From contig NW_001865039.1 of NCBI RefSeq assembly GCF_000002865.3, forward strand, positions 616,527 to 680,526: a stretch of 64,000 nt of DNA. Reading direction: 5' to 3'. Below the pieces are notes generated by a model. The model ran no database searches. It was not told the origin of the DNA and saw only the letters and a program-made list of their open reading frames with translations. This DNA is from Monosiga brevicollis MX1 (Eukaryota > Opisthokonta > Choanoflagellata > Craspedida > Salpingoecidae). Made by a program: the position numbers and the translations under genes. Shown here in pieces: positions 1 to 64,000 of the stretch (within the stretch, counting starts at the first letter, position 1; each line of letters starts with the position of its first letter).

Positions 1-201
1 GGCGCTTATAGCTCGTTCTACAAGCTGGGCTTCTATCGCAGTCTGGCGGCGTGTGTGGCGGCGTGCGAACGAACGCTGATCTGCCGAAATGTGTATGCTT
101 GGGTGGAGGATGGCAACGTGCTTTGCCACACTTTGCTAGCCGTCGACTCCAGTCCTTTCCCCACATCGGCCAACAGTATCTCTCTGACTCGCCGCACATA
201 A
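1..201 (+). CDS. 3' end of an unidentified gene (PAN/apple-like cysteine spacing)
   Basis: Frame 1 is open from the first base to a TAA at 199-201 and gives 66 residues with no start, so this is the last exon of a gene that begins outside the window. The peptide has cysteines spaced CVAAC, then about seven residues, then C, and another C about 14 residues further on. That spacing recalls PAN/apple-type extracellular modules, but the piece is too short to assign. I do not recognise a family. Codon use looks coding up to the stop, and the following 1 kb is pyrimidine-rich and non-coding in appearance. Confidence 0.5.
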   Translation, partial: GAYSSFYKLGFYRSLAACVAACERTLICRNVYAWVEDGNVLCHTLLAVDSSPFPTSANSISLTRRT

Positions 202-630
202 ACAATACATTTTTCGGGGCTATAGCCATGCAGCCCTTCATCTGAGTCATGTCTCTCCCACCTCTTGACATGCCTCGTCTTTCACGCTTTTGTTTTTATT
301 CCTCAGTTTTTTCTCTTCTTTTCCTTCACTTTTCTAGGCTGTGTTGTTTGTAAATCTGGTGTTTCTTCTGGAATTGAAAGGCATAAAGAAGGATGACACT
401 TTTTCTTATATACATCTGAAAGTCGAAAGCCAAATGTCACACACTGCTTGCTCGCACGCATGCAAGCTCTATCCATGATCGTGATGAAATCCATCGTGTG
501 GCTGATTGCATACAGCCCAAAACCCCAAGTTGCTTGCAACTGAACCACCAGCCAAACTGGCTGACACCCCCGTGACCTGGTGCTTGCACTTGACCCTCGA
601 CCCATTCCCCATCACATCACACAACCTGTG

Positions 631-670
<40 letters not shown>

Positions 671-1209
671 TCGCATCCCTCTTGCCTCATCGCATTGCAC
701 TGCGTCCCACTGCACGGCTTGTCTCGCCTCGCCTCGCCTCGCCTCTCGCTGCCGCCACCTACTGGATTCATTTCTTCTGGCCTCGCTTGTTTGGATCCCT
801 CCCCATCTTCTTGCCTCAGGTTGCTTTCGCTCGCTTGCTCTCTCTGCGTGGATGCCAGTGCATCGCATCATTTGCTCACCCCAGTGGTGCCCTTTCCCTT
901 TATCCTCTGCGTGCGTGTCTCACTCATCTCTGATGTTTTATTTTCTTTCCCCTTTCTCAAGTCAAGCACCCTGCGCCATTTAGCGCCTCCCCGCCTGCAA
1001 CACGCGCTGTACCCACTCAACCTTCATCACAGGTATGCTTGTTTTGCTTGTTGGCACGCCATCGCCCCTGGACTTCCGCCTTGCCTCGTCCGATCCCCTC
1101 CCCGCCAACGCCCCCGCCCCCGTCCTTGTCCAGGCTCTCACCCTCGCCGCAATCTGACTGGGCTGTGTTGAATTTGAGTCAGCTGCTTTGTGTCGTGCAC
1201 ACCATCATC
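202..1209. other. Intergenic region, pyrimidine-rich, with a (TG)n tract
   Basis: No convincing gene. Open frames here are low-complexity Ser/Leu/Pro or alternating Cys-Val translations of the TG repeat. It holds the 3' flank of the first gene and the probable promoter and 5' UTR of the CBM21 gene that starts at 1210. Confidence 0.6.
633..668. repeat. (TG)18 microsatellite
   Basis: An uninterrupted TG dinucleotide run of about 36 bases, roughly 540 bases upstream of the CBM21 gene. Confidence 0.95.
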
Positions 1210-2189
1210 ATGTCTGCTGCTGCTCGTCGCCGCCCATCGTTGAACCGACGTCGCTCCTGTGAATACGCCGCCAACGTATGTCATATCCCCGGCCCTTCGG
1301 CTGCTGGCCATCCCTTTTGTAACTTGGACGAGAGAACATTGTCACTCACGTTTTTGGGCTTCTTGTGTAGATGCCCACGACCTCGGCTGTCCATGTAGTT
1401 ACCTCCCCGTCCCAACAGCACCGACATGACAAGGAGCAGCAAGCCGCCGAAAGCGATGTTGTTCCGCTGGCTGTCGCCAAGATTCTGCAAAGTGTGTTTC
1501 TGTTTGCAATGATGTTGTGCACCTTTTGGCTCCTCACCTCTGCGAGTTACCAATGCGTGTGAGCTCACCTCACTGCGGCGCGTAATCCTATCATTCGGGA
1601 AGCGGCCGATGATTTTGGCATTCACAACCCCCGTGACGACTTGGTGACGGACTTTGAGCTGGCCGCGGATGACAAGGGATACTTTGCCGTTCTCTATCAG
1701 CAAGGGATTGCTCTGCGCAACGTGATCTTTGATGGTCACGTCATGCATTGGTGCGCCAATCGCCCTCCTTGGCGCGCGCCTCTGTCTCATTGCACGCGTT
1801 GAGCTCGATCTCTCACCTCTGGGTCGCTACGGGAACCCAGCATCATTGGTGTGGTTGATGCCCACCCCGACATGAATGTCCGGATGCGCATGAGTTGTGA
1901 TGGTTGGCAAACTCAGCAAGATTTGCCGTGCAAGGACATTACATCCATAACGAGCCAGCACCCCGGATGCCAATTTTTCTGGGTGAGTGTCAAAGTACCT
2001 GCGCGCAAGTGTCGGGCAGATGCGGATGCTGATGCCGTGCTGCCCTTGTTCTTCTGCTTGTTGCAGGTGTCATTGGGCTGCCGGAACGGCCAGGTGCAAT
2101 TCGCGTTCTGGAGTTCTAGCGCAAGCGCCGGCACAGAGCGTTGGGATAACAATTTTGGACGCAACTTTGCCGTCTCCTTCCAGCAATAA
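1210..2189 (+). CDS. CBM21-domain protein, probable glycogen-targeting regulatory subunit of protein phosphatase 1
   Basis: Five exons: 1210-1275, 1371-1491, 1603-1750, 1841-1982 and 2067-2189. They join in frame to about 199 residues. The C-terminal half is a CBM21 carbohydrate-binding module. It has VIFDGHV (first strand pair), VRMRMSCDGW (the V-x-V/M-R-x-T/S-x-D-x-W element) and the hallmark WDNNFGRNF near the C-terminus. In animals and fungi this module directs PP1 to glycogen (PPP1R3/GAC1 family); by family knowledge the role is control of glycogen synthase and phosphorylase. The short N-terminal part is basic and Gln-rich. I could not find a clear RVxF PP1-docking motif, so a plain glycogen-binding protein is the alternative. 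The acceptor of exon 3 could also be after 1563; both keep the frame and differ by 13 residues. Confidence 0.82.
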
Positions 2190-2604
2190 CCATTCTCCTT
2201 TGGCATATATCGCCAGCGCATGCTTCCTCTTGTCGCTGCCTTCTGATTGTTTCCATGCATGCCGTCTTGTTGCGGCTACCCAACTGTGAGGTCGCCTGCT
2301 GGCATTCAGGGCCACGGGCTTGCATCTGCTACGCTTGTTTCTGCTACAGCGGCCAATAGACCGCCGTTTGTTCGATGGTCGCCTGTGTATACGCTTCGCG
2401 TGACTAACATTTCGTGAAAAAAAAATTTAATGACTCGACCCTATTTTTCCTTTCTCTCAATCTCAATTATTCGCAAACCTTGTCGCGCTGTCTTAATTGT
2501 GTGAGCACTACACCTTTGAGTCCAAGTTGGAGTTGCAGAGCATGAGGCTGAGGATTGGTTCAGGTCTTGGGCTGAGTAGAGATTGGCACCGCCAGAAAAA
2601 GAAT
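2190..2604. other. Convergent intergenic region
   Basis: It separates the 3' ends of the CBM21 gene (+) and the propeller gene (-). AT-rich stretches near 2415-2475 are compatible with 3' processing signals, but I see no AATAAA that I would assign. No gene. Confidence 0.5.
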
Positions 2605-4880
2605 TTAGGCGGTCATGTGCTTGGCTGGGTTGATGGCGTAAAGGATGCCAAGGTTTTCATCTTGATCGCCTGCGACAGGGGCATCGAGAGTGGCTGTATT
2701 GCAGGCGAAATAGACCATGCCTGAGTCGGAGATGGCAGCACTGGCAAAAACATTGGCGCAAGTCGCAAACTTGAACCTGCGTCGGACACAGACAGAGACA
2801 GAGACAGAGACATAGTCAGAGAGACGGAGAGACGGAGATACGGCCAGACACGCAGCAGACTGTGGATCAGGCCAGGAAGTGGGTGCCACTTGATCGAGCC
2901 AAGGCGCCTTTTGAGTCAGAGCACGAAGAGTCGATTGGGTGGCGCGCACACGGCTAGCATACTGACTTGAGCTCGCCTGTAAGTCGGTCAAGAACGTGCA
3001 TGTTGTGGTCGTTGGAGCCAATGTAGACCAGGTCCCGTGACAGCGATGGGCTACCGTTAAACTCCTGCGAGGCATGATAATCCCAGATTTTGGTGCCTAA
3101 AATGGATACAGGTGGGCCCAGATGGTAAGAGGCAAGTTGACCCCATGCTGGGTGAACAGATACTAGAGCATGTCGAGCCTACCCGTGGTCGCGTTGAGGG
3201 CAATGACGACTTGCGATTCTTCTGCCGACACGTAAACAATGTCATCATGATAGGCCGTATGTGACTCAATCTCGCCTTCCGTGTTGTAGGTCCAGATAAT
3301 CTTGCCCGTCTCCACGTCCATCTGAAGGTAAGGTAGGGGAACAAATCAAGCTGCACTGGCCTGGGAGCCATGGCCGACTAGACTGTGGCCGCGACGCCGC
3401 AAAGCTTAGCGACCACGCGGAGAGAGTATTGTGTACCTTGTACAAAATCATGCCCCAGGTACCAATGAACATGTCATTGCCCACGATGGTGGCCGAGTTA
3501 TCTCCGCCGCCTGGTGTCAAGGTGCGCCAAATCATGCTGCCATCGCTCAGCTTGATGGCATACGTGTAGTTGTCAAAGCTGTGGAAGATGCTGGAACAAA
3601 AAATAGCCGGCGGTGGGTCATGAGGTTGTCGGTGGCAGACAGGATCACCTGCCGGCTGGCGGTTCACATTGACATACGTGCGGTCGGGCCAGGCCGAACC
3701 GATGGCTGGGCCTGAGCCGATTTGGGCGCCGGACATAAACGTCCACAGCAGCGTGCCATTGCCTGCCAGAAGCGTACGGATGGGAGTCGCCACCAGCAAA
3801 GAATTACAAATCGATCAGAAGAGTATCATAGCCACGCGTTGGGAGTTCAAGAAGCGAACAAGGCAGAGGGCTTACGAGCAATATGGTACAGAATGCTATC
3901 ATGACTGCCAATCAGCACAGTGCCTTGGTCCGTGATGGTGGGGGGCGCATAGATCTATTGAATGACCGCCCATGTTTATTTGGTGTTGGTAGTGTGCGCA
4001 CGTGGCAGTGCAGCGCTGTATCTAGGGAGCCGAGGAGGGTAGTTGGAATCGATACGCACCTGGTCCTTGGTCGGGACGCGCCAGATGAGGGAGCCGTTGG
4101 CACTGAGCTACTCAACAGGAGGCATAACGTGAGTGTATCTATGCAACCCGTATTGAGACACTTCTTTGGCTGCGGTCAAGATACAGCTGTCCACAGCTGC
4201 AAGCATGCCGCGCCACAAAGACGCGAGCCAGCAGGTAACTGACCATGTACACGTAGTGATCGTAACTGCCAAAGACAACAGACATGTCATCGAACACGGC
4301 GGGCGAGGAGCGCACGGCACTAAATCGAGGTCGAGTGTTAGGTCAACAGCCATGTGAGGACAGTGGGGATCTCCCTATTGGTCATTAGAGCCAGGCCTTT
4401 GCAGTCATGCGTTGGGCGCCTGAGGATGCACGGCCCGGGTGTGGGTGCCACTCACCCATCCGTCTTGTAGACCCAGAGGAGATCACCAGTGGCTTGTTCA
4501 AAGCAGTACATGTTGCCATTGTCGCTGCCTACCCAGACACGACCACCCGCCACGGCTGGGGATGCGACCACGCGATCGTGGGCGTTGAAGCTCCATTCTG
4601 CCAACGTGCCTTCATTGGAGACATTGTTGAAGCTGGCACATTGTGGGACGTCAGTGGTTTGGACCGGGCGGGTCGGAGCAGGGGTTGGAGATCAAAGCGG
4701 TGGCTAGTCAGATACAAGCAAGCATGCTGGAGCGTAAGCGTGCACAAATTTTGGGCATGGCAACACGCACCTTTGGTATTCTGGTGTGCGCCCAAACTGA
4801 GGCCAGTCACCCGGGTGCAGCTGGGCCTGAGCTACCACGCCCAAGAACGCCGCCGCCAGCAGCAGAGACAGTTGAGCCAT
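2605..4880 (-). CDS. Secreted PQQ-like beta-propeller protein (BamB/quinoprotein type)
   Basis: Ten exons on the minus strand: 4771-4880, 4456-4632, 4244-4319, 4060-4107, 3876-3954, 3678-3762, 3437-3590, 3183-3321, 2967-3096 and 2605-2776. They sum to 1170 bases, 389 residues, with every junction phase consistent. An N-terminal signal peptide (MAQLSLLLAAAFLGVVAQA) leads into DWPQFGR, a typical start of PQQ-propeller enzymes. Repeated blades have the form xSPAVxxxxVxxGSxDxxxYxxDxxTGxxxWxxxT: for example ASPAVAGGRVWVGSDNGNMY, SSPAVFDD, GSYDHYVYM, LSDGSMIWRTLTPGG, DVETGKIIWTYNT and YIGSNDHNMHVLD. The fold is clear. Catalysis is not, because I see no dehydrogenase-specific calcium or disulfide signature. 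The start lies in the divergent promoter shared with the otubain gene. It is probably a secreted or lumenal binding or scaffold protein; the bacterial look of the family suggests an old transfer, which is inference. Confidence 0.85.
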
Positions 4881-5319
4881 TGCAATCTATAAGACAGACC
4901 GGCAGTCCCGTTAACCAGTGCAGCTGTCAATCGCTTGTCCAGCTGATCCAGGGGACGGCTGCGATGTAAGTCTGTGATCAGTTGGCACGTGACCATTGGC
5001 TCGTGGCTTAGTTTGAGCAGAGTGCTCCAGCCAATATTGACGTGCTTTGTTCTTTCCCCGTCGCCCCATACAAAAACACACACACAGACACACACACACG
5101 CATACAAGCAGGCGATCCCAGGAGCTAACCACCTCAATCACATCGATGGGACTGGCCTTGAGTGAGATCGACTTGCGTAAAAAAAAAAAAATCAACCAGC
5201 AGTGCTTGCGGACCCGATTGCGGCACGGAAAGTAAATTACTTTTCACGAGGGGATGCTCATTTTGTTTGGGTCGTGTGCTTGTGTGGACGGTGACGGACA
5301 GTGACGGCGGCGTCTCACC
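4881..5319. promoter_or_regulatory. Divergent upstream region shared by the propeller and otubain genes
   Basis: About 440 bases lie between two start codons pointing apart. It holds a CA-rich tract (5075-5100) and an A-run near 5180-5192. No coding potential beyond repeat translations. Its role as a bidirectional promoter is inferred from gene orientation only. Confidence 0.5.
5075..5100. repeat. (CA)n microsatellite, interrupted
   Basis: CA dinucleotide tract with a GA interruption, inside the divergent upstream region. Confidence 0.85.
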
Positions 5320-6763
5320 ATGGCAAGCGAGGCAAGCGAGGTGGGAGAGGCCGCGGGCCGGCCCACGGATGAGGCTATCATGCGGCAGATGGAGGATATC
5401 AAACAGGAGGTGCGTCGGGTATGGCTAAGCACTGCTCAGTGCGTTGGTGGAGCCGGTGTGCGTTCATCCCCCGCAACGTAGGCGGCGCAGCATCCGCTCA
5501 TGGGTGAGCGCACGGGAATCGACGTCTTGTTGGCAGAGTACCCGGACCCGCTCTTTCACACCAAGCTTGAGGTATGACTGACAAATGGCGACGGGGCTCT
5601 CTGGTGCCACTTTTGACGGCTGCTCATCGGGTTTGGCGTGCACGTAGACGCTACAGCGTCGCCAGGCTAGTTTTCGACGCACTCGCGGCGATGGGTGCGT
5701 CGATCTCGACCGCAATGACCCTCGGGATTAGAGTCACTGCCGCTCTTGTTTAAACCTGACCCATGTTGTGCTCGGAAAACGAATGAGGCACGATAGAAAT
5801 TGCTTTTATCGATCATATGCCTTTGGTATTCTTGAACACCTGCTCCAGCACAAGGATGCCATTGATGGGTACGGGTCTCTGCCCTTCCCCGTGCTCGCTG
5901 CACCACGCCCCTACAATGCATTTGAAGACATGTCCTCCTCCACACTGGAACCACGTTAGGTTTTTGCTGAGGCTACGGGAGACGTATGAAATGGCATTGG
6001 CAGCCGGATGTCCGGAATTCACCACAGAAGACTTTTACGAAACGGTGTGTGGCAGCCACCATTCTCTTGCAGCCGGCTCTAGCGCATCCCATGGGTTCTG
6101 CTGCATGGGTCACATTCAAATTATCCTGGGATCGTCATGAATTGGGATGAGCGTGTCAGGTGGCCGACATGGTGACGGATCTCAAAGCGGACGAGGCGTC
6201 CCTGACCACGCTGTTGGCGGCCGTCAACGATGAAGGCCTATCCAACTACTTGGTGGCTTACATGCGGATCATCACCAGTGCCTACATGCAGGTGAGGCAT
6301 GCACGTCAAGCGCTTTCCAGCGTTGGTTTGTGATGCGACGACGTTCTCACCACGCCTACTCTGCTGGCCTCCCGGTGCCCCCAACCGTTGTTTCAGCTCA
6401 ACGCTGACTACTTCCAGCCCTTTATCGAGGGTGGTCTCACGGTGAAAGAGTACTGCAGCATCAGCGTCGACCCGTTTGGTGTCGAAAGCGAGCATTTGCA
6501 AGCCCAAGCCTTGATCTCGGCGTTGCGCCTGGGTTGCCGAATCACGTACATTGATCGAGTAAGGGACTTATACGAGCTCCAGCTGGTTGTCTCGTGTTGC
6601 TCGCCTCACGCGTGTCCCGATGCATCGTCTTGCGTAGTCACCGGGCGCCGAGCCTCCGTGCCATGTGCTTGAGGGTCCCGATGGATCAGGCCAGCCCGTC
6701 TGCCATCTGATGTTTCGACCGGGCCACTATGACGTCCTCTACCTGCCCACTGCAGCTCCCTAG
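5320..6763 (+). CDS. OTUB1: Otubain-type deubiquitinase (OTUB1/2 family)
   Basis: Eight exons: 5320-5409, 5482-5571, 5648-5694, 5797-5868, 5960-6044, 6160-6291, 6397-6558 and 6638-6763. They give 267 residues, matching human OTUB1 (271). The catalytic Asp and Cys sit in GDGNCFYRSYAFG, split by the intron after the third exon; the catalytic His is in RPGHYDVLY near the C-terminus. LLAAVNDEGLSNYLVAYMR and the CSISVDPFGVESEHLQ region match the peptidase C65 fold. The family cleaves Lys48-linked ubiquitin chains and, in OTUB1, inhibits E2 enzymes through an N-terminal segment. Here the N-terminal segment is short (about 60 residues before the catalytic core) but has the Ala-Gln-rich helix and LLAEYPDPLFHTKLE strand expected of the family. 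The orthology call to OTUB1 rather than OTUB2 rests on length and N-terminus only. The 3' end converges on CNOT11. Confidence 0.93.
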
Positions 6764-7034
6764 CGCCCTGACATTATCATGCTTCCCAACACCCAGAGTG
6801 ACGTGCCGTGCTTTCCTTTGTCAAAGAAAATCCATTCCATCGACGCAAGGACCACCAATCTCGCACCCATCATGGTATAGAAACTCAACCAACATTACCG
6901 CTACTACTGGTATCACCATCACACCATCACCATCATCATTATCGATTATCTGCCAGCGAATGTGGCGCTCGTGCCTATTTGTTCGCGTGATCCCACGTTA
7001 CGACGATATGGTGGGAGGCAGGCACACGCGACTC

Positions 7035-9509
<2,475 letters not shown>

Positions 9510-10985
9510 ACTGTTGGGGAGGGAGAGTGGACAGCAGACAGCGCTGAAAGCATCCCGGGTCAAAGGCAGCGCAATCTATGGGAGGCAGGTGAAAAAATTG
9601 TGTGAGGAAGGGTGGGACTGTGGTCGGGGCGTGGGTTGTGGTGTGTCAGTGAATGCATCAGAGGGACTGACCACTACGCGAGGATGCTTGAGACGTGCCA
9701 AGTCACGGCGATGACAGTGCCGCCGCGGCTTCCTCAAACGCGAGCGTGCTTGGAAAGCCTGAATCGCCTGGCCGCGTTGACCAGATTGGCAGGAACCAGA
9801 AAGAATCAGGGGAGCGGCCTCTGGGTGAGCCCTTTGCACGGCGAGCGATGACGAGAGGCGCGGGTTTGCAGGCTGGCTCACAAGGGCCAAAGCACAGTGC
9901 CCCCCATGGGCAGCAAAAGATCCAGAATCAAGAAGGCTTTTGGTTCAAGCAATAAGACCCACCGATGCTAATCAGGTCGGGACCAACAGGGTCAAGGGGT
10001 GTCGTTGACGCGTCGGGTCGTGGCGCGAGCCAGGGAGCGAGAACGAGAGAGAACGGGCCGGGTCGCCGTCGCCCCCGGTTCTTTGCTTTCAAGCTAAAAA
10101 GATGGCTGTCGAGCACTGGGTGGCTCTCTGACAATCTTGCGCTGTTGACAACAGACGTTGTTCGGGTTTCGACACGATTTACTTCTTTTTTTTCGTTTTT
10201 TTTTCCGTTTTGTGTGTGTGTTTATCCGTTTAATACCATACCTCGAGCGAAGCGGCCTTTGGTCTGACATTTGTGATTGGCAATGAGTGTGAAAAACCAC
10301 ACTTTGCAGACTTTAAGTGTGACGTGCACTACATTTTATCGGAATGCATGGCTATGTGGCGCGGGCGTGCTCCGGAAACGGTCACCCAAGCCAACAACGT
10401 TAATAAACGAAAAAACACCTCTCTTATTCTGTTTTGTCACACACACACACACATCTCTCTCTTTCTCTCTCTCTCTCTGTGTCTCTCTTTATTTCTTTTT
10501 CCATTTTCTGTGTTTATTGCTGAACCTCTGGCTTCCTATCAGGCTTTTTTACCATCTCTGAAAGATATTTCACCTTCACGCATCTCTCTGCATTAGCTTT
10601 GAATTTCCTACGTCTGATACCACACTTTGGCTCCACATCTCTATCCCACTCCCCACTCCCCCTCGACATCTCTGCTCAAACTCTCCCACCATTCGCGTTC
10701 CTCTCGTTCCGTCTGTTGCTGCTCGGTCGGTCGGTCATCCCATCATCTTGTGGTGATTGCCGTGAGGGCCGGGGGCGAGAGTGATTTGCCTGATTTGCTC
10801 CGCGCGGTCCTGTCATCACCGGTCCTGACTGCCTCCCTTGAGCCCTGTTGCGCTTGGACACCACGCGCGGTGCAACTGGCTTTTGAATGTCGATGCTGTT
10901 CTATCGGAGGTCGCCGCCACTTTGTGTTGGTTGTTCTTAGCGATACCAACTTGCCGCCCACCCCCTTTGAACGTCTCGCCAGACG

Positions 10986-11025
<40 letters not shown>

Positions 11026-11674
11026 CAACGGCCTCTTGTGGCTCGAAAAGCGCGCGCTTTGCATCTGCACACGCTGAAGCAGGTACCTACCAGCCTTCGC
11101 ACAAACCTGTCGCCTCACCCCGGCTTCCTTTGCTCAGCCCTTGGTCACCAAGGCCTCGAAACTCAAACAGCCTTGTCCTCTGGAAGCACCGAGCAAGCGG
11201 GGCCCTCATGTTGCCTCATGTTGCCGCTCGCTTCTCTTTCGCCTCTGTCTTTCTGCTATTACCGCATGCGGAAGCCACAGGATTGCCATCGCTGCCAACT
11301 CCATCAGCTCCATCACTTCCATAAGCTCGATCAACGCCTCGCACAGGGGCTGGAGTTTGTTTCTCGCGCTGCTGAGATCGTCCCATCTCCTCCAAACATC
11401 CGACCAGGTGTCTTCGTCACCCTGGGAGGCGACATGGCCCGCTAGGGCTGAGGGTTCTGCCTGAGGTCCGTCTTCAAGTTGCCTAGCTGCCTCGGCACAA
11501 GTTGACATTCAAGGTTTCCAGCCTCACTCTCTGTCTCACTCCCGCCGTCTTGGCCACACACGACGATGTGTTGGGCGTCTTGTTCTTGTCTTCTTTACTT
11601 TAGCTTCGTACCCGAAGGGTCAGATCGACTAGACACTCGCACGTTGCTCTCCTCCCAGGTCTCCCACCACCATC
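9510..11674. other. Long divergent intergenic region upstream of CNOT11 and MAST
   Basis: About 2.2 kb. Open frames exist on both strands but translate to low-complexity Ser/Arg/Pro or Cys-Val repeats, and I see no domain. CA- and CT-rich tracts lie at 10438-10490 and a TG tract at 10990-11023. The right part (after about 10600) is pyrimidine-rich and may carry non-coding 5' exons of the kinase gene. Confidence 0.5.
10990..11023. repeat. (TG)17 microsatellite
   Basis: Uninterrupted TG run about 650 bases upstream of the first coding exon of the MAST gene. Confidence 0.95.
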
Positions 11675-14600
11675 ATGGCACTGGCCGGCGAGCACTTGAT
11701 GGTCAGTCTGCACTGTTGTCGCGTTCAAGCTGGTGTGGCTGCACCTCACTTTTCTTTTGGGGATTTCCAGGAGCGCGGTCTGGCCCGCCATGATTCCGAA
11801 GAAAGCGCCTCGCTCCAAGTCCCTTTGAGCTTCCCGTAAGACTTTCAACGAACCCATTGCTCCAATAAGATTGACGCTTCTCTGCTCCAACCGATTTGTG
11901 CCACTCTCACACTCAAGCGCTTGTTTGGTACCCCTTTGACCGGCCTGCGACTACAGCATTCCCACGCGTGCCATCGCCGCCGATTCCCCCGAAGTATGTA
12001 TGATTTTGCGCTGTTTTATCAACCAAGCTGCTCTTGGTTGTACCGCTCTTGGCTATGCGCCGATGGACCGCCCAAGCGTCATCTTGCAACATTTGACCGC
12101 GCTATCGTTCAGCATGCGCCATTCTCACATCCCACTTCATTCTCCCATATCACATAGTTTGGCTGGTCCTCGTCGATTCGCTCAAGAAGAGGCAGTTCGC
12201 TTTACAAGCCCAAAACTTCCCAGAACCAGTTCAAGCTGCAGACTGGCCAGATTCGTCATAGCCGGCGCCGCAAGGTACTGTTGTTGCCACGCTCTCCAGC
12301 TGTCTGCCTCAGTAGTCGCTTTCGCTCCAGGCGCTGGGCTTCGCTTCCTCCTGCCACCGGCTTATACACCACACTCTCTGGGCTTTGACCCTTGTTGCTT
12401 CTGTTACCCGTCAATTACGATTAGGGTGAACGCTTCCGGCATCATTCCATGCCTGACTTGCGCGTGCCCTTCGATTGGGTCGACGATGCCGTGGTGCGGG
12501 TTTTCTTTCCCCCCTTTTTTTTTCACTTTGGACACCAACTCAGCTTGGTCTTGAGATACTTTCCCGTCTAGCTTCCATTCATCGCCTTCTTCTCTCGGCG
12601 TTCATGTCTGATGCCATGTCATTTTGTTTGCAATGTGCATGTTCGTACGTATCCATCATCCATAGGGTGCTTTCGCGGCTACGGGTGGTGGCATCAGTGC
12701 CAAGGGCCGTCGGGTGCAATCCTTTCGTACTTCGTTGCGCAAAAATCGTAGCCAGGTCTGCGCTTTTGATTGCATCACGCTCTTCCCAACCCACTTGTGC
12801 TTCCTTGAGCTGTACTCTCACCGTCTGGTCTTGTCTTGGGATGGTGGCCTTGGAGTAGAATTTGTCCCGACTTGCTTCACCCCATCGCGTGGAATCCCCT
12901 CTTGCGATCCAGGAGGATAGGTGTGAACGCCGGGATCCGAACCTGCTGCATCCAAATGCTTCATCTACCCGTCACTCATTTTTCCTTTCTTTCATATATG
13001 TGTGTGCGTGTGTTTGCGCGCGCGCGTACCTTTTTCTTGCTTGCGGGGGGTGTAGTACGAGTGGATCGATATCACGGTATCGATCTCGACGCAGTGTGCG
13101 AGGTAGCACGCGAGGCAGTGTAAGTCACGGCGCCATACACAAAGCTGTGGTATTTCGCGCTTTGAAGTCGTGTCGCAGAGCCTTTTCTCACCTGCAGACT
13201 CTTCTTTTGGTAAATTCAGGGGTCACCGGCAGTAGGCCGGCCTGATTCCGGCCGCGGATCCATCCGCTTGGAGCGCACGCGCAGTTGGAGTCCCATCCGT
13301 GAGCTGCCAAGCGTCAATCAGCCCTCAGAAGACTACGAGAATCGTTATCAAAGCATCTTACACCGCTTTGAGCGAAACATTGTCGATTTCCGCGCCTCAC
13401 TGGATGACAGCAACACTGATGGCAGTGACACCGTGCGTATCCGTCCATGTTATGCCGACATCAATGCTTCTTCAACGGCGCACGGCGTCATGCAGCGCCA
13501 AACGTGCAGGATCAGGCCATTCTTGTACTTATCAAGACCCCGGTGTGGCTTTGTGGCGTCATAGGCAGCCCAGCTCGGCTTGGTTCGCGAGCAGTTAAAG
13601 TTGAGCGTCCAGGAGATTATCGAGTGGTGCGGCAAGCAAGAAATGAATAGCCAGTTCTTGTCACAAACTTCAGAGCTCCTCGTCAAGCTGATGGAGCATT
13701 GCTCGCCGGACGACCCAGCCGTGACCAAAATTCGCACCCTTCTTCGTTACATTGCCACGCCTTTGCGCTTTTTAGAGTGTCTCGAGCCGGGTGTCGAAGA
13801 GGAGGGTACGTGTGAACACTCATGCATGACGACGCTTCTGTGTTCGAGCTTGGCCATGACGGCTGCCCTGTCCATCTCTACTCATCATTTTGGATCGTGC
13901 GCGTTGATTGGCATGGCGCAGAGTTGACGGATGACACCGCCCATGATATGCTGCTTGATCTCATTATCGGTGCTGATACGGGCGACAACAAGCACATGTC
14001 CAACTACATTTCCAGCCGTATGGTGTCAAACTTTGGTCCCGAGGATGCCGATGACCAGCAACAGAACTTTTACAAGCCTCAAGAGGGACTATTGCAACAA
14101 GGTAAACGTTTCCTCCAGCTTGGCCGACTGCCAACCAAGCATGACTTCAACTTTGTCAAGCTCCTCAGTGCCGGGGCTTATGGTGGCGTCTGGCTGGCCG
14201 TGCACCGTGACACGAGCGAGCGCGTGGCCATCAAAGTCTTGAAGAAGAAGGATATGATGGACAAAAATGTAGTGCGACAGGTCATGGCCGAAAAGAATAT
14301 TCTGCAGTTCGCTCGCAGCCCATTTCTGATCAATCTCTGGTGCTCCTTCACGACCAAAGAGTCGCTGTACATGGTGATGGAGTATGCATCGGGCGGTGAT
14401 CTGGCGGCTTATCTCAAAATGTGTGAGCGCCTTCCCGTGGACCAGGCCCGCCGATACATTGCCGAAACTATCTTGGCCGTCGAGTACATTCACGAGTTTG
14501 GAATCGTGCACCGTGACCTCAAGCCCGACAACCTCGTCATTGCGGAGAACGGCCATATCAAGTTGACTGATTTTGGCCTCTCCAAAGTGGGTGTCATGAA

Positions 14601-17600
14601 TCGCACGAGCGTTCTCGAAGAACATTCAGGTACGGTTCACACGGCGAGGCACAGCCTGCATTTGGAGATGCCTGCCTCTCGTTGTTGTCATATTTGTGCT
14701 TCAGCTTCTCTTCGCACAGTCTACCGTTGACGTTTGCGGCCCCACCGTGCTCACCTTGACTTTCATGATGCTTTTTCTTTCGTGTCTGTGGCGCAGTTGC
14801 CGGGGTGGCCGACTTCAAGGACAAGCAACGCTTGGGCACACCGGATTACATGGCACCGGAGGTCATTACAGGTCAAGGCTACGGCAAGGCGGTTGACTGG
14901 TGGGCCATTGGCATCATTCTGTACGAGTTCCTCTACGGTGCCCCGCCCTATTCGGGTGATACTGTTGAAGAACTGTGGGACCAAACCCTGAATGCCCCCG
15001 TTGAGTTTCCTGAAGATGATGAGGACGACGAGGACGAAGAGAATAGGCAGGATCCCTATTACGTCATTCCAGAGGCCCGGGATCTCATTGAGCTTCTTTT
15101 GGAAAAGGACCCCGCTCGCCGTTTGGGTACCCCGCCACCTCCATCCCACCTCGCATCCTGGGAGCAGGTCATGCCTGGGGCCTACTATGTCAAGGAACAT
15201 GTCTTTTTCGTCGTCGAGTTGATGCACGAAGAGGGCGCCATCGATTGGGACAACTTGCTGCTCGAGACGGCGTGCTTTGTGCCCGTGCTGGACGATGATT
15301 TTGACACGTCCTACTTTGACACCCGCCAAGATCGTTACAACCACCAACTCAGCAGCTCCTCCTCCGACGAGGAGAGCAATGACAGCTCGTACCAGGGGGA
15401 TCAGTTTCACAACTTTAATTGCATTCACCCATCCTCGGCCTCGGCCACCCCAGGCCCCGGAAGCTCGCCGATCATGAGTCGCAGTCGGCGCGCCTCACGA
15501 ACCATCAACGCCCTGTTGAACGACAGGCACGAGGGTGCGAGTATCATGTCACCGCGGTCACCGGGTGATAGCATTCGTTACCTGCCTCGCCCCTCCAGCC
15601 AGCAGTCGACGCGCCCGGTGCCCCTCGAGCCGGACCGCCGACAGGCCAGCCAGTCAGCGCCCAGCTCCCCGCCTGCCGTCTCTCGCAACAACTCAAGCCA
15701 CGATGTCTTTAGCTTTGCCACCCCGGATACAAGCCCCCGCCTCGAGCGCAAGGATTCGCAACCCGTTTCCAACCTGGCGCACGAGCTCAAGCTGCGTCTT
15801 ACGCATCCGCGTCCCACTGTCAAGGTCGAGGATACAGCCAGCAGTCAGGCACCCGGGGCAACAGCTGGTCTGGCCTCGCCGCTCAGCTCCGGCACGACGT
15901 CCGAAAGCAATTCTCGCACGGCTTCCTTGCACCAGGTGGAGCGGCGCAAGGAGTCTGGCTTTGGCACTTCGTCGCCCAGTTCGCTTAACGTGACGGTCGA
16001 CGAGCCCAGCCCCTCGGTCATCCGCATTTGTTTACCGTTTGACGAGCAGATGAAGTACGGGTTTACGATCCGAAACACTTTCATGGGTGCGCGCAAGCAC
16101 CGCGTGTGCCGCGTCGCGCCTGGCAGTGCGGCAGAGAAGAAGGGAATTCGACCTGGCTTCGCGCTGTTGCGCGTGGATCACAAGGATGTGACCAAGTTAC
16201 GCCAGCAGCAAGTTGGTCGCATGATGCAGGCCTGCTGGGGTCGTGAAACCGTGCTTGACTTTGAAATGCCGAGCAAAGCGTCTCGCAAGAGCAAGTCACC
16301 GCGCGTTCGAAAGAGCACGTCCTTGACCTCGTCTCTGCGCCGGTCTCTACGTCGTCGTAAGAGTACTCGTGACCTTTCCAAGTCACCTTCTGTCACCGAG
16401 TCACCCAACAACTCCCCTGCGGGCAGCCTCCACAAGTCCCCTGTCAGCAGCTTGCGGGCCACACGGACGGCCAGCAATCTCAGCACGGCCACGCTGTTTG
16501 ACAACGTCGGTCCCAACAACGAGTTGGAGGTTGGGCCAGAGGATGGTCGAGCTTCTCCATCTTTTGGACGCACAACGAGCGATTATGGCCGCCTCCCAGA
16601 GCGGCGCCAGTCTGGTGGCGCGACGCGGGGTTCGTTACGACGCATTTTGCGGCGCTCGCGGCGTGGGTCGTCAAGTCCCCGCAGCGAGTCTCCCATCAAC
16701 GGCCGCCATCGCGAGTCATTCAGCCAACCACCCGAGCTGGATCGCTGGCCACGGCGTGTGGAGGAGGAGAACGGTTTTGTCTCGGAGCATCGCGAAGCCA
16801 CGAGCCCTCCGCAGCGGCCCCACTTCCCGCGCTCTGCGCGCCGGTCCTCGCTCGGTGCCATCACCGTGTCGTCTCCCTTGGGCCTTTCGCCCTCCTCGTC
16901 GCCCTTGTCAGGGAGTCCCACGCGAAGCCCAAACCCTGTGGCTATGGCATCGGGTGCCATGCCCGAGCCCATGTCTCCAACTGTGAACAGCGGAGGTCTG
17001 CATGGCTCGAGTGCTATACCCACTGCCGTGCCGAGCAACGCGGGTGGCGTGTCGAGTGGAGGCGTTGGGATCACCTCACCACTTCAAAAAGAACGACGAA
17101 GCGGTAGCTCACGGCAAACGAGCCCGCTCTCGTCACCATCACACACGCCACCATCGACGCCGCGTGCTACCAAGGTTCATCAACACGTGAGCGAGCATTC
17201 GAGCTTGCGCATGGCCATGTCGCCACGACATCTACGTGAGGGGGCCACGTCTACGACTTCGCAGTCCACCGCAGCCTCGGTAGCTTTGGCCTCAACTTTG
17301 AGCCCCACGCCCCGTATGGGGATCCATTCTCCTTTGCTGAGTGCCAACGTGCCTCCCCGCTCCCCGGCCGAGTACTCGGAGCCGGAGTTGGAGGTTGCGT
17401 CTACCCGTCACCTCTCACTGGAGCATGCCCAGTTGCAGCAGCATGTGTCTGGGCAGCCGCAACATCGCCACTCGGCCTCGTCTCGGCTGGCTTCGACTCC
17501 AGCCCACGAGTCGGACGGTGCGTCACCAGAGCGACCGCCGGCATCCCGAGGACAGCGTTCTTGGGAGAACGTCGTCTTGCAGCTCGATGCCTTGTTGAGC

Positions 17601-18440
17601 ACACCCGCTGAAACCACCTCAATGGGGTCAGGTTCGCCCCCGACAGCGGATGGTCGTGGCGCTGCTGACAACGGCGCCCGCAGCTTGCCTGGTTCGCCGC
17701 GGGGGCGCCGCGGTCGCGATGTGGGTGCGCCCATGGGGCGCGTTCGTGAGGGCGTGGCGACCACGGCAGCGGACTTGGCAGAAGATCACACCTTGCCACT
17801 GTGGACCTCCTCGCATGGCAGGGGCGAAAGCAGGGGTGATGCTGATGCCGATGACGCAGACGAGGCTTTGGACTCGGTCGAGACACGGCGCTGGCAGCCG
17901 TCTCCACCTTCGGTGCAGTTGGTGGCACCGCGACACACATCTGCGCCACCGACTCCGCTGCCGGGTCACGGGCATCCTTCTGGCCGCTTGAGCACGGGTA
18001 GCTTGGGGTCGACCAGTATGGCCGCACAGGGCACGGGCGGAGCGGGTTCATCTGCTGCTGCCATGGCCGTTCCGCTTGTGCGAGGCGAGTCTTTGGAGAC
18101 CCGGCCCATGTCGGCGGAGGTTGTGAAGGATTTCCATGCACAGCTGCGTCAGTTGCGGCGCAGTCGCCGCCGCAGCAGCGGGCAGTCTGCGCGCTCACCC
18201 TCACCCGTCTATCAGCGGGCTGTGAGCGGTCCATTGCATGGCATGAATGGGGGCTCGGGTCTTGCGCCCGTGCCCAGTTCGACCGTGCGCACACTGCGTC
18301 GCTCGGGTCACGCAGCACGGGCGCTTTCAGACGTGGACTCTGACGCGGCTACGCACCAGTCTTCCTCCAACAGTTTGGCGTCGTCGCTGGCCGACAGCCT
18401 ACAGCAGCGCCGTCGTCGCGACCGCGAAACTGTGGTGTAG
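11675..18440 (+). CDS. MAST-family serine/threonine kinase with DUF1908 and PDZ domain
   Basis: Likely exons: 11675-11701, 11771-11835, 11957-11993, 12158-12274, 12425-12499, 12666-12747, a piece near 13057-13123, then 13220-13432, 13565-13805, 13922-14629 and 14797-18440. Order of domains: a Ser/Arg-rich N-terminus, a helical DUF1908 (IEWCGKQEMNSQF to RFLECLEPG), an AGC kinase, and a PDZ domain (YGFTIRNTFMGARKHRVCRV, GIRPGFALLRVD). A Ser/Pro/Arg-rich tail of about 750 residues without recognisable domains follows. The kinase has the Gly loop LLSAGAYGGVWLAV, VAIKVL, HRDLKPDN, TDFGLSK and GTPDYMAPE, and the AGC tail has the MAST-typical DDDFDTSYFDTR. The C-lobe carries an acidic insert (EDDEDDEDEENRQD). 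MAST kinases associate with microtubules and PTEN in animals. The exon chain between 12748 and 13220 is unresolved: two phase-compatible solutions exist, so residues there are uncertain. Alternative first exons are possible. Confidence 0.9.
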
Positions 18441-21400
18441 CTCTGACTGGTTTGGAGCTTGCGCGCGGGAGGACATTTATCGTTTTTTTTTTTAACTTGT
18501 TGATGTTAGCATCATTGTTTGTGCTCTTCTCGCGCTTGGCTATTGTGTGTCTGGGCGACCTCGTGTGTTGGGCGAGCCCGTGTTTTCGAGTGGAAGGCGT
18601 TTGATTTGCTGTGACATAATATATTTTGTTTGTTCAACATGACACGATATTAAGATAGAGTTTTGTGTTTTTTGTTTTTGTTTGTGGCGGCGCTTTTCTG
18701 CTCTTGTTGTTGCAAGAGTGAAGGAAGGGGGCCTTTTGAATAGTCTTTCGCTCATGGAAGGGTCACGTTTCTGCCGCCTTGTTTGTGTGAGCGTCTGGAA
18801 ATAAAGATGCGCCAGCTCTAGATGGCCCACAAAGTCGGAGCAGAGAGAGATTCAACATGTCCTTTTGTTTCTCAGAACAAGCCCAAAGTAGCTTGAGCTG
18901 TCTGTTTGTGGTGAAGGCCGATGGGGCATTGAAATTTTTTTCTACCTTTCTCATTTGGTAACGAATGGTGAAACAGGGACGCAAGGGTTTTCGTTTGTTT
19001 GTCGTCTGGTAACGGTTGGCTGCCCACGTCACCTGCCACGTTGCACCAATTGGATACACACGTCGGCTTTCCCCACGAAAATAGTGCACATGTTTAGAGG
19101 TAGGGTGCGAGTCCATGTGTGTTTGCCAGCTGCCACCAAGCATGCCTTAGTTTCGTCACTCAATTTTGTTGTTCTTTCGCTACCACATGACCCTCACTCA
19201 CTCACAAACTGAGCGCATGGTTGTTTCATGTTACTCTCTCTCTGGAAGAAGAAGGGGGAACACGTTCCTCCTCGCACTCACGTTACCGGTTGCTTCCTTG
19301 ACCTTATGCCGCACCCACCAACCCTTGCTTGAGGATGATGCGGGATGGTGGTGCATCTGTCGGGGGTAGGTACAGTTTTGTTACCTTGCACGTTTTGTGT
19401 GCCACCCACCCACACCATCACGATCCTGTTTGCTTCCTTCCTTTTGTTCTCCCTTTTTGTCGCTTGTTGGTCCCTTCACCTTTTGCCCTGTGCCCTTTTG
19501 ACTTTTTTTTTTTTTTTTTTTTTTTTTGAGATTTTTTTTTTCCCCGCTTTGGTTTTCGTGCTGGGTGGGTGACAAGGGTGAGATGGGTGATGATGGGGTG
19601 ACGGTTATCCCTTCTCTCCTCCCCTTGTGTATTTTTTCCACCACCCTTTGTGGGCACATCGTGCTTCTTGGGGCTCATGGCCGTTGGGGTGTGTATAAAT
19701 GTCTCTCTCGCTGTGTGAACAACAAGAACAACAACAACAAGAACCATCAGCCCAAGTGACACCCTCTCCCCTCTCTCTGCGGTCCCCCCCGCTCAGGTAC
19801 AAGGACATGGCACACGGCCTTGCTCGCTTCTTTGTGTGCCCTCCTTCCCTACTTCTTCTTCTTCTCGACCCGCGCACACGGACACACACGGACAAACAGA
19901 CACACGCGCACATTGGCACAAACCAGAGCGTCGGTAGAGCTCGCCTGCCGTTCGTGGTGGCCTTGTGCATCCCCTCGCAACCCTGCTCTACCGGCGGCTT
20001 CGGCGGCTTTGTTCTTTTCCTGTCGCTGTGTACCGCTGTGCCGCTGTGCCGCTGCTCTACTGTGCTGCCGTGCCTGTGCGTTCTCTGCTCTCCGCTTGCA
20101 CGAGAGGCGTCTGCGTGTGGTAGGGTGGGAGGTGTCGCACCGGTCTGCCTTGCACCTGCCTTTGGTCAGGGCTTGCGTTTGTCCCGGTTTTGCTTTTTCT
20201 CTTTGTCCGTCTATCTCTGTCTCCTCTCTCTGTTTCTGTCTGTGTCTGTCTCTCCTGTGCCTGTCTCTATCTCTGCCGCTGCCTCTTTGCCTCGCTGCCT
20301 CTCTGGCCTCTCTGGCCCTCTGCCTGTCGCTATGTGTGTGTTTATCCCTTGTCTCTGTCTACTTCGCTTGGCAAGACTCAACAGCACAGGAGAGACAGGG
20401 GAAGGAAGGGACAGCAGGGGTCGCTTTTCGCAGCAGCTACACAGCTCTCACGAGAAGGCAACAACCATTGAGAGACAAGAGGGCGGTGTATGTGTTTATG
20501 TGTGGTGTGTGTGGTGTCTGTTCGACTGCTCATCTTGTGCATCTGCCTTCCTGTGTCACTTTCCATTTGTGTCCATTCACCACTTGATGGGGCCCAGCGC
20601 CTCGTTCAGAGCTGTGTTTGTGCGTGCTCATGTTGTTGTCACTCGCTCAATTCAATCTATAGAGCTTAGAAACCAACAAGGTCGCTTTTATCAGCGCCCC
20701 AGTTGGATAGCAGCGGTCTCCTTTTGGTCACATCCTCCTTTTCCCATTAGCTAGCAGGTTGGTGGCCCCTCGTCAAAGCTGGCTTGGTGAACCGAGTGCC
20801 GCCCGTCCACTCGTCTTCAGATGCACAATACTTTGCATACTCAAAGGGCGTGTTACACACTCGTCCTTTCGACTGACGTGGCTCGCCGACTTTGAGGCTT
20901 CAACTCCGTGCGGGCTTGGGTGTGCGTTTTTGGATTTTGGCCTCTCTTCTCGACCTCTCTTCTTCATCCCAGCTTTGCACACCCTGGCTCCCGCCTTGAT
21001 GATCTTCCATTGACTCGCTGCTTTGCCCCACTCTCGTCATCCATCCGCATTTGTGACTTAACCCAGCTCAATGCCTCTCAGCTTTCAGAGTAACGCTCAT
21101 TCTTGTGGACTCGGCTTTGGACTGTAGATCCTCAACAACGTTTCACGATAGACAACACATACTATCGCAAACCGTGCGATCACAGCGAGCTTGCAGTACG
21201 TCACACGAATGCTCGAACCGCTACCAGCAGACATTTTCATTAAGCAACTTCTAAAACCCGGCTTTCGTAGCTCAAAACTGTCTGTGTCTCGCTTCCTTTG
21301 ACGCACAGTCCGGCACGCGGTCCTGTCTTTTGATGAACGCTTAGGAGCCTACGAGCAGGGCTGGGTGAAAGTGGACTCCATTGCTTTCACCTGAAGAGTC

Positions 21401-21464
21401 TTTGTGTCTGTCATTGTCTTCTGGCTAATGTCAGCCCATCCATCCTCACGAGACTTCTGCATTC
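18441..21464. other. 3 kb intergenic region, pyrimidine-rich
   Basis: 3' flank of the kinase gene (a possible AATAAA at 18800-18805) and upstream region of the polyglutamine gene. T-runs lie at 19502-19527. From about 19700 to 20750 the plus strand is strongly CT-rich and open in two frames, but the translations are Ser/Leu/Cys low complexity with no domain, so I do not call a gene. This is more likely promoter and 5' UTR. Confidence 0.5.
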
Positions 21465-21528
21465 ATGGCTGCCATGTACGCGGCCAACTTTGAACATTTG
21501 CTTCAACTTCAACAGCAGCAGCAGCTGC

Positions 21529-21620
<92 letters not shown>

Positions 21621-23937
21621 CTTCAACAACAGCAACAACAGCAACAGCAGCAACAGCAGCCTTCCTCTTCTGCCTCAGATCGGTCAGCTGCAGCCCATAG
21701 CCAATATCCAGGCTTGTCCTCTTCCTCACATCTAATTGCCGAAGGCTCTGATGAATTCGGAGCCGCAACCACTTCAGCATTGAGCGAGCCCCAGCTTAAT
21801 AATCCTTCCAACTTCACTACGGCCATGCCCGGACCCACCGCCATGAATGGTGGTTTGGGTATGAATCCTTCTGGCCTCAACAACGCTCTCCTGGCGCTGT
21901 TAGCTAATAACCCAGGACTTGGCAACTTGTCTGGCCTACCTTCTTCTTTGGCACTCAATCTTCAGGCTCAGGCGCAAGCACAAGCTCAGGCCCAGGCGCA
22001 AGTCCAGCAAGTCCAGCAAGCTCAGCAAGCTCATAGTCAAAATCCGATGCACTTGCAATCCCAAACATCAGGCCAAGTTCAACCTCAAGGGCCTAACCAT
22101 CCTCTCAGTGGCATTCAAGCTGGTCATGCTGCGGATGCATCAACCATGTCCGGCTTGCCATTTAGCTCCTCAATGTTATTCCCTCAGCATCTCTGGCCAA
22201 GCCTCAGCTCATCTGCCTCTGGACCAACATCAGCCAGCGGTGCCGACTTTGCCCCGGGCGCAGCTACAACAAATAGCACTGCCGCTCTGGCAGCCGCCGC
22301 CGCCGCCGCAGCAGCAGCAGCAGCCAATGGTACGGCGGGACTCAATCCGTTTCAGCAGTTGGGCATGCAAGCCATGCAGTCAGCATCCTCCCAGAATAGC
22401 TCGGGTTTGCCCTCGAATTTGGCACGGGGCCCCTCTGGAGCATTGAGTGTGCTTGGTGGACCTCTCAAGGGCATGGTCGGAGGCATGATGCCTGGATCAA
22501 GTAATAGTGCTACGCCAGCGACCGGCGCATCTGGCAATGGTGCAGTCATGTCTCAGGCCTCCTCTCTAAACATGCCCTATCAAGGCCTAGCATGGCCTAC
22601 CAATGGGCCATCGTCGGCTCTTGTCAATTCCTTGTGGGGCTCTGCAGGGGCACCTTCGAGCATGACTTCCAGCAACGGAAGCGGCCCCATGCAGAATCCC
22701 ATGGACCTCTTGCGTCAGCAACTACAGCTTCAACAGCTGCTTCAGAACGGATCTTTGTTTCCGAGCAACTCAGGCTCTGGTGGACCGATGAACGGTGATG
22801 CTTTTGGTGCCGTGGCTGCTTTGGGTCATGCCACCAATTCCACGGCCCCAGCCTCGGTGCAATCTTCTACGCTAGGGTCCTTGCCCATGGTCCCTGGCGA
22901 GTCGGACGAGCGGGATCAACGTCGCCGGGAGCGAAATCGTCAAAAGTCGGTGCGCTACCGTCGCCGCAAGCGCATGCGTCTTGAGAATCTAGTCGAGGTA
23001 GCGCATGATTTGCATCAACATTGTCAGAAGCAGCACGAGCAGCTGCGTACGGCCTTAGCGCAACAGGGCGGGCCTGTCAAGTTGCCCGCTCTGCAGACAG
23101 AGTCGACACCGTCTGCGGGTGCCCACCAGCCCGTGGATGGAGGCAGCAAAGGCACGGAGGACACTGTGAATCATCAAAAGCAAAAGCCTCGTCTGAGTGA
23201 ATCAGATGCCAGTATCGACTTGGCTGGAACCGCTGACGGAGAGGATGATGGTACTGATGACTTGCCCGAGCTGTCTTTGTCCGTTCCCAAGACCGAAGCA
23301 GCTGCTCTGGCAGCGTATCAAGAACGCATGTCTATCATCCAGGGCTCCTTTGAAGAACCATACACCAAAGTCTCTCTTCCGGCTCGCCTCGAGGCGTGGG
23401 AAGCGGTGAGTCTTGCTTTCCCAGTTTGGTTGTTTGTTAGAAAGATGGTGGCAGTTGAAAAGCGCGGACGGCTGTTGTGTACCCGTGCATGTGCATGGAT
23501 TCTCACCTTTTGCGAGGGGCGCCCGTGCCGCTGCCATGTAGACACCCGAAGTACAGGCTTTGGATTTGGATACGCGCACGCGCGAGCGCAACCGCTTGCA
23601 CTCTCGTCTGTATCGGCGGGAGAAGAAACAAGAGCTGAAAATGTGGGAGCGCTTGGCCATGCGCCTCCACAACTTGCAACAACTACAGCTCCGGCTTTGC
23701 AAGCTGTATGGCCTCTCTTTGTCATTGACGGTTATCCCGTTTCAGGGTAGCAATGACCAGGCGGAGGAGACTTTGAGTGGAAACGACGGTGTTTCATCTC
23801 CCTTGTCGAGCACCTCGGGCGGCGATGCACACGGCAAGCCGACCGAGGCTTCTGGGGGAAGGGCTGCGCCACGCCGCAAGCTAAACACGCAGCATCAAAG
23901 TTCAACAACTGAACGTGACGGCGACTTGCGGCGTTGA
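21465..23937 (+). CDS. Polyglutamine protein with two bZIP-type basic regions, probable transcription factor
   Basis: Two exons, 21465-23405 and 23542-23937, phase 0 at the junction, 778 residues. A long Gln tract coded mostly by CAA lies near residues 14-65. Gln-Ala (QAQAQAQAQ) and poly-Ala tracts, and a long Gly/Ser/Asn/Met-rich low-complexity region, follow. At about residue 491 there is a bZIP-like basic region, ERNRQKSVRYRRRKRMRLEN: Asn at 0 and Arg at +8 as in bZIP factors, Leu at +18 and +25. A second one sits in exon 2 at about residue 664, ERNRLHSRLYRREKK, again Asn 0 and Arg +8, with Trp +18 and Leu +25. After each there are only two good heptads, so the zippers are short. Between them lies an acidic segment. 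The role as DNA-binding regulator is inferred from the motifs and the activation-domain-like composition. The 40-base stretch at 23708-23747 looks intron-like, but removing it breaks the frame. Confidence 0.75.
21520..21627. repeat. Coding (CAA)n trinucleotide repeat
   Basis: About 35 near-perfect CAA units encoding glutamine, continuing into mixed CAA/CAG. The repeat lies inside the first exon of the polyglutamine protein and should be length-variable. Confidence 0.9.
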
Positions 23938-26282
23938 CGCTGCTGCTTGGCGCTCAGCTTGTATTCCCCGTCTTGAGTGCCTCAATCTCCACTCCTTCCC
24001 TCACCCCCTCCATCTTCTTTCTCATTGCCTCGCCGCCACATGCTGGTTTTGTGGCGCTACGCCGGCGATGACAAGGACTCTTTTAATCTTTTGAGGGTCC
24101 CTGTCTTTGTCTTTGTCTTTGCTTATCATTGACTTTGTGAGGGAGCGAGTTGTGTTGTGCTTGCAAGCTCTCTCTTGAGCGCCGATTATCACGTTGTGTA
24201 GTCAATGTCCGTCACGGCAGAGACACGGGAATCAGTTCCCCTCCTCCTTCCTCTGCCTTTTCCTACGCTTTTAGTTGTTAGCTAGACACATCATGACGTT
24301 TTCCCGGCCGCTGTTCCGCCTGCCTGTCGCTTGGTCGGTGTCACGGCTGCCACACAGGTCGCTCTTGCCTTGAACCTTGGACTCGACATTCCTTGGCGTC
24401 GTCGTACTTTGATTAAGCATTGTCAAGCCCGCCACCCATGTGCGTGTGGTGCCCCCCCCCCCCCCCANNNNNNNNNNNNNNNNNNNNNNNNNNNNNNNNN
24501 NNNNNNNNNNNNNNNNNNNNNNNNNNNNNNNNNNNNNNNNNNNNNNNNNNNNNNNNNNNNNNNNNNNNNNNNNNNNNNNNNNNNNNNNNNNNNNNNNNNN
24601 NNNNNNNNNNNNNNNNNNNNNNNNNNNNNNNNNNGTTTTTTGTTTAAACATTTTAAACCCCCCCCCCCTTGGGGGGGGGGGGCCCCCCCCCCCCCCCCCC
24701 CCATACATGCGAATGTCTTTATGGGGCCGCGCCTCAAGCTCAAGGCGTCACACATTTTTCTCAATCTATCCCTCTCTCTACAACGTGGGTCATTCAAAAA
24801 TTTTCTCCCTTGAGGTGTCGTTGCATTTTGACAGGTGAGTCTGAAAGCCAGGTTGCACACTTCAGTCGATTATTGCATCATCCACGAGCAAGAATCCTTG
24901 TGAAATCCCACAAGTTTCACTGGGTAGCACACTTGTCGACGCCAGAAACGCTGACATCATGACAAACGGCGCCAAACGCGTCGCACTACGGGTACAATTA
25001 TCTTGCGGGTTTGCAACATCATGTTTCACTCGACGACCCACAATTAGTTCACTCTCAATGTCAGGAACCCTTGTCCACGACATCATGATTGGCATGATCA
25101 CCTTCTCGACTCTTTTCAAGCTTGCTAACCCACAAAACTCTTGCCTGATTGTGTGGGATCTATTGGCAACTCAATGCGCAAACACCTTCACTCTTTCAGC
25201 CCCCTGTCATCCCATCACATCGCATGCAAGGTACACGAATGTTCCTGATGGCTTGCTCATAACCTTTCCACCCTCCACACCTCGAACAAAAGGATTTCAT
25301 TGTGGTGTGGCTGCCATTTCCAACAGCACCCCCGTCCTTCCTCCACCGCCTTTTCGCTTTGAACCTTGCCCCGATCTGAACGCTGCTTCTGCTTGCTGGT
25401 ACTCTCTCTTTTCTTTCCTGCTTGTCTTTCTTCTCCTTCTCCTCCTCCTCCTCCTTCTTCTTCTTGTCTTTTTCTCGTTTGCTGTCTTGGCTGCCGCTGT
25501 TGTTTCGCGGGCTCTTGGGGGACTTCCTCCGGCCTTCATTGCGTGCTTGAAACCTCGAGCCACCTCTGCTTGAGCGACGCCGCTCTCGCCGTTTTCTCTC
25601 CTCTGAAACAGGTAATGCTGCACATGGTTTCTGACTCGTGGGTGATCACACATTCCCTCATCCCACACAGACGCGCGGCCACCCCTGTACGCTTGCAAGG
25701 AAAGATCCAAGTGGTCGTTGGGGGGGGCGGCCTCAGCGTTGATCAACGCCTTTTGTTGTCGTGATCCCTTCCTTCCCCTCGCGCAAGGCGTTGTTTTGGG
25801 CACGACCTTGGCAATCTGTTTCTTCCTTCCTCTTCTTTGGCTTTTGCTCACCACCCCCGCCCCCCCTTTCGTCCACGCTCTTGCAGAAGCCCTCAACCAG
25901 CGCTTCTTTCTTTTTTCGTTATTGGTGACAGGTGAGTCGCATTTATCTCATGTGCTCGACTTTACGCAACGAAATGTTTCCTGGAAGGTCTTTTCCTTTG
26001 GACTCTGATCAAGATCCCCCGTAAATGTACTTGGCTCATCTGGTCTCGCTCTCCTTTTCTTTCTCCTTCACCTTTTGGCCCCCGTTGCACACACACCGTT
26101 CTTTCTTTCTTTCTTCCTTCCTTCCTTCCCCCCTTTTTTTTATTCCTCCGTCGTCACCGACGAATCCTTGCATGATCATGCACGCGTCAGCTCAGGTTGG
26201 CGGTCGTCATGCGTGGCGCTCTCGAAAGACACACAACTTAAACAGACAACCGCTTGTACGCCCGACCCCCGCCGGCGTGGTC
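23938..26282. other. Intergenic region with assembly gap
   Basis: 3' flank of the bZIP-like gene, an assembly gap, then a pyrimidine-rich leader of the homeobox gene. An open frame at about 24959-25573 has no recognisable domain and ends in a poly-Leu tract from CTC/CTT repeats; I do not call it. In-frame ATGs at 26025 and 26172 precede the chosen start of the homeobox gene. Confidence 0.5.
24468..24634. other. Assembly gap (167 N)
   Basis: Run of N flanked by homopolymers: C-run at 24452-24466 on the left, and C-, G- and C-runs at about 24658-24701 on the right. The flanking sequence may be unreliable. Confidence 0.98.
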
Positions 26283-28323
26283 ATGGCCACGGCGACCAAC
26301 TCCGACTCGGGCGGCGACGACGTTGCTCAAGTCTTGCTGGCTTTCAAGAAAAAGCAGCACGACTGCGAAACAAGAGGTGCTGGTTCTCCTTCTTCACCAA
26401 TGATCGAGGTGGATGACGGCAAATCTATGCACTCTGAACAGGATTCCGGCAGCGAGGTCGCCTCGGGGTCTTCCTCCTCCTCCTCTTCTTCTTCCTCTTC
26501 CTCCAACACCTCGGTCACGTCGGCTGAACGTCTTGATGCTGATTGTCCCTCCATTCATGGATCTCGCCTACATCGTCGCCGTCGACCCCACGGCAACGGT
26601 AAACACAAGGCCAACAGTATGAGTGGGGTCAACAATGACCCCACCTCCCTGAATGCTGCTGTGACCAACGATGTAGCTGGCAAGATAGGCAAATCTGGTA
26701 CCCTCAACCCCGGTGCTTCACTGAAACAAATCAGGAGCAGCGACAACCAAGGTCTACAACCCACCGCCCCACCTCAGAAGGCCGAGGCCATCTTGGCTCA
26801 AAACGACTCGGATGACACCCCGGACCGCTCCGACGCGTCTTCCAATTCGGGCAATAGTGGAGACAAGTCCAGCTCCACGACCAATTCCTCCAAACCATCA
26901 ACGGATGTCGCCTCGCGCGTCTCAGCAGCCGGCCTTTCGCGGGCCCCTGCATCGGCCAGCGATCGCACCGAAAAGGCGGAGCTTGGTCAGCTGCTCGATA
27001 AGGATGACGATACCGCAAGCATGGACACCGCACAGACGCAGTCGACGCGGCGTAGCAATACTGGTGGCCGCAACAACATGCCTCACGAAGTTACCAGTCG
27101 ACTCAAAGAATGGTTTTTCGCCCACACTAGCCACCCCTACCCCAGCGAGCAGAAAAAGGTGTGTTTGGCGTTTAAGATGACATATTGCTCCACCCAGTCG
27201 CATGGTGGGATGGTTGGTCACATGTGGCGTCGTGCCTCATGTCCACCCCCAGACCAACACACACCGGCCAAAGCCACTGGTTTCGCCTCTAGTGTTTGAC
27301 AGCATTCTCCTGACCCTGCCTTGCCCATCCTTAGCGCGAGCTGGCAAGTCAATGTGACCTGACGCTGCAGCAAATTAATAATTGGTTCATCAACGCCCGA
27401 CGCCGGCTCTTGAACCGGCCACCCAAGCGTTCAAACGGCACAGCCCTGCGGGTGCGTTTCCTCCGACCCAAGTTTGTCGGGTTTCAGTTCTCTCCCGGCA
27501 TTTTCATGCGTCATAATGACCCTTGCTCTGTCCTCGTTTGCAGCAGGTCACTCGGAATGCCGCAAGTCGTGTCGAGACGAGCGAGTCCTCAGAAAGCTCC
27601 GGTCCTCGAGCCAAGCACGTCAAGCGCGGGGAAGAGGGCTTGCAAGAGCTGGATAGCTCAGAGGCATCGGAAGGCAACGATCACAGTGAAAAGCCATCTT
27701 CAAGCGAGGAAAGCTCCATGCACGACTACGCCCGTCAAATGCGTCTGCTTGAGCAAGAGGTCGTGGCACTGCGCAGCATTAACCAGCAGCAACAGGAACA
27801 AATCATTCGTCAGCAAGAAATTCTGAGCCACTTGCAGCAGCAGGAGCAGGAACGTCTCATGCGTGAGCGCGCCTCGATGATGATGCATCAGGAGATGTTG
27901 CAGCAGCAGAATCGTTACATGGGTTCAATACCCAAGCCCAACGTACCGTCACCGGGTATGCCCGGAGGTCCAATGGTCGCAGTCACCGTCCCTAACGGAG
28001 TCGGATCAGCTCGCCTACGGCCAGGCCAAGCATCATACCTAGGTGGCCCTACGCTACCACCTGTCTCCATGGGGGCTGATCCCACCGGTTTGAAGATGGG
28101 CTCTATGAACAACTACTCGTATTGGCCTATGGGCATGCAGTCCTGGCCCTTGGTCCCGCAAGCGCCGCAAGGGGGCAAATTTGGGCCTGTGGGCAGTTCG
28201 GAGAGCCACAGTGGTTCAGACGGAGGGCGCTCTTTGGTTCAGGCTGGCATGCACATGCGGTCGGGCTCTGAATCGGATGCACGCGCTCGCACGTCAATGT
28301 CCCCGGACTCGGGTCACAACTAG
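26283..28323 (+). CDS. TALE-class homeodomain protein
   Basis: Three exons: 26283-27158, 27335-27451 and 27544-28323. The first intron splits the homeodomain. Helix 1 and the TALE three-residue loop are in exon 1 (LKEWFFAHTSHPYPSEQKK) and helices 2-3 in exon 2 (LTLQQINNWFINARRRLL). The HPYPS loop and WFINARRR with Ile at position 50 are diagnostic of TALE factors (MEIS/PREP/TGIF side). N-terminal to it is a long Ser/Asp-rich disordered region with a poly-Ser run; I see no MEIS/PBC domain. C-terminal to it is a Gln/Glu-rich coiled-coil segment (about 27730-27920), then a Gly/Pro/Met-rich tail. It should bind DNA in the nucleus. The start at 26283 is chosen because it has G at -3 and +4; starts at 26172 or 26025 are in frame. 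Orthology to a particular animal TALE family is not settled. Confidence 0.9.
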
Positions 28324-28779
28324 GCTTGTGATGCTCATGTCTGTTTGTCACAGTTTCCTCTCAAGCGCTTTGAGTGAACCTTTGAAACTGTTGACGTGGC
28401 TGCCCGGACCCTTGCCGTTACCTTTTGATTTTTTTTTATTAATAAGTGTTTGTTTTCTTCCAATATCTTGATTTATGCCATCTTTATGGCTCCCTAATCT
28501 CGCAGCGGCTGCGCCGTTTTCTGCTTCCCGTGACTTTTTGGCTTCCACCATTGCTGGTCGAGTAGTCAATTCAACGTTGAAGCGCTTTCACACATTCTCA
28601 CTCCCTTCGCCCACACGAGCCTGACTAACATTTGGTTTCACACCTTTTCAAAGTCTAACATCTTTCACACTTTGACCATCATCGTTGGCTCGAGCGATCG
28701 ACTTGCATCTGATGATTTTTATTTTTATTTTTTAAGTTTGTTGGTTTTTTTGTTCTTTCGACCTCCTCGTTCCGTCAAG
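28324..28779. other. Intergenic region between the homeobox and Costars genes
   Basis: AT- and T-rich, no gene seen. It holds the 3' end of the homeobox transcript and the upstream region of the small Costars gene; a T-rich tract sits just before the start at 28780. Confidence 0.5.
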
Positions 28780-29236
28780 ATGGACATCGACCATGAAATC
28801 AGCCTGCTCGTGGCTTGCCTCAAGCGCATTGCCGAGCCTGGACCGGATGGCAAGCTCCAGACTACCTTTGGCAAGATCTTTACGGATGAGGTACGTACGC
28901 CAGTACGGTTCAGTCTCGTCATCTTGACCCTTGGGACTGATTGATTCATGAATCAACTGTGTCTACTTGGCTTGGGCAGATTCTGGAGCAGCAGTTGGAG
29001 AGCCTCGTCGGCACGATGAAGGCGGCCAAGAAGCGTGGTATCATCAGCTTCGAGGGCCAGATGTATGTTATCTCGCGTTTGTGGCTGGGGCGCCTGCACT
29101 GCCCCGCTCTTCCCTGACTGTGTTTGCTTGAGCATCATCCCGCAAGCGCTCAATCGTGGTCTGGTGTTGTTCGACTTGCAGGCTTTTGCAAGGCGCACAC
29201 GACCATGTCGTGGTGACGCTGCTCAAGGACGAGTAG
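28780..29236 (+). CDS. ABRACL: Costars-family protein, ABRACL-like
   Basis: Three exons, 28780-28890, 28980-29062 and 29182-29236, give 82 residues, the same size as human ABRACL (81). MDIDHEISLLVACLKRI, DGKLQTTFGKIF, LVGTMKAAKKRGIISFEGQM and LLQGAHDHVVVTLL match the whole Costars domain from end to end. The family regulates actin dynamics and cell motility in Dictyostelium and mammals. All junction phases fit, with a standard GT-AG at each. The gene is a stand-alone Costars domain, not the C-terminus of a longer ABRA protein. Confidence 0.93.
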
Positions 29237-29718
29237 GGACTTTAACAACTCATCGACCCAAGCATTGAGTATTCAATTGTGCTTCGGCGCATTGCGATAT
29301 CACAAAACCCCCCAACCAAAATTAAAAGGACATTCATGCACGACTCTATTGATGAAAACGTCAGCTGCTTCAGCAGCTGGCCCTCGTCCGGGTACCAGCT
29401 CGGATGGGCCCGATCCCACCGTGACAAGATGCCTTGTCTTCGGATATGCACCCTTTTATGTTTCATTGTTAATTTTTATCGCTCGTCAAGAACATGAGGG
29501 CACCACACAAAATATGGCACTTGGCGACCACCTCCACCACCCAGCGCTACCCTTTTCAAATCCTTGGGTAGGCAGATAGCTAGGAACATAGATGCAGCCA
29601 CGAATACAGACACGGCCAAAAATACACACTTGTAAGAGAACGAGCGGAGTGAGAATCGGCAGGGCCACACATCCCCTTGAGAAATCTGGGCGCCTGTTTG
29701 TGTCTCAAAAACTCGAGT
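29237..29718. other. Convergent intergenic region
   Basis: Between the Costars gene (+) and the septin gene (-). No coding potential seen. Confidence 0.5.
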
Positions 29719-31889
29719 CTAGACTGTTTCTTCGCGCATGCTGGTGTGGGAGCCACGACGTGCTTGCTGTTGCATCCGGCGCTGCTGCTCCTGCAGACAT
29801 TAGAAGCAGTGCATGAGCGGGCAACACGAAATGAGTATGACGCACAGCCCTATCTCCAGCATAGATGGAGCGCCCAGTGGTGCAGGCTGTTGCCACATCG
29901 TTACGGCTGGCTTGCAAATACCTCGAACTTGCGACGTTCAGCCTCGAATCGCCGACGCTCTTCTTCCAAACGGCGGGCCTGCTCCTCGAGCTCGCGCTGC
30001 TTCTGCTCGTACATCTGTGCAGAGTGGTGCACAGTTCCAAAGTAGTGAGTGCGCAACCCGGCATGCCAGCGCTTGGGTTCAGGTTAGACGGGTGTGCCTG
30101 ATGCAGGGACAACGCCGATGAACAAGCACACCTCCGTGTCTCCCGCCAAGGAGGCATCCGGGCTTGCACGCGAGGCAGGTGTGACAGATGTGTTGGCCGT
30201 CACGTTCAAACTACCGCCTTGGGAAAGCTGTGCCAGGGAGGGGAGGGGAGGGAGGGCCCGGGACGCGATTAAAGGGTGCAGCAGATGTTTAAGGGTGCGC
30301 AAGGTTCATGCGCTTGGTCCTGTATTGTAAGTGGCACCGAAACTGGCAAGGATGCTGATACCATGTGGACGAGTCACCGACCTTTTCACGACGATACAAC
30401 TCGTACAACACCTCCGCCGTTGAGTCCTTGAGATCCTGTAGATGTGTCCTACGCAAGCGCACGCGGGATGAGGCATCACGATTGACCGCCATGTGATTGT
30501 ACAAGAACGTACTTGACCAGCGTATTGCGCAGGAGGTCAAAGTCGCAATGGTCGGGATTGTCCACTGAAGAGTCATGTCAGTTTTAATATTAAACACCCG
30601 TGTCAAGAAACATAGTCAGGCGGCAATCAGACGACGGCCCGAGGTCCAAAAGGCGGTACGGTCAGGGAACGGATCGGATTTGGCGCACGCTGGGCAGGCC
30701 GAGGCAGCTGACCTTCGACTACGCCCCAGGGGTAGCGGCGACCCCGCATGGTACCGCCAGCCGCTTCCAAAACAGTGTCGCTGCCCACCAAGGCGAATGG
30801 CATCGAACCCTGGAGAGGCACAGCGGTATGAGGTGGGGACAACGGTTTTGAATATGGAGTGTTGGGCTCAAGAGCCCGGCCTCAAAGGGCAATGATGCGA
30901 GGGGCAAAGGGAGCAGGGCCACGATTACACACAGCAATGCGCAGGCTCAGCTTGTACGACTCTTCATCCTCATCGTCAACGGCTGGGCGGAAGAGCTGGA
31001 TATGGTGCTCTTGAATATCGGCTTGAATCTGGGGTAGGACCGCCGTGGATGAAGCGCATAACGTTGAGGGCGAGCGTTATCGAAATTGCCAGCCCTCTTT
31101 GGCGCCACATCAGCCGCCACCAACCTGAGCCTTGAGGGCTTTCAGTTCGCCCTTGGTCAGCATGTCGGACTTGCCAATGACGGGGATGATGTTGACCTTT
31201 TCGTGCAGGGCCTTCAAGGCTGCAATGTCCAGAGGCTTGAGGCTAAAACGGTTGGGGTAAGATGCATGAGCTTGTTGATCGCTTCCACGTGTGGCCCTTC
31301 CCAAGCTGCAATCACCGGCATCTGGACGGAGCTTTGGCCACGACCATACCCGCGCGCGGAGGGGTCGATGAAATACAAAAGGGCATGTACACGCTTGTCC
31401 ATGACGTTGGAGCGGTCAAGCTTGTTCTCCTCTTGCAGGGACAGCTCAAAGGCACTGTCGATGTACTCCACCAACGGTTGCCAGCAATTGGTGTTGTTGA
31501 CAGCGTCGGCAAAACCCGGCGTGTCAATGATGGTGAGGCGCAAGGTGAAGCCAGCGTCACCAATCGTCTTGGTTCGTTCTGTAATCTCAACAGTCGAGGC
31601 AATGCGGTCTGCGGCAGCCAGGCGATCTGTGTCCGTCTCATCATTTGGTTGCATGAAGAGTGTTCGCACGAGGGTACTCTTGCCCAATCCAGAGGCACCT
31701 GAGCACAAAACAGTTGTCATCTCTTAGCCAAAACAGGATGCTTGATGCTTGTCTGCAGACATCTTGATGCTCCGCCCGCAGACAGACACCCGACACGAAG
31801 GCTGACTCACCGGCAACCATCAACGTAAAGTCGTAGCCCTTCTTGGCAACCTTGCGAAACACCTGGCGCTGAATGCCACTGAGTCCCAT
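29719..31889 (-). CDS. Septin GTPase
   Basis: Minus-strand exons: 31811-31889, 31350-31698, 31125-31242, 30933-31028, 30713-30809, 30513-30564, 30382-30448, 30132-30227, 29922-30014 and 29719-29790. All phases agree and give about 372 residues. [12 protein letters not shown] leads into the P-loop GASGLGKST, then DTPGF (switch II), [20 protein letters not shown], the G4-type VIGKSDML, and the septin-unique element [11 protein letters not shown] with [18 protein letters not shown]. The tail holds a Ser/Thr linker and a charged coiled coil ([20 protein letters not shown]). Septins assemble into filaments at the cortex and cleavage site. Two departures from the usual consensus: Ala instead of Glu in GESGLGKS, and GKSD instead of AKAD. 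The N-terminus is short, and an upstream exon cannot be excluded. Confidence 0.93.
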
Positions 31890-32615
<726 letters not shown>

Positions 32616-33404
32616 ATGGCGGCCACACTGCTCACGCTGCAAGTTGAGGGTGCCTCGGGTAGTGAGCTGACGCTGACTTCTGCCAGCGTGAGCTCAGAGG
32701 ACGTTCCGACGCTGGTTCAGGCTCTGAACCAGGATGGGCGAGCAGAGCGCGTGAGGACGCTGACCCTTGAGCGGCTCAGCGTCGCCAACTACGATGTGCT
32801 GGCGCCCCTCGTGGCCTGCTGCCCCAATACAGAATGCTTGCGACTCAATCGGCTGGTCATCCGACCCGAGTCTGGGGCAGCCACGGCTTCGGCTGGCTTG
32901 CTGGGCCAGCAAATAGGCTCGCTGCGCCACCTACGCGAGCTCAATCTCGACCACAACGACCTGCGGGACGCGGTGTTGTTGCAGCTGGGCCGAGGCCTCG
33001 AGCACGCACCGGCACTGCACACCCTCTCCCTGCGTGACAATGAATTGACGGCAGATGCAGGCATAGCCATGGCCAAGGTTCTTATTGGCGTGCCTTCCCT
33101 CCAGCAACTTGACCTGAGCCTCAACAATCTAGGTGACTCTGGCATTGTCGCCCTCTCCCATTCGGCCGGTGCTAGTGGACTGCGTGGCCTGCATCTCGAT
33201 GGCAACTTTGTCACTGCCGTCGGTGGTGAAGCACTCGCAGACTCCCTGTGCATGAGCCAGTCCTTGGAGGAGCTGAGCGTACAGGACAATAAACTTGGGG
33301 ACCAAGGCATGGCAGCCATCGAGCGGCTGTTGGAACAAATTCCCACCCTGACTCGCCTCTCCAGTCGTGGCAATAAGTCAATGCTCTCTGGTACAGCAAT
33401 TTAG
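32616..33404 (+). CDS. Leucine-rich repeat protein, ribonuclease-inhibitor type
   Basis: A single exon of 262 residues, starting at the ATG in CCGCCATGGCG, which has a good context. Longer in-frame sequence upstream is repeat-derived. After about 90 residues there are five LRRs of 28-29 residues: LRELNLDHNDLRDA, LHTLSLRDNELTADAG, LQQLDLSLNNLGDSG, LRGLHLDGNFVTAVGG and LEELSVQDNKLGDQG. The LxxLxLxxNxL...G pattern with a long helix in each repeat is that of RNase inhibitor/NLR/RanGAP proteins. It lacks a signal peptide, a membrane span or a catalytic domain, so it is probably a cytosolic protein-binding scaffold. It is intronless, unusual next to its neighbours. Function unknown. Confidence 0.85.
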   Translation: MAATLLTLQVEGASGSELTLTSASVSSEDVPTLVQALNQDGRAERVRTLTLERLSVANYDVLAPLVACCPNTECLRLNRLVIRPESGAATASAGLLGQQIGSLRHLRELNLDHNDLRDAVLLQLGRGLEHAPALHTLSLRDNELTADAGIAMAKVLIGVPSLQQLDLSLNNLGDSGIVALSHSAGASGLRGLHLDGNFVTAVGGEALADSLCMSQSLEELSVQDNKLGDQGMAAIERLLEQIPTLTRLSSRGNKSMLSGTAI

Positions 33405-33679
33405 ATGATCGACTCAAAGCATTATTTTTATCATTCGCGCTGGTTCTTTCTGGCATGACCCCACGTTTGGTCCGTGCATGAGTACATGCGGCATCTGCAT
33501 ACTTGTTTCATGCTGCAGTGTCTGCTTTGACACCCCATACTCACTCAAAGGCTCTGGTATCAACAACGGTTGACTCAGCTGATACGGTACAAAAGGATAG
33601 AATCTGATTCACAAAACGATCGAGACGTCAACGACACGGGGACAAGTCAGACTAGACAAGCCAAGCACAGCCAGCTTAT
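33405..33679. other. Convergent intergenic region
   Basis: Between the LRR gene (+) and PWP1 (-); nothing recognised. Confidence 0.5.
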
Positions 33680-37293
<3,614 letters not shown>

Positions 37294-38802
37294 ATGGCAG
37301 CCAAGCGGAGCAAGGAGGAGGCTGGCGACGTCGAGGTCGAGGCTCGGACGGCCGAGGTCTCGCGGACAACGAAGGAGACTGACATTAAGGTTAGGTTGTA
37401 CTCTGGCGGGATTGATTTGGTGGGACAGCAGTTTGTCCAATCATCTGTCAGGCTCATGATCCCACTCGTCCGCCACCTCATGTGGCGCGTGCCTGAGTAG
37501 GTGGACCTCAACCTCGACGGCACTGGGGTTTACACGGTGGACACCGGCATTGGCTTTCTTGATCACATGATCTCGGCTTTGGCCAAGCATGCCAAGTTTG
37601 ACTTGAACCTCAAGTGCAATGTTCGTGGCAAGGCGCTTCCTCTGTGCTGTCCGCATCAGGCTGAACTTTCTCTGCTGGTTCCCCGCGTTTGAGTTGAAGG
37701 GAGACGACACTGGGGTCGTGAGTTCCTGCTGGCAATGGGTTTGATTGAAGTACCGAATTGTTTGGGTAGGGGGACCTTCATATCGATGACCACCACACGA
37801 CTGAGGATGTCGGTCTAGCATTGGGCGCGTAAGTTGTCGCCGCTTGGTGGCTCGCGCGATGGTGCGCACTTGAGTCAAGCTGATGTCGCACGTGTGTGAT
37901 GGAATAGGGCATTTGACAAGGCGCTGGGCGCGCGCAAGGGCATTCGTCGCTTTGGCAGTGCCTATGCCCCTCTGGATGAGGCTCTTTCTCGGTGCGACTT
38001 GCCAAACTTTGATGCCTATTGTTTTTGCCAACAGTTTGTGCGCAGCCGCGGTTCATGTTTCATGCTGTTTTGTCTAGATCTGTCGTGGACATCTCGTCTC
38101 GACCTTACGCCGTCATCAAGCTTGGCCTTAAGGTGTGCCAGTTTGCTTCGCGTCGCCTCAATCGTTTTGGCCATAGCTGCATCGTGTTCTTTGGTGATTG
38201 CGCGTGGGTTTCATGTTCAAGCTCATGCTTTGCTTGCCGGTCCTCGGTTCTCCACTCATCCGCAGCGCGAGAAACTGGGCGCTTTGTCTTGTGAAATGAT
38301 TCCTCATTTTCTCGAATCCTTCGCCCAAGAAGCGCGGTAAGTGGCGGCCAGGTGTGGGGCTGAATGGTGAAGACAGCGCGTTTTTTCTTCAACACAGCCG
38401 TGCAACTCATCTAATTCTCTTCTTTTGGTTGCTTGCTGTTCCGGTCCAGCATTACCCTGCATGTGGAGTGCTTGTACGGCTTTAACGATCACCATCGTGC
38501 GGAATCGGCCTTCAAAGTACGACATGGCTGCGCTTCTCTCCGTGTGATCTTGGTCCTGGGCCTGTCAAGCTGGTTATTGCAACTTATTTGCATCTTCCTT
38601 CCTCTGCACCTGCGTAGGCGACTGCTGTGGCACTGCGCGAGGCCATTGGCATCGTGGCTGGCTCCACCGATGTTCCCAGCACCAAAGGTCAGTGGCCTCG
38701 AGGGCCGTTGATGCTGCGCTCTGCGTGTCAGCCTACATCTTCTTTCCTCATGTGCGCTCGAAACTCGCCCTCTGTCGTCCCAACACAGGCGTCTTGGCCT
38801 AG
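37294..38802 (+). CDS. HIS3: Imidazoleglycerol-phosphate dehydratase
   Basis: Nine exons: 37294-37389, 37501-37620, 37771-37829, 37908-37991, 38078-38132, 38266-38336, 38450-38516, 38618-38687 and 38789-38802. They give 211 residues with every phase consistent. [23 protein letters not shown], the metal-binding [19 protein letters not shown] and its duplicate [11 protein letters not shown], plus [15 protein letters not shown] and [20 protein letters not shown], cover the whole family. It dehydrates imidazole glycerol phosphate to imidazole acetol phosphate, step six of histidine biosynthesis. It is monofunctional, with no HisB phosphatase part. The first intron and the out-of-frame upstream ATG at 37263 are the only oddities. 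Animals lack this enzyme, so its presence argues for a non-animal eukaryote. Confidence 0.96.
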
Positions 38803-39279
38803 AGCCGGACCTCTTGTTTTGACGGATGCTCAGTGTAGGTTTGGATTGTTTCCCCCTGTTTCAAAATGCAAGCCTTGGCCCGACTCTTTTTGCAAAGCAT
38901 CCCAGCGCTTGTAAATTGACAACAAAAACAAGGCGATGAATTTGTCAAAATGTCCATCCGGCGCTGTGGCTTTGCGTCCCTCTGTTGAGCACCTGCCCAA
39001 GGCGATCCATGACTATAACATCAATTTTCCCAAAGCGAGCATCCAACGCTGCCAAACTAGATCCGACCGCACACACTGCACACAAATACACCGCTTTTTT
39101 GTGCCTTTCATAAAACGTTTGTTATTTTGTGCTGTTTTTGTGTTGTGTTTTTTTTTTTGTGTGTGTGTGTGTTTTTTTCCCTTGGTGTGTCAGCGACGGG
39201 CTCGGGTCTGGGGGTTAAATGTACGCCTGGCTCAAAGCGCTTGAAAGGATCGGGTGACAGTGACCTCTGCATCGCCGGA
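38803..39279. other. Intergenic region between IGPD and amylase
   Basis: No gene seen. T-rich and GT-rich sequence at 39100-39190 precedes the amylase start. Confidence 0.5.
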
Positions 39280-41804
39280 ATGCTTGCGGTGGGCTACGTC
39301 TTGTTGGCGCTTTCGGCGCTGGCAGTTGGAGGGACACACGCTGCGACGGCCGACCAATGGCGACGTGAGGTCATTTACCAGGTTCGCCAAATCCAAGGCT
39401 TGTCGTTACCCAACACTCATACTGCTTGATCTCGCTGGCGCCTCACGCCTTTTCTGCGCGACACACATACGTTAGATCTTGACTGATCGCTTTGCCAACC
39501 CCAGCCAGCCGACTGAAGCCTGTGCAGATCTTTCCACATACTGTGGCGGCACGTGGGCGGCGGGTGTCCCCTATCTGGACTACATCCGCAAGCTTGGCGC
39601 CACGGCCGTGTGGATATCACCCATCCCTGACAACACCGAGTACGAAAATCGTGTGCCATGACACTGGCCATGATCCGCGGATGGCTGCTCGCGTGACGCT
39701 GCACCCCGTGTTTTGCACGTCACATTCACCACCCTTCTCTGCAACCTGGGACCGACAGCGGTGGCTACCATGGATACTGGCAGCAGAACATGAGCCGTCT
39801 CAACGCCAACTTCGGGGATGCCAACGGCCTGACACAATTTGTTGAGGTAAGTCTGCTGACCCTCGCACCAGTATTGCATGGACGCCAACTCTTGAAGTCT
39901 GCACCGGCCGACTCACTTCATCATGAGCCGGGTGGCGCCCTCTTCGAAAGGCATGTCACAAGTTGGAGATCAAAGTAATGCTGGACGTCGTCATCAATCA
40001 CGTTGGCAACCAGGTCAGCAGATGCCTCTCTCTCGCGACCATGCAAGTGGTCCCCGAGTTCCACTACTCGCCCAACGCCTGATTGCTGCTGTTCCCTTCT
40101 GCTCCCTCGACGCGTGTAAGAGAATAGGATTCAAGCGATCACAACGATTTTCATCAATTTTATCCATTCAACTCGGTTGACCATTACCATAGCTACTGCA
40201 TCATTCAAGATTTCACCAACTTGCAGCAGGTTCAGCTCTGCCGCTTGTCGGGTCTACCGGATCTAAATCAATCCAATACATTTGTGGATGGGTTCCTCCG
40301 TGACTGGATCAAGTCAACCCTTCAAGTAAGCCACGGCTAGTTCTTCGAGCCTGTTCGTGCTCGCCATCATGGGCCCACACTTCAAAATGCTCTTTTGGAT
40401 TTCATATTACACTTGTATTCCTCGTGCCCACACTGGAACGATGGCAGACCTTTGGGTTTGACGGCCTGCGCTATGATACCGTCATGGAGGTGCCAGCGGC
40501 ATACTGGGCGAGCTACACTAGTGATCTTGGTGTCTTTACCATTGGTGAGGTTGATGATGGAGACGTGGCCACCGTGGCACCCTTTCAAGGGCCCCTGGAT
40601 GCCACCTTGAATTACCCCATGTATTGGGCGCTTCGCCACGCCTTCCAAGAAAAGCAATCCATGTGGGGCATCTCAACAACATGGAAAGATTGCAAAGCCT
40701 CTTTCCAGGACACAAAGCTCTTGGGGCTGTTTGTCGACAACCACGACAACCCCCGTTTCCTCAATATTAACAGCGATAGCGTGGCCCTGGCCAATGCCCT
40801 CGCTTGGATTCTATTTGCCGAAGTTGGTGGCTCGTGTGGCGGGGTGCCTTCAGCTGCTTTTTGTTTTTCTTTCTGAACAGGGCTGCCGAAAGAATACAAA
40901 GAGCACAGCTCATGGCCATCTGTCTGTCGCGCAGGGCATTCCAATCATTTACTATGGCACTGAACAGGGCTTCAGTGGTGGCAATGATCCTGCCAATCGC
41001 GAGGACCTCTGGCGCTCAGGCTATCAAACGTCAAACGCCATCTTCACGTTCGTGAATCGCGCCTGCGGGGTGCCTGATGTATCCAAATGAAGCACAGCAG
41101 TGCACACACCATGCTGCGAGGCTATAAACTGAAATTTGCATGCGCACTCCTTTGCTGGGCTCTCACGAGTCGGGTTGCCTGTGGTAGGCTGTTGACGGTG
41201 CTGACTACCTATCGAAACACCTTACCGGATAGCTTCTTTCAGGCCGAGCAGCTGGAGCGCTACGTGATGGATGATCTCTACGTCTTTGTGCGTGGTCAGG
41301 TATGTGGTCATGCAGAATAGAGTTGTCTGTTCTGCCTCAGCCAGCCACTTCTACTCTGGGGCCAGAAGCGTAGCAGATTGAGCTTGCTTTTGTTCTTCGA
41401 GCCTAACGGGGCATCCATCGCTTTGCCTGTTGTACATGCTGTTCTGCTAGGTGATCGTGGCCACCACAAACGGTGGAAATGGCCACAGCACTAGTGCATC
41501 AGTGCCTGATCTTCCCTTTGCCAATGGTACACGACTGATTGATATTGTGGCAGGCAAGGATGCTATCACGGTCAACAACGGCACCGCTGATATCGTCATT
41601 GATGACGGTGCGTGTGTCGAGTTGTGTCTTGCGCCCTCCCCTGTTCGTCCACGACCGTTGCTTTGTTATGGCCCCTCGGTGTAGGTCACACCCGAGTCAC
41701 TGACCCATTGTCATTGTGGCGTGGTACAATGTTCCCCAGGCCTGCCGCGTGTGTTTGTCCTGGAGAATACTACTCTGGCACTGTGGCCGAGCAGCAACGC
41801 TTAG
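39280..41804 (+). CDS. Secreted GH13 alpha-amylase, fungal (Taka-amylase) type
   Basis: Ten exons: 39280-39381, 39476-39639, 39759-39846, 39951-40013, 40128-40325, 40448-40822, 40935-41047, 41188-41299, 41451-41607 and 41740-41804. They make 478 residues. A signal peptide ([20 protein letters not shown]) is followed by [50 protein letters not shown] (region I), [12 protein letters not shown] (region II, nucleophile Asp), FTIGEVDD (region III, acid Glu) and [10 protein letters not shown] (region IV Asp-His-Asp). A C-terminal beta domain closes the protein. It hydrolyses internal alpha-1,4 bonds of starch or glycogen outside the cell or in a food vacuole. Length and the CGGTW signature fit the fungal-type GH13 subfamilies. 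The splice ends at 39639 and 41047 are weak sites chosen because only they keep the frame. Confidence 0.93.
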
Positions 41805-42052
41805 GCTCAAGCTCTTTGTTATCCTAGTGTAGCTCTGGTATCCGCAGCAAGGAGCCAAGACCTGCCAAATGCGTGCCTGCTCAAGACTTAAGGGCTCGCG
41901 TCAACTTCTCACCTTGCCGTGCCCCGACCTCCTTGGATTTATACTTTTGACATGTTGATGGCCGACGATGCAATTGACATCCTCTCAATTTATCGTCCTG
42001 GTATGCGAGTCGGCTCGGCCGGAGGCACCCGCACAACACCAATGCTCCTTCA
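41805..42052. other. Convergent intergenic region
   Basis: Between the amylase stop and the stop of the large minus-strand gene; nothing recognised. Confidence 0.45.
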
Positions 42053-45000
42053 TTAGACAGGAGCAGCGCGACGGTTACGGAGGATGTCTCGCGCGACATC
42101 TATCGCTGAATCTCCAATTGGCCAGTCCGCCTGGCAAATGTATCCGCGTAGCTGGGCAGTCGAACTCTGCACCCCTTGCACCACAAACGATCGGGGGGCT
42201 TGCCGTTGACCCAGCCCACTCGAGGCGGGCAACAGTGCATCTCCCGATTTGAACCCCCGCGCTCGCTGTGCTGGATTGGTTCGTGTAGTGGGCCTGCTTG
42301 AACGCCCTTCGGTCTGTTTGGCTTCAGCCACAACGTCCGGGTCTTGGCTGGGCGCAGGCGCTCCTTCAGTCCGCACAGCAAAGGCCATAAGACACTCCCT
42401 GTACTGAATGGTCCGGCCAGTACCTCGAAAGGGCACATGACACTTGATCCTGCTTGGTGATACGGGCGGGCTATGTAGTCTCGATGCCTCGGTCGGCTGC
42501 ACATCGGCCATATCCTGGCAGGCAGATTGGAAGCGCCGTAGTACCTATGTAGCCAGGCACCGTGTGAAGAAAGATTGAGCCTGTTGCGAAGCGTTTCCTT
42601 TTTTCTCCGGGCAAGGAGGTGTTTGGAGTGTGTGTGATCAGGACGTGTACCTCAAGCTGAAGCGGCGAACGGGCTGCGTGGAATTGTTGCGTCTCTGAAG
42701 TGACCAATAGGTCATGCTTCGTGTCATGTAGTGCGTAGTGCAAAAGCTTGGGCCCCTGTGCTGCGGCCAACACACCGGGCGCGTTCAATATCTACATCGC
42801 CATCAGATTGAAGGATCAGCGCTGGCAAATGATTCTGTTCAAGTCACGCGCCAGGAATGAGACTCTTTTTTTTGACGAGCACGGAGGTTTACGTACATGG
42901 GTTTCAAGATGACGAGTGCTGCGCTTTACCAAGCGTTTGACCAGGCTTTTACGCTCGCGCTGCGAGGCATGCATGACCAAGCTCAATGTTAAAGGGCTGT
43001 GTGATACGTATGGCAGGGAAGAGATGCAACTTCGACTCACCTCGCCGACGGGCGTGGCAAATGCACTTGTTGTGCGCGAAGAAAGCAATGAATCACCATC
43101 GGAAGGTGATAACACGGTCTGCGACGCAAGCCTGAACAGGCCTGCTGGCTCCGGTGAATTCAGCATCGTGCTTGAGTGGGTGGCTTCAGGGGCATTTGCA
43201 TCAACAACGGCCTGTAGCTCGGGCTTTTTGGGCTTCATCAAGCGTAGGCGAATCAACACCCGCAGGGTAAGATGGGTCTTGGCCAAGATTGCTTCCAGCA
43301 TGAGCCAGGCTGCACTTACTCGAAACAAGTGCTCGTCCACCGCTTCAAGAAATTTGCCGCGCTTCAGGTCATCCAAGGCCCTCTCCATTGCTGGCGCACG
43401 CGACAAATCTATCTCGTTCCCAACAAAGCGATAAGGCGGACAAGGGTGAGCCTGTCTTTGCAATTCAAGTGGACTCGAGCGCAGGCTCGCGTTAATCATG
43501 GCGAGGAGATGCATGCGTAAAAGGCAACCAACGCAAGACTACTCGAGCAACACATGGATCAAGACAACCACTCGGAAGCCCACCTAGTGCGGGCGAGTCG
43601 GCCAGTGTATGCTGCACCAGCACAATAGCAAAGGTACCGTCCAAGTGGACGAGCCAGGACTCCCCGGGTTGGAGACCCGGTAGCGCGATTGTCAGTCGTG
43701 GCAGGGCGAGGCGCGAGCGGGACGTGGTACTGAGAATATGCAGGTGGGCCAAGACCGTGCCAAGCCTTTGTTCACAGGTCCGGCTCAATGTGCTGCAAAG
43801 TCAAGTTCCACGTGTTTTCATGAGCACCTTGGTGCGGTCACCACAGCTCTCAACACATGGGGCTGGGCTGACCTCTGAAGCAGGAGAGAACGATGAATGC
43901 ACGCGACCCCGGTGATGGATGACACAACGCCATCAAAGTTGTGATAGCACTGAGACAATGCTCGCGTAAGTTGTGCCTTCAGTGCTGAAGGCAAGCTTGC
44001 AGCTTGGCCCCAAGGCAAACTACTCACGGCCACGGGTAGGATTGAGTCAAGTTTTAGCATCGCATCAAACAATCCGAGCCAACACGGTTGTTTCTTACCG
44101 TGAGCATAGCATGCCATCGCCGCCGAACGTTTGGTGCCCAACAGTGTCTGGGTCTAATCGTGCCAACGCGTCATCGGCCAATTGTAGAAAGAGCAAGTAA
44201 AGGTGCTGTGTCAAAAGTGCTTGGCCTTGTTCATTCAAGAGCAAAGTCTAGGGGGTGATAGCACGTCGACAGACGCCCAGCGCCAGTTATCAGCAAAGCA
44301 CTCTTCAAAATCAACACAAGCCTGCTGCTTCTGGCCAAGCTCAATCCGGGGCAGTTGAGCATCGACTAGTGACATACCTCAATAGATCCATGCAGTTGGG
44401 CGATGACTGAGCAAAAGTCTCGCTGTCGCGCAACAAGGTGTGCCAGGCTGATGACGGACGCTTCGACGACGAACACAAGAAAATAATCCTTGCTTAGAGG
44501 CAGGAAGCTCGCGCGCAACAGTACCCCATCGATCTGAAGCTGAGTGCTGAGAACCTACATCAGAGTATCGTGCAGGTGAGGCGTTAGTGTTTTTGAGGCT
44601 CGAACCCTTTGCTCGATGAAAACGAAAGGGTCGTCGCAACAAACCTCATCATGCGTCACGCTTTTGCTCAAATGATCAATCAGAGTCGTAAAGAGACCTT
44701 GGAGTTGCTCGACCCGCTCAGTAATGCGCTGACTCCACGCGGGCTGTGGCTCCTATTACCATTCGAGGGTGAGTGGCCTTGTGCTAGTGGACGCACTGAA
44801 ATTGGCCTCGAAAGCTCGCGGCCAGTAATGAAAAAGAAAAAAAAAAAGTTGATGGAGATGCAAACTGCCCGTCTTGTGCAACTCACGCCGAGAGTGGGCT
44901 GGCTGTAATGAAAGGTCAGATCGACTTCATGCTTTCGGGCTTCCGAAGGCAGCCGCACTAATAAAGCATCGTGAAAAAACTCTGGCAAAACCTCGGCAAC

Positions 45001-47672
45001 GGGTGATTGTCCTAGACGCATGAGCTGCGCCAGTCGAAGGAGTGCCGAAGCTGAAACATGCAAAGGACAAAACAGCTCCAAGTCAGACAGTGGATAATTT
45101 GAATCATGCCGGCGAAGCATGGCGAGTTGCTTTGGAGGTATCCCACTGACCAGGCGGGCTCGTTGCTAGCACGGCGGAAACTAGTTCTTCCTCCTTAACT
45201 TGTGCCCTAGAAGGCGGATAAGTTCATGCCGTGGGTGAGCGACGTGGTCAAAGAGAGCTTGCAATCATAGGAACGCAGGTTCCGTTCCACCGCACTGTTG
45301 TTGCGTGCTTTGAGATCAAATTCATTACCGGTGTAGAAACGTATCGCCAGGTAGCACGTGGGGCGATGCAAGTTCTGCCGCCAGGTCTTCATCCACGAAA
45401 GAAAGACATTCAGGGGTGCTGCAAGGGTACCGTGCCAGCCGTGATCCGGGCTCGCACGGCTAAAGGAAAAAAAAAAAAAAAAATGAGCTCAATATTTTGA
45501 AGTGAGCCTTGCGCATTTGGAGCGCCCAGTCGCTCACCAAGTCAAGACGCCATGTGCAAATGAGGGGGCGTGGTTGGGCATCAGCCAGAATAGTATTGTC
45601 CCCGCGCCAATGTGTCATGAACACGGCTGATGGAGACATTTTGGGATCAGTCGGTAGCATCGTGGTCGGCTGGGCAATCTGCGTGTCGCCATGCTGGCGT
45701 ACGGCAGCTATGGCAGCAAAAAGCAGCTCATTTCCATCACGTCGATGCAGGTGTTTCCCAAGCTAAGTAGCACGGCACAGTGTGAGCTGTCAATGAAAGG
45801 CACAGACGGAGCTGAGATCTGGTCTCGGCCGAGTAGCAAGCGCTCACCTCGATGCTATGCCGCTGCTTGGAGTAGTCTTGAGAATCTGTTGAGCTTGGGT
45901 CCAGCGAGGTTGTGGGGCCATGGCGCAGCTCTGGCTCAATAATGGTGGGAAGGGGTGGAATCTCGCTTGCCTTTGAAAAGGCTGGAGTACATAACACAAG
46001 GTGAGATGGCAGTCCGCTTCGATAAGTCAAAGAAGTCAACAATCGCTCAACAAAGCAAAGCCCAGGGTCAAGCCAAGAACATAGATCCTCAGGCCACGGG
46101 CCCGATGTCTCCTCCCGTGCGCAGCGTACCCGTTTGTAAAGGAGTTGCATCATCAAGCTCTACGCTTGGCTCGGGTTCGGCGGATGCGACCTCGCCTGCA
46201 AAAGTTGGCACCTCCGTTGGGTCTGACTCGGCCGTGTTCTCCCCAAGAAGATCAAAGTCCTCCCACGCATCATCACTAAAGCTGACGGTGCGTGTGCGTG
46301 TCCGGTCGCCCCGATGTATCCCTGGTGCATCGTCTTGAGCTGTGTCGATCGAATCGGCCTGATGCTGGCCGAGAGTATCAGAAGTCGGGGTAGCAGCTGA
46401 ACCATGTTGCTCTGGCTCGGGTTGAGTAGGCGCGAGCGGCGGTCGTCCAAAATCCAGGACAGACTGCTTCGTTACTTGAGAAGATCTATCTTCTCCCTCG
46501 CGCACTTCACTGCCGGAAAAGACATCCAAGCTATCTGTTTCACCGCCTTCATCATCTGACAAATCAGCCAGGAGGGCAACCGCAGCAAGGAGGCCCTGAC
46601 TGGACAGGGTCTTGCTGGTACTGGCAGCAGGCGAGAGGAGATCGGTTGATGCGGCGCGGCGCGGGTGGGTACGACTGCTGGCAGTGCCCGGCAGCGAGGA
46701 GGTAGAGTGGCGCTTGCGGGGGGCTTGATCGACGGTGCTGTCACTGGCTACGGATGGACTGCGCGCAGTGCCGTCATAGCTCCAATCTGATCCCAATGGG
46801 AGGCGCGGTCGAGCAGAAAAGATGTCACTGCCGCTGTCGCCACGACTCAAGGTTAGTGAGGCTCTAGCTGAGGACACGCGTGAGTTTGAGTGTGGTGACG
46901 TCGAGGTGACTGTTGATGCGCCATCGACGCCAAAGGTGGTGATGCGCTGCGCGTTTCGGCCGCGCGGCGAGTTGGAACGAGGGCTGAGGGGACGGATGTT
47001 CCCACTGGTGCGAAGAGACGGTCGACCAGGCGAGCGAGTTGAACGGGTTGAACGAGTCGGCGATGGAGTTGTAACTACACGGCAAAGCGTGTGAAAGAAC
47101 CACGGGTTGAACATGAGTAGAGGCGACAAAGGAGGGGGTTGTGCACGTGAAGCGAGCAAGCGCGAGAGATACATACAAGTCAGCGAGCTAAGATTGCCCA
47201 TGCTGTTGGATGCGCGTAGTTGTTCGCTTATGGGAGGACGGTGAAGCGAGCGGCCTCGCTCGAATTCTGGAGGTAGGTGGGCAACCATTGGGGGCATCTG
47301 ATCAAAGAAGCTGGGCTGTCGCTCAACGGCTGGCGAGTCGTGGGCGAAGAGGTGCGTGGGCATGGGCAACTTCTGCACCCCACTTGCGCGAGCCTGATTT
47401 GGGCTTGCCGTAGCAGAGCGCGTGCGGGTGAGCCCACCGATATCGGGGCCCATCATGTAGGAAGAGCGCTGGCTACTGACGCGGGGGCTGCCCGTCGGTT
47501 CGATCGCGATGTAGGAAGATCGTTGGCTGCTGCTACGCGGGCTAGGTGTGCTGCCCCCTGCCGTATTGGCACTCGCACCGATGCGTACGCCGCCACTGGA
47601 AGCATTCTTAAACGCAGCATCCGACTCGTGGACGAGGGCCTCCAAGGCCAGCATGTCCAGGCGACGCGACAT
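42053..47672 (-). CDS. Large multi-exon protein of unknown family, Ser-rich N-terminus
   Basis: I do not recognise the family. Supported minus-strand exons: 47177-47672, 46130-47074, 45981 to about 45848, 45538-45762 (frame B, see below), 45329-45459, 45151-45206, 44887-45050, 44645-44752, 44378-44554, 44099-44247, 43873-44019, 43584-43792, 43320-43408, 43041-43232, 42897-42959, 42651-42791 and 42053-42544. From 45459 down all phases fit. The N-terminal 480 residues are Ser/Pro/Arg-rich and disordered, starting MSRRLDMLALEALVHESDAAF. The C-terminal part is folded in appearance, with helical and beta stretches such as LLRLAQLMRLGQSPVAEVLP, DGVLLRASFLPLSKDYFLVF, LLTQHLYLLFLQLADDALA and GESWLVHLDGTFAIVLVQHT. 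No catalytic motif, signal peptide or membrane span is seen. At 45848-45762 two reading frames are open and the phases do not join. The model is therefore incomplete there, and two adjacent genes cannot be fully excluded. Confidence 0.65.
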
Positions 47673-47834
47673 GATGCGCCGTTATTGTCACCACCACGAA
47701 AGCCACGGGCAAATTCCCCCCCAGGGACTGCGCACACGCGACTTGAGTCGGGTGCGCTGTCTGGGTGGGTTCTCAAGCCGGTTTACACGTGATCCTAGCT
47801 GGCACCGATTCCCACATCGCTAAAGTATCAGCTA

Positions 47835-48158
47835 TCATGAGCAGAGACCGAGGGGCAAGAGTAGGACGGGACTGGCCAGTCGCTCAGTTCTCAGCTGCGT
47901 TTCGATCAGATCGCCTGCCTTGAACAAGCCTCCTAGCTGCACCAGGAGGGGATGGCGGAGCCTGACGAGCCCGTGGACTTGACCATCCAGTAAAACTAAA
48001 GAGATCAGAGGAACAAACCCACCAGGAGCACCAGTTCCCCTTGACCCGCATTCACCACACGATAGAGGCCAGCGGCGCGATACCTGATCTCCGAGACCAC
48101 CGTCAATTGTCGCCACAAAACAAGGCAAAGTCAGCCACAACGACTACCAAGTGTAACA
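47835..48158 (-). CDS. Possible small gene of unknown function
   Basis: A minus-strand frame ends at a stop at 47835-47837 and reads VLLDGQVHGLVRLRHPLLVQ, GLFKAGDLIETQLRTE, which looks protein-like. An ATG at 48158 with a 12-base first exon, a middle exon near 48030-48088 and an acceptor before 48000 would join in frame. The middle exon, however, looks more natural in another frame (AAGLYRVVNAGQGELVLL). The exon structure is therefore unsure. Size and the beta-rich pattern would suit a small OB-fold protein, but this is only a guess. It lies just upstream of the large unknown gene on the same strand and could be part of its 5' region. Confidence 0.3.
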
Positions 48159-48178
48159 TGGCGTTGCTTTTTATCTGA

Positions 48179-48182
<4 letters not shown>

Positions 48183-48217
<35 letters not shown>

Positions 48218-48231
48218 TGTGTTGTGTTTCA
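48183..48231. repeat. (TG)n microsatellite
   Basis: TG run with two irregularities, filling most of the gap between the small minus-strand reading frame and the sulfotransferase start at 48250. Confidence 0.9.
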
Positions 48232-48249
48232 TTTCTGTCGGCTGCAAGG

Positions 48250-49482
48250 ATGGCAGCAGGGATCCTCGCCGTGGTTTTCGCGCTGATTCTGGTCGCTGCA
48301 CCGGCCCCTGAGCAGGCAGGCAAGGTGGACAGGTGTGATGATGAGGTCAAGGCTGCTCAAGTTGTGGTCACGCGCCGTCTAGATCAACTCAAGCGACATC
48401 GGTTAGTAGCGTCTCCTTCACTTGGCTCCACAGCGCTTGCTTGCATGTAAGCTTGCCAGGTCGAAACTCGCCTCTGCCTCAACATCCTTCTGCTCTGGTT
48501 ATTCGCGCTCTTGACCCTGACAGGGTTGCAACACCTTCGCCCTCTGGAGCACTTTCGACTCTGTACTTCTTGCATGTCCCAAAAACCGCGGGCACATCCA
48601 TGCTACATGCCTTCCTCGACGCGGTTGCCACAAGTCAGGACAATGCGGCCGACCGCTCCATCTTGCGCTGCCATCGGCATTTGGATCTATCCAACTGCTT
48701 TATAGTCTACAATGCGACCTCAGCCACGCAGTGCACCGGTGGAAGGCCAGCGGCTTGCGGCTATGTGCTCACCCATGCTGGATTGGATGTCACCTTTGCC
48801 ATGCGGCGAGATGTGCTAGCCGTGACCATTCTGCGAGATCCTGCCTCACGCCTGCTGTCCTACTACAACTACCTCCGTCGACCAGCCAACCCGAGTGCTT
48901 TTGCACGCTGGTATAGGGCATCTCCACAGCGGGCGCTCGACAACATCATGACTGGCTACTTGGCTGGCGAGGCCATGGGTCCGGCGGGTGCACTTGTCGC
49001 GCCCGTCTGGCATCCCATTACAAACGCATCGCTCGGTTCTGCCAAACGCCACTTGATCTCGGCAATTGACCTCTGGGGGTTTCAAGAGGATTTGAATCCT
49101 TTTCTGCGCTGGCTCGCCTACCTGTGGCCACATCACAACGCCTCCAAGCACATTCATGCCATGACAACGAGCAAGCGCTATCAGCCGCATGAGCACGGCA
49201 CCCGTGGCATTGAGAGCTCAGCAATGCCAGCCCATTCTACTCCGACCAACCTGCAGATCAAGCACCTGGACGAGGTCCTTCTTTCAGAGGTCTGTGATCA
49301 CATGCTTTTTGGGTTGATCGGTCAGGGTGGAGAGCAACCAGGCTGACACCGCATTTTCTCTTGGGGCCCAACCCTGCCGGTAGATTCGCCGCCGCAATGC
49401 TATCGATCACGAGTTGCTGACCTTTGCCCGTCGCGTGTATGAGGGCACACCTGCCATCAAAGACCCGACGCTGGATGTTTAA
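48250..49482 (+). CDS. Golgi-type carbohydrate sulfotransferase (Sulfotransfer_2 / HS2ST-like)
   Basis: Three exons, 48250-48401, 48524-49289 and 49384-49482, give 338 residues. An N-terminal hydrophobic segment (GILAVVFALILVAAPAP) is a signal anchor or signal peptide. The 5'-phosphosulfate loop is FLHVPKTAGTSMLHAF and the 3'-phosphate-binding element is TILRDPASRLLSYYNYLRR. This order and spacing are those of PAPS-dependent 2-O, uronyl and related carbohydrate sulfotransferases acting in the Golgi lumen. Two or three N-glycosylation sequons (NAT, NAS) fit a lumenal enzyme. The substrate cannot be read from sequence. Reading through the second donor would replace the conserved C-terminus (HELLTFARRVYEG) with about 18 unrelated residues. 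Confidence 0.85.
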
Positions 49483-49783
49483 ATCGTTAAAACGCAACGT
49501 TCGTCCATCTTCTCCCTGAGATCTGCGGCAGCAGTGTACTGCATTAGCTTCAGGGTCCGCGCTTGGTGACGCACCCTTTGATTTACAGAAATGTTGCATT
49601 AGAACCCGCTGCGCGGGTAAGATAAATCCAATAATTAATTATTATGATGAATGATGATCAGTAATGATCAGGATGTTGTGAAACACAACGGCAATCTCTG
49701 GAAAGCCTCGACTTTGATCGTTTACAACCAATGCCTGTTTGTGGCATGACACCAGCTTGGTGTCCCTCCGCGTCATGTTCGCC
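49483..49783. other. Convergent intergenic region
   Basis: AT-rich (around 49620-49680), between the sulfotransferase and receptor kinase 3' ends. No gene. Confidence 0.5.
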
Positions 49784-52700
49784 TCAAAGCCGACTCTCGC
49801 TTTGATTCGTGTCCTCTAATGTCGGGCTTGGGCTCAATATTAAGCGTGGGGTTGCCTGAGAAGCCGGTAAAGCAGTGGGCGTGGCAGCCGCCTGCGACAC
49901 GCCCACCGCAACCCACTTGTCCTGAAGTTGGGCAAAGGTGGGGCGATGCATTGGATTCAGGTCGATGCACCATCTCATCACGCTTGCCAATGCCGGGGGG
50001 CAGTGAGCGGGCGGTTCAAAGGCGGGAGCTCGAGCTTGCATTTCCACATGGTCACCGGAAGATCCTAGGCTAGACCTTCTCTGACGAATCAACCCCGAAC
50101 TTTTGCGGGAAAGCTCCACAAGTAGTCCCATAAAAGCTGCATCGTCAAGATGGGCTAGCGGCAAATCATCTTCAAAAAGTTCGTGCATCAAAACTCCATA
50201 CGCATACACATCAGTAGCTTCGTTGGCCATCTTGTCCTTGAGCATTTCCGGCGCCAGCCACCGCAAGGGCAAGGGCCGCGAAGTCTGAATGCCTATTTGA
50301 AGACCACGGGTCGTGAGTTGTAACTGCCGCAAGTCACCTCGGATGGTTTGTCGAGAACGCACGGTAGTATTCGGAGGCCCCTTCATGAGATACAGCTGTG
50401 GCTCGGCTCAGGCCATAGTCTGACACCTGGATATCGACCCAAGAAAATGAGCATCGTGAGATTGGAAAAAAAAAAAAAAAATTAATAAATAAGAACAAAA
50501 GCAATGCCGCCTTGTGCATTCAAACATTGCAATTTGTCGCGATCTGACCTTGACGGAGCTAAGGTCGCCTGAAACAAGCACTGCGTCGGAGACGAACGGC
50601 GAAACAATGACATTAGGTCATAGACAATGTGCACATGGGAACATCTTCCTTCTTCCCGCCAACCACCTTTCCTTTTGTCAACCAACAAACAATGTGATGC
50701 ACATACAAACCATTGCGAGCTGCAAGGTCACGATGCACCACGCCGCAGCGCACGAGCTCAGCCATGCCGTTTGCGATGGAATGGAGAACATGGATGGACA
50801 AGTCTGTGTCAAGCGGACGTGCATGGTGGTCGTCCAGCCAATCAGCGAGGGAGCCACCATCCAGATACTCTATCACCAGGCCGGGATGGGCGTCGTCATC
50901 CACCACGTGCAGCAATTGTACCAAATTGGCATGCTTTAATTTTCGCATCGTGGTCATTTCCTGCACAAACTCGTCCTTCACTTCGGAATCGAGCAAGCGC
51001 TTGACGGCCACCAGACGCTGCTTCCGTTGATCCTCGCTGCTGATACCCTCCAACTCCATTAACATAACCTCGCCAAAGGCACCGGCTCCCAGATTGCGCA
51101 CAAACTTCAGACGTGAATAATTGATGTAAAAATTGCGCTGTGGGTTGCAGAGCTCTTCCACATCGACGACCAGGCGGCGAAAATCGGCCACGAGCTGCTG
51201 CGACCCCATGACAACGTCGCAGCGACGTACCACGTCTTGGACCAAACGATCGCTGGCAAAGGCATGTCCAAAAGCTACGCCGGCCTCTCGGATCACGCCT
51301 TGCAATTGAGCCAGAGCTTCACGAAAAGCTTGTGCCAACTCCGGAACGTGCTTGATGTGCATGCCTGAAACTTTGAGCAGTCCGGCACCAACCCGACAAC
51401 AGCTGAGGCTCAGACCACTCACTGCTAGACCACGGTGTGCCATGTAATCGAGCCAGGAAAGGAGCTGGGCGCATAACCATTGCCGGAGTCGAAAAACAGC
51501 CGGCGTTGGGGCCAATTGTGTCAAGATAGGAAAGTCTTGCACAACCAAAGCTTCTTCCCACCCCTCGTCCCCATAAAGGCGCGTGTGAGAGATGACAAAC
51601 TGCTGGTGGGGATGTCGCAGCTGGTTGGCAAGACGACACGAATTTGTCCAAGTGGCCGAGTCCTGGTCACGTCGAACCAAGGCCACTAAAGAGGTGTGGC
51701 TCAGCTGCGCAGCATTTGTCACAACTTGCACGGCATCAAATCCACTCGCCAGCGCCCGTCGCCGTCGCACCTGAACGGGCAAATTGGGAAAGCTCAGCTT
51801 CTCCTCATGCTCGAATGCCCACTCACATTGCAAAAGTTGCTGGTAGATGCTACGAAATGCGGGGCGCTCTTTTGGATCTGCCGCGATGCATTCAGTATAG
51901 AGCGCGGTAGCAGCCGGCAAGTTGTGCGTTTGAGGCAAGGGTGGCAGCTGTGCTTGCCGTTGTCGCATGAGCACTTGCTGGCCATCCAATCCGGCAAAAA
52001 TGGGGGTGCCATTGGCCATCACCTCGTACATCAAAGCCCCATAGCTAAAAACGTCGCCGGGGTTGGTGGGATGTGGGCACAACAGAAGCTCAGGGGCAAA
52101 GTACCGCGTACTGCCCCACGTCGCTGGGTCCCACACAGGTACGATTGTATGGCTTTCCGGCTTGATAGCTAGGTCCTCTTGATCTGGCACAGTGGGTGTT
52201 GCAAAGCCGAAGAGCTTGACCAGCGGGGCATTGTTCATCACGAGGACACTTTCGGTACAGACACGACCATGAATCAGCTTCAAATCCTCCAGAAAAGACA
52301 ACCCGGCCGCCAGCTATCGGCACGATAAGCAGAAATAATGTGAGAAAGCGATCGATGAGATGTGAACTGGCTGAATGCCGAGTGTCATGGAAACCCTCAC
52401 CGCGACCATGCCACACACACATACACATACGCGCGCGCACGCGTTCGCACCTGCAATAGAATGCTCTGCTTTTGGGCAAGCGCCAGAGGAGCCACAGAGG
52501 CCAAGTGTGCTTGCAAAGTAACTGCTGTGGCCGACCCTTCGAAAAGCAGGAGCCCAGTCTGATCGGTGTTGGTTGTAAAGGCCTGTAGCGATAAGATGTA
52601 GGAACTGCGCTGTGTCATAGCGTGAAGCGCGGCTTGAGCCCACGCACGCTGACGGGCAGCCGGGTGAAGGTCTCTGCTGCAACGCACACACAGCGCTGGT

Positions 52701-54810
52701 TGTCCGCGAAATTGGCAGTGCCGGAAGGCTGAGTTTTCGATGGCTGGGCCAATATGTGTGGGGCGTGCCCGCTGGTTCAACAGCTGAAGCCAAGCTCTGG
52801 GAAGATCTTCAAAGTTAGCTTGCGGATAGACCTGGCGGAGAAACCGGATGTTGGCTTGCACAGACACCTTGACCTGGCTGGCCTCGGTTCGACGGTTGAA
52901 CCAAAGGAAGCCGGCAGCACCTAGACTGAGAGAAACAAGGACAACAATAACAATGACAACCAAGAGGATGGTGGAAGCCCGCGATTGACTGCCAGTGGCT
53001 TGCGGTGCAACCGAGCTCAAAGATCCGAACGGCGTCGTCGACGAGGAAGTGGTGGGGTGATAGATCAAGGCATCATAAGCGGCGGCAAATTCTTCTGGAG
53101 TCTGACGAGCTGGCAGCACATCCGAAGTTTGCGCAGGACTCCCGGCGATACCAAGCATGTTCCCCTCGACAACGCGATACGTGCCAGTAATGTTGGCATC
53201 GGTGTTGAGCTGTCGATGGTCACGGGCGGTGGCGCTGATGTAGACGTAGGGCGCAGACGCATCTCGATTTAAAATCATGCTAGAGCAAGCGCATGGAAGT
53301 GTGAGAACACGGGCCGGCTTTACATTAAGCGGGGGAAATTTGCTTTTGAGTTATCAGCGCATGCAACTGACCGGCTGGTGCTTATGCCGGCGTGAAGCTC
53401 CAGCGTGTGCCAGCTGCGCACGACGCCGTGCCATTCGTAACAGCTTTGGTTGAGTGCCAATTGGGAGTCAGAACGGACAACGCCGCGCACTACAGACATG
53501 TTGGCGCCCTGCAAGCAAGCAAAGGTGGGCCATTCCGGGGTGATGGTCTGCGAGTCTATGAAAGCGATTCGAAAGCGGCATCCAGCTTCATCCTCCCCAT
53601 CGGGACATTGGGCGGTGCCGTCACATATTTCCGTTGGATCGAGGTGAACGTTGGGCGCAGACAAACAAGAAAGTCGTGGCATCACGGGGGGTGGACAGAA
53701 GGGAGCACCGGAATAGGGCGGGTCGTAACAGTTGCAGTGGAGAGCCAAAACCGCCGTGGGGTTGACCATACCGATACAGGTAAGATCTGATGAGGCGATG
53801 GTGATGGGATCCTCATCCGGTGGGGTCAGCAGCAGGTCCGTTATGTTGAGGATTCGCCACCAAGCATCATACGCCAAGGCCCGGACTTGAGTGTCAAATG
53901 AAGTGATGCCAATCAGCATGGTCCGAAGACTCCCGGCTTGAGGCAAGACGGTGTGATCGATTTGGGCAGGGCCGGTAACGGCAGTGATTTGAAAGTACTC
54001 CAGATGAGGAAAGGAAAGGCTGAGCCCTCGCAGGGATGCCATGTCTTGAACCCAGAAGCTGTCGAGATAACGCATGTGAGGAAATACGGGTGGGACTTCT
54101 GCCCAAACCAAGTCGAATATCGTGTTGTCTGAATAGCGCAAGTATTCCAAAAGAGGGTATCTTGTGGCCAGGATTGTCAAATTCAGAGCCAGATTAGATT
54201 CCAGCCCACGTACAGACCAGCCTTTCAGCCTGGGAGCCACGGGATAGAGGGGTGCGGCGCGGACGCAATCGACGAGCTCGATAAAGCTGAGTGCCGGAAG
54301 CTCTGGCAGCTTTGAAGGGGAGACTTTGTCGGTCAATTCGAAAAGAGTGAGCACGGTGAGCTGCGTAAGATTGGCCAATCGATCCAGCCTGGGGCTCATC
54401 TCAGTTTCTGGCGGGAAAGAGACAGCGAAGGATGTGATATCCCAAGCAAGGCCTCGTGGTATGGCCTGGGCATTGGAACAATACCAATCATACTCCCCAC
54501 GAGGCAAGATCTGATGAGGACGGCAATTGCGCAGTGCGCTGGAGGGTAAACAGGACCCGGTCCAGGTGTCGCCTTGACATTGCAGACTCAGGGGCACGTC
54601 AGGAGAGCAGGTGACGTTGCACATTGCTAGGGTTTCAAGGCTCCCAGAACAGGTTTGTCCATCAAAGCGCGGCGGTACAACGGGGCAAGTCGCCACGGCA
54701 CCCGAGAAAAGACTGATGAGAAGAAGAAGAAGAAGAAGAAGAAGAAGAAGAAGAAGGGGAAGAGAACGCCGCCGGTCGAACAGCGGCGCTGGAGCAGCAG
54801 CACCAGCCAT
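49784..54810 (-). CDS. Receptor tyrosine kinase with degenerate kinase region(s) before the catalytic kinase
   Basis: Six minus-strand exons: 53372-54810, 52451-53279, 50711-52313, 50549-50580, 50363-50426 and 49784-50292. They sum to 4476 bases, 1491 residues, all phases consistent. A signal peptide with 13 or more Leu is coded by CTT repeats. It is followed by a cysteine-rich module (about 42-90), an irregular LRR-like region, an LDLa-like CDGTAQCPDGEDEAGC, a stalk, and a transmembrane helix near 583-607 (STILLVVIVIVVLVSLSLGA). Inside the cell a pseudokinase lies at about 640-900: IHGRVCTES replaces HRDLAARN and KLFGFA replaces DFG, but YFAPE, DVFSYG and KERPAF remain. A further kinase-like but very degenerate stretch lies at about 935-1130. 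Last comes a tyrosine kinase: NLGAGAFGEVML, LVAVKRL (Lys near 1194), VVHRDLAARN, SDYGLSR (DYG for DFG), a YY pair at about 1321 and LPLRWLAPE. Ligand and substrates are unknown. Confidence 0.92.
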
Positions 54811-55352
54811 GTTGAAAAGGTCGGGTTAAAAAGAGGGACACCTAACCAACGTCCTCAGATACCCCGGCACGAAGCGATGGAAGAGCCGAATGGAGCCGAA
54901 TGGAGCCGAATGGTACGGTCCCAATCGACAAGAAGGGAAGAGGGCAAGAAGGTGGTCCTTGTGAACGGCATCAGAAAGCGCACCCGTCCATTATCGGTGA
55001 TGGGTCACCGTGGTGTAGCATCAGGTGGTCGCCACCCGCCCTGCCAAAACCAAAAACCAAAAACCAAATGAAGAAGAACAACACACACACACAAGAACAA
55101 GAAGCAGATGGCCAGTTGTAATTTCATGGATGTGGGGTTGTCATGCTTTACGTGCGGATGGGACTTTGGTTGTGAGTGTGTGGATGTGGGGTGTTTCTTT
55201 TTCTTGGATCAACGACCAAGTGCACAGGATGGCCGGGACTCAACGACCAAGTACACAGGATGGCCGGGAAAATATGAAAAGGATTTGGTAGGTTGTTAGG
55301 GTCAGGGTGGTTTAAATTGATGGGGGGCGAGGGTGGCGTGTCCCATGCTTGG
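54811..55352. other. Intergenic region with short tandem repeats
   Basis: Upstream of the receptor kinase and downstream of XRCC3. It contains a triplicated ATGGAGCCGA-type unit near 54885-54913, A-rich AAACC repeats near 55045-55068 and a 31-base direct repeat (55209-55269). No gene. Confidence 0.5.
55209..55269. repeat. 31-bp tandem duplication
   Basis: Two copies of a unit beginning TCAACGACCAAGT and ending GATGGCCGGGA, at 55209-55238 and 55240-55269, with one base difference (G/A) and a single C between them. Confidence 0.9.
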
Positions 55353-56399
55353 TCATGCTGATGGGGTCGTGATGCCTGCGCTGGACACGACAAAAGGCGC
55401 CGTACTCGAGGGGTATGAAGGGGAAAAAACAAGTGTGATGGTGCGGCGCGCCAAACTGGTGCTTGCGCCACGCGGGGTGGTGCGCCGTACGAGAACCCGG
55501 TGATTAACGCAGTTGGACCAGGCAAGGCCGAGGGCAGGAACGACGGCGCGGGCGCCAGAAAACGCGGCAAGGCCCGTCGCATCCACGTGATCGGACACCT
55601 GGTTCGTACAGACGACGGTCAAGTTGCGCTCAGCAGCCAATGCCTTGAGCTGACGTGCAAAGTCCAAGATGGTGTTGGCGCGATGGTGCATTTCAGACAG
55701 TTGAAAATCCCCCCGAAAGATCGCAGCCAGCGAATCGATAATAATCAGCCGCACGGCAGGACGCGCAGCACACACGCGAGGTACCTCGACCTCTAAGAGC
55801 CGCTGCAGCGCTGTTGTATCTGCGGCGCTCATGAGAAGCACACGATCGGTTGAGACGTGACCCCGCCATTCCGGATGCAGTTCCAGCTGCCCGGCCAAGA
55901 TCTCGTGCAAACGATCTGACGGAAAGTTGGCTTCCGTGTTAATGTAAAGCACCTCGCGCGGCTTGGCCTGTGTTGAAGCCACGGCTTGAGGGCTCGGTTC
56001 TGTAGTAGGTTTGGGCTGAGCGGGTATTTGGGCAGCCAGTGCCAAATGCAGCATGAGCTGAGTCTTTCCTGAGGAGGACTCTCCACAAAACTCGGTCAAG
56101 CTGCCAGATGACAAAGCTTCCCCCAACACGGCATCCACCTCGTCCACGCCCAGGCAGATACACTGCTCGCGTTGAGACCATAATTGACTTGCCTGCTGCA
56201 GCGATGGGGCCACAACCGCCGCCGCCGCAGCCCGGAGCTCCTCGAGACCGCGGGCCGACAGCTTGGTAATTTGCCGAAGCTCGGCGTCTGAGTAATGCAC
56301 TAGGTCTCCCGCCTGTTGCAAACCGGCAGCCTCAAGCCGAGCCAAGGCCTCTGGATTGGCTTCAATCTGGGCCAGCCCAGCCTCCATCTGAAACGACAT
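55353..56399 (-). CDS. XRCC3: RAD51 paralog XRCC3
   Basis: Single exon of 348 residues. Walker A is GESSSGKTQ and Walker B is VRLIIIDSLAAIFRGDF. The N-terminal helix-hairpin-like part (DLVHYSDAELRQITKLSARG) parallels human XRCC3 (VLHFSGPDLKRLTNLSS). AVVPALGLAWSNCVNHRVLV corresponds to its VSPALGITWANQLLVRL, and the C-terminus (RTITLVFSPSYPSSTAPFVV) to its RTLRVLSAPHLPPSS region. The protein would work with RAD51C in homologous recombination and Holliday-junction processing. It is intronless, unlike most neighbours. The start is the first ATG; an in-frame Met four codons later is possible. It is divergent from the sulfatase gene. Confidence 0.92.
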   Translation of the reverse strand: MSFQMEAGLAQIEANPEALARLEAAGLQQAGDLVHYSDAELRQITKLSARGLEELRAAAAAVVAPSLQQASQLWSQREQCICLGVDEVDAVLGEALSSGSLTEFCGESSSGKTQLMLHLALAAQIPAQPKPTTEPSPQAVASTQAKPREVLYINTEANFPSDRLHEILAGQLELHPEWRGHVSTDRVLLMSAADTTALQRLLEVEVPRVCAARPAVRLIIIDSLAAIFRGDFQLSEMHHRANTILDFARQLKALAAERNLTVVCTNQVSDHVDATGLAAFSGARAVVPALGLAWSNCVNHRVLVRRTTPRGASTSLARRTITLVFSPSYPSSTAPFVVSSAGITTPSA

Positions 56400-56569
56400 G
56401 GCTTGTTGTTCTTGCTCCGGGAGTGGGGAACGATCGTCCCACCGATCACCGGGGCCGGCCTCAGCTGGCCGCGACTCTTTTCCGGACCGCTCAGCTCACT
56501 CCCAAGTCTTTGCGTTGCCCCAGCATGATGCTTGCCCACTACCCTATTCTGAGGCCCACCAGTGCTCAC

Positions 56570-56627
<58 letters not shown>

Positions 56628-56875
56628 CCAAGGCGGGGAGGAGGATGAGGGCACGGAAAGCGGCTCTCCTCCTAGCTCAAGAACGACAGCCGACAAAAAT
56701 GAGAGAGAGAGCCAGCCAAAGGAAACCGTTACACACTTCTTAGACTCGATTCTAAAATCATACCCGGTAAAATAAATTAGAACCGATTGTCAGACTTTTA
56801 TTGTGTTTGGATTTGTTTGTGTTTTTCTTGACTCGGAACGAGCTGAACCGGCAACGGACCAGGGCTGCCATCATC
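56400..56875. promoter_or_regulatory. Divergent upstream region of XRCC3 and the sulfatase gene
   Basis: 476 bases between opposed start codons, with a CA tract of 52 bases. No gene. Confidence 0.5.
56572..56623. repeat. (CA)26 microsatellite
   Basis: Uninterrupted CA run in the divergent region between XRCC3 and the sulfatase gene. Confidence 0.95.
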
Positions 56876-59800
56876 ATGACACGGTCGCTGATGCTGGGGG
56901 TGGTGGGCAGCTTGCTGTGTATCCTGTCCAGAAGCGCTGCTGATGGGGTGCCGGGCAGCGAGGCGAAGCGACCCAATATCGTCTTCATTGTGGCTGATGA
57001 TTGTTAGTGAGGCGTGCTTGCTCTCCGTCGGTCTGGTCGGCTTTTCACGATCAGCGGATCTTGCTCACTGATCAACTGGGTAGTGGGATGGAACGATGTT
57101 AGCCTGCATGGGTCACCACAGATTCCCACGCCCCACATCGACGCAATCGCCCACTCTGGCGTCCATTTGACAAATTACCACGTCCAGCCCGTCTGCACAC
57201 CAAGTCAGTGCTGCTGCTGCTCCTGCCGCACACCCAAACCCCGCTCGCCTGGGGCTCACTCTGAATCCATTCATGCTGCGATGCGCCGATGCTTTCAGCC
57301 CGTTCCACCTTTCTATCCGGTCGCCACGTGATTCATACCGGCATCTATATGCCGTTTGCCCAAGGTGTGGGGGACACCAACATTCACTGTCTTGCTCGCA
57401 GGCGCACGCATCACACCCTGAATGCTTCCCCACCCCCCGGTGCAGGCACGGCCCTCCGACTCAATCTCAGCTACACGCTGCTCCCAGCCTATCTCAAGAA
57501 GCTTGGCTACCGGTACGCTAGCACGCTTTGATTTGCACCGCATATCCCACCCAACCCTTGCTGCTCGGAAGCGATGCTGACTCGCGCTCACATGTGGTTA
57601 GAACGGCGGCTGTTGGAAAATGGCACTTGTGCGTTTGCTGCTGCCTGACCTGAAGATAGCCGTGCCTTGTTTTTGCCTTCTTCAAAGCTCCTTTTGCCTG
57701 ACGTCTTCCAGTATTTCCTGCGCTTGCCTGGACCTGCAGGGGACAAAACGTTGAGAAGGCTCTGCCCACGGGTCGTGGCTTTGATGAGTATCTTGGCTAT
57801 TGGTACGTTTGCTCTTTGCTCGAGCATCCCTGTCTTCAACCCCCTCGCGATATCGCGCGGCGGCTGATTTTGTCCTTTGCACGAGCTTAGGAGTGGTGCA
57901 GAAGATTATTACACGCACGATACGCATGGCGGGTAGGTTGATCTGGCCGTTGTGTTGTGCTGGTAGTGCACCGATTTCGCCACGCATCGCCCGACTTCTC
58001 GAAACCAATCATTTTTTTCCTGCCGGCCCACCCTACCAGGTATGACTTCCAAGACGGGACAGAGTGCGCAATCAAATACAACAACACATACTCAACGTAT
58101 ATTTTTGCCGAGCGTGCAGTGAATGTAAGTCAAAAGCGGTACACGTTTATTGAAGCATGTTCGGCCCCGTCTGCTCGCGCCCACCCTGCTGACCGTGGCT
58201 GCTAGACTATACTTGAGGCTGACCCGGAGCAGCCACTTTTCCTGTACACAGCTTTCCAAAACGGTGCGCTTGGCGCTCGGGTGGGCTTTGTCCTCACAGC
58301 TTATGTTCAATCACGAGCTTGTTGCCCGCCACCAGTTGATTCTGTTGCCGCCTTGCTTCTCCCAACTGGTCGTGCGTGCGGTGTGCATACTAGTGCACTG
58401 GCCTTTGGAAGCCCCAGCAGAATATGTGGCGCGTTTTTCGCACATCCCAAATTCCGAGCGCCAATATGTGGCCGCCATGACCAGCATCCTGGACGACGTA
58501 CGCATGCATCGTTTGCAGCGGATTCTAGCTTGCTCCGCCCGCGGTGCCATGCCCATTTTTCACACGGCGGGCGTTAGGCTGTTGGCAACATTACTGATGC
58601 CTTGAAAAGATCCCGCATTGCCGACAATACCATTTTGATTTTTACCTCTGGTTGGTGCACCTGCTGGACGAGACTCACTTGCTTCCTTTTTTTGCTGCCA
58701 GTGTGCATCCACGATGACGATTTCTGCACACCTGACCCTGCTGCGCTGTCAACACTATCGTGCGTGTGCAGACAATGGCGGTCCCGTACACGACGAAAAC
58801 ACGGAGAGCAACAATTATCCCCTTCGAGGTGCGTCGATGTTCACCGGCGCTGGGTTGAAGTCTCGAAATCGGCTGTTGTCGGTGGTGGAATCAGCTGCGC
58901 TCGCGTACAGTGATCAACCAAGACCCGCCTACGTTGTTGGCACGTGCATTTGTCAGGTGGTAAAAACACTTTGTGGAACGGTGGTACCCAAGTGGTCGGG
59001 ATGATTGCTGGCAAGGGCATTGAGAACCCAGGCACGGACTGTCATGGCATGATGCATGCCAGTGACTGGCTGCCCTCCTTGGTATGAGTAGCCCGTTGCC
59101 ATCTTGCGCACCGACGTTTCAAGGCACAGCGGCGCGTGATGAGAGGGGTTTTTTTCTGTGCGCTTCTCTGCTGATGCCGTTGCATTGGGTGACATTCGAT
59201 AGCTGACGGCAGCGCTGAACGGCGGCGACTGGCACCAACTGATTGACGACCAAGAGCCCCCGTACATTCTTGGCGATGGCATGAACGTGTGGAACATGCT
59301 GAGCACCTGTATGTACCAATGCCTAAAGTTCACGAGATGGGCAGTTATTAGACGGGGCCAGTCGTAAAACGCTCGTTTGAAAGCAGGCTGTTGAGCTGAT
59401 GATCCGAGTGCTACCCAGGCGCGCCGTCCCCGCGCGAATGGATCCTGCATGAAGCCCACCCAGCCGACGACAACAACACGATTCACGGCAATGCCATCAC
59501 CAAGGGTGACATGAAGCTGGTGAATATTGGTCCCTTGGAACCCGAGCCCGGATGGTGCGTCATGTGCCTGCTCCTTGCATCTCGTCCGTTGACAGTCTCC
59601 TCTTGCTTTTTCTCGAGCTGCTTTAACCATCACACTCCTCTCTGTTTACATCCTTTGAACAATCCACATGGCCATTGCAGGTATCCACCAGCAGGTCAAA
59701 ACGCCTCTGACACGCCCTACACCCTGCAGTGCGGCGCCCCTCCCCCGGTGCGCTCTTCTGGACCCAAATCTGTGTGGGCACGCGATCCCGAGGGTAGCAT

Positions 59801-60142
59801 TGCACTCATGAAGCTTATTGTCTCTGCGTTCCCGTTGGTGTAGCTCAACAAATCCGAGTGCACGGGCGCAGACTGGTGCTTGTTCAACATGACCGCTGAC
59901 CCTTGCGAGCACCACAATCTGGCCAATCACTTTCCAGATATGGTAAGTGCTGCCAGAAAACGGCCCCCGTATCAAGATGTGCCGACCAACTAAATGGCTC
60001 TGCATTGCATCATCGTCAGGTTTCAGAGCTCAAAGCCCTTTTAGCTCAGTTTCAAGCAACAGCTGTGCCCGCCGTTGAGCCAGAAGGCTGCAATCCGGTG
60101 ATCAACAACCAGGGTTGCTGGCGGCCCTGTGACTTGCCTTGA
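56876..60142 (+). CDS. Secreted sulfatase (arylsulfatase B/I/J-like)
   Basis: About 18 small exons: 56876-57002, 57084-57203, 57299-57364, 57446-57512, 57602-57628, 57740-57802, 57891-57932, 58040-58124, 58206-58263, 58394-58497, 58578-58650, 58772-58828, 58957-59081, 59203-59308, 59419-59554, 59681-59747, 59844-59942 and 60020-60142. They sum to 1545 bases, 514 residues. A signal peptide is followed by [15 protein letters not shown] (metal ligands). The signature PVCTPTRSTFLSG is assembled across an intron; its Cys is the residue converted to formylglycine. Next come [23 protein letters not shown] and [20 protein letters not shown]. The C-terminal half has [13 protein letters not shown] and [15 protein letters not shown]. 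The family removes sulfate esters from glycans in lysosomes or outside the cell. The end of exon 16 is uncertain: a donor at 59778 also keeps the frame and would add 10 residues. Confidence 0.92.
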
Positions 60143-60730
60143 AAGCTTGAACGCAGCCAACGTATACTGTGAATAATGTGCTTTCCGCTTCCGTTTTCGG
60201 GTCGTTGATGTTCCAATGACCAGAGCAGCACCAAAGACAAACATCAAAAAAACAACAAGATCATGACATGAGTTTCGAGACAAGGAGTGGTGGTGTGGGG
60301 GGGGGGGGGGGGGTGCCTCCGTCNNNNNNNNNNNNNNNNNNNNNNNNNNNNNNNNNNNNNNNNNNNNNNNNNNAAGAAATCGTCAAAACCCAAAATCGTG
60401 ATTGCCCTCGAACGAGAGTCATGGTTATGCGAGGTAGTTGGCCAGCGGACATCGAGCTTTGCATGCATGCACAATGCCAGAATAGAGTGCAGGCTGGCAG
60501 TTGGCGACGATGCACGTCAGGGCGAGCGGCCATTCGTTTTCTTGCTGGAACTCACAGGGCGTACCGGCATTGCGGCAGCGCACAGCCATCGACCAAGGGT
60601 TTTGTGGCTGCACTGCCATTGGCTCGCCACGCTGCGCCAGGCTGTAGGCAAGACAAGCAAGGGGAAGTTTTTGAACTCTATCCAGCTGATGAGTCGTGGC
60701 AATCGATCAGCAGCAGGACCTGCCAAGACA
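60143..60730. other. Intergenic region with assembly gap
   Basis: Between the sulfatase and the PLOD-like gene, same orientation. No gene. A G-run (60298-60313) sits beside the gap. An in-frame ATG at 60689 could extend the next gene by 14 residues. Confidence 0.5.
60324..60373. other. Assembly gap (50 N)
   Basis: Run of N just after a poly-G tract. Confidence 0.98.
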
Positions 60731-63700
60731 ATGGCAAGCAAAGCGGCCCGTGGACAAGAGCCGCGGCTCGAATTCCAACTCCTGCGGCCGACCAGCCTGC
60801 TTCTTCTGACCTGCCTGTTGGTCTCAAGGGTGGCGCTGGGCCTTCCCGTGGATGGCAATACTGACATTTGTACCGCAGCCGGCGCCGTCCCAAGCGGGGC
60901 CTCCCACTGCATGGTGTGTTTGCTCTGCCGGCCTTGCGCACTCGATGGCTATGTCTCTCTCCCCCTACTCGCCCTTCACCTCGCCAAACCTACGCTGTTC
61001 ACTTGGGGTTGCGCGTGCATAGTGTCCCACGGCACGCCCCACCTGTACAGGCTCGCATTGTGCCCGCGGCGCCCACAAAAACCAACCAGGCGTTCTGGTC
61101 GAGGGCTTTCATGTCAGCTGTGAGGTAGGTACAATCCAATATTGCTTGGTTCTCTTTCAGAGGCACATACGTCGCGGCCAGCGCCCCTTGTAGCCCGTGT
61201 CTCCTGGTCACGCAAAGTCAGCCTACGGGCGCTGCGCTGCTTAAACTCCTCGCCCTGGTCAATGCCACTCTCACATCTTGACCGAACGTCGACAACTTAG
61301 GCGTGCCAATGTATTGCTCGGCCAGGTACACAGCCCACTGCTCCACCGGAGCGTCCGATGATTCCGACCAGAGGCAGCCGTGATGCTCGGCCTGCGCGGC
61401 TACCTGGTCAATTTCAGCCAGCCCATGGGCCGGGGTTTTCAGACACCAACTTTGGTCAAGGCTCAGCTGCTACCCAATCGTTCAAGAGCATCTACGACCC
61501 AATCGAGTATCGCCGCACCTGGCCCGGTACGCCAAATAAACCTCTGGCTGTGGGTGCCATCTACCTCTAGGATGGGCCTTTGCATAGCATTCCGTTTTTG
61601 CCTCTAATGCTTGCAAGGTGTAGGCGACCGCACTGATGGAGCGAGCAAGCAAAGCCCAGACTATTGGGATGATGGACGGGCCAAGCCCCGTGTTCTGGTC
61701 ATGACGGTAGGTTGCCGCATTGTATAGGAGGGCGACCTGACTTCTTGGCTGCGACTGCAGCAAGACGACATATGATTTGTTTTGACTCACCATCTACCTG
61801 TACGTGCCGCCATGAAATCAGGTGGCTACGCATCGAGAGCCTTTTATTGATCTCACCGAAAAGAGTGTCCGAGAGATTGGCTACGATCTCTACGTGGCCG
61901 GAGCTGGTGAATTTTTTCAGGGTGGGTGGCCGGTGCACACCTGGCGAGAATTTTGGGGAAACATACGTGTATGCTCGGGCCCAAGGGAATTGGTGCGGTG
62001 TCTTCTGAGGGGCCACAACTCTTGCTGCTATCCGCCATCCTTCTGCAGGCTATGGCTGGAAGCTCAAGCGAATGCGTCAAACCTTACTCGAGAAGCAGGA
62101 TGACTACGACATTGTCTTGTTCACGGACAGCTTCGATAGGTCAGGAGTGCGGACAGGCCCACATCATCCAACTCTGATGTGGAGTCAATTTGCCCAAGCT
62201 TTTGCCCATCATTCCGCCGGCGCGAGCTTCTTCTTTTGTTTCATCATCTTGGCTTTGCATCTTCTTCTAGCTACATCTTTGCACAAATGGACGAGATTGT
62301 GACCAAGTTTCGCGAGTTTGGGCATCCCATGGTCGTGAGCGCCGAGGTACTCTTCTTTCTGCTCCTCCCCTTTGTAGGGGGGGCTTTGCCGAGATGCTCG
62401 TACTTAAGTGGAGCATGGATCTCACAACTCTGTTATCCAGGTCAATATTTGGCCATATCCGTACCTGGCCAAGGAGATGCCGTCCAGCAGCACCACTGGC
62501 CATTACCCATATCTCAATAGTGGCGGCTACATCGGTACGACCGGGCTATGAATGGTCACAAGTCGTGGGAGGTGCATCCCGCTGCGAGCTGAACATGACC
62601 GAATCATCTGATTTACGCGTCTGTCATGTGTGGTCCATGACTCTTCTCAGGCTACCTGGGGTACATCCTACACCTGTACAGTGAAGTTCTATCCATCCAG
62701 CACAAGTCCAACTGCTGTGATGATCAGGGCGAACTGATCAAGGTGAGATCAATATGCACGCTTGCTTGCCAAGCCCTTTCCACCTCACTCATGCAGCACA
62801 TACCCCGCCCTCATCCATTTGCTTCGGACCACGCTCATTTCTGGACAGGCCGTGGCGCTGGACAATAATGCGCTACGTATTGATCATCAAGCGGTCATCT
62901 TTCAGACCTTGTTTGGTCAGTCTTCTCGTCTGCTGGCGTGTTGTCGTTTGAGAAACGGGAAGCGGTCTTTGAGTGGGGAGCGGAATAGGAATGCGTAAGA
63001 AACGGCAACGCCGCCACACGCGCACGTTGATGCCGCCTCTGGTCCTGACTGCAAACCTCAGGCCGAGCCCGAGCCGAGGTGGTGGCTCAAGGTAATCGCA
63101 TCTACAATTCGGCTACTCAAACGCAGCCGTGCATCATCCATGCCAACGGCTGGGATAAGACACCCCTGCTGGAGCTTCTGCAGCAAACGGGACATTTATC
63201 CGATGGCGAAAAGCAGGAGATGTTCGAAGCAAAAGCTGCCTTGGAAAAGCAGAAGGTTTGCCCTCTCTCCTGTGCAGATACCGGGACCAACACTTCTCAC
63301 TCATCCACCTTCACTTGGCTTGCTGACACCAGAAACTCCAAGAACGAGAGAGCGCCGTTAATGCACGTTGTGAGGACCACAACCCCAACCCCACAATGGA
63401 CTCGGAGCGGTAGGGCGCCCTTGCTGGGCGCGTGTCTTTGTGTTGGCCAACGGTGATTGTCACTCCGGTGCTTGTTAAAGGGCCGGGCAGCGTTCACTCA
63501 CTTGTGGCTTCCATTCCGCTTCGCCAGAAACTTTATCAAGGAGTATGGTCTCATGCCCAAACTGCACGTACGCTCAAATGCAAGATCACGGCGGGAGGGA
63601 AATCATCAGCAGAGGAGACAGGGCAACAGCAAGCCAAGTTATTCCTTTTCGCTTGCTCTCCGTTGTATAGCCTGCGTGTTTTCTCAGCGACCGAGTTGGA

Positions 63701-64000
63701 CACTCAAACGCTTGATAGGTGCTCAAAGAACAGATTAAGAACCACCCCAACATGACATGGCACCGCCTCGAGCAGCAAATCTACGAAGTTCAAGAATACC
63801 GGTGTGTCACGCCATACCATCATCCGATTCAAGCCAATAACCGTCTCCTGCCCTCGTAGTTTGGCTCCCGACTTTGGCATGATTCTTGGGTGTGCGCGCT
63901 TGTGTGTGTATGTGGCTTTTGCATGTATTAGCACGCACTGTCCAGCTCTGCCACTCCACTACCGCGAGTCTGACGGCACGCCCAATCTTCGAACCGCCGC
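60731..64000 (+). CDS. PLOD/LH3-type glycosyltransferase, 3'-truncated by the window end
   Basis: Seventeen exons with consistent phases: 60731-60913, 61051-61124, 61161-61196, 61301-61325, 61418-61526, 61624-61706, 61822-61921, 62049-62139, 62271-62346, 62441-62534, 62651-62742, 62849-62915, 63062-63255, 63333-63409, 63528-63567, 63719-63801 and 63932 onward. A hydrophobic segment (TSLLLLTCLLVSRVALG) marks secretory-pathway entry. The core matches the glycosyltransferase domain of procollagen lysyl hydroxylases. RVLVMTVATHRE is followed by VREIGYDLYVAGAGEFFQGY, GWKLKRMRQTLLEKQDDYDI, VLFTDSFD (the manganese-binding Asp pair), VVSAE, YPYLNSGGYIGYLG, DDQ, and IIHANGWDK. In animals this domain adds glucose to galactosyl-hydroxylysine of collagen. 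Whether a 2-oxoglutarate hydroxylase domain follows lies beyond the window. Residues 60-110 are poorly conserved. Confidence 0.85.

Follow-up and report, generated by a model that had tools for sequence, protein, structure and literature searches.

A gene on the minus strand of the window, a 64,000-nucleotide stretch of Monosiga brevicollis DNA (contig NW_001865039.1), runs 54810→49784 and encodes a leader, an ectodomain, one transmembrane (TM) helix, a pseudokinase (PK1), a middle segment of ~225 residues and a tyrosine kinase (TK) domain (Table 1). As read from its sequence, the pseudokinase-TK layout that is otherwise known from the cytosolic animal JAKs is here found in a choanoflagellate membrane receptor. 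Two paralogs in the same genome, C21 and C13, repeat the PK–middle–TK order, and comparison of the predicted products demonstrates a single polypeptide with a dead PK and a live-looking TK, a cassette inherited across the three-gene family. The tandem pseudokinase-kinase receptor proposed by an earlier sequence-only reading is thereby confirmed at the level of gene and protein prediction, and the splice model reproduced the protein ends and the motifs quoted there (1491 aa, 54810 to 49784).

Table 1. Features of the receptor gene in the window (positions are those of the window; aa, residues of the predicted protein)
Feature	Positions	Strand	Content and basis
Whole gene	49784..54810	-	six exons, 1491 aa; splice model, GT..AG introns, one open frame
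Exon 1	53372..54810	-	poly-Leu leader, "LRR-like" ectodomain, Cys-rich/"LDLa-like" module
Single TM helix, aa 582-605	52904..52975	-	hydropathy up to 3.12 over 19 residues
PK1, about aa 665-919	51825..52726	-	spans intron 52450-52314; Pfam E 1.2e-21, profiles, alignment
Exon 3	50711..52313	-	single open frame: PK1 C-lobe, middle segment, TK through HRDLAARN
Middle segment, aa 926-1149	51135..51806	-	probable second, strongly decayed kinase; profile-profile comparison with C21
TK, about aa 1156-1449	49913..51116	-	four exons; Pfam E 8.9e-59, motif coordinates
32-nt exon	50549..50580	-	codes residues between HRDLAARN and SDYG; splice model

The five introns of the splice model are 70-137 nt each, all of them GT..AG. 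Exon 3 remains open for 534 codons from inside PK1 through the middle segment to HRDLAARN, and the two halves therefore do not belong to two genes. In 2000 base shuffles of this exon the longest frame had a maximum of 293 and a median of 113 codons; as the real frame exceeds every shuffle, and two paralogs show the same layout, neither the gene nor its layout is likely to be due to chance. The predicted protein has the layout of a receptor tyrosine kinase, namely leader, ectodomain, one TM helix and cytoplasmic TK, with the leader and TM helix assigned by hydropathy only.

PK1 is, by its motifs and profile matches, a catalytically dead TK-like domain with a kinase fold. The segment 605-935 matches the Pfam family PK_Tyr_Ser-Thr (E 1.2e-21) across profile positions 46-258, and because the match begins only at position 46 the start of the N-lobe goes unrecognised. 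The losses and retentions noted in the sequence-only reading are present: HRD is replaced by HGR (IHGRVCTES, 770-778) and the DFG motif is without its Asp (KLFGFA, 789-794), whereas APE (in YFAPE, 827-831), DVFSYG and RPAF are retained. Compared jointly with kinase profiles, the three PK regions gave a 100% match. In their alignment the HRD and DFG aspartates are absent from all three (HGR/HRQ/HRC; no DFG Asp), and the C-lobe motifs are present in all three (APE/SPE/SPQ, DVF or DVY with a following GxL, and RP).

The C-terminal segment matches the same Pfam family much more strongly (E 8.9e-59) and has the residues of an apparently working kinase, namely VAVK, HRDLAARN (1283-1290), DYG (in SDYG, 1303-1306), an activation-loop YY pair and RWLAPE (1333-1338). 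The claim of a full catalytic set apart from DYG in place of DFG thus stands. The catalytic aspartates are retained in the TKs of all three genes, and in each an intron of the same phase directly follows the YY pair.

In the paralogs, identity is 24-49% in the aligned parts, and open frames have been kept in all three diverged genes. The TM helix, PK, middle segment and TK N-lobe of C13 lie inside one 900-codon frame; the comparison of C21 covers the gene except for the PK N-lobe (1212 bases unread) and the link to the TM exon. In the first tree, which included a row read antisense from locus L006, the TKs of the family form a clade with support 100/97 and the PKs one with 93/94; in a later tree, made like the other later ones without that row, the values are 98/94 and 92/83. 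The window gene and C21 are sisters in both clades of the first tree (TK 99/94, PK only 85/65). As the PKs and the TKs each form a clade, the cassette was inherited as a unit. A receptor chain in which a pseudokinase precedes a TK with its catalytic residues is thus a supported architecture, shared by three genes of the genome. With PK and middle queries from the three genes, no further gene among the best-scoring genome candidates matched into the middle segment at E<0.001; C53:448951 shows a weak match to the C13 middle (E 0.10). Three of the weaker candidates (C45:835031, C55:916907 and C49:1158059) were set aside as Ser/Thr-type kinases, judged by eye, that are without the layout.

The middle segment, which carries LRHPHQQF at 988-995, had been read as another, still more decayed kinase. 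Profile-profile comparison indicates that this is probably correct, although the relationship is seen mainly through the C21 paralog. Against a profile of 24 rows, all kinases from other genes of the same genome, the joint window and C21 alignment scored 85% (E 6.3e-6) and C21 alone 47%, with none of 300 shuffles as good in either case; the three-row alignment of all family members scored 58%, with none of 300 shuffles better. The window-C21 pair is aligned in kinase register as far as the catalytic loop, with a recognisable N-lobe and a reduced C-lobe, and the C21 region still reads LEYLAARQCAPRDIRLEHCVV. All nine ectodomain control pieces stayed under 1% with this profile. Dropping the L006 row (25 to 24 rows) changed the joint score from 86 to 85% and that of C21 from 50 to 47%. 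In earlier three-row runs 1/300 and 1/600 shuffles beat the real alignment, the latter being an 11-column end artefact. One control piece, 541-766, scored 7% with the 25-row profile, but it extended into PK1.

Alternatively, the middle segment might be a helical spacer unrelated to kinases, leaving a single pseudokinase, a reading that we consider somewhat unlikely. In its favour, no Pfam family matches the window segment at E<=10, nor is one found in any of the three family members, and two of the three segments taken singly do not rise above shuffles with the 24-row profile. For the middle segment of the window gene 46 of 300 shuffles were as good (the 25-row profile gave 167 of 300, and a small profile 5 of 200), and for C13, most of whose middle is unaligned to that of the window gene in BLASTP, 122 of 300. 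A first comparison with other settings, in which the L006 antisense reading was one of nine profile rows, gave 1% and 0.07%. The C21 and joint scores, their kinase register and the low controls speak against a spacer. The earlier reading of a second kinase has moderate support, chiefly through C21; taken by itself, the middle segment of the window gene does not convince. Structure prediction from contiguous stretches as single sequences gave poor models (mean pLDDT 35.9 for exon 3 and 42.3 for the middle); as true kinase parts of exon 3 were also mispredicted, these models say nothing for or against either reading. A Foldseek search with the middle model (pLDDT 42.3) returned 727 matches at E<=10, and none at E<=0.001. 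The order of elements in this model, E-H-E-E-H-H, recalls beta3-alphaC-beta4-beta5-alphaE and was not counted as evidence.

Taken together, we favour, with somewhat better than even confidence, a single-pass receptor tyrosine kinase with a cytoplasmic cis-regulatory cassette, in which a dead TK-like domain at the membrane is followed by a more decayed kinase-derived domain and the C-terminal TK. In the JAKs, JH2 restrains JH1 (PMC5770812), and by analogy the dead domains may regulate the TK as JH2 regulates JH1. They would then keep the TK inactive in cis, a role for which the middle domain would be best placed, lying directly N-terminal to the TK, and ligand-driven pairing of receptors might release the TK for trans-phosphorylation of the activation-loop YY pair. 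Within the same architecture the dead domains might instead serve not to inhibit but as modules for dimerisation, docking or activation, which we regard as unlikely. The HER3 pseudokinase pairs with active receptors and regulates them allosterically (extract of PMC13259870), and a positive, dimer-forming role is ascribed to JAK2 JH2 in mutants (extract of PMC5770812). The C-lobe of the window PK1 is also better kept than its N-lobe, as the late start of the Pfam match indicates. The sequence offers nothing against such modules, and the domain order suits either role.

The cassette resembles that of the JAK family (JAK1-3, TYK2) in that a single polypeptide carries a pseudokinase and, C-terminal to it, an active TK, and in its activation-loop tyrosine pair; JAK1 JH2 reads VHGNVCT where the window PK1 reads IHGRVCT. 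However, the ~225-residue segment intervenes between PK1 and TK, giving a spacing of about 236 residues as against a linker of ~15-30 in JAKs (extract of PMC5770812). The JAKs carry FERM and SH2-like domains and lack a TM helix, whereas the window gene encodes a TM receptor, and neither domain was matched in the scanned segments of its protein (Pfam, E<=10). A genome search run without a positive control did not find FERM_F2. On these grounds, its TM helix and the lack of a FERM or SH2 match, the gene is not a JAK.

One pre-animal tandem pseudokinase-kinase might nevertheless have given rise both to the JAK JH2-JH1 pair and to the cassette of these receptors, which would then be homologous rather than convergent, an idea that we hold to be improbable. 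In six overlapping data sets (the long window PK branch left out of three, catalytic columns masked in three, PTK7 and HER3 added as control pseudokinases in two) the PKs group with JH2 at 94/88; 90/89, 90/81, 92/85; 84/79 and 84/83, and in one of these sets the grouping arose in 0/60 and 0/60 simulations on trees lacking it. Among the PDB chains matched by the window PK, TYK2 ranks second. Yet the support of 84-94/79-89 is never full, the first tree left the position unresolved, few families were sampled, and the simulations used a uniform model that ignores convergent shifts common to pseudokinases. Of the PDB chains, IGF1R/InsR match the C13 PK best; in the tree tests a grouping of PK with IGF1R was borderline (p 0.056). 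Among the five alignments listed for the TK, the per-domain matches place the Src-Abl ancestor (103 bits) and FGFR3 (102) above JAK1 JH1 (91), and JAK1 tops the PDB chains only by summing two domains; a clade of TK with the Src-Abl ancestor was rejected (p 0.007). The grouping of TK with JH1 is absent from the best trees and was not rejected (p 0.08-0.45), and the same is true of PK with TK, the grouping to be expected had the PK arisen as a tandem duplicate of the TK (p 0.08-0.32). If common descent were true, choanoflagellates would have kept the tandem fused to a TM ectodomain, and animals would have shifted it onto a cytosolic FERM-SH2 carrier docking to separate cytokine receptors. The three-gene receptor family of this unicellular animal relative would represent either an independent second invention of the layout or a cassette related to that of the JAKs. 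It would also make it possible to test how a live kinase comes under the control of a dead one.

That PK1 and the middle segment are non-functional, decaying leftovers tolerated in frame is very doubtful: the loss of catalytic residues and the very long terminal branch of the window PK1 (3.9-4.9 changes per column in the trees), a fast evolution that also fits relaxed constraint, would agree with it, but the frames are open and the PK C-lobe motifs kept in all three diverged paralogs.

Animal receptors such as HER3, PTK7, RYK and ROR are likewise TM receptors with a dead TK-group domain, which in them is, as far as is known, the sole kinase domain; the window gene differs in combining a dead domain with an active-looking TK in one chain. 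The other M. brevicollis receptor tyrosine kinases (families A-M, FGTK, LRTK) share its genome and TK group. Three of the nine RTKB kinases are suspected pseudokinases (extract of PMC3584944), and RTKC8, unlike the window gene, is described with one kinase domain in the extract of PMC10263333. The architecture is undescribed in the extracts of PMC8662651, PMC3584944, PMC10263333, PMC5770812 and PMC13259870, the 2008 M. brevicollis kinome paper lying outside this scope.

The "LRR-like" and "LDLa-like" labels given to the ectodomain by the sequence-only reading proved to be impressions, since the matches lie below the cut-off: no LRR family is listed for the window gene (Pfam, E<=10) and LRR_8 reaches E 0.42 in C13, and LDLa gives E 0.47 in the window gene and 0.0032 in C13. 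The Cys-rich/LDLa-like module itself aligns with that of the C13 paralog over 74 columns (BLASTP E 2e-11).

The window gene comprises six exons in the splice model, every intron being bounded by GT..AG, and encodes 1491 aa on the minus strand between 54810 and 49784; these ends and this length are those of the sequence-only reading. The residues between HRDLAARN and SDYG of the C-terminal tyrosine kinase (TK) come from a 32-nt exon, and YYRIQTSRPLPLRWLAPE is restored once a 70-nt intron directly behind the YY pair is spliced out.

Exons and domain order of the window gene (nucleotide positions in the window)
Feature	Position	Strand	Remark
Exon 1	54810-53372	minus	splice model
Exon 2	53279-52451	minus	splice model
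Exon 3	52313-50711	minus	splice model
Exon 4	50580-50549	minus	splice model; 32 nt
Exon 5	50426-50363	minus	splice model
Exon 6	50292-49784	minus	splice model
Poly-Leu leader	N-terminal, ahead of ectodomain		
Ectodomain	between leader and TM		LRR-like, with weak LDLa-like module
TM	aa 582-605		
PK1 (TK-like pseudokinase)	about aa 665-919		
Middle	aa 926-1149		
TK	about aa 1156-1449		

PK1 and the TK belong to one protein, not two. A single 534-codon reading frame fills exon 3, starting within PK1 and reaching as far as HRDLAARN in the TK, whereas 2000 base shuffles of this exon gave a longest frame of 293 codons at most, which upholds the earlier view of a single receptor joining pseudokinase and kinase. 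In the ectodomain, neither the LRR-like nor the LDLa-like resemblance reaches the Pfam cut-off. A GAA/CTT triplet microsatellite (54718-54757) encodes the poly-leucine core of the leader.

A search of the 39.5-Mb assembly (57 contigs) with the cytoplasmic part recovered two more genes with the cassette, C21 (L029) and C13 (L030). C21 aligns in one 575-column BLASTP match across PK, middle and TK (2e-56). For C13 (2e-17) the PK and the TK align separately, and the TK alignment includes only the end of the middle; the C13 middle is therefore assigned by position more than by similarity. In C13 the TM helix, PK, middle and TK N-lobe all lie within one 900-codon frame. The spliced TKs of both paralogs contain HRDLAARN and the activation-loop YY pair, and an intron directly follows this pair in all three TKs. 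The DYG noted earlier in place of DFG (50412-50423) is seen again in C21, while C13 has DFG. The reported loss of the catalytic HRD and DFG aspartates from PK1 extends to the whole family: the HRD position reads HGR, HRQ or HRC, and no PK has an aspartate at the DFG position. In C13 another residue takes the place of the β3 lysine; the window N-lobe is too diverged for safe alignment, and the C21 PK was read without its N-lobe. Outside the cell, a Cys-rich/LDLa-like module is common to the window gene and C13 (E 2e-11). Upstream of C21, the nearest long open frame encodes a Cys-rich region of TNFR type (E 5e-7) and, by eye, a TM helix; it is a putative ectodomain, separated from the kinase part by an unread stretch.

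In a first tree of 34 kinase rows, one an antisense artefact, the three TKs (100/97) and the three PKs (93/94) each formed a clade, with the window gene and C21 as sisters in both (PK fork only 85/65). A later tree without that row and three long branches gave 98/94 and 92/83. Most simply, an ancestral gene already had the PK–middle–TK cassette, and subsequent duplications copied it as a unit.

The middle had been read as a second, more decayed kinase. It matches no Pfam family in any member, and a very first kinase-profile comparison, under other settings, was negative. When hhalign compared the middle with a 24-row profile of kinases from the same genome, leaving out the family itself, the match was 85% (E 6.3e-6) for the window gene plus C21, 58% for all three and 47% for C21 alone, each with 0/300 shuffles as good; the window and C13 middles alone did not rise above shuffles (46/300 and 122/300 as good). 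All nine ectodomain control pieces stayed under 1%, and an earlier profile that included one faulty row gave near-identical results. The match keeps kinase register from N-lobe to catalytic loop, where C21 has LEYLAARQCAPRDIRLEHCVV. With moderate confidence, the middle can be taken as another pseudokinase whose C-lobe is reduced; the support comes mainly through C21, the window gene's own middle being unconvincing by itself.

JAKs have been called unique among tyrosine kinases for their upstream pseudokinase in a review (PMC5770812). The window gene has this order, a PK ahead of the TK in one chain, and to that extent its layout is JAK-like. By its sequence features it is nonetheless not a JAK: it has no FERM or SH2 match at E<=10 in the segments compared with Pfam, and it contains a TM helix; moreover, about 236 residues, occupied by the extra segment, separate PK1 from the TK, against about 15-30 in JAKs (PMC5770812). 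The PKs grouped with the JAK pseudokinase, JH2, in six overlapping data sets (94/88; 90/89, 90/81, 92/85; 84/79, 84/83), including ones without the long window PK branch, with catalytic columns masked, or with PTK7 and HER3; full support was reached in none. Simulations on two trees lacking this grouping recovered it in 0/60 and 0/60 cases (window PK omitted, uniform model). Simple long-branch attraction, as far as this model represents it, is thus no explanation, although changes acquired convergently by dead kinases might be one. Grouping of the TKs with JH1, the JAK kinase domain, appeared in none of the best trees and was not rejected (p 0.08-0.45). Two comparisons count against kinship: the best PDB matches of the C13 PK are IGF1R/InsR, and single domains of the Src-Abl ancestor and FGFR3 outscore JAK1 JH1 for the window TK among the five alignments listed.

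The anatomy, catalytic losses and retentions, and co-inheritance of the cassette are evident at the sequence level. By analogy with JH2-JH1, as described in PMC5770812, the TK would be restrained in cis; receptor pairing might release it, whereupon the YY pair would be trans-phosphorylated. Tail tyrosines number eight in C21, one in C13 and none in the window protein, whose tail is short. Several of the eight lie in a repeated NAYxxP-like motif, the long C21 tail (within 1342-2532 of L029, minus strand) carrying SPYLQP, NAYMRP, NAYVQP and NAYLMP; these are possible SH2 docking sites, and such candidate sites differ between family members. The genome also contains a STAT_bind match (L059, G000:C26:447796-448023; 28.2 bits, just over the curated cut-off of 27).

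The literature searched, seen in part, gave no account of a receptor with this cassette; the 2008 M. brevicollis tyrosine-kinase catalogue may list the gene, even its second kinase domain. Figures credited to that catalogue in PMC10263333 are 88 RTKs in 15 families, one being LRTK.

Upstream of the window gene on the same strand lies a Rad51-like open frame (55353-56495 minus; Pfam Rad51 E 3.4e-26). A 333-codon frame (48345-49346 plus) without a Pfam match at E<=0.01 contains a VPKTAGTS stretch reminiscent of sulfotransferases. A further kinase exon (13816-14730 plus), Ser/Thr type by eye (HRDLKPDN), passed the threshold for PF07714 when the genome was searched. That the DNA is from Monosiga brevicollis is very probable, since two gene copies ~10 kb apart (G000:C21:293709-294522 and 303999-304854) are 93-98% identical to RTKC8, a kinase of this species with a solved structure, over two exon pieces (residues 1-216 of 247 queried).
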